From a virus, in IMG/VR virus record IMGVR_UViG_3300048588_000191, positions 1-26,576 of that record: a stretch of DNA of 26,576 bases; one strand, written 5' to 3'. Shown here one piece after another: positions 1 to 26,576 of this stretch. The notes beneath the pieces were generated by a model that was not told where the DNA came from, ran no database searches, and was given only the letters and a program-made list of their open reading frames with translations. Numbering within the stretch: the first letter of the stretch is position 1; the number at the start of each line of letters is the position of its first letter. A program made the position numbers and the translations under genes.

Positions 1-73
1 ATTCCTCAGGGTCTGAGGTGATGGGTGTCCCGAAGGCTTCCCAGCCGCTCGTGCCGCCGCTCGGCCACCCCAC
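1..73 (-). CDS. Start of a downstream tail-region gene (partial)
   Basis: A reading frame opens with GTG at 73, overlapping the TAG stop of the preceding tail gene as TAGTG, and stays open to the window edge (24 codons). It begins MGWPSGGTSGWEAF and is rich in Gly and Ser. Overlapping start and stop codons are the rule in this operon, which supports the call. The ribosome binding site is weak (AGGTGG a little upstream). Too little is visible to assign a function; by position it would be another tail-tip or fibre component. A second frame is also open here, so the choice rests on the overlap alone. Confidence 0.4.
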   Translation of the reverse strand, partial: MGWPSGGTSGWEAFGTPITSDPEE

Positions 74-2397
74 TAGAACACCACCTGAGGATTGTCATTC
101 GGATCATCCGGGTAGCTCACCAGCGCCGAGAAGTTGCCCGTGTCATCCGGGAACTGGAGCGGGAAGCGATCCGCTGGCCACAGATAATCCGGGTAGCCAG
201 GATCACCCGCCCATGACTGCAACACCCGGCCCACGATATAGCCCCGGTGCCGCCTGTCCTCATCGGTGAAGTCGAGCGAGATCATGGCCCGACGCCGGAG
301 GGCATAGGGCTGCAAGTGCGTGGGGAACGGGAAACTCGGCGTCGTATTCCGTACCCCGCCCACGAACATCCACCGGAAGTAGGGGGCCGAAAAGGTACTA
401 GCCTCCGTCAGCACCGGGCTGCTGGAGCAGACCCCATAATCGTACCGCGCCGACTCGCTGGTGAGGCGGGTGGTCTCGACCGCGCCGCCTCGCAGGAAGA
501 TCAGCCGCTCGGGTACGTCAATCATCGCGTCCCGGTCGCAGGTCGTGAGGAAGTCCCCCACCGCGCCGGTCAGGGGATAGGCCGTGGGCAACACCAGATA
601 GCGCCACGGGCTGTAACAGGTATTGCCCCCCACGGTGCGCTTGACCCGCGCCCGGAAGGCCATCAGGTCGCTATACCCCGCGCCGTGATTGATCGTAAAG
701 GCGAAGGTCTGAAAGTCCCCCGCATTGACCACCGAGGCCGTCTGCACTTGCAAGTTGAAGGGCGGCAGCAACCCGCTCGGGTAGTCCGGGGCAGCCGCCA
801 CTTCGATTTCATCCGCCGCATCCTGAGTCTGCACCCGGAGATACCAGGTGTTTACCGGGTCGCCATCCCGATACCACATCTCCTCACCTGTGGTATAGAG
901 GTCGAAGCCCGTGACGTTGCTGTTGATGAACAGGGGACGCCGGAGGGCGCTATCCGGGAATGTCTTGGAGTCCACGCGCCGGAATTGGTAGCGGCCCGTG
1001 GCGAGGTTGCGCTGGGAGTACATCACCGAAATGCGGCGGTCCTCGGTTCGCACCGCCTGATGCAGTCGGTTATAGGCCGAGTGCGCCAGCACCGTGGCGT
1101 AGTCCGTCCCGTAGTTGTCCCCTGAGGACCGACGCTTCATCCCCTGGCCATCCTTCAGCCAGAAGAGCTGCACCTCAATGCTCGGGGGGCAGACGTTCGT
1201 GCCGCCCACCTGAGCCGGGAAGTAATCCGAGACGACTCGAGGGGAGCGCCCCGCGCCGAGGATGTTCTCGGTATAGACCGACCCATTCCAATAGCGCACC
1301 GACACGGTGGGGCCACCACCGATCTGCGTATTCCGCTGCAACGCCATCACCGGGTAGCCGTCTTCGGTGAAGGCGAGCGAAATCTCGTCAATGGGGACGC
1401 CGGTATAGGTGAAGAACACTTCCTCATCTTCCCAGGCAGCGCGGTTATCGGTCTCGCGCCGGAGCCAGACCGTGGAGGCGTCGGCCCGAACTTGCCAGGT
1501 GTGGGTGTGAATCCCCCCACTGGTGTCCCCGATATTGGCCGGACCCATTGAGGCCGCGATCCGGTAATCCGGCACCACCCCATCAGGCCGGAGCTCCGTG
1601 CTAGTGTCATCCGCCGTATGGCTGACGGTCTCGAAATCGCCTTGGTACTCCCGCGTCCCCTCTGGGGCAGGAGGCGGGGTGAAGGTGACCGTCAGGGCAC
1701 CCAGGACCGCCGCCCACAATACATCCGCCCCGGTCACGCTCCCCGTCCATGTCTGGGTGTCGTTATTGAGCTGGCGGTACTGCCCAGCCAGCACGGTGCG
1801 GCGGAAGAAATCCGGCTGGCTGCCGAACTTCGTCAGGTCGGTCGTGTAGAGGCCGGACAGGGTGAGCGCATCGCCGGGGTTGGCGTTCGTCGCCACCGCC
1901 AGCAACCAGGTATAGTCATCAATCCCCGCCGCCGGGGTGCAAGTCACCGCCATGCTGGTGGGGTTGCTCTTACCCGAGGCCGTGCCGACCCCAGCCACCG
2001 CGACTACGGAGCCGGGAATCTCGACTGAGTAGGCGTTGGCTCCCATGCAATAGGCCCGATACTGGGCATCCAGATTGGCCGTGATCGTCCCACCGCTAGG
2101 CAGCGTGGCCGTGAGGTGGGAAAACCAGAGGGCCACAATGGTCGCCTTCTCGAACGTGCTGGGGTTGGCCCCGGCCCGGGTGCGTTCCCCGATCTTCGTC
2201 CACGTATTCCCGGCGCTGTCCGTCACGCTCACCACATGGTCACTATCGGCGGTGGCCAGAATGGTGGCGGTGGTCATGGACAGCCGGAGGACCGCGACTT
2301 CCCCGGCAGCAATTTCCGCTGTCGTGGTGAGGACCAGCGAATCATCCGCCGTGTCCCCCGTCATCGTGCCGCAAGCACCTTCATGTGTCAGAAACAT
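73..2397 (-). CDS. Large tail-tip / fibre-like structural protein
   Basis: This 774-residue protein is the largest in the window and lies downstream of the tape measure and distal-tail genes, where siphoviruses place baseplate, fibre and receptor-binding proteins. Residues about 15-240 look like an all-beta module with a SVTDSAGNTWTKIG motif, a type I have seen at the front of phage surface proteins. After a proline-rich linker near 240-250 the middle part has repeated short beta-strand segments (ISLAFTEDGYPVMALQR and similar) that could form a propeller or sandwich. There is no signal peptide or membrane helix. The ATG at 2397 overlaps the upstream TGA as TGATG; an internal Met at residue 12 is a possible alternative start. 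A virion role is inferred mainly from position, and receptor binding is a guess. Confidence 0.72.
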   Translation of the reverse strand: MFLTHEGACGTMTGDTADDSLVLTTTAEIAAGEVAVLRLSMTTATILATADSDHVVSVTDSAGNTWTKIGERTRAGANPSTFEKATIVALWFSHLTATLPSGGTITANLDAQYRAYCMGANAYSVEIPGSVVAVAGVGTASGKSNPTSMAVTCTPAAGIDDYTWLLAVATNANPGDALTLSGLYTTDLTKFGSQPDFFRRTVLAGQYRQLNNDTQTWTGSVTGADVLWAAVLGALTVTFTPPPAPEGTREYQGDFETVSHTADDTSTELRPDGVVPDYRIAASMGPANIGDTSGGIHTHTWQVRADASTVWLRRETDNRAAWEDEEVFFTYTGVPIDEISLAFTEDGYPVMALQRNTQIGGGPTVSVRYWNGSVYTENILGAGRSPRVVSDYFPAQVGGTNVCPPSIEVQLFWLKDGQGMKRRSSGDNYGTDYATVLAHSAYNRLHQAVRTEDRRISVMYSQRNLATGRYQFRRVDSKTFPDSALRRPLFINSNVTGFDLYTTGEEMWYRDGDPVNTWYLRVQTQDAADEIEVAAAPDYPSGLLPPFNLQVQTASVVNAGDFQTFAFTINHGAGYSDLMAFRARVKRTVGGNTCYSPWRYLVLPTAYPLTGAVGDFLTTCDRDAMIDVPERLIFLRGGAVETTRLTSESARYDYGVCSSSPVLTEASTFSAPYFRWMFVGGVRNTTPSFPFPTHLQPYALRRRAMISLDFTDEDRRHRGYIVGRVLQSWAGDPGYPDYLWPADRFPLQFPDDTGNFSALVSYPDDPNDNPQVVF

Positions 2398-2816
2398 CAG
2401 GTGGCCCCATAGTACGGACGCCAGGGCGCGGAAGTCCCGACGCCACGCAGCGTGATAGACACCTCAAAGACCGAGGGATATTCGGCGTTCCGGCTCGGCG
2501 TCATCTGCTCACCAGCAGCCGGGGCATGCCAATACACCTGATAGGTCTCGGCTGGCACTTCGGCATCCGGTGTCCAAGTAATCGCCTCAGCCGCTTGCCC
2601 ATAGGTCAGCAAGTTGAGGAAGCTGGCCCACTCGCTTTCCCGCACCCGCAAGGTCAGTTGCAGGAGTACATCGCGGCGCACGACATAGGAGGCCGGAATT
2701 CCTGCCGCGCTGATGCGCTGGCCCCCGACGGTGCTATCCATCGGCAGCCAGTCCACCGCCGATAGCTCGGCTTCCCATGTCCCGGCCCCGTAGTCGAACA
2801 CTGAGCGCCTGAGCAT
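2397..2816 (-). CDS. Small distal-tail-like protein (unrecognised family)
   Basis: A 139-residue protein between the tape measure gene and the large tail-tip gene. It starts at the ATG directly abutting the tape measure stop codon, and its own TGA overlaps the next ATG. The sequence is mixed alpha/beta with regular beta-like stretches (VLLQLTLRVRESEWASF near the middle, VFEVSITLRGVG near the end). It has no signal peptide and no membrane helix. The position directly after the tape measure is where distal tail or tail-tip initiator proteins usually sit, and the small size would suit a minor tail protein. I do not recognise a family motif, so the role is inferred from order alone. Confidence 0.6.
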   Translation of the reverse strand: MLRRSVFDYGAGTWEAELSAVDWLPMDSTVGGQRISAAGIPASYVVRRDVLLQLTLRVRESEWASFLNLLTYGQAAEAITWTPDAEVPAETYQVYWHAPAAGEQMTPSRNAEYPSVFEVSITLRGVGTSAPWRPYYGAT

Positions 2817-4979
2817 CTACCGCCTCCGCACGATGTTGACCGAAGCGTTGGCCCCGAAGCGTTGCCGCGCCTCTTGCTGGGCACCATACACCACGCGCTG
2901 CACTTCGGGGTTGAGAGCGTCGAAGCCGGGGCCGGTGAGGTAGATATTGACCTCCTGCCCCGGGGCTTGGGCCGCCGCAGATGCGCCGCCGCTGGCCCCC
3001 TGAGCACCGGCCAAGCTACTGCCGCCGCCTCCACCACCGGAGGCCGCACCCAAGGCCGACCACGCGGCGGCAATCGCTCCGAATTTCGCCGCCGCCGCAA
3101 AGTGCCCTGGGGCCTTACCTGCCGTGAACGGATTCAGCGCCGAGACGATGCCGTGCGCCGTCTGCTCTGCCGCGAGGATGAGGTTTTCCTTGGCCTTCGC
3201 CTTGGCCACTTCCCCGAGGCTCCCGCCAATCGCGCCGACCAGGACCGATTGCAGGTTGCTTACCGCGAGGCCGTAGTTGGCCGATTGCTCCTCGGCTTCC
3301 TTCATCGCCTGACGGATCTGTGCGAGCTGGGCAATGTAGCCCTGCATGATCGGGTTCGAGGCGGTCATCCCCGACATGGCGAGGCTGGTCAGCAGCCCTT
3401 CGAGCATCCGGGCCTGATTCCCGAGCGCATCGTACTCATCCCCAAGCGCCGTGACTAGCGTCCCGTGGGCAGCCATCGCGGTATTGAAGTCGGCCACCGC
3501 TTGCTCGGCTTCCGTCAATTCCACTTCCGCGAGCGAGGCGATTTCGTCTGCAATCGCTCGCATGGAGGGGGCTATCGTCTCGTCATTCTGTTCGGCCATC
3601 GCCTTCAGCAGCGATTGCAGGGCCTCCACCCGCGCCTTGGTCATGTCGAAGCTGTCACCCATCGCCTCACTCATGCGCGAGGCCGTGGTCATCGCGGTCT
3701 CATAGTCGGCCAGCGCCTTGGTGAGTGCGCCGACTTCCGTCTTGACCTTCTCGACTTCCTCAGCCGGGGCGGTATCCCCCCCGCCGTTTCCTGACGGCAG
3801 CGGGGGCCGGGAGAAGTCAAACGGCTTGCCTTCCGCGCCGGGGCTAAAGACACGGCCCCCAAAGCGCCCGATGCCTCGGCGGGTCAACGCGGCCCCGCGC
3901 TCTTGGGAGGCTTGCGCCCATTCGTCTATGGCGTTGGTGTTATCCCGGAGCCGCTTGGTGAACTTCTCAATTCCAGCAGCCGCGCCGTCAAATCCAATGA
4001 CCTTGCCCAGCTTCCCGGCCACTTCGAGGACGCCAATGAGGGAGGAGGCAAAGAGGTTGGTGACCCGGACAGCGGAGGCAATCGCCACCCCCAGTACCCC
4101 GGCAATCGTCTCGGTGAAGCCGAGGAATACCCCAATCGCCCCGTCCACCACATCCACCGCGAGCTTAATGGCCCCGATAAAGAGGCGCATCGCTCCGCTG
4201 GCAAAGGCGCTCAGTTCCTTGCTATTGGCTTGCACCCAGAGGACCAAGCCCCGCAAGGCGACAATCAACTGGTCCAGCGCCCCCTTGCCCTCACCACCGG
4301 CAAGGATGGACGTGCCGATCTGTTCCTTGAACTCGGCCCACATATTGTTGACTTGGGCAATCTTCCCCTGGAACGTATCGGCTGCGGAAGTCGCGGCCCC
4401 CATACTCCGCTGGGCCAAGACTTCCAAGCCTTCCTGGGCCGAACTGACCTCAATGCCCATGCGCTTCAGGGGGGTGGTGAGGCCGTTCATCACCTTCCCG
4501 ACCAGATCCACCGCTGGGGCCAGTTCGCCGTTGAAGAACTGGGCGGCGACATTAGCGACCAGCCCCATATTGTTCAGCGAGGCGTCCACGTTGCCGGTGA
4601 CCGTCACCAGCCGATTCAGGGCAATGGCGAAGTCCTCGTCCCCATAGACCGTGGCATCTTGGAAAGCCCCAGCCAAGGCTTCGATTTCGGCCCGGAGTGA
4701 GGCGAAGTCTGCCCCGGTATTCTTGACCGTATTGCCAAGGGACTTGTACGCCTTCTCCGACTCGATAGCCCCACGCACGGCATCGGTCAGGAAATTGGCA
4801 ATCGCCCGACCCGCGAAGATGGCTGCAATAGCCCCAGCCACCCGCTTGGCCATCGCGCCCATGCGGGTCTCAAAGCTACTGGCTGCCTTGTCGGCGCTGT
4901 CCTTCGCATCGTCTTGGAGCTTTGCCGCCGCTCGCTTGTCCAAGACCAGCCGGACGATGCGCTCAATCACGTTAGCCAT
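2817..4979 (-). CDS. Tail tape measure protein
   Basis: A 720-residue mainly helical protein that should span the tail lumen, set tail length and be ejected with the DNA. The N-terminal 1-75 is charged and helical. Residues about 255-330 form a long hydrophobic region with membrane-insertion character. A Gly/Pro linker lies at about 375-405, followed by two homologous coiled-coil units at about 422-485 and 495-563. The C-terminal part is Ala/Gly-rich with a Gly6 run (648-653) and ends NASVNIVRRR. With the family rule of roughly 1.5 angstrom per residue, a tail near 100 nm is expected. It is the longest helical protein in the tail block and follows a frameshifting chaperone pair, the classic arrangement. 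The ATG at 4979 overlaps the chaperone stop as TGATG. Confidence 0.92.
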   Translation of the reverse strand: MANVIERIVRLVLDKRAAAKLQDDAKDSADKAASSFETRMGAMAKRVAGAIAAIFAGRAIANFLTDAVRGAIESEKAYKSLGNTVKNTGADFASLRAEIEALAGAFQDATVYGDEDFAIALNRLVTVTGNVDASLNNMGLVANVAAQFFNGELAPAVDLVGKVMNGLTTPLKRMGIEVSSAQEGLEVLAQRSMGAATSAADTFQGKIAQVNNMWAEFKEQIGTSILAGGEGKGALDQLIVALRGLVLWVQANSKELSAFASGAMRLFIGAIKLAVDVVDGAIGVFLGFTETIAGVLGVAIASAVRVTNLFASSLIGVLEVAGKLGKVIGFDGAAAGIEKFTKRLRDNTNAIDEWAQASQERGAALTRRGIGRFGGRVFSPGAEGKPFDFSRPPLPSGNGGGDTAPAEEVEKVKTEVGALTKALADYETAMTTASRMSEAMGDSFDMTKARVEALQSLLKAMAEQNDETIAPSMRAIADEIASLAEVELTEAEQAVADFNTAMAAHGTLVTALGDEYDALGNQARMLEGLLTSLAMSGMTASNPIMQGYIAQLAQIRQAMKEAEEQSANYGLAVSNLQSVLVGAIGGSLGEVAKAKAKENLILAAEQTAHGIVSALNPFTAGKAPGHFAAAAKFGAIAAAWSALGAASGGGGGGSSLAGAQGASGGASAAAQAPGQEVNIYLTGPGFDALNPEVQRVVYGAQQEARQRFGANASVNIVRRR

Positions 4980-5272
4980 CAGCGCGGCTCCAGACGGCGG
5001 GTGAGGTCACGATGCCACGCGGTATAGTCATCCCCGGCTGCCGCCGCGAGCCGTGCCGCCTCAGCCGAGCGTAGTTGCTCCCGAAGATGCGCCCGGCCCA
5101 GGAGGGCCAAGCCATATTGGAAATGCCGCCACGATAGCGGCTCCCCTGCCGCGACCCATGCCGGGAACGCATGGCAAAAGGTCGCCAGTTCATCTAGGGC
5201 GTCGGCCCGGTAGTCACCACCATCCCCTGCCGGTCGGGGAATCCAACGTTGGCAGTCATCCGGCGCGAGCAA
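4979..5272 (-). CDS. Tail assembly chaperone, frameshift-only extension (T-like)
   Basis: A 97-codon frame in the -1 register relative to the upstream chaperone gene, and overlapping its last 79 bases. It begins with the TTG codon that directly follows the slippery UUUUUUU. I see no ribosome binding site and no good ATG or GTG at its 5' end, so it is most likely made only as the C-terminal part of a 239-residue fusion, as gpT is in lambda gpGT. The segment is helical and rich in Ala, Arg, Asp and Trp, with helices around ALDELATFCHAFPAW and LREQLRSAEAARLA. Its TGA overlaps the tape measure ATG, so the fusion and its presumed client are translated back to back. Confidence 0.8.
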   Translation of the reverse strand: MLAPDDCQRWIPRPAGDGGDYRADALDELATFCHAFPAWVAAGEPLSWRHFQYGLALLGRAHLREQLRSAEAARLAAAAGDDYTAWHRDLTRRLEPR

Positions 5273-5697
5273 AAAAAATCGGTAATCGCCACCACCTCAG
5301 CCTCGGTCGCGGCGCGGAAGTGGTTCCGCGCCAGCCCCAGCCGCTTTGCCCATCGCTGCCACGGGGATGCGGGACGGCAATGCCGCCAGCACAGGTCAGC
5401 CAGTTTCCGCACCGCCCGGAAGTAAGCCCCGGAGCCGTCCGGCGTCAGCAGCAGCCCATCCCCTGCCGCTGCCTGGGCCTCATGCCGCACGGCCAAGAGC
5501 GTCTGCCCCAGCCGCCACGAGACCGGGGGCACCCCATAGGCGTGGCCCCGATAGGTGAAGTAGACCACACCGCCAAGGTCCAAGACCCGCATGAGATTCA
5601 GCGGGGGGCGGGGAGCCTTCGGTCGCGCCCCGACCCGAGGCGCGGCCTGATGCTTGGCCGCGACCTCCGCAGCCGGGACACGGCGAAAGGCGATCAT
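5194..5697 (-). CDS. Tail assembly chaperone, short (G-like) form
   Basis: A 167-residue protein encoded between the major tail and tape measure genes. In lambda-like phages this slot holds gpG, which binds the tape measure protein during tail assembly. The N-terminus is basic (MIAFRRVPAAEVAAK), followed by a mixed segment with YFTYRGHAYGVPP and a helical half. The ATG at 5697 overlaps the TGA of the major tail gene. Codons 141-142 are UUU UUU inside an eight-base U run at 5278-5271. Slipping back one base there joins the first 142 residues to the downstream frame ending at 4979, giving a product of 239 residues. Without slipping, translation continues 25 more codons to the TAG at 5194. The chaperone role is inferred from gene order plus the slip site, since sequence conservation in this family is poor. 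Confidence 0.82.
   Translation of the reverse strand: MIAFRRVPAAEVAAKHQAAPRVGARPKAPRPPLNLMRVLDLGGVVYFTYRGHAYGVPPVSWRLGQTLLAVRHEAQAAAGDGLLLTPDGSGAYFRAVRKLADLCWRHCRPASPWQRWAKRLGLARNHFRAATEAEVVAITDFFCSRRMTANVGFPDRQGMVVTTGPTP
5271..5278 (-). other. Programmed -1 ribosomal frameshift site
   Basis: On the coding strand the zero-frame codons read GAT TTT TTT TGC. The heptamer T TTT TTT (5278-5272) fits the X XXY YYZ rule for -1 slippage, and both tRNAs can re-pair fully after slipping. The next codon in the new frame is TTG at 5272. A small CCCC/GGGG stem lies about 32 bases downstream, too far to be a typical stimulator. The run is striking in such GC-rich DNA. Confidence 0.85.
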
Positions 5698-6371
5698 CAG
5701 CTACCACCGTCCAGATCAATCCCGGCGTCATCCGGGTCGCCAATGGTGTAGAGGTGGTGGCCTTCCGGCATCGTCGGGTGATGCAGGAGGGTGAAGGTCA
5801 CTTCCTCGATGTTCTTCCGGGCGTCACCCGCCCCACCGCGATAGGAACGCGGGGGCGTGGTGAAGACGCCACGCCATGCCCAGAACGATCCCGCCAGCAA
5901 GGCCAGCTGGGCCGAGTCGAGCGCCACGCCATCCAGCGTCCAGTTGCCGCCCGAACTGGCGAGGGTGTAGTCGCTCACGATCCCGGCATTGTCGGTCTTC
6001 AGGAACAGCGCCTCCGGCAGGATGACCAGGGTATGCTCCAGCGGGGCCGACCGGCGCGAGCGCCCAGCCGACGCCTGGCCGGTGGGGGTGACCAACGCAA
6101 TCAGCGTGGGGTCGGTGAGGTACATCGGGAAGGTGATGACCGGCGCTTCCCCGGTGTAGTCCATCTCCACCGGCGCGGGGCCGGTGAGCTCCGGGGTCGT
6201 GAGCGCGGCCATCTCGGGATTGGTCGCAATACTGATGTCCCCCTCGGTGTCCCCGAGGTGCGTCAGCGTCAGCGGCCCGTCGCCGGGATTCCATCGCGGG
6301 GCGCGGAACACCACGCCACGCCCCAGGGAGCGCAGCACGGTGGACAGGTCAAGCAGGTTGTAACTGGGCAT
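5697..6371 (-). CDS. Major tail (tube) protein
   Basis: A 224-residue protein expected to polymerise into the tail tube. It lies between the tail terminator and chaperone genes, the conserved position of the major tail protein. The sequence is beta-rich: LTLTHLGDTEGDISIATNPE near the start, MDYTGEAPVITFPMYLTDP in the middle, and a C-terminal strand KNIEEVTFTLLHHP, a layout seen in tail-tube folds. The ATG at 6371 has a perfect AGGAGG ribosome binding site at 6385-6380 that overlaps the previous gene's stop codon. This is one of the few good sites in the tail block and fits a protein needed in many copies. No Ig-like decoration domain is evident. The family assignment rests on position and fold impression. 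Confidence 0.82.
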   Translation of the reverse strand: MPSYNLLDLSTVLRSLGRGVVFRAPRWNPGDGPLTLTHLGDTEGDISIATNPEMAALTTPELTGPAPVEMDYTGEAPVITFPMYLTDPTLIALVTPTGQASAGRSRRSAPLEHTLVILPEALFLKTDNAGIVSDYTLASSGGNWTLDGVALDSAQLALLAGSFWAWRGVFTTPPRSYRGGAGDARKNIEEVTFTLLHHPTMPEGHHLYTIGDPDDAGIDLDGGS

Positions 6372-6379
6372 GATGACGG

Positions 6380-6385
6380 CCTCCT
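6380..6385 (-). promoter_or_regulatory. Strong ribosome binding site of the major tail gene
   Basis: AGGAGG on the coding strand, eight bases before the ATG at 6371 and overlapping the upstream TAG stop. Most neighbouring genes rely on start/stop overlap with weak sites, so this one stands out as support for high expression of the tube protein. Confidence 0.8.
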
Positions 6386-6794
6386 AGCTGTCAGATGGTA
6401 CGGGGTCGTACAGGGAACGGAGCGGGGTGAAGCGAAACCGCACGGCGCGGCCATAGACATTATCGCGGTCGGGGGTACTCAGCCCCTCCCCGTCTTCGTA
6501 CTGACACCACATCGGCATGCCGCCAATCGTGATGGGCAACTCCTGATGGAACAGCACCCGCAACCGCCGCTCGGCGGTCAGGGTCTCGGCCATCGTGCGG
6601 GTCCAAATGTCCCACTGCACGATCATCGGATTCCACAACTCGCCTTCGGTCTCGGTGATGAGCTGATGCTCCAAGGACGGGACGGCATAGGTGCGTGACC
6701 CGGCATAGTACATCGCGGTGCCGAAGATCCCCACCAGCGCGGCATCGGCAGCGGCCAAGTCCACGGCCTCGGCAATCACATAATCCCACTTCAC
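6384..6794 (-). CDS. Tail terminator / tail completion protein
   Basis: A 136-residue protein between the gp10-like and major tail genes, where siphoviruses encode the protein that caps the tail tube and joins it to the head connector. It starts with a helix (DYVIAEAVDLAAADAALVG), continues with strands around LEHQLITETEGELWNPMIVQ, contains a helix of the TAERRLRVLFHQE type, and ends in a beta segment (YGRAVRFRFTPL). This alternation is common in tail terminator proteins. The GTG start at 6794 overlaps the gp10-like stop as GTGA. The assignment is from order and predicted fold. Confidence 0.75.
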   Translation of the reverse strand: MKWDYVIAEAVDLAAADAALVGIFGTAMYYAGSRTYAVPSLEHQLITETEGELWNPMIVQWDIWTRTMAETLTAERRLRVLFHQELPITIGGMPMWCQYEDGEGLSTPDRDNVYGRAVRFRFTPLRSLYDPVPSDS

Positions 6795-7228
6795 AGCGCC
6801 TCCAGGAAGCGCGAGATGACCGGCTCGGCCTTCAGGTAGGCCGGTGCCCAGTAGGGACGGGCGTCAATCTTGACCCCCCGGCTATCAATGCCGCCGTACT
6901 CCAAGCGCCGGGCATAGGCCACATTCGTCCCGACCCGTGCGGAGACGGTGTTACCCTCCCATTCCGGCGCGGTGAACGCGATGGACTGCCGGAGGCGTCC
7001 CGTCAGGACGGCTGGCGGCTCACCAGGGGCCGAGGCGATATGCAGCCGCCCCGTCTTCGAGACCTTGTAGCTTCGGCCCGTGCGCTTCCCGGCCAAGGTC
7101 CGCTGCACTTCCCCGGTCAGGTGGATGACTGACCGTTCCACGGCTTGAGCAGCACGGGGCCGCAACTCGGCAAGAATGTCCTCACCCAAGCTATCCAGGC
7201 CCCGCCATTCCCCGGACGCGACGATCAT
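6791..7228 (-). CDS. HK97 gp10-like head-tail joining protein
   Basis: A 145-residue protein resembling the HK97 gp10 family found between the connector and tail terminator genes. Supporting features are the helical N-terminal half with a basic motif (RPRAAQAVERSVIHLTGEVQ), the stretch PPAVLTGRLRQSIAF in the middle, and the tyrosine/glycine motif NVAYARRLEYGG, followed by ARPYWAPAYLKAE. The L(T/S)GxLRxSI and YAxxxExGG patterns are hallmarks I associate with this family. I chose the ATG at 7228 because it overlaps the upstream TGA (7225) by four bases; the longer frame back to 7306 runs into the upstream gene and has an unlikely sequence. Confidence 0.85.
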   Translation of the reverse strand: MIVASGEWRGLDSLGEDILAELRPRAAQAVERSVIHLTGEVQRTLAGKRTGRSYKVSKTGRLHIASAPGEPPAVLTGRLRQSIAFTAPEWEGNTVSARVGTNVAYARRLEYGGIDSRGVKIDARPYWAPAYLKAEPVISRFLEAL

Positions 7229-7566
7229 ATGGACCCCACAAAGGCACGGCAGCGGATTTCCAAGTGGTGCCCTCGGGGCCTGGTCGGGGGGCCATCCACC
7301 TCCCATTGGCCCGGCGCATCGGGGCCGCTGGTCAGCACAATGACATCCAAGGGCCGAATATCCCAGCCGGGGATAGAGTACATGACCCGATCCCCAGTGG
7401 GGGTGAGGCCGGGGCCAGCATCCCCGAGCAAGGCGGCGGGGCGGTTCACCGCGACCCGCACACTCGACACCTTGGCATAGCTCACCGTAACGGACCGCAT
7501 CGCTCCGGTCGTTTCGGTGCGGCGGTACACATCCGCCGTATGGTTCAGCAGATGTTTGACCCCCAT
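7225..7566 (-). CDS. Head-tail stopper (head closure) protein
   Basis: A 113-residue beta-rich protein in the position of SPP1 gp16 / HK97 gp7-type proteins that plug the connector after packaging. It opens MGVKHLLNHTADVYRRTE, like the short N-terminal strand and helix of stopper proteins. It continues with strands (VSSVRVAVNRPA), the segment TPTGDRVMYSIPGWDIRPLD, which resembles the 'd.iv..g..y.V' core of this family, and a final strand (HLEIRCRAF). The ATG at 7566 overlaps the adaptor gene's TGA as TGATG. The frame extends further upstream, but that part overlaps the adaptor gene. Confidence 0.78.
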   Translation of the reverse strand: MGVKHLLNHTADVYRRTETTGAMRSVTVSYAKVSSVRVAVNRPAALLGDAGPGLTPTGDRVMYSIPGWDIRPLDVIVLTSGPDAPGQWEVDGPPTRPRGHHLEIRCRAFVGSI

Positions 7567-8114
7567 CAGACCCGGAGCCTCATCCACCGAGTCGCCACCG
7601 CTTGCCATGCCGCGAGGTTTTCCACATTGCCCCGGGTATAGCTGTAATCCCCCAGCGTCTCGGAGCGCATGTTGCCATTGATCCCGGCGTCGTGACTGGC
7701 CCACGCCATCCCGACCATTTCCTTGACCAGCTGCTGAAGTTCCTGCGGCCCTTCCCCGGTCGCCCAGCCCACGGGATAGGAGACCTTCACCGACAGCCGC
7801 CCCCACGGGAAACAGGTCCGGTGGTAGATATGCCAGCCGTCCAGCCGCCAATCCGCCGTGTCGAGGACCGCCCACTCATCGAATACATCCCGGCGCGTCG
7901 AAACCGTGACCACCCCATCGGTGGGGGTCTGGTCAAGGCTCAGGCGATCCGTGCCGCCACAGAACAAGTCTTCCCGCGTGGTCGGCTCCCCCAAGTAGAT
8001 GCCGCCAAGCATCCGCTCCAGGGTGGAGGTGGCCCGGGCGATCAGGGTACGGATCGTCCCGGTGTCCTCATCCTGAAGGCAGAGCCAGGTGCGGACCTCG
8101 CTGGCGCTAATCAC
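7566..8114 (-). CDS. Head-tail adaptor (connector) protein
   Basis: A 182-residue protein related to the gp6 / gp15-type connector proteins that dock under the portal. The N-terminal EVRTWLCLQDEDTGTIRTLI followed by a helix (ARATSTLERMLGG) matches the family's 'two short helices, then amphipathic helix' start. A beta stretch lies in the middle (TDGVVTVSTRRDVFD). Near the end MRSETLGDYSYTRG resembles the E.(I/L)GDYS motif of these proteins. The GTG start at 8114 overlaps the end of the glycosyltransferase gene by eight bases and has a GGGG element just upstream. The open frame continues to 8231 but only as an overlap of the upstream gene. Confidence 0.83.
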   Translation of the reverse strand: MISASEVRTWLCLQDEDTGTIRTLIARATSTLERMLGGIYLGEPTTREDLFCGGTDRLSLDQTPTDGVVTVSTRRDVFDEWAVLDTADWRLDGWHIYHRTCFPWGRLSVKVSYPVGWATGEGPQELQQLVKEMVGMAWASHDAGINGNMRSETLGDYSYTRGNVENLAAWQAVATRWMRLRV

Positions 8115-9930
8115 CCAGCACCCCACGCACTTGGGCGGTGGTGAAGCCGTTCGGCCCCGGCACGATCCCGGCAAAATCCTCCGGTCCCAGCCCGTGCTCG
8201 GTGGCCAAGGCTTCAGCCTTCGCGCTGGCAAAACGCAGCGGCTCAGGCGTCAGCACGGCCTTGTTTTCCACAGCCGGGGCCATCGCGCCGTGCTCAATCG
8301 TCGTGAGCATCTTGCGGCCCTGTCGCCGCGCTTCCTGCCCCGCCTTGTAGGCGGCGGCGGCGATCCGGCGTCCTTCGGCGGCGGCTTCCCGGGCGGCGGT
8401 GTTGCGGAGGTGCTGCTGTTCGAGCTGGCGCATACGGAAAAAGTCGCCTCGGTTGCTGGTGATTTCCTGGCGCATGGCTTGGCCTCGCTCCCGATGGGTT
8501 TTCAGTCGCCACGTTGGGTTGGAATATGGGTCACTCCCCGCTGTCGCGCCACGCTGCACAAGTGCCCACATGGCGATGCGGTCTCCTGCCGCACTCAGGT
8601 AGTGGGCCATCAGCCCACGGTTGCGCCGGTAATCATTGCCTCGGCGGGTTTTCTGCGGCGGGTGCCAGAGATGCACCAACGGCTGGGGCAAGCGTTGGTG
8701 CGGCCCGGCTAGCGTGTCGAGAATGAGGGCCAGTGTCTCATCTTCACAGCCCCAGCCGTCAAAGTTGGTGGGCATGCCCCCGATGGCGTCATAAGTGGCG
8801 CGAGACACCACGACGGTCCCGCCCCCGGCAAAGCCCTTGTAAGCCGCTCGCTGTAACCCTTCAGTCGGGGCAGCAAACGGCCCTCCGGGATCGGTGGCCA
8901 GCAGCCGGATCGTCTGGGCTTCGCTCAGTCGGTGTACGTCACCATGCGGCACGACCCACGGCGCACCGGCCCGGACCCGGGCGACGGCCTCCTCCAAGGC
9001 TTCTGGGGGGTGGATGCAATCGGCATCGGCCAAGATCAGCACCTCAGCCCGGCATGGCTCCAGCGCGAGCGCGAGGGCGCGGCCCTTATTCCACAACCCA
9101 GGGGCGAGGGTGCCCTCATGCACGGCCCAGTCGGGATGCAGCTTTGCCCAGCGACGGCGGACCCACTGATAGGCTCGGTCCCGTGGCCCCCCGTCCGGCA
9201 TCCGGGGCACGAGAAAGGCCACCCCGCGATCCTGCCGTCTGAGGCTGGTGAACTTGGCCCCCGTCCATGCTGCTTCCCAGCCGCTCTTGCGGCGGGTGTT
9301 GAAAACGCTGTCGGCATGCTGGCGATACCAGAAACAGGGCCGCACGGTGGGGACGATCTTCACCCCCAGATGGCCAAAGCCAATCCAGAGGGCGGTATCC
9401 CAGCCCCCGATGAGATCCGTGCGGTAGGGGGACCGCTCCCAGAGACTGCGCTTGAAGGGGGACACCCCAGAGCAGGGGGTGGGATTCTCTAGGACGCCCT
9501 TGCCCTGGCTGCTTTTGTAGAGCTTGGTGCGGTTCTTCGGCCCAGCGGCCAAGTCCCCCGACCGCTCATAGCCCAGCGCGATAATGTCCCCGTGCGGCAT
9601 CAGGGCGGCAATGTCCCCGAGGGCGTGGGGCATCAGCATATCATCGCTGTCGAAGTGCATCACCCATTCGGTGTCTGACAGCGCCACCGCGCGGTTCCGG
9701 GCCTCCCCGAAATCCAGCCGCTCGGCGTCGTGCTGGCGCGTGACCCGGATACCAGCGGCCCGGAGGATGGCCTCGGCTTCGATCCCTGCCGAGCGGTCTG
9801 CCGTGCTGCCGTGCGTGACGATCCCGACCATAGCCGGGCGCATCCGGTTAGCCACGATGCTTTCGGCCCAGTCCCGGAGATACTGGCCGTAACCCGAGCA
9901 GCTAGTGACGATGGCGAGGTTTAGGGCCAC
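8107..9930 (-). CDS. Two-domain family 2-type glycosyltransferase with C-terminal E3-binding-like domain
   Basis: A 607-residue protein with two GT-A-type transferase domains. Domain 1 (about 1-230) has a nucleotide-sugar/metal motif HFDSDD at 92-97. Domain 2 (about 235-430) has LADADCIHPPE at 300-310 and GWGCEDETL at 392-400, the latter typical of galactosyltransferase-like C-terminal motifs. A long charged helical stretch (480-545, Arg/Ala/Glu-rich) follows. The last 40 residues (about 566-606) resemble the peripheral-subunit/E3-binding fold: a helix with ALATEHGLGPEDF, then PGPNGFTTAQVRGVL. The GTG at 9930 overlaps the methyltransferase stop. It lies in the capsid operon, so a role in decorating the virion is likely but not proven; modification of host surface glycan or of DNA are alternatives. 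Confidence 0.83.
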   Translation of the reverse strand: MALNLAIVTSCSGYGQYLRDWAESIVANRMRPAMVGIVTHGSTADRSAGIEAEAILRAAGIRVTRQHDAERLDFGEARNRAVALSDTEWVMHFDSDDMLMPHALGDIAALMPHGDIIALGYERSGDLAAGPKNRTKLYKSSQGKGVLENPTPCSGVSPFKRSLWERSPYRTDLIGGWDTALWIGFGHLGVKIVPTVRPCFWYRQHADSVFNTRRKSGWEAAWTGAKFTSLRRQDRGVAFLVPRMPDGGPRDRAYQWVRRRWAKLHPDWAVHEGTLAPGLWNKGRALALALEPCRAEVLILADADCIHPPEALEEAVARVRAGAPWVVPHGDVHRLSEAQTIRLLATDPGGPFAAPTEGLQRAAYKGFAGGGTVVVSRATYDAIGGMPTNFDGWGCEDETLALILDTLAGPHQRLPQPLVHLWHPPQKTRRGNDYRRNRGLMAHYLSAAGDRIAMWALVQRGATAGSDPYSNPTWRLKTHRERGQAMRQEITSNRGDFFRMRQLEQQHLRNTAAREAAAEGRRIAAAAYKAGQEARRQGRKMLTTIEHGAMAPAVENKAVLTPEPLRFASAKAEALATEHGLGPEDFAGIVPGPNGFTTAQVRGVLGD

Positions 9931-10496
9931 CGGATCACCAGAGGGTAGGGGCCACGCTCCAACCGGCCCCCCAGTCGGTTCACCACCCGCGCCACGCCGG
10001 GATTGTTCTTCGTCTCGTAATCATCAAACGCCACCACCGCGCCCGGGGCCAGCCGGGGTGACCACGCAGCCCAGTCCTTGGCTACGTCCGCCTCGGTATG
10101 GGAGCCGTCCACATAGAGCAGCCCGATACGGGGGCCAGTCCACGCCTTCGCCACGTCGGCGCTGAAGCCCTTGTGCGGGGTGACCCATCCCAACACCCCG
10201 GCCCGGGCGATCTGGGCCTGAAACGCCTTGAAGGTGTCCGGTCGGTCAAAGCCGAAACGGCCCCCCGCATTGCCCGGGGTGTCCCAGGGGTCCACCGCGT
10301 GAACAGCGGCCCGGAGGCCGTTCATCGCGCCGGTCGCTAGATAGCTGGTGGACTTCCCCTTGTAGCTGCCAATCTCGACAATGGCTTGCTCAGGGGGGAC
10401 GAAGCTAGCTAGCTCGGCCAGCCGCTCCCCCACCGCGTCAGGGATGAGGCCTTCAAGGCTACTGAGCAAGGCCCGTTGCGCGGGGGTTAGCGACAC
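9921..10496 (-). CDS. Class I SAM-dependent methyltransferase
   Basis: A 191-residue Rossmann-type methyltransferase of the small-molecule / sugar-modifying kind (Methyltransf_24-like). Motif I is VEIGSYKGKST (40-50), the acidic end of strand 2 is HAVDPWD (66-72), and the motif IV region is LLYVDGSHTEADV (126-138), followed by LAPGAVVAFDDY (149-160). The DGSH signature is frequent in methyltransferases that act with glycosyltransferases on nucleotide sugars or glycans. It lies between two glycosyltransferase genes and overlaps both by 10 bases. The GTG at 10496 was chosen because of that overlap. O-methylation of a transferred sugar is an inference from context, not from the sequence alone. 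Confidence 0.84.
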   Translation of the reverse strand: MSLTPAQRALLSSLEGLIPDAVGERLAELASFVPPEQAIVEIGSYKGKSTSYLATGAMNGLRAAVHAVDPWDTPGNAGGRFGFDRPDTFKAFQAQIARAGVLGWVTPHKGFSADVAKAWTGPRIGLLYVDGSHTEADVAKDWAAWSPRLAPGAVVAFDDYETKNNPGVARVVNRLGGRLERGPYPLVIRWP

Positions 10497-11188
10497 TTCA
10501 ACACCTCCCAGCCATAGGCTGCCCCGTAGGGGGCGAGGATTGCGTCCCGGTCGGCAAAGCCCTTGGCCTTCTGTTCAGCCCAGATTGTCGGCAGATCGCT
10601 GCCATCCAGGAGATAGGTAAACTCCCCAGCCCCGTGCGGGACTTGCCAGATGGGGATGCGCTGGCGCTGTGCCCAGACGGCGAGGTGCGCCTCCTCCAAG
10701 GATTTCCCGGGCACGACAGGCGGCACGTTCAGCCGGGTATCGAAGGCCAGCACCGCCGCGCATGGGTAGTTGACCCATGTCCCTGGCGTGGTGCCGTTGA
10801 AGTGCCAGCGGTTGAGCGGCGCGTTGAACCGCGATTTGGTAGGATGCAGAATCCGCCCTGACCAGGTAATGATGGCGCGGCCCTTCCACCGCTTGAGCCA
10901 GCGGTCGGTGCGCTCCACATAGTCGGCGGGATAGATCAGGTCATCATCGCAGCCCAGATACAGCCCCTGCCACTGGTCAGCCCAGCGGAGTTTGGCCGCG
11001 CTGCCGTGCTTATCGGGGACACAGACCCACTCATTCGCCAGTTCCTTCACACACTCCGGGGGGTCGGCCATGTCGTGGCAGACGACCCGCAACTCATCCA
11101 CCTGAGGGCGTAGGGATGCGAGGGCTTGGGCGAGGGCTGCCGTGCGTCCGGGCATCGTGGGAATCACGGCAAGGGTCCGAGGGGCCAT
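10487..11188 (-). CDS. Glycosyltransferase, GT-A type
   Basis: A 233-residue glycosyltransferase-like protein. It begins with a first beta-strand of GT-A type (RTLAVIPTMPGR). A DxD-type metal/nucleotide-sugar motif sits in LYLGCDDDLIYP (77-88, Asp81-83), and the acceptor side has WSGRILHPTKSRF. The protein is short for family 2 (usually 250-350 residues) and is compact, with no membrane helix. Its ATG at 11188 has a GGGAG element about ten bases upstream and follows a strong hairpin after the capsid gene, so its expression may be lower than that of capsid. It is first in the transferase cassette and overlaps the methyltransferase gene. Confidence 0.78.
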   Translation of the reverse strand: MAPRTLAVIPTMPGRTAALAQALASLRPQVDELRVVCHDMADPPECVKELANEWVCVPDKHGSAAKLRWADQWQGLYLGCDDDLIYPADYVERTDRWLKRWKGRAIITWSGRILHPTKSRFNAPLNRWHFNGTTPGTWVNYPCAAVLAFDTRLNVPPVVPGKSLEEAHLAVWAQRQRIPIWQVPHGAGEFTYLLDGSDLPTIWAEQKAKGFADRDAILAPYGAAYGWEVLKCR

Positions 11189-11234
11189 GCACGAAACTCC
11201 CGGCAGCAGAAAAATGGTAGCGGAGGGGTGTGAC

Positions 11235-11270
11235 AGGGGAGGGGGAGGGCCGAAGCCCCACCCCTCCCCC
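11235..11270 (-). terminator. UUCG-capped hairpin after the capsid gene
   Basis: On the coding strand an AGGGGAGGGG-type arm pairs with its complement around a UUCG tetraloop closed by C-G. The stem is about 16 pairs with one mismatch and two G-U pairs. It begins seven bases after the capsid stop codon (11278-11280). No U-run follows directly; five U residues come only about 20 bases later (11214-11210). It may be a partial terminator that lowers readthrough into the transferase cassette, or a structure that protects the 3' end of capsid mRNA. Confidence 0.72.
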
Positions 11271-11277
11271 TTCCTGC

Positions 11278-12675
11278 TTACGACCCACCAGCCTCGGTGG
11301 TGAAGTGGGCGAACGCCTTGGGGGCGTAGATCGGGAGCGCGATCCGCTCCTCAGCCAGGATCGTCCGCATGTTGCGGATGAGCTGGTCATCCACCAGACC
11401 GACCTGCACGGTGAGGTCCATCCGGTCGATGATCTGGGCACCCATGTTCGTGTCCGCCACCAGCACCTCACGACGGCCCACCTCACCGGCCACCGTGGAC
11501 TCCATGCCGACCGACTCGACCACCCGGAGACCCCAGAGACGCGAGCCGTTGTCGGTGGTGACGACCGCCCAGACGTAGCGATCATCCGACCCCTTCTCCA
11601 GGAGAATGGTCTCCCAGTCGCGGGGATCGCACATCACGGCGTTGGCCTGATACCCCGCCACGAAGATGTCCGTGATGCCCATGCGGACGGCATCAATCAG
11701 CGTGTGGGTGGAGCCGTTGTAGCGGCCATTGCTGGCAATGTCCTGGATGCCGTTGACATTCAGGATGCCCTCCAGCTCCAGCCCGATCCCGGTCCCGTAC
11801 ATGATGCTCTGCTCTTCCTTGAGCTGCACCTTGTAGCGGAGCCGCCCGTCAATCAGGCCACGGAGCTGCGCCCAATCCTCGAGCTGCTGATTCTGCACCG
11901 GCATCCACCCGGCGATGGTCCGCACCGGCGCGGACTGGAGCGAGTACTCCACCGCCAGTTCGGCCTTGGGCTGGCCCGGCGTCTGCACACCTGCCGAGCC
12001 GGTGATGCCCTCTTCCCGGACGTACTCCACCGCATTGCTGGTGGTGCGGCCCGTGCTCATCACGTCGCGGAGGTTGATGCGCTGGTCCGCCGTGACCTGG
12101 GCCAGCCGCCCGAGGCGCTCCGGCTCGATGACGCCCGTTCCGAGGGTCGGCACCGCCTTGGACTGCGGCGACCGGAGGAACTCATCGAACATCTTCCGCT
12201 GGGTGCGGGTGAGCGGAATCAGCGGCTCGCCGTGCTGGCCCTGGTGGATGTTCTTCCCGTGCATCGCCGCGTGCGACAGCTGAATGACCGCGACATGGCC
12301 ACGGGCATAGCTCGTCTTGGCGAACTCCTGAAACTCCTGCGAGGCAATGACCATGTCACCGAGGGTGACGTAGCCGCCGATCTCGCGGTCATTCGGGCTG
12401 TCGCCCTTGGCGTGGCTGCCGGAGTTCGGCAGCGTCGGGTCGGGGATCTCGCGGAGCTGCCGACCACGGGCCAGCACCTGCGAGGCCTTCGTCTCGCTCT
12501 CGATCTCGTTCTGGATGGCCATCGCCTCGTGGGCGAGTTCATCGCGCTTCTTGGCATCGGCCCGACCGTCATCGGTTTCGCCCATGCGCTTGCCTTCCCA
12601 CCGAGAATTGATCTTCTCAATCTCGCCCGTGATCTTGTCCAGATCGCGGTTCAGGGTGCCCAGCTTGTCCGTCAT
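11278..12675 (-). CDS. HK97-type major capsid protein
   Basis: A 465-residue capsid subunit that forms the icosahedral shell. Residues 1 to about 110 are highly charged and helical (MTDKLGTLNRDLDKITGEIE), matching a delta domain that acts as an internal scaffold and is cut by the protease. The rest carries family features: MYGTGIGLELEGILN (292-306), which matches the HK97-fold G.G...p.GIL loop, then a conserved TLIDAVRMGI helix and the strand-rich C-terminus with DLTVQVGLVDDQLIRNM. No separate scaffold gene is present, consistent with the delta domain. The ATG at 12675 has a CGGAGTG ribosome binding site nine bases upstream. It follows the protease gene with a 17-base gap, one of the few gaps in the operon. 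Confidence 0.94.
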   Translation of the reverse strand: MTDKLGTLNRDLDKITGEIEKINSRWEGKRMGETDDGRADAKKRDELAHEAMAIQNEIESETKASQVLARGRQLREIPDPTLPNSGSHAKGDSPNDREIGGYVTLGDMVIASQEFQEFAKTSYARGHVAVIQLSHAAMHGKNIHQGQHGEPLIPLTRTQRKMFDEFLRSPQSKAVPTLGTGVIEPERLGRLAQVTADQRINLRDVMSTGRTTSNAVEYVREEGITGSAGVQTPGQPKAELAVEYSLQSAPVRTIAGWMPVQNQQLEDWAQLRGLIDGRLRYKVQLKEEQSIMYGTGIGLELEGILNVNGIQDIASNGRYNGSTHTLIDAVRMGITDIFVAGYQANAVMCDPRDWETILLEKGSDDRYVWAVVTTDNGSRLWGLRVVESVGMESTVAGEVGRREVLVADTNMGAQIIDRMDLTVQVGLVDDQLIRNMRTILAEERIALPIYAPKAFAHFTTEAGGS

Positions 12676-12692
12676 TGTATCACTCCGAATCG

Positions 12693-13403
12693 TTAGATGA
12701 TGATCCCGGACTTGAGCGCCAAGGACCGCGACCGAATCCGCTGCAACCGAATGAGGTCGAGCGGGGTGTTGCCTGGCGTGTCCCAGTCGAGACTCGCCGA
12801 TCCTTCCTCCTGCTTGCCCTCAGGGACCAGATCCGGGGCCGCGTGGCGGATGGCTTCGAGCACATCCTCCGGCACATCCCCAGAGGCCAGCGCCGACTTC
12901 ACCGAGGCCGCGTCAATCGTGGCTCCCGGATTCATCGGGAAAAGTACCAGCGACACCTCTTTTAGCGCGACCTTGTGGAGGTTACGCACGACCCCATAGC
13001 GCGAATCCGAACGCTCCTCCTCATCCCACTTCAGGGCCGCATAGCCGATGGACATAGAGCCGATGACGGCCTTGCCCGTCCGGCGGCTGGGGCGCATCCG
13101 GGACAGCACGGCATCGCCGTCCGGCCCGTCAATCACTTCCCACTTGGTCCACAGGCCGCGCTTGTCTTCCTTGGCGTCCAGCATCTGCCCGACGCCGGAC
13201 ATGATATCGAAGTAGTTATGACTGTTCAGGAGCGGCATGGCCTTGCCGGACTTCCGCCATTCCGCCAGCGTCTCCTTGAACGCCCCCTCATGGATCACGT
13301 CGTCCCCGAGGTCCAAGTCCCAGGTGGAGGCGTAGCCCTCAAAGGTGCGTTCCTCATCGTCCACAGCCTTGACCTGGAAGGGAGCTACCAGCTTGTCACT
13401 CAT
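12693..13403 (-). CDS. Prohead maturation protease (HK97 U35 type)
   Basis: A 236-residue serine protease that cuts the delta domain from assembled capsid. The family core is visible: FEGYASTWDLDLGDDVI (21-37), then the catalytic His in LLNSHNYFDIMSGVG (His62), and the Ser in GSMSIGYAAL (Ser118). The strand ALKEVSLVLFPMNPGA (146-161) matches the conserved 'L.EvSlV..PaN..A' segment. I chose the ATG at 13403 because it overlaps the portal stop as ATGA; a longer frame upstream adds an unlikely tail (MPLRGHVRGGGR). The C-terminus is basic. Confidence 0.92.
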   Translation of the reverse strand: MSDKLVAPFQVKAVDDEERTFEGYASTWDLDLGDDVIHEGAFKETLAEWRKSGKAMPLLNSHNYFDIMSGVGQMLDAKEDKRGLWTKWEVIDGPDGDAVLSRMRPSRRTGKAVIGSMSIGYAALKWDEEERSDSRYGVVRNLHKVALKEVSLVLFPMNPGATIDAASVKSALASGDVPEDVLEAIRHAAPDLVPEGKQEEGSASLDWDTPGNTPLDLIRLQRIRSRSLALKSGIII

Positions 13404-15520
13404 GCGACCACCTCCTCGAACGTGACCACGCAGCGGCAATTCGGCTCGCTGGGGAAGCTCAGGCCATTGGAGAAGTTGGCATCCACGTCCACCTTCTCGC
13501 CTTCCAACTCGATATGCTCCTCACGCACGCGATCATCCAGCGAGGTGGACCAGACCTTGACGAACTTCCGCCCGTCACGCTCCCCAATGGTCCGAAGCAT
13601 ATCGGTAGGAGCGCCATTCATCAAACGGGCTGACTCGGTTCGGGCCACCAGCATGGCGCGGTCCCGGGAGAAGCCGGACGCTTCCCGTACCGCCTTGGCG
13701 ACCTGTGCCGTAGATGCGCCGCTATCCAGCGTGGCGGTGACGACCCGTACCACTTGCTCGGCAGTGGTCTCGCTGACCGATTGCGCGAGGAAGCTGGCTT
13801 CCTTGGCAGCGAACTCAGCCAGCCCCGGACGGGCCAAAGCAAAGTCAATGGCGAAATCCGCCGCCAGCGTGGCCGTTGCTCGTTCGGCGCTGCTCAGGGC
13901 CAGGGCTTCGGCGTCTTTCTGCCACCGGGCCTTGCTGGCTTCCTTGAAGAAGGTATTCACCCAGCGGAAAAACCGCTTGCGCTGGTCGGGGCTAGGGGTA
14001 TCCGCCTTGGCCCCACCGAGGTACTTGGTCACGGCCTCCTGCACGGCGGCGGCATCCTTATCCAACAGCCGGGAGGCGGTCAAGGCCCAGCTATACTGGC
14101 TGAGTTCCATTTCCTCAGCACGCAGGGCCGCCCAGAGGTCACGGCGGGACTTGCGTTCGATCTTCCCCTCGGGATCGGCAGGGGGATCATCCTGGGCAGG
14201 GTCGGCTGCCGTGGCGTTTCGCATGGCGGCGAGCCGGGCATCCAGTTCCGCACTCCGCCGGGCCATCGTTTGCCACGGCATTTCATCCGCTGCCGCATCC
14301 TCGACCGGCTCCAAGCCGACCAAGGCGCGGCGCTCATTCGCGCTGGCAATATCTGACCACGCGCTGGCAATCTGGGTATTGCTGGCCCGGTCGGCCTGAA
14401 GCGCCGGGACGCGGGTGGTGTCATACCGGACAAAGAGCATCGGGTCGGGGTCGGCTTCCCGGAGGAGCTGGCGGGTGAGCGCCTTTTCCACCGTGCGCCA
14501 CATCGGCACCGCCGTATCCTCATAGGCCATGCGCCGGGCTTGGGCCATCTGGGACCACGGGCTGTTCTCCATGCCGACCAAGTGCTGCAAGACAATGGCC
14601 GGGACACCAAAGACGGACGAGACCACCGCCTCGACTCGATTCAGCAGTTCGCTCGGCACCAAATCCTTGACTGTCGTACTAACAGGCGTGGCCTTCCCCC
14701 CACCGACCAAGACGAGCGCCTTACCGCGCTGGCCCGGGGAGGCATACACGTCCAGCCCTTCCTTGAATCGCGCCATCTCCTCCTGATTCGGATTCCATGA
14801 CGGATCGGGCTGCACCACGAGTGACGGGGAAAGGGAGTTGTTCAGCAGATCCCGCACGGTGGCCCGGGCGACCTGCCCCATGTTCAACCAGGAGAGGCAC
14901 ACATCCAGCCGCGAGGTCGCCAGTAGCCAGTCGGTCGGGTGCGGTTCGTGGAAGTAGATGACCGACTCCGGGTCGGCGACCTCCTGCCCGGTCGCGGTCT
15001 GAATCCGATACCGGCCCCGGACCCGCTGGCGGGTGGATTCGACCGTGAACTCATCGCCGCGAAAGAGCTGCAACCGCGCCGGACGCCCTCCCCGGTCGGT
15101 ATCCTTCAGCCAGAGGGCACGACCCGACATATCAATGCTCAGGGAGGTACGGAACAGCATCTCCCCCATATCGCAGTCATCATTCGGCTCGGCCAGTAGA
15201 TTGGCCAATGGATGCCGGGGGAGCCATTCCTCGCTACCGTCCGTCTGGTTTTCCCGCACCACCATCAGCGGCGGTTCAGCCAATCGTTCCGCTCGCCAGC
15301 GCATCGCCACGAACGCATAGGCAGCGGCGGCATAGGCCGTCGCGGCGGTGACGTGCTCGGCTTCGCTATTCCCAGACTCCCCAAAGCGGAAGATGGTCCG
15401 GGTGCCATCCGGGCTGTGGAAGTGGAGGCCGGGCGTGATGGTCACGCCAGACAGCGACCCGGCGCTCTTGGTTTCGGGGCGGAAGGCGTGGCGCAACCGG
15501 GTGAGGAAGCTGTCAGCCAC
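13400..15520 (-). CDS. Portal protein fused to a MuF minor-head domain
   Basis: A 706-residue protein that joins two usually separate functions. Residues 1 to about 430 are the portal: a helical start (TAYAAAAYAFVAMRWRAERL, 61-80), the wing-type segment GRALWLKDTDRGGRPARLQL (133-152), and the stem-like MSLF-type helices (VVSSVFGVPAIVLQHLVGM, 299-317). After a variable proline-rich linker (440-450) and a charged helical region, residues 615-706 carry a MuF signature: ARTESARLMNGA (626-637), WSTSLDDRVREEHIELEGE (657-675) and EPNCRCVVTF. MuF proteins sit inside the head near the portal. GTG at 15520 overlaps the terminase stop by eight bases. Confidence 0.92.
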   Translation of the reverse strand: MADSFLTRLRHAFRPETKSAGSLSGVTITPGLHFHSPDGTRTIFRFGESGNSEAEHVTAATAYAAAAYAFVAMRWRAERLAEPPLMVVRENQTDGSEEWLPRHPLANLLAEPNDDCDMGEMLFRTSLSIDMSGRALWLKDTDRGGRPARLQLFRGDEFTVESTRQRVRGRYRIQTATGQEVADPESVIYFHEPHPTDWLLATSRLDVCLSWLNMGQVARATVRDLLNNSLSPSLVVQPDPSWNPNQEEMARFKEGLDVYASPGQRGKALVLVGGGKATPVSTTVKDLVPSELLNRVEAVVSSVFGVPAIVLQHLVGMENSPWSQMAQARRMAYEDTAVPMWRTVEKALTRQLLREADPDPMLFVRYDTTRVPALQADRASNTQIASAWSDIASANERRALVGLEPVEDAAADEMPWQTMARRSAELDARLAAMRNATAADPAQDDPPADPEGKIERKSRRDLWAALRAEEMELSQYSWALTASRLLDKDAAAVQEAVTKYLGGAKADTPSPDQRKRFFRWVNTFFKEASKARWQKDAEALALSSAERATATLAADFAIDFALARPGLAEFAAKEASFLAQSVSETTAEQVVRVVTATLDSGASTAQVAKAVREASGFSRDRAMLVARTESARLMNGAPTDMLRTIGERDGRKFVKVWSTSLDDRVREEHIELEGEKVDVDANFSNGLSFPSEPNCRCVVTFEEVVA

Positions 15521-16712
15521 CGGACACCAGGATAGCGGGGGAGGGGCGACGGCGAATCAGGCCGCTTAGGGCGTACCGGATTGCGTCCATACGGTGATTG
15601 TGGGCGTCCACCAGTTTACGCAAGACATCCCCGGCAGCGTTGGTGGCGTAGCGCCAGAGTCGGGCCTCCTCAATGGCCCCACGGCAGCGCGGATGGAATA
15701 CAATTTGAGCGTAGCCCTGCAAATGGGCAACCCCATCCTCCACCGATCCCGGCCACTTCTCCACACCCCGAATGGTAAAGCCCCGCCGCTTCATCTCGTT
15801 GATGGTCTCCGGCCTCGCGCTGTCGGCGTGGATCGTCAGCCCCGTAAGCTTGCCCAGCTGGCGAAAGGCGTGCGCGGTCTGGTCCATATCCAGCCCCAGC
15901 CCACCGGCCTCCTGGTACACATAGAGCCGGTCGGCATGCCGCCAGACTTCCACGATCACGGTCGGGTCTTGGCTGAAGCCCCAGTCCGCCCCGTAGTATG
16001 GGCCGTCCCAGTCCGCCCCGGGCGTGAAGTCCTCGACCACCCATTTACCCGCCAGCACTTGGGTATCCGACCGGCTCCAAGGCTCCCCACCCCAGATATG
16101 GGCATAGGCTTCCGGGTCGGTGTCCCGCATCCGTTCGGCTTGCTTCATGAGGACTTCAGGCATCCACGGGTTGTCCTTATAGCCGACCTTGCGGATGATC
16201 GCATCCGGGGGGCAGCTCTCCACAAACGTCTTGTGGATGACGTTGGTCACATCCTCTGGATTCCATGACAGCCAGATTTCCGACCCCGGCTTGCGGATCG
16301 TGGGGTCAAGGGTCTCCCAGGATTCCTTGCTCAGGGCTTCGGCCTCTTCGATCCACGCCACATCCACGGCCTCTAGGGACTTGATGCCCCGGGGATCGCG
16401 GCGGATGCCACGGAAGATGAACTGCGACCCGTTGGCGCTGGTGATTTCGGTCTGGCCAATCGAGAAGGCCCCCGCCAAGCCGAGGGCGTCAATCTGGGAG
16501 GCAATCAGATGGTGAACCGATTCCCGGATGTTGGTTTGCCATTCCCGGAGGCAGAGGATACGCAGGGGGTCGGCATAGGCCGCGACGATCAGGCGACGGG
16601 CGAACTGCCAGGACTTGGCCGAGCCGCGCCCCCCGTAGGCTCCCCGGTAGCGTACCGACCCGAGGGGTGGATCCCAGAGGAAGCCGAAGGCGGCAGGGGT
16701 TTCGACCTTCAC
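15513..16712 (-). CDS. Terminase large subunit
   Basis: A 399-residue packaging motor: ATPase plus endonuclease. Walker A is GGRGSAKS (27-34), and Walker B with the catalytic acidic pair is VDVAWIEEAE (116-125), followed by the coupling motif SWNP (149-152). The RNase H-like nuclease has its acidic residues in GADWGFS (Asp243), HADSAR (Asp297) and RMDAIRY (Asp376). Walker A as GGRGSAKS and the WIEEAE motif are typical of the Terminase_3 / PBSX-like group. GTG at 16712 overlaps the small-subunit stop as GTGA; the C-terminus overlaps the portal gene by eight bases. Confidence 0.95.
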   Translation of the reverse strand: MKVETPAAFGFLWDPPLGSVRYRGAYGGRGSAKSWQFARRLIVAAYADPLRILCLREWQTNIRESVHHLIASQIDALGLAGAFSIGQTEITSANGSQFIFRGIRRDPRGIKSLEAVDVAWIEEAEALSKESWETLDPTIRKPGSEIWLSWNPEDVTNVIHKTFVESCPPDAIIRKVGYKDNPWMPEVLMKQAERMRDTDPEAYAHIWGGEPWSRSDTQVLAGKWVVEDFTPGADWDGPYYGADWGFSQDPTVIVEVWRHADRLYVYQEAGGLGLDMDQTAHAFRQLGKLTGLTIHADSARPETINEMKRRGFTIRGVEKWPGSVEDGVAHLQGYAQIVFHPRCRGAIEEARLWRYATNAAGDVLRKLVDAHNHRMDAIRYALSGLIRRRPSPAILVSGG

Positions 16713-17107
16713 GGGGAAATCAATTCGACCGTGACTTTCTGAGGGAGGAGCGGGGCACCGTCCTTTCCCGTATGCTCATGCTTCTCGACAAACGCCCCAA
16801 GATGCTTGCCCAAGAGCTCTAGTGACTTGTTGGCGGCGGCGGGATTCCAATGGGTCTTGGTCATGCACTTTTCCGCGATGGATCGCAGGTTGGTGACGAC
16901 CCATTGCACGTCTGTCATAGTTTCGGCTTGCACGGCTTCCCGAGCCTCGGCGATCTGCCGGGCGATGTTAGGATCCTTTAGAAGACGGCAGCCGGTGACA
17001 TGGGCACCACGCGGGGCATAGCCGCACCGCTTGGCCGCTTCCGTGGCGTTCAAGTCTTTGAGGTATTCGGCGGCGAAACGGTCACGCCGGGGATGCATCG
17101 TGCTCAT
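16709..17107 (-). CDS. Terminase small subunit
   Basis: A 132-residue small terminase of the Terminase_2 family that recognises phage DNA and regulates the motor. The helix-turn-helix is at the N-terminus: RRDRFAAEYLKDLNATEAAK, then RCGYAPRGAHVTGCRLLKDP and IARQIAEAREAVQ. The middle and C-terminal segments contain a helix for ring formation (NKSLELLGKHLGAF). I chose the ATG at 17107. It has no ribosome binding site, but the candidate promoter at 17141-17114 would start RNA there, giving a leaderless message. A start at 17194 would add 29 residues, and one at 17098 would remove three. It is the first gene of the structural operon. Confidence 0.9.
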   Translation of the reverse strand: MSTMHPRRDRFAAEYLKDLNATEAAKRCGYAPRGAHVTGCRLLKDPNIARQIAEAREAVQAETMTDVQWVVTNLRSIAEKCMTKTHWNPAAANKSLELLGKHLGAFVEKHEHTGKDGAPLLPQKVTVELISP

Positions 17108-17141
17108 ACCCGTATCATACGGTGGGGGCTGGTGTTGCGAA
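17107..17141 (-). promoter_or_regulatory. Candidate promoter of the structural operon, with palindrome over the -10
   Basis: On the minus strand TTCGCA (17141-17136, 4 of 6 to the sigma-70 -35) and TATGAT (17119-17114, 5 of 6 to the -10) are 16 bases apart. A start 6-7 bases downstream falls on the A of the terminase ATG. The perfect 13-base palindrome CCGTATCATACGG (17110-17122) covers the -10, so a dimeric regulator could block it. The host sigma factor is unknown, so this is only a candidate. Confidence 0.5.
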
Positions 17142-17178
17142 ACCCCCGCGAAGTGCAAGAGGATGGCGTTTTCCGAGG

Positions 17179-17229
17179 GTGTTGGCGTGGTCATGGTGGG
17201 GCGATTTTCGGCTAAGTGTTGGCGTGGTC
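17179..17229. repeat. 14-base direct repeat pair in the control region
   Basis: GTGTTGGCGTGGTC occurs exactly at 17179-17192 and 17216-17229, 37 bases start to start. No third full copy is present nearby. This could be a pair of binding sites for an early regulator or iteron-like elements. The second copy lies within the inverted repeat GCTAAGT...ACTTAGC. Confidence 0.75.
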
Positions 17230-17239
17230 GCTACTTAGC
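17211..17239. repeat. 7-base inverted repeat around the second direct-repeat copy
   Basis: GCTAAGT (17211-17217) and its exact complement ACTTAGC (17233-17239) flank a 15-base spacer. The left arm overlaps the second 14-base repeat by two bases. It is in an intergenic, AT-richer stretch, so it could be an operator or a small stem-loop. Confidence 0.55.
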
Positions 17240-17316
17240 TGTTTCTCGGGATTGTGGCCCTGCTTGTGCTGTATAGATGGGCACGCAGGTTGTTTCATTC
17301 TAACGGGAGCACGACA

Positions 17317-17484
17317 ATGGACGACAAGATGCTGCTGGTTTCGGCCCTGATTCTGGGCCTGGTGAAGGAAGGGCTGCCGGTGCGGGTGGCGTTCGATGCC
17401 GTGCTGGGTGAGGGAGCCTACGAGAAGTTGGCCGGGGAGGTGTGGGGATTGCTGGTGGCTCAGCCGCCGTTGGTGATCAAGTGA
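17317..17484 (+). CDS. Small hypothetical protein, first gene of the plus-strand operon
   Basis: A 55-residue protein of unknown function. It has a hydrophobic helix (LLVSALILGLVKEGL, 6-20) followed by an amphipathic part (VRVAFDAVLGEGAYEKLAGE) and a hydrophobic end (WGLLVAQPPLVIK). It may be membrane-associated or a small helical bundle. The ATG at 17317 has a GGGAG site seven bases upstream and is the first gene after the control region. The longer frame back to 17254 adds residues with unlikely composition and no ribosome site. The next gene starts with a GTG overlapping its TGA. Confidence 0.65.
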   Translation: MDDKMLLVSALILGLVKEGLPVRVAFDAVLGEGAYEKLAGEVWGLLVAQPPLVIK

Positions 17485-17681
17485 ACGCCCTCACCTTTGC
17501 CGATGGCAGCCCCCGTCCCTCGGGCTATGGCCTCCGGTACAATGAGACCCGCGCCTTTGCGCCCCGTGGCCCGATGACCAAGGCGATGGCAGAAGCGGAG
17601 CGGGACATTGCACGGCTTCGGGCTGATGTGCGGCGGGCGCTCTATTGGAATGCAGTGCTGGCCTTTCTGGTGGCCCGCTAA
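17481..17681 (+). CDS. Small hypothetical helical protein
   Basis: A 66-residue protein of unknown role. The first 30 residues are loop-like with Gly/Pro/Arg (FADGSPRPSGYGLRYN), and the rest is a long helix, RDIARLRADVRRALYWNAVL, ending in a hydrophobic AFLVAR. The GTG start at 17481 overlaps the upstream TGA as GTGA, and its TAA overlaps the next ATG. The same frame continues upstream to 17442, but that part overlaps the first gene. Confidence 0.6.
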   Translation: MNALTFADGSPRPSGYGLRYNETRAFAPRGPMTKAMAEAERDIARLRADVRRALYWNAVLAFLVAR

Positions 17682-17896
17682 TGGCCCGCGTCCTCTACTA
17701 CAGCACGGGCGACGGCTTCATTGCCTTGTGCGCTAAGCATCGGCAGGACACGCGGGCGATCATCTTCCCGCTCATGTCGCACGGGCTGGCCGATGATGAC
17801 TGCACCTACTGCCTTGAGGAAGCCAAGGAGGCCGAGGCCCGGTCTTTTGATGCCGTGGTGTCCAATCCACCGATCACGCCGCGAGGGGCCTTGTGA
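17681..17896 (+). CDS. Small hypothetical protein with Cys/His residues
   Basis: A 71-residue protein of unknown role. Four possible metal ligands are seen: LCAKH near residue 15-19 and DCTYC near 44-48. They may form a single zinc site. The C-terminal part is a charged helix (EEAKEAEARSFDAV). The ATG at 17681 forms TAATG with the upstream stop. I saw no recognised domain beyond that, and the zinc idea is only an inference from spacing. Confidence 0.6.
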   Translation: MARVLYYSTGDGFIALCAKHRQDTRAIIFPLMSHGLADDDCTYCLEEAKEAEARSFDAVVSNPPITPRGAL

Positions 17897-18219
17897 GCCG
17901 GGCACTCCTGCGGTCCTATGGGTCACACTACAACCCGCAATCGGAAGACTTGACCTTGTGTGCCGCGAGGGTGTATGGCGGCAGGACCGCATGGCACTCG
18001 TCGCAGTGTAGCCGGAAGCGCCTGCCGGGGACAGACTTTTGCAAGCAGCACGGGAAGGGTTCGTGCTCTGTCCCTCCCGTGGGATCGTGGGGACGGCTAC
18101 GGCTGGAGCAACTCAAGAAAGACCGTAAGCCCTTGGTTGAGGCTGTGGCGAAGCTGGCCGCGATGGATGCGGAGATCGCAGAGATTGAAGCCGCCCTCGC
18201 CACGTTGGAGGCCAAGTGA
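17893..18219 (+). CDS. Hypothetical zinc-knuckle protein with C-terminal coiled coil
   Basis: A 108-residue protein of unknown role. Residues 23-54 contain a Cys/His cluster with SSQCSRKRLPGTDFCKQHGK, a pattern seen in several phage proteins with a short zinc knuckle (C-x(n)-C-x(2)-H). The second half is helical with strong heptad character (LEQLKKDRKPLVEAVAKLAA, then AEIAEIEAALATLEAK), suitable for a dimer. GTG at 17893 overlaps the upstream TGA as GTGA. DNA- or RNA-binding is possible but not shown. Confidence 0.65.
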   Translation: MSRALLRSYGSHYNPQSEDLTLCAARVYGGRTAWHSSQCSRKRLPGTDFCKQHGKGSCSVPPVGSWGRLRLEQLKKDRKPLVEAVAKLAAMDAEIAEIEAALATLEAK

Positions 18220-18542
18220 AGCCCCGCCGCTATACCCGCCTCTCCGACGACGCCGTTGCCGTCATCGCGAACAACGGCACCACGGCGGGATGGCTTGGCG
18301 CCCAGCACCTCGCCCGCGAAGTCCTCGACTGGCGGAAGGGCGACAAGCGCGAAGATCTCCTGCTGGCGATTGGGGAGGCCGCGTGGGAGCTGGAGGAGAT
18401 CCGGCGCGGTGCCCAGATCGTATACGGGATGCACGGGGAGAACGCCCAGCAAGTCCACCAGGCGGCGTGGGAAGAGGTCCAGAAAGCCGAGGCGCAGTAT
18501 CGCAAAGCCTTGGACCGGCTGACCGAGTGGATGGCCCCATGA
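18216..18542 (+). CDS. Hypothetical helical protein
   Basis: A 108-residue protein of unknown role, almost entirely helical after the first 30 residues. Charged helices include KREDLLLAIGEAAWELEEIR and HQAAWEEVQKAEAQYRKALD. It begins MKPRRYTRLSDDAVAVIANN, a basic start. No cysteine, no membrane helix, no known motif. GTG at 18216 overlaps the previous TGA as GTGA; the stop overlaps the next ATG as ATGA. It may act with its coiled-coil neighbour. Confidence 0.62.
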   Translation: MKPRRYTRLSDDAVAVIANNGTTAGWLGAQHLAREVLDWRKGDKREDLLLAIGEAAWELEEIRRGAQIVYGMHGENAQQVHQAAWEEVQKAEAQYRKALDRLTEWMAP

Positions 18543-18745
18543 GCCAGACCGAGAACAGCCGGACCCGGGACCGCCGAGTCCAAGGGGCGATCAAGGCGGC
18601 GATGGATGTAGCGGCCAGGTTGGGGCGGGATGCCCCGTCGCCGAAGACGCTGCGATGGGCGGCAGGGGAGTTGCAGAAGGCATCGGCAGGATTGTCCACA
18701 TTGGCGGATGACTTTTCCACGTTTCAGGATCGGGGGGTATCGTGA
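18539..18745 (+). CDS. Small hypothetical protein
   Basis: A 68-residue helical protein of unknown role. The N-terminus is Ser/Thr/Arg-rich and polar (MSQTENSRTRDRRVQG), followed by two helices (AIKAAMDVAARLG and LRWAAGELQKASAGLSTLAD). It could be a small nucleic-acid-associated protein given its basic start, but no motif supports that. ATG at 18539 overlaps the upstream stop as ATGA; the end overlaps the next GTG. In the same frame an open stretch extends upstream to 17960, but it lies across three other genes. Confidence 0.58.
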   Translation: MSQTENSRTRDRRVQGAIKAAMDVAARLGRDAPSPKTLRWAAGELQKASAGLSTLADDFSTFQDRGVS

Positions 18746-19089
18746 CGTTGTACGCGGATGGGGAGCCGGTGGAATACCGGGCGAGCTTTGCGGGGACGCG
18801 CCCGTTGCGGCTGGCAGGGCGGGTGATCGTCGGCCCAGCGACTTCGGTGGCCTCGCTGGTGGGGCCGACCGTCGAGCGGCGGCGGGTCGAACGGCCTGAG
18901 CCATGCCCGGTGACTGAGGGGGCGTCATGGATCACGGAACGCCTGTATGAGACGATGCCGGAGGCCCGGGAGGAGCGGCTGAAGCGGCTGCTGATGATTC
19001 TCGACTGCCAGGGCACCACGGCGGAAGTGGTGGCGCAGGTGGGCTGGGTCGTGACCCAGCGTGGCAAGACGCTGGGGTGGTGGCCGTGA
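18742..19089 (+). CDS. Hypothetical protein before the helicase-methyltransferase
   Basis: A 115-residue protein of unknown role. The first half is beta-like (MTLYADGEPVEYRASFAGTR, then LAGRVIVGPATSVASLVGP), the second is helical (TERLYETMPEAREERLKRLL), with a Trp-rich end. GTG at 18742 overlaps the previous TGA as GTGA, and the TGA at 19087 overlaps the start of the helicase-methyltransferase. The tight coupling suggests it is co-expressed with that enzyme, perhaps as a partner. Confidence 0.6.
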   Translation: MTLYADGEPVEYRASFAGTRPLRLAGRVIVGPATSVASLVGPTVERRRVERPEPCPVTEGASWITERLYETMPEAREERLKRLLMILDCQGTTAEVVAQVGWVVTQRGKTLGWWP

Positions 19090-21305
19090 GCGACGCATAC
19101 TCTGCATTGCTGGCCGGAAAGGCGATGGTGGACCCTGCTACCGGGATCACCAATCCACCGGATCTGCATCCGATGCTATTCCCCTTCCAATCCGATATTA
19201 CCCGGTGGGCGTTGCGGCGTGGCCGGGCCGCGATCTTCGCGGATTGCGGGATGGGCAAGACGTTCATGCAGCTCGAATGGGCACGGGTGGTGACTGAGCA
19301 CACCGGCAAGCCCGTGCTGATTCTGGCCCCGTTGGCCGTGTCTCGGCAGACCATCCGCGAAGGGGCGAAGCTCGGGCTGACCGTCACCCATGCCAATAGC
19401 CAGGATGACGTGACCTGCGGCATCGTCATCACCAACTACGAGCGGATGGACCGATTCACCCCGTCGGCGTTTGGCGGGATCGTGCTGGATGAGTCATCCA
19501 TTCTCAAGAGCTTTACCGGGGCCACATCGTCGGCCCTGATTGCCAACTGGCAGCAGACGGCATTTCGGCTGGCCTGTACCGCTACCCCAGCCCCGAATGA
19601 CTATATGGAGTTGGGTACGCATGCCGAGTTTGTGGGCGCGATGAGTCGCCCGGAAATGCTGGCGTCGTTCTTCGTGCATGACGGGGGCGAAACGCAGAAG
19701 TGGCGGCTCCGAGGCCACGCCAATACCGATTTCTGGCGCTGGCTCTGTTCGTGGGCGGTGATGATCCGCACCCCGTCTGACCTGGGCTACAGTGACGAGG
19801 GGTTCGTCTTGCCGCCCTACCACTTGCACCAGCATACCGTGGAAGGGGTCGCGCCGGAGGGGGAGCTGTTCGCCATTGAAGCGCAGACCCTTGGCGAGCG
19901 GCTGGCGGCACGGCGGGAAAGCATTGACGAGCGGGCGGCTCAATGCGCGGCGTTGGTGAATGACTCCACCGAGCCGTGGATCGTCTGGTGCAACCTCAAC
20001 GCCGAAGCCGACGCCTTGCGTCGGCTCATTCCCGGCGCGGTGGAAGTGCGCGGGTCTGACGACCCGGAGACCAAGGAAAAGAACCTGAACGGCTTCTCCG
20101 CCGGGGCGTATCGGGTGCTGATTTCCAAGCCGAGCATTGCCGGGTTCGGCATGAACTGGCAGCACTGCCCGAATGTCGCATTCGTGGGGCTGTCGGATTC
20201 ATGGGAGGCATACTATCAGGCGGTGCGGCGGTGCTGGCGGTTCGGACAGACCCGCCCCGTCCATGTCCACATGATCGCCGCCGATACCGAGGGGGCCGTC
20301 GTGGCTAACATCAAACGTAAGGACGCCGATGCGGCGGCCCTTGCCCAGCAGATGGTGGAGCATATGCACGAACTCAATGCCGAGTCGGTCCGGGGGGCGG
20401 CACGCCGCCAGGATGACTACACGCGGGAAACGAAGTCTGCCGATGGGTGGACGCTTCATCTCGGGGATTGCGTGGACGTGCTCCGCGAGATGCCCAGCGA
20501 GTCGGTCCATTTCTGCGTCTTTTCCCCGCCGTTCGCCTCGCTCTACACCTATTCGGCCAGTGACCGCGACATGGGCAACTGCCGGGACGCCGATGAGTTT
20601 TACGAACACTTCCGCTTTGCCGTGGTCGAACTGTTGCGGGTGCTGAAGCCCGGACGGCTCGTGTCATTCCACTGCATGAACCTACCCACGTCCAAGGTCC
20701 GCGATGGCGTCATTGGGTTGCGCGACTTCCGGGGGGAGTTGATCCGGATGTTCGAGGAGGCCGGGTTCATCTATCACAGCGAGGTCGTCATCTGGAAAGA
20801 CCCCGTGACCGCGATGCAGCGCACCAAGGCACTCGGGCTGTTGCACAAGACGATCCGGAATGACAGCAGTATGTCCCGGCAGGGGATTCCTGACTATCTG
20901 GTGACGATGCGGAAGCCCGGCGATAATCCGGAGCCGATCAGTCATACGGCGGCGGAGTTCCCGGTCACCCTCTGGCAGCGGTACGCCAGTCCCGTCTGGA
21001 TGGATATCAACCCGAGCGATACCCTGGAGTTCCGGACGGTGCGGGAAGATGATGACGAGCGGCATATCGCCCCGCTTCAACTCGAAGTCATCCGCCGCGC
21101 CGTGCAGTTGTGGAGTGCTCCCGGCGATCTGGTCCTGTCGCCGTTCGCTGGCATCGGGTCGGAAGGATGGGTCAGTATCCAAGAGGGACGGCGGTTCGTG
21201 GGGGTCGAACTCAAGCGAGCCTATTGGGAGCGAGCGGCCCGTAACCTTGCCGCTGCCCACGCCCATACCGAGCAAGATCTCTTTTCCACGGCAGATGCGC
21301 CGTGA
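19086..21305 (+). CDS. SNF2-type helicase fused to a DNA amino-methyltransferase
   Basis: A 739-residue protein with two parts. Residues about 25-410 are an SNF2/SF2 translocase: motif I DCGMGKT (53-59), motif II LDESS (135-139), motif III ACTATPAP (164-171), and a C-terminal RecA lobe with SKPSIAGFGMNWQ (347-359) and motif VI QAVRRCWRFGQ (378-388). Residues about 455-725 are a beta-class DNA methyltransferase: SPPF motif IV (480-483) comes first, then SAM-binding motif I FAGIGS (687-692). Such SPPF enzymes make N4-methylcytosine or N6-methyladenine. There is no nuclease domain, so it is not a complete restriction enzyme. GTG at 19086 overlaps the upstream TGA; two in-frame GTG codons (19077 and 19080) could extend it slightly. 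Confidence 0.92.
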   Translation: MSDAYSALLAGKAMVDPATGITNPPDLHPMLFPFQSDITRWALRRGRAAIFADCGMGKTFMQLEWARVVTEHTGKPVLILAPLAVSRQTIREGAKLGLTVTHANSQDDVTCGIVITNYERMDRFTPSAFGGIVLDESSILKSFTGATSSALIANWQQTAFRLACTATPAPNDYMELGTHAEFVGAMSRPEMLASFFVHDGGETQKWRLRGHANTDFWRWLCSWAVMIRTPSDLGYSDEGFVLPPYHLHQHTVEGVAPEGELFAIEAQTLGERLAARRESIDERAAQCAALVNDSTEPWIVWCNLNAEADALRRLIPGAVEVRGSDDPETKEKNLNGFSAGAYRVLISKPSIAGFGMNWQHCPNVAFVGLSDSWEAYYQAVRRCWRFGQTRPVHVHMIAADTEGAVVANIKRKDADAAALAQQMVEHMHELNAESVRGAARRQDDYTRETKSADGWTLHLGDCVDVLREMPSESVHFCVFSPPFASLYTYSASDRDMGNCRDADEFYEHFRFAVVELLRVLKPGRLVSFHCMNLPTSKVRDGVIGLRDFRGELIRMFEEAGFIYHSEVVIWKDPVTAMQRTKALGLLHKTIRNDSSMSRQGIPDYLVTMRKPGDNPEPISHTAAEFPVTLWQRYASPVWMDINPSDTLEFRTVREDDDERHIAPLQLEVIRRAVQLWSAPGDLVLSPFAGIGSEGWVSIQEGRRFVGVELKRAYWERAARNLAAAHAHTEQDLFSTADAP

Positions 21306-21415
21306 CCGCCCTCTGGTGGGGCTCCGCGCTGGTCGCTGGGGTCATCCTCGCCCTGCTCTGGCGGGGACTGATGGCCCTCCTGAATCATTTCCTCCCGGGG
21401 GTGCATCATGAGTAG
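21302..21415 (+). CDS. Single-span membrane peptide
   Basis: A 37-residue peptide (MTALWWGSALVAGVILALLW, then RGLMALLNHFLPG and so on). A hydrophobic helix covers about residues 4-20, followed by one Arg and a second hydrophobic or amphipathic half. GTG at 21302 overlaps the helicase-methyltransferase TGA as GTGA, and its end overlaps the next gene. Coupling and the clean helix make it likely to be real despite the length. Small phage membrane peptides can be holin-like or antiholins, but no lysin gene is visible here, so function is unknown. Confidence 0.5.
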   Translation: MTALWWGSALVAGVILALLWRGLMALLNHFLPGVHHE

Positions 21416-21614
21416 CCCGAAGCTCTGGTCCCAGCCCTCCGATGATCGTGACGGGGCCACCTACAGCGAGACCGGGCAGGAGTTCGTCTCCGTATTCCCG
21501 GATGGGTCGGTGGTGGCGTCTGATGCCAAGGGGGACACCATCCGGCTCCCCGCTGGGGCTGCCCACGCGATCCTCGCCTGTCTCGGTAGGGCCTTGGGGA
21601 GGGTGACCCGATGA
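21408..21614 (+). CDS. Small hypothetical protein
   Basis: A 68-residue protein of unknown role. It begins with a loop-like, Ser/Asp-rich part (MSSPKLWSQPSDDRDG), continues with beta-like strands (EFVSVFPDGSVVASDAKG, DTIRLPAG), and ends in a helix (AHAILACLGRALGRV). Such a strand pair plus helix is common in small phage accessory proteins. ATG at 21408 overlaps the membrane-peptide gene in another frame; the end overlaps the next ATG as ATGA. Confidence 0.6.
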   Translation: MSSPKLWSQPSDDRDGATYSETGQEFVSVFPDGSVVASDAKGDTIRLPAGAAHAILACLGRALGRVTR

Positions 21615-21781
21615 CCTACCCCCGCGATACGCTCTGTGACGGCTGCGGCAAGATGGTGCCCGCCCATACCACCACCGAACGAGTCGGGGGCCTGAGTGTG
21701 GAAATCTTCTGCCGGGACTGCGTTCGTGACGCCACCTATGGGGAAGGGCCAGACCAGGAGGACGATGATGAGGGCACTTGA
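21611..21781 (+). CDS. Small zinc-ribbon protein
   Basis: A 56-residue protein with two CxxC pairs: LCDGCGK (9-12) and FCRDC (34-37), about 22 residues apart, the usual spacing of a rubredoxin-like zinc ribbon. The tail is acidic (GEGPDQEDDDEGT). The ATG at 21611 overlaps the upstream TGA as ATGA. Its own last codons contain the AGGAGG used to start the cytosine methyltransferase, so it is nested in that gene's translation signal. Function is unknown; such ribbons often mediate protein or nucleic-acid contacts. Confidence 0.66.
   Translation: MTYPRDTLCDGCGKMVPAHTTTERVGGLSVEIFCRDCVRDATYGEGPDQEDDDEGT
21756..21761 (+). promoter_or_regulatory. Perfect ribosome binding site of the cytosine methyltransferase gene
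   Basis: AGGAGG lies six bases before the ATG at 21768 and only three before the tandem ATG at 21765. This decides the start at 21768. It lies within the end of the zinc-ribbon gene. Few other genes in this operon have such a site. Confidence 0.8.
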
Positions 21782-23291
21782 GCTATTCGCCGGGGCCGGT
21801 GGTATGGCCCTTGGGATGCACCGCGCCGGGATGGAGACCGCTGGGCTGGTGGAGTGGGATGCCCACGCCCAGCGGGTGTTGGCGGCGCGGTTCCCCGGTG
21901 TGCCGCTGTATGGGGATGTGCAGGAGTTCGATGGGGCCGCGTTTGTGCAGGAGCATGGCCCAGTGGATCTGGTGAGCGGGGGAAGCCCCTGCCAGGATCT
22001 CAGTGTTGCTGGGAAGCGGGAAGGCCTTGGGGGTGCCCGGTCGGGCTTGTTCCACCAACAGATGCGGATTTGGGAGGAGACGGGTGCCACCTATTGCCTG
22101 TGGGAAAATGTCCTCGGGGCCTTGTCGAGCGCCAAGGGTGCCGACTTCGCCGCTGTCCTATCGGCCTTCGTGGGAAGAGATGTCGCTGTCCCTCTTCGGG
22201 GATGGCGAGGAGGCGCGGGCGTGGTCAGTGGACCAGCCGGAGTCGCCGCGTGGCGCGTACTGGATGCCCAGTTCTTCGGGGTTCCGCAGCGCCGCCGCCG
22301 TGTCTTTGTCCTCGGTGCTCGTCCCGGCGGCGTTGATCCCGCCTGGGTACTACTTGAGCGCGAAAGCCTGTGCGGGGATTTTGCGGAGAGCGGAGAAGCG
22401 CGGGAAGGCGTTGCCGGAGCGACTGCTGGTGGCGCTAGAGGCGGTCGCTGGTGGGATGGGTCCGACATAGCGCCGACGCTGGACGCGAGCGCCCTGGTCA
22501 AGCGCCAGACGATGCCGGATAAGGGGCGGTTCCCCTGTGTGATGGACTACGCTTCCCCTGTGGCCCCGAGCCTCCCGGCCTCCGGTGCGGGGACTGCCCG
22601 CACCGGGAACGAGCGGACAGAGGCCGAGCTGGTGGTGGTGCAGGCCGTGGACAAGCAGACGGGCCAAGTCACCGAGGGCATCACCGCGACCCTGAAGACG
22701 GATCTGGCGCACCAGATGGGGCCAGTGGTGGCACAGGGGACTATCGGCTGGGACGACGAGTGCAACGCCTCCGGGGAGATTATGGGAACCCTGCAATCGG
22801 GCGGCAAGGCATCCGGTTCAAGGCGCTATGGCGTGGTCGCCATCCACGAGAACCAGCGCGGCGAGGTGCGCGAGGGCGTTGTCGCCAGCGCCCTCGCGGG
22901 AGGGGGCGGCAAGCCGGGGCAGGGATACGCTGCCGTCCTCGCCGGTCGCCCCCGCCGCCTGATGCCGGTGGAGTGCGAGCGACTGATGGGATGGGAAGAC
23001 GGGTGGACGCTGGTGCCATTCCTCTCGGGTAGCCACAAAGCCAAGTGCCGGGAGCATCCGGCAACAATGCAGGAAGTCGAGGACGCCGATGGGAAAATCG
23101 TAGAACTACTCATCCGCGTCCCTATCGTGGTCAGCCTCGGGCACCCAGTCATCATGCCGTGCTGTGGTGCCAAGCTCAAGCCAAAGCCGATGGCAGACGC
23201 GCACCGCTATAAGATGTGCGGCAATGGGGTCGTGAGTCATGTCGCGGAATGGATCGGGCGCGAGCTGCTGGCAGGGCACTATGACGAGTGA
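21768..23291 (+). CDS. C5-cytosine DNA methyltransferase (Dcm type)
   Basis: A 507-residue enzyme that transfers a methyl group to C5 of cytosine in DNA. Motif I is FAGAGGMALG (7-16), the catalytic Cys is in GGSPCQDLSVAG (motif IV, Cys75), WENV (112-115) is motif VI, QRRRRVFVLG is motif VIII (174-183), and the C-terminal CGNGVVSHV (484-492) matches motif X. The variable region of about 230 residues between VIII and the C-terminal core probably reads the target. A Cys-containing insertion of about 55 residues precedes motif X. The nearby fused methyltransferase suggests both act on phage DNA against restriction. The gene overlaps the next one by 11 bases. Confidence 0.93.
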   Translation: MRALELFAGAGGMALGMHRAGMETAGLVEWDAHAQRVLAARFPGVPLYGDVQEFDGAAFVQEHGPVDLVSGGSPCQDLSVAGKREGLGGARSGLFHQQMRIWEETGATYCLWENVLGALSSAKGADFAAVLSAFVGRDVAVPLRGWRGGAGVVSGPAGVAAWRVLDAQFFGVPQRRRRVFVLGARPGGVDPAWVLLERESLCGDFAESGEAREGVAGATAGGARGGRWWDGSDIAPTLDASALVKRQTMPDKGRFPCVMDYASPVAPSLPASGAGTARTGNERTEAELVVVQAVDKQTGQVTEGITATLKTDLAHQMGPVVAQGTIGWDDECNASGEIMGTLQSGGKASGSRRYGVVAIHENQRGEVREGVVASALAGGGGKPGQGYAAVLAGRPRRLMPVECERLMGWEDGWTLVPFLSGSHKAKCREHPATMQEVEDADGKIVELLIRVPIVVSLGHPVIMPCCGAKLKPKPMADAHRYKMCGNGVVSHVAEWIGRELLAGHYDE

Positions 23292-23544
23292 ACGCACCAT
23301 CCGCAAGGCGTGGCTCCTTTTGGGCCAGCGGAGCCATATCCGCCTCAAGGATGCCGGGGAAACCCTGACCTTGGCCCCCCCCAAAGACTCCGGGCGTGGC
23401 GGCTACCTGCGGTTCCGGCTGGTCCTGAGTACCTGGGAACAGATTGACGGCGAGGCCAAGGGGAGCGGCTACTTTGCCGCTGCCCGATGGCTGGGGGTGG
23501 ACCTTGGGGATGCCGCCAAAGCCCTAGAGGATGCGCTGACGTAG
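23281..23544 (+). CDS. Hypothetical protein at the end of the plus-strand operon
   Basis: An 87-residue protein of unknown role. It has a basic first helix (ERTIRKAWLLLGQRSHIRL), a Gly-rich beta part (GRGGYLRFRLVLS), and a helix (AAARWLGVDLGDAAKALEDAL). ATG at 23281 overlaps the methyltransferase end by 11 bases. Its 3' end overlaps the opposite-strand gene that ends at 23524, so transcripts of the two operons meet here. It may be specific to this phage group. Confidence 0.6.
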   Translation: MTSERTIRKAWLLLGQRSHIRLKDAGETLTLAPPKDSGRGGYLRFRLVLSTWEQIDGEAKGSGYFAAARWLGVDLGDAAKALEDALT

Positions 23545-23655
23545 CCAGCGCCAGAGCCGGACATACCAGGGGGGCCGATAGGGGGGAAAGGGCCGGGGTG
23601 ATTCCCGGCCTTCGCCGTACCCATCCCAAACCTCGCCCGTCTCCTCGGGGATCAC
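23524..23655 (-). CDS. Small Trp- and Pro-rich protein after the HNH gene
   Basis: A 43-residue peptide (starting MIPEETGEVWDGYG and ending in WYVRLWRWLRQRIL). The centre is Pro-rich, and the end is aromatic and basic, a pattern of an amphipathic membrane-touching tail. GTG at 23655 overlaps the HNH stop as GTGA, with GGGAGG just upstream. The last 21 bases overlap the convergent plus-strand gene. Function is unknown. Confidence 0.5.
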   Translation of the reverse strand: MIPEETGEVWDGYGEGRESPRPFPPYRPPWYVRLWRWLRQRIL

Positions 23656-23948
23656 GACTCCTCCCGGTGTACCTGTTGGTGGCAGGTGTAGCAGACCGCT
23701 TGAAGCTGGTCCAAGGGCACAAGCAGCCGACGCACCACACGACCAGAGGCGTAGCTCAGGTGGTGCGGGTCGCCCGTGGCCGGATCGCCCCCACACGCGA
23801 CCTGCAACTCGCACACCCCGCGGCTCCGCTTCTTCACTTCCGCGACCAACTGACGCCACTCCGGGCGCGTGTAGGCATTGGTCGCCTTCGGCTTCGATCG
23901 CCTGGCGATCGGCTTGGTGCTCCGAGGGAGCGGCTTGCGCGGCTTCAT
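23652..23948 (-). CDS. HNH endonuclease domain protein
   Basis: A 98-residue HNH-type nuclease. The N-terminus is very basic (MKPRKPLPRSTKPIARRSKP). Then comes a helix (RPEWRQLVAEVKKRS), the first zinc Cys pair within GVCELQVACGG, the catalytic His in DPHHLSYASG, and the second zinc pair with a histidine in VCYTCHQQVH. The usual Asn position in the 'DNL' segment appears as Gln (LDQLQAVC), so activity may differ from the standard. ATG at 23948 overlaps the upstream TGA as ATGA; the longer frame upstream overlaps the neighbouring gene. HNH proteins often aid packaging or act as homing enzymes; here, far from the terminase, either is possible. Confidence 0.84.
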   Translation of the reverse strand: MKPRKPLPRSTKPIARRSKPKATNAYTRPEWRQLVAEVKKRSRGVCELQVACGGDPATGDPHHLSYASGRVVRRLLVPLDQLQAVCYTCHQQVHREES

Positions 23949-24193
23949 CCCCAGAGCACCGTGATATGCTCCGGCCCGGCCCGAACAGCGCCGCGCTCGA
24001 GCAGCCACTCGACCCATTCCTGATAGGGCACCCGTGGCAACATCGCCCCGCGCATTCCCGGCAGGTATGTCTCGTCGTACCACTTTCGCCACGCCACTTT
24101 TTCGGCCTCGAGATCCATCCCATCAGGGATCAAGAGGTGATCGACCGACGCGTCGGTCCAATCGCCGCCACCCAGGATTGCGTGAAGTTTCAC
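23945..24193 (-). CDS. Hypothetical protein
   Basis: An 82-residue protein of unknown role. It starts MKLHAILGGGDWTDASVDHL, contains an acidic/basic helix (LEAEKVAWRKWYDETYLPG), then VPYQEWVEWLLERGAVRAG. Trp and Tyr are abundant. GTG at 24193 overlaps the upstream TGA as GTGA, and its stop overlaps the HNH start. No cysteine and no membrane helix. Confidence 0.6.
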   Translation of the reverse strand: MKLHAILGGGDWTDASVDHLLIPDGMDLEAEKVAWRKWYDETYLPGMRGAMLPRVPYQEWVEWLLERGAVRAGPEHITVLWG

Positions 24194-24630
24194 GGCCCCC
24201 CCAAGGCGGCGAGGCGGGCGCGGAACGAGTGCCAACCCCTCTGCCATCCCGCGAAGTCGAGAAAGGGTTGCGCCGAGAAGCCGTGGCCGATGCACTCCTC
24301 GACCATCGCCCGGAGGGCGGCGTTCTGCTGGCGGAGGGCGGATTCCGTCGCGTTGCATTCATCGGCCACGCACCCCCAGCACAGCGATTCATTGTCGAAG
24401 TGGTCGCCACACTTGCAGATTGGCAACGGCTCCAACGCCTCGTGTGCCGTCCGCTTCCACTGGTCTCGCTCGACCTCGGCGTCCTTCACCTGCTGGCGGA
24501 GGGCGAGCCAGTCGGCGGCGAGCTCGCGCACCAGTACGGCGTCAGCCATCCGTGCAGGGTCGAGGATGTTGCGGAAAGTCTCCGGGTCAAAGCCCGCGAA
24601 CTTGGCGACCCGCTCCTCAGTCAGCGGCAT
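24190..24630 (-). CDS. Hypothetical protein with a central Cys cluster between helices
   Basis: A 146-residue protein of unknown role. The first 65 residues are helical (ELAADWLALRQQVKDAEVER has heptad character). The centre has a Cys-rich segment with ICKCGDHFDNESLCWGCVAD and a fifth Cys, likely a zinc knuckle. The last part is helical again (ESALRQQNAALRAMVEECIG). I prefer the ATG at 24630 over GTG at 24633 because GGAGG lies seven bases upstream of it and it overlaps the preceding TGA. Phage proteins of this build are often unassigned. Confidence 0.62.
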   Translation of the reverse strand: MPLTEERVAKFAGFDPETFRNILDPARMADAVLVRELAADWLALRQQVKDAEVERDQWKRTAHEALEPLPICKCGDHFDNESLCWGCVADECNATESALRQQNAALRAMVEECIGHGFSAQPFLDFAGWQRGWHSFRARLAALGGP

Positions 24631-24914
24631 CACCCCACCTCCCGGTCGAAGGCCAGTGCGGCGGCGAGGGCTTCGTCAAATGCGTCATCCGCCGCCTCCA
24701 GGTCGTCCCATATCGGGTGCACCTTCTTTCGCCGCACCGCCGCCTCCGCGAGCCGGAGCAGGGCAGCGGTGCGGGTGCCGGGGGCGGGGGTGGCCGATTC
24801 ACGATCCCCCGATCCCAAGCAATAGCCGCATTTCACGCACAGCCCATTCGGGTGGATTTCCAACGAGGCGCACGAACCGCACACGCGCACCTCCACCTCA
24901 ATTCGCTCACTCAC
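24630..24914 (-). CDS. Hypothetical zinc-ribbon protein
   Basis: A 94-residue protein of unknown role. A zinc ribbon lies near the start: VCGSCASL (12-15) and LCVKCGYC (26-32), with a central NG turn. The rest is helical and acidic (RLAEAAVRRKK, then DDLEAADDAFDEALAAALAF). GTG at 24914 overlaps the membrane gene's TGA as GTGA; the stop overlaps the next ATG as TGATG. It begins MSERIEV, similar to MTERVV and MGERND of neighbouring genes. Confidence 0.62.
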   Translation of the reverse strand: MSERIEVEVRVCGSCASLEIHPNGLCVKCGYCLGSGDRESATPAPGTRTAALLRLAEAAVRRKKVHPIWDDLEAADDAFDEALAAALAFDREVG

Positions 24915-25099
24915 CCCTCACCCCCAGCGGCGCGGGCCGCGATGACGTACAGGACGCAGCCAACCACCATCAGGCTTACGACAAAGGCCATCACGCCGTA
25001 GCGATAGGCGACCTCGCCGATTGCCACCATTGTTGCGACACCCCACGCGATGAAGGCGAAAATCCTCACCACGGCGATCACATCGTTGCGCTCCCCCAT
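24911..25099 (-). CDS. Two-helix small membrane protein
   Basis: A 62-residue protein with two likely transmembrane helices, about residues 8-28 (VIAVVRIFAFIAWGVATMVA) and 35-56 (VMAFVVSLMVVGCVLYVIAA), joined by a short loop (GEVAYRYG). It has an acidic/basic first few residues and a GGEG end. Starts are either ATG at 25099 or GTG at 25102 (a GTGATG pair). It could be a holin or a superinfection-exclusion type factor; the size and two helices fit, but there is no lysin gene to support lysis. Confidence 0.65.
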   Translation of the reverse strand: MGERNDVIAVVRIFAFIAWGVATMVAIGEVAYRYGVMAFVVSLMVVGCVLYVIAARAAGGEG

Positions 25100-25350
25100 C
25101 ACCCCTCCTCCGTTGGCGCGGGGGCGGCGAGCGGCGTGCCGTCCGGGACGAATCCGATCGCGTTGCCGTGCCCGTCAATCAGGAACCAGCCGCCATTGCG
25201 CTCACCCGTGGAGCCGGGATTGCCCCCCAGCTGCGCCTCAAGTCCCGCGAACGCATCGGCGTGCCACGGGTCTAGCCCGCGCTCATAGGAGTCGCCGTAG
25301 AAGGGATGCGGGTCCGGCTTCTGGTCTGGTCCGACTACTCGCTCAGTCAT
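25099..25350 (-). CDS. Small hypothetical protein with shared junction tail
   Basis: An 83-residue protein of unknown role. It is polar, with Pro, Gly and Asp (starting MTERVVGPDQKPDPHPFY), a central amphipathic part (WHADAFAGLEAQLGG), and a beta-like region (GGWFLIDGHGNAIGFVPDG). It ends LAAPAPTEEG, matching the ends of the next two upstream genes. ATG at 25350 overlaps the previous stop by eight bases and follows GGAGGAAGG. No Cys cluster is present. Confidence 0.63.
   Translation of the reverse strand: MTERVVGPDQKPDPHPFYGDSYERGLDPWHADAFAGLEAQLGGNPGSTGERNGGWFLIDGHGNAIGFVPDGTPLAAPAPTEEG
25100..25126 (-). repeat. Gene-junction cassette, copy 3
   Basis: On the coding strand GCCGCCCCCGCGCC is followed by AACGGAGGAGGGGTGATG. 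It encodes AAPAPTEEG and then the TGA/ATG junction. It lacks the CACG insertion found in the other two copies. GGAGG here is the ribosome site of the membrane protein gene. Confidence 0.7.
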
Positions 25351-25624
25351 CGTTCCCTTCCTCCGTCGTGGGCGCGGGGGCGAGGAACCCATCGCAAAGG
25401 CACCGAGCGGTGCCGTTGCAGGCCGTGAAGCTCCCCGTGTGCCAGCTTTTCGGGTGGCCGCAATCGGCGCACAGCACGGCACGGGCAGCGTTCAACTCCT
25501 TCCCGATCGCCGCCCGCACCTCCGCCGAGGCGTGGCGCACCTGTTCGATCAGTGGCCGGGGCCGCACGACTTCCCCCGGATTGAAGTCCGGCTCTTGGTG
25601 CCAGTCGCCGTGGTCACTTGTCAT
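25343..25624 (-). CDS. Hypothetical Cys-rich protein (CxxCGH type)
   Basis: A 93-residue protein with a Cys/His segment: LCADCGHPKSWHTGSF, then CNGTARCLCDGF. This C-x2-C-G-H ... C ... C-x-C pattern occurs in many small phage proteins of unknown function and probably binds zinc. Before it is VRHASAEVRAAIGKELN, also present in the upstream neighbour, so the two genes share a module. It ends LAPAPTTEEGN. The ATG at 25624 is preceded by GGAGG six bases upstream, inside the upstream gene's end. Confidence 0.68.
   Translation of the reverse strand: MTSDHGDWHQEPDFNPGEVVRPRPLIEQVRHASAEVRAAIGKELNAARAVLCADCGHPKSWHTGSFTACNGTARCLCDGFLAPAPTTEEGNDD
25346..25383 (-). repeat. Gene-junction cassette, copy 2
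   Basis: On the coding strand CGCCCCCGCGCCCACGACGG is followed by AGGAAGGGAACGATGAC. It encodes APAPTTEEGND and provides the GGAGGAAGG ribosome site for the gene starting at 25350. It is the plain form of the repeat. Confidence 0.75.
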
Positions 25625-25988
25625 TGCCTTCCTCCGTTGTGTCCGTCGTGGGCGCGGGGGCAAGGAGGCCGGACCCACCGCAATGGTCGCACGGTTCGAC
25701 TCCCTCAACCGGGATGGCCTCACCACAGCACTCGCCCTGCCCGTTGGCGCGACCGCAGCACTCCGGGTACACGCCGCGCACCTCTCCGGTGGCTTCGCAG
25801 TTGGGGCAGAGCATCGCGTAGATCGCCGCCCGCACCTCCGGGCTGGCGTGCCGCACCAGCACCGGGGCGAGCAGGTCGCAGTCGGTGGGACGGTCTACCC
25901 TAACGTGTACCGACTGCCACAGACCGTCGATAAACACGCCAGCGTCGGACTCTGCCAAATCCTTCACCAGCTTCTCGCGGTCAATCAT
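25614..25988 (-). CDS. Hypothetical protein with DnaJ-like zinc-finger motifs
   Basis: A 124-residue protein. The first 60 residues are alpha/beta with LVKDLAESDAGVFIDGLWQ and HVRVDRPTDCDLLAP. It then has VRHASPEVRAAI, shared with its downstream neighbour, followed by a Cys-rich stretch: LCPNCEATGE, CCGRANGQGECCG and PCDHCGGSG. The last is a CxxCxGxG motif as in DnaJ-type zinc fingers. It ends LAPAPTTDTTEEGND. ATG at 25988 overlaps the preceding stop by eight bases. No J domain is present, so it is not a chaperone of the full type. Confidence 0.68.
   Translation of the reverse strand: MIDREKLVKDLAESDAGVFIDGLWQSVHVRVDRPTDCDLLAPVLVRHASPEVRAAIYAMLCPNCEATGEVRGVYPECCGRANGQGECCGEAIPVEGVEPCDHCGGSGLLAPAPTTDTTEEGNDK
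25616..25664 (-). repeat. Gene-junction cassette, copy 1
   Basis: On the coding strand TGCCCCCGCGCCCACGACGG is followed by ACACAACGGAGGAAGGCAATGAC. It differs from copy 2 by a nine-base in-frame duplication (adding three residues, DTT type). It encodes APAPTTDTTEEGND and provides the ribosome site for the gene starting at 25624. Confidence 0.75.
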
Positions 25989-26169
25989 CCACCACCTCAC
26001 CGTCAGGGGTCAGCAGGGGGCGGACAAAGCCAACCCAGCTTTCCTCCACCAGCCCGCACTCGATCGCCTTCCGCTCGACGCCGTATGCTTCTTCCGATTC
26101 CGTGTTGCAGAAGTGGTTCACGGCCCACCCGGCGAACTTGCGGAGGCGGGTCAGCTCGTCGTCAGTCAC
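25981..26169 (-). CDS. Small hypothetical protein
   Basis: A 62-residue protein of unknown role: MTDDELTRLRKFAGWAVNHF at the start, and then helices around YGVERKAIECGLVEESW, ending in an acidic tail. It has two Cys residues (not paired as a ribbon). GTG at 26169 overlaps the upstream TGA as GTGA and has GGAGGT about five bases upstream. The frame runs further upstream across the neighbouring gene but with unnatural composition. Confidence 0.6.
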   Translation of the reverse strand: MTDDELTRLRKFAGWAVNHFCNTESEEAYGVERKAIECGLVEESWVGFVRPLLTPDGEVVDD

Positions 26170-26555
26170 GGGGCACCTCCAGTCATCAGCTTGGCGACGT
26201 GGGGGATGTCGGAGACGGGGAGGTCGAGGTGTTGCCAGCCCACACCGCCGCCACCGAACAGCCACAGCTTCCCATCCTCCCACTTGTACTCCCTCCCACT
26301 CGGCGCGGGGTCCGGCGTCTCCGGCACCGCCACCACCTTGCACACGCGATAGGGCGCGCAAGCGGGGTAACGGGCGATGATGCCAGACCTTGCTTCTTCT
26401 TCGTCGCGACAGATGGGTAGAACCACCATGCCGTAGCAGTCCACCACGCACCACCCCACCACCTCCTCCGCTTCGGGCACCACGGCAGGGATCAGGCGCT
26501 CGGCGGTGGCGCGGGCTTCGGCGTACAGGGCTTTGTTGTCGAAGCGGTTGTACAT
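26166..26555 (-). CDS. Hypothetical protein
   Basis: A 129-residue protein of unknown role. It starts MYNRFDNKALYAEARATAER, contains a beta segment (VVGWCVVDCYGMVVLPIC), a charged helix (DEEEARSGIIARY), a stretch with CAPYRVCKVVAVPE, and a Gly-rich part (EYKWEDGKLWLFGGGGVGW). The ATG at 26555 or the GTG at 26558 (GTGATG) are the start candidates; the former overlaps an upstream TGA. Several Cys residues are present but they do not form a clear knuckle. Confidence 0.6.
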   Translation of the reverse strand: MYNRFDNKALYAEARATAERLIPAVVPEAEEVVGWCVVDCYGMVVLPICRDEEEARSGIIARYPACAPYRVCKVVAVPETPDPAPSGREYKWEDGKLWLFGGGGVGWQHLDLPVSDIPHVAKLMTGGAP

Positions 26556-26576
26556 CACGTCGCCCTTCGTCGTCTT
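26555..26576 (-). CDS. 3' end of a preceding gene (trace)
   Basis: At the window edge a frame reads R R R R A T and stops with the TGA at 26557-26555 that overlaps the next ATG. This matches the overlap pattern of the operon, so it is probably the last codons of another gene. Nothing more can be said. Confidence 0.3.

Follow-up and report, generated by a model that had tools for sequence, protein, structure and literature searches.

The window, the 26,576-nucleotide stretch of viral DNA that was analyzed (IMG/VR record IMGVR_UViG_3300048588_000191), carries a cassette of two glycosyltransferases (GT1 and GT2) and a methyltransferase (MT) that, judging from the genes, quite probably makes a short O-linked glycan, probably methylated, on the phage's own virion proteins. 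The observations behind this reading are the gene order, the protein families, homology to the glycosyltransferases (GTs) of glycosylated phages, the recurrence of GT and methyltransferase genes in head blocks, and Ser/Thr residues at the tips of the proposed acceptor proteins. The features of the locus are as follows.

11278..12675, minus strand: major capsid protein, HK97 fold (PF05065, Pfam 8e-36); C-terminus ...TTEAGGS, proposed acceptor
11189..11277, minus strand: 89-nt intergenic gap between capsid and GT1 with a GC-rich hairpin (from sequence; fold -44.1 kcal/mol, z -1.4)
10487..11188, minus strand: GT1, GT-A glycosyltransferase, KfiA/heparosan-synthase-like (GT45-like), 233 aa (phmmer to PDB)
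9921..10496, minus strand: MT, class I SAM methyltransferase, Methyltransf_24, 191 aa (Pfam 3e-24)
8107..9930, minus strand: GT2, two GT-A domains, helical linker, and C-terminal domain, 607 aa (Pfam/PHROG)
8107..8229, minus strand: final 40 residues of GT2, a PSBD/E3-binding-like domain (profile comparison, AlphaFold, VIA-align)
7566..8114, minus strand: head-tail adaptor, gp6-like (phrog_442, 1e-18; GTG start at 8114 from sequence)
5697..6371, minus strand: probable major tail (tail-tube) protein, assigned by synteny alone; C-terminus ...IDLDGGS, second proposed acceptor

The initial annotation had described three overlapping genes at this locus, and open reading frames with exactly its boundaries were recovered, with 10-nt overlaps between GT1 and MT and between MT and GT2, and with the stop of GT2 overlapping the start of the adaptor gene. 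Its placement of the cassette between capsid and connector genes likewise holds, as the upstream flank consists of the HK97-fold capsid, an S78 protease, a portal-MuF fusion, and terminase, and the phrog_442 adaptor lies downstream. GTs and a methyltransferase thus separate the major capsid gene from the head-tail adaptor gene, as in a cluster J-type island. The tail-tube candidate, for which family searches returned no match, is located between the tail terminator and the tape measure. The folding energy of the capsid/GT1 hairpin is ordinary relative to shuffled sequences, and a terminator at this site is not supported, since no T run directly follows the stem. A foreign origin of the cassette is not supported by composition, as GC and GC3 match those of the neighboring genes. 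No transmembrane-like stretch was found in GT1, MT, or GT2, which favors a virion target.

GT2 contains two GT-A domains (residues 5–213 and 237–434), with Pfam matches to Glycos_transf_2 (2e-14) and Glyco_transf_7C (2e-7) and acidic motifs that are kept in eight homologues, and its best Foldseek match is the chondroitin polymerase K4CP. The first domain is homologous to Thibault gp14 (38.6%, 3e-38) and to Tweety gp104, and the second to Thibault gp16 and, over residues 237–423, to Che8 gp109 (24%, 4e-9), the latter a weak link by sequence that involves one domain. GT2 thereby corresponds to a fusion of gp14 and gp16 of Thibault, a Mycobacterium cluster J phage. Virion glycosylation, as suggested by the initial annotation, stands as the best-supported reading of a function that we infer, because GT2 is homologous to GTs of Mycobacterium phages, among them Che8 gp109, and glycans on the virions of such phages, Che8 included, are reported. 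The earlier description of GT2 as a two-domain GT was correct for the GT domains and overlooked a third part, a tail of about 170 residues (~435–607) with a small folded domain at its end. This domain resembles a PSBD by profile comparison (hhalign probability 80), is modeled by AlphaFold with a pLDDT of 85, and gives PSBDs in all eight highest rows of VIA-align, with Z up to 4.2. With Foldseek the resemblance was not significant, searches of Pfam and PDB sequences gave no match, and the copy in the relative L008 found no match among named phages. In relatives the domain also occurs on a stand-alone small protein at the head locus, and identification of the tail as a 2-oxoacid dehydrogenase E2 component was rejected, because the proteins that carry the domain are a GT and this small protein.

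The assignment of GT1 as a GT-A transferase is borne out by PDB matches (phmmer) to heparosan synthase B (8vh7, 3e-7) and KfiA (5z8b, 6e-5), and the protein has a DDD motif within GCDDDLIYP. GT1 gave no match in Pfam, PHROG, or NCBIfam, and no homologue was found in phage records or IMG/VR, which counts against the virion reading. MT, which had been called a class I methyltransferase, matches the Methyltransf_24 profile (PF13578) with 86.4 bits against a gathering score of 26.3 and is 38% identical to half of a methyltransferase fusion in the relative L010. The nearest solved relative of MT by sequence is PDB 6g7d (phmmer 5e-7, a similarity at the family level only), which we take to be the sugar 1-O-methyltransferase MeT1, and O-methylation of a virion glycan is favored because of this proximity to a sugar O-methyltransferase. 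MeT1 is the mycobacterial methylmannose polysaccharide 1-O-methyltransferase (PMC9883506).

All 11 capsid proteins from genomes with a visible cassette (the window, L008–L014, L032, L035, and L004) end in Ser or Thr, compared with zero of nine cassette-free capsid homologues. The cassette-free set is small, and relatedness among the sequences means that these counts are not independent. A terminal Ser is present in six of six tail-tube homologues and in five of seven head-tail stoppers, and 14 of 70 other structural proteins end in Ser or Thr. In the window, the capsid tip ...AGGS and the tail-tube tip ...DGGS both end in a hydroxyl residue, and in Che8 the two corresponding proteins likewise have a terminal Ser (...KTGS and ...SDGS). 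That such tips are common to this clade and to Che8 argues for virion glycosylation. The capsid proteins of D3 and Psp6 are also Ser-terminated, and the exceptions in other cassette phages are the Thibault capsid, which ends in Phe, and the D3 tail protein, which ends in Ala. The "GGS" tips are hardly an artifact of Shine-Dalgarno overlap for the capsid gene, which is separated from the next gene by a gap in the window and most relatives and whose terminal Ser codons mix TCN and AGY (TCG, TCC, AGC). Such an effect may contribute in the tail protein and the stopper, whose genes are often overlapped by the one that follows.

Comparable cassettes of GTs, usually with methyltransferases, occupy the head block in all nine uncultured relatives read, with other enzymes swapped in; the exchangeable genes include GT9, GT32-like, and P-loop. 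The methyl step had been described as rare, which is not supported, since a methyltransferase accompanies the GTs in cluster J, D3, Psp6, and every uncultured relative read except L008. Psp6 has a GT9 and methyltransferase pair between capsid and connector and D3 has one just after head closure, both 40–43% identical to the pair of the relative L013, and a literature search returned no described function for the D3/Psp6 pair. A virion target is favored because the head blocks of these nine relatives contain glycan-modifying genes and because cluster J, Psp6, and D3 hold GT and methyltransferase genes in the same niche. Two scans of GTDB genomes, based on alignments of the capsid and of GT2, turned up no relative, and the capsid and portal matches among named phages are too remote for a host to be assigned (~24–35% identity among the matches listed).

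For the acceptor, the sugars, the order of reactions, the position of the methyl group, the role of the tail, and the benefit, we infer the following scheme. GT1 and both domains of GT2 would act as soluble enzymes that use host nucleotide sugars and add them in turn onto the capsid protein and the major tail protein, which would carry the glycan on their free C-terminal Ser/Thr tips, and MT would O-methylate one of the added sugars. Coupled translation with the adaptor gene would make the enzymes available during virion assembly, and GT2 may be tethered to a head or assembly partner through its PSBD-like tail. The phage would probably gain a shield or an altered particle surface. A broader proposal, which we put forward tentatively and consider somewhat doubtful, is that a short Ser/Thr tip on capsid and tail-tube proteins acts generally as a portable acceptor signal for phage-encoded virion glycosylation in unrelated tailed phages, and that in this clade a PSBD-like domain, taken over from a protein of the head locus, docks the GT on the assembling head, where the methylated glycan is built in place.

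Modification of a host surface glycan, for serotype conversion or superinfection exclusion, is unlikely. This role is well established for phage GTs, both GT1 and GT2 show similarity to capsule-polymer synthases, and cytosolic GTs can build lipid-linked glycans; however, no flippase or bactoprenol GT was recognized beside the cassette, and none of its three proteins has a transmembrane-like stretch. The cassette also belongs to the late head operon, in coupling with the adaptor gene, rather than to a lysogeny region, and its homologues come from phages with virion glycosylation. Hypermodification of the phage DNA bases is highly improbable, as the genes examined in these 26.6 kb of an incomplete genome included neither a base hydroxymethylase nor a base kinase, the GTs have homologues among the head-block GTs of other phages, and MT belongs to Methyltransf_24, outside the DNA methylase families, although PHROG labels its family "DNA methyltransferase." In favor of hypermodification, the phage does modify or protect its DNA, with an N6/N4 methylase-helicase (19077–21305) and a C5 methylase (21696–23291) encoded on the other strand. 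Both alternatives had been raised by the initial annotation and neither gained positive support.

A virion carrier other than the capsid and tail-tube C-termini, such as a head fiber, a decoration protein, the stopper, or a small tail-domain protein, has a low probability. Consistent with such a carrier, in L032 the capsid is separated from the cassette by fiber-like and virion-structural genes, small proteins adjoin the cassette in L008, L010, L011, L012, and L032, and the stopper is often Ser-terminated, but the window has neither a fiber gene nor a separate small protein at the cassette, and conservation of the terminal Ser/Thr is most complete in the capsid and tail tube.

Within the literature found, virion glycosylation of tailed phages has been demonstrated only for Mycobacterium phages. 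Cassettes with recurrent methyltransferases in an uncultured lineage, together with the related GT9 and methyltransferase pair in cultured Pseudomonas phages, suggest that documented cases understate how widespread decorated virions are, and the terminal Ser/Thr signature offers a cheap sequence predictor that is testable on D3 or Psp6.

According to PMC12619734 and PMC11256854, both citing Freeman 2023, the capsid and tail-tube subunits of Mycobacterium phages, Che8 among them, are glycosylated, with the former placing the glycans at the C-termini of these proteins and the latter describing them on the Che8 capsid. The window shares with Che8 phage-encoded GTs, of which gp109 is homologous to the second domain of GT2, and the Ser-terminated capsid and tail tube. 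In Che8, however, the GT genes are found at the far end of the genome and their cluster lacks an annotated methyltransferase, whereas the window has fused GT domains with a PSBD-like tail, MT, and a site in the head operon. In cluster J phages the interval from capsid to connector holds 8–10 genes, GTs and methyltransferases among them (PMC3706429), and the islands of Thibault and Omega resemble the cassette in place and in combining GTs with a SAM methyltransferase, Omega gp16 also being a two-domain GT. Unlike the window, the Thibault island has a kinase-like gene and more GTs, no match to GT1, and a methyltransferase that matches that of L010 rather than MT. D3 and Psp6 have a similar pair in the head-neck block, but with GT9 rather than GT-A enzymes and without homology to the three proteins of the window. 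The chondroitin and heparosan bifunctional synthases, K4CP among them, have two GT-A domains per chain as does GT2, and GT1 is KfiA-like, but identity is ~11–14%, the second domain of GT2 is GT7C-like, and there is no capsule context. The placement of such cassettes has been known since 2013 and their function was shown in 2023; the present case is a variant, in which the terminal Ser/Thr signature is one new element and the PSBD-like domain in the tail of GT2 another.

The coordinates that the initial annotation gave for the three cassette genes proved exact when compared with the sequence; all three lie on the minus strand and neighbours overlap by 10 nt. Upstream of them are terminase, portal-MuF, protease and HK97-fold capsid genes, and downstream is the phrog_442 head-tail adaptor, whose GTG start at 8114 overlaps the end of GT2 in the window sequence. 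The window spans an entire virus record of 26.6 kb, whose entry gives no host.

11278-12675 (-), capsid protein, proposed acceptor
10487-11188 (-), glycosyltransferase (GT) GT1
9921-10496 (-), methyltransferase MT
8107-9930 (-), two-domain glycosyltransferase GT2, 607 aa
5697-6371 (-), probable tail-tube protein, proposed acceptor
19077-21305 (+), N6/N4 DNA methylase with a fused helicase, divergent from the structural operon
21696-23291 (+), C5 DNA methylase, likewise divergent

The phage DNA is probably protected through methylation by the products of the two plus-strand genes.

GT2 contains two GT-A domains, and its predicted model (mean pLDDT 80.5) has the chondroitin polymerase K4CP as nearest structure. 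The acidic catalytic-type motifs HFDSDD, ADADC and GWGxEDE are largely invariant across eight homologues. Domain 1 is homologous to Thibault gp14 and Tweety gp104, and domain 2 to Che8 gp109 and Thibault gp16. Residues about 435-607 form a mostly helical Arg/Ala-rich part followed by an element of about 40 residues (FASAKAEALATEHGLGPEDFAGIVPGPNGFTTAQVRGVLGD), which is also C-terminal in the GT2 homologue of the related uncultured phage record L008 and is found at the end of stand-alone small proteins (L008, L011, L032). This element (AlphaFold pLDDT 85) is likely to be peripheral-subunit-binding domain (PSBD)-like, as judged by an hhalign probability of 80 against four E2 sequences and by VIA-align, where the top eight rows are all PSBDs (Z up to 4.2); Foldseek ranked PSBDs first, but with insignificant E-values. 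Fusion of a small head-locus protein to GT2 would be the simplest history of this tail, which may serve as a tether.

Family searches returned no family match for GT1, which resembles heparosan synthase B and KfiA in a PDB sequence search. MT is a Methyltransf_24 protein (3e-24), and the closest solved structure by sequence is 6g7d (5e-7), which we take to be MeT1, the 1-O-methyltransferase for mycobacterial methylmannose polysaccharides. An account of MeT1 activity is given in PMC9883506. MT homologues in mycobacteriophage records, such as NC_028979 (Cheetobro) and NC_051591 (Taquito), carry the label "DNA methyltransferase", as does PHROG 2675, although the family of these homologues is Methyltransf_24; the labels may be wrong.

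A capsid-based search retrieved the uncultured phage records L008-L014 (52-57% identity) and L021, a truncated record, and a GT2-based search added L032, L035 and others. GT and/or methyltransferase genes lie within the capsid-to-adaptor interval in L008 to L014 (the L010 contig stops before the adaptor) and in L032, and directly after the adaptor in L035. The most frequent element is the two-domain GT (L008-L012, L032, L035); the remaining elements differ between records and comprise GT9, GT32-like Gly_transf_sug, Methyltransf_24, Methyltransf_23, FkbM-type and P-loop-like proteins, the last with only weak sulfotransferase resemblance. The small first gene of L009 appears by eye to encode a methyltransferase, with no methyltransferase match in Pfam. 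In L004, two GTs related to GT2 domains 1 and 2 lie in the tail block, along with a methyltransferase.

Between capsid and cassette, L032 encodes a fibre-like protein with CBM_5_12-like and collagen-like parts (4355-5254) and a virion-structural protein, phrog_10356 (5251-6015), both possibly head fibres. The L010 methyltransferase at 9014-9946, which adjoins GTs and has homologues of similar length in L032 and L035, is an unusual fusion, with a match to PF01982 (CTP-dependent riboflavin kinase, DUF120; 3e-14) over its C-terminal third. The P-loop-like proteins of L008 (9416-10027) and L012 (10068-10631) share ASIPRSGxTYL, with sulfotransferase similarity at best weak, and might equip the glycan with a charged group; they lie near the slot held by kinase-like genes in Thibault and Tweety, to which no similarity was detectable.

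Among named phages, the capsid-to-adaptor interval of Thibault (cluster J) contains kinase-like and methyltransferase genes along with several GT genes, and the cluster J insertion and the two-domain GT of Omega were already described in 2013 (PMC3706429). Tweety has a kinase-MT-GT run close to the genome end, and Che8 three GTs near its end. The GT9 and MT of L013 have counterparts at 40-43% in D3 (orf12/13) and in the pair of Psp6, likewise located in the head block. D3 orf7 (4704-5162), between capsid and adaptor, is annotated as an alpha-2,3-sialyltransferase and, if this annotation holds, would fit a head-block glycan set.

In papers that cite the original work, glycans are reported at the C-terminal ends of both capsid and tail-tube subunits in Mycobacterium phages (PMC12619734) and on the Che8 capsid (PMC11256854). 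C-terminal residues were therefore compared. The window capsid ends in ...EAGGS and the probable tail-tube protein in ...LDGGS; the Che8 tips are ...KTGS and ...SDGS. Ser or Thr is terminal in every cassette-set capsid (window, L008-L014, L032, L035 and the distant L004) and in L021, and Ser is terminal in six of six tail-tube homologues as well as in the L004 candidate. Such a tip is absent from all nine capsid homologues taken from phages in which no GT is annotated or detectable close to the capsid (Klebsiella phi12.4, Pseudomonas phi2, Sinorhizobium Aussie and NV1.1.1, Moraxella Mcat17, Arthrobacter Scuttle, Mesorhizobium P1, L022, L024/L025); several of these records are sparsely annotated. 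In TM4 the last residues are Ala (capsid) and Val (tail), and 14 of 70 other clade structural proteins, GT2 included, end in Ser/Thr. Fisher tests gave 3e-6 and 5e-10, values that are too optimistic because the sequences are related, and the counts take in L021, where the cassette is not visible. The head-tail stopper is also Ser-terminated (...GS/AS) in 5/7 cases (L008, L009, L011, L012, L032), which may reflect overlap with a ribosome-binding sequence or an additional acceptor. Given this relatedness, the Ser-ended stopper and two exceptions (Phe in the Thibault capsid, Ala in the D3 tail protein), the terminal Ser/Thr is a strong lead from sequence and not a proven sequon.

O-glycosylation and methylation of virion proteins is the cassette function best supported by the evidence, partly in line with the initial annotation. 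Modification of the host surface is improbable, as it fits the operon position poorly and no flippase or membrane GT is recognisable; GT1, MT and GT2 contain no membrane-like stretch. Hypermodification of DNA by the GTs and MT is less probable still, since no base-activating enzymes were found in the 26.6 kb and DNA protection may already come from the N6/N4 methylase-helicase and C5 methylase. The placement and the function of the cassette each have precedent. New elements are the connection of the two in a lineage of uncultured phages beyond the known mycobacteriophages, the GT tail domain, a KfiA-like enzyme as GT1, the exchangeability of the genes and the correlation seen for Ser/Thr tips.
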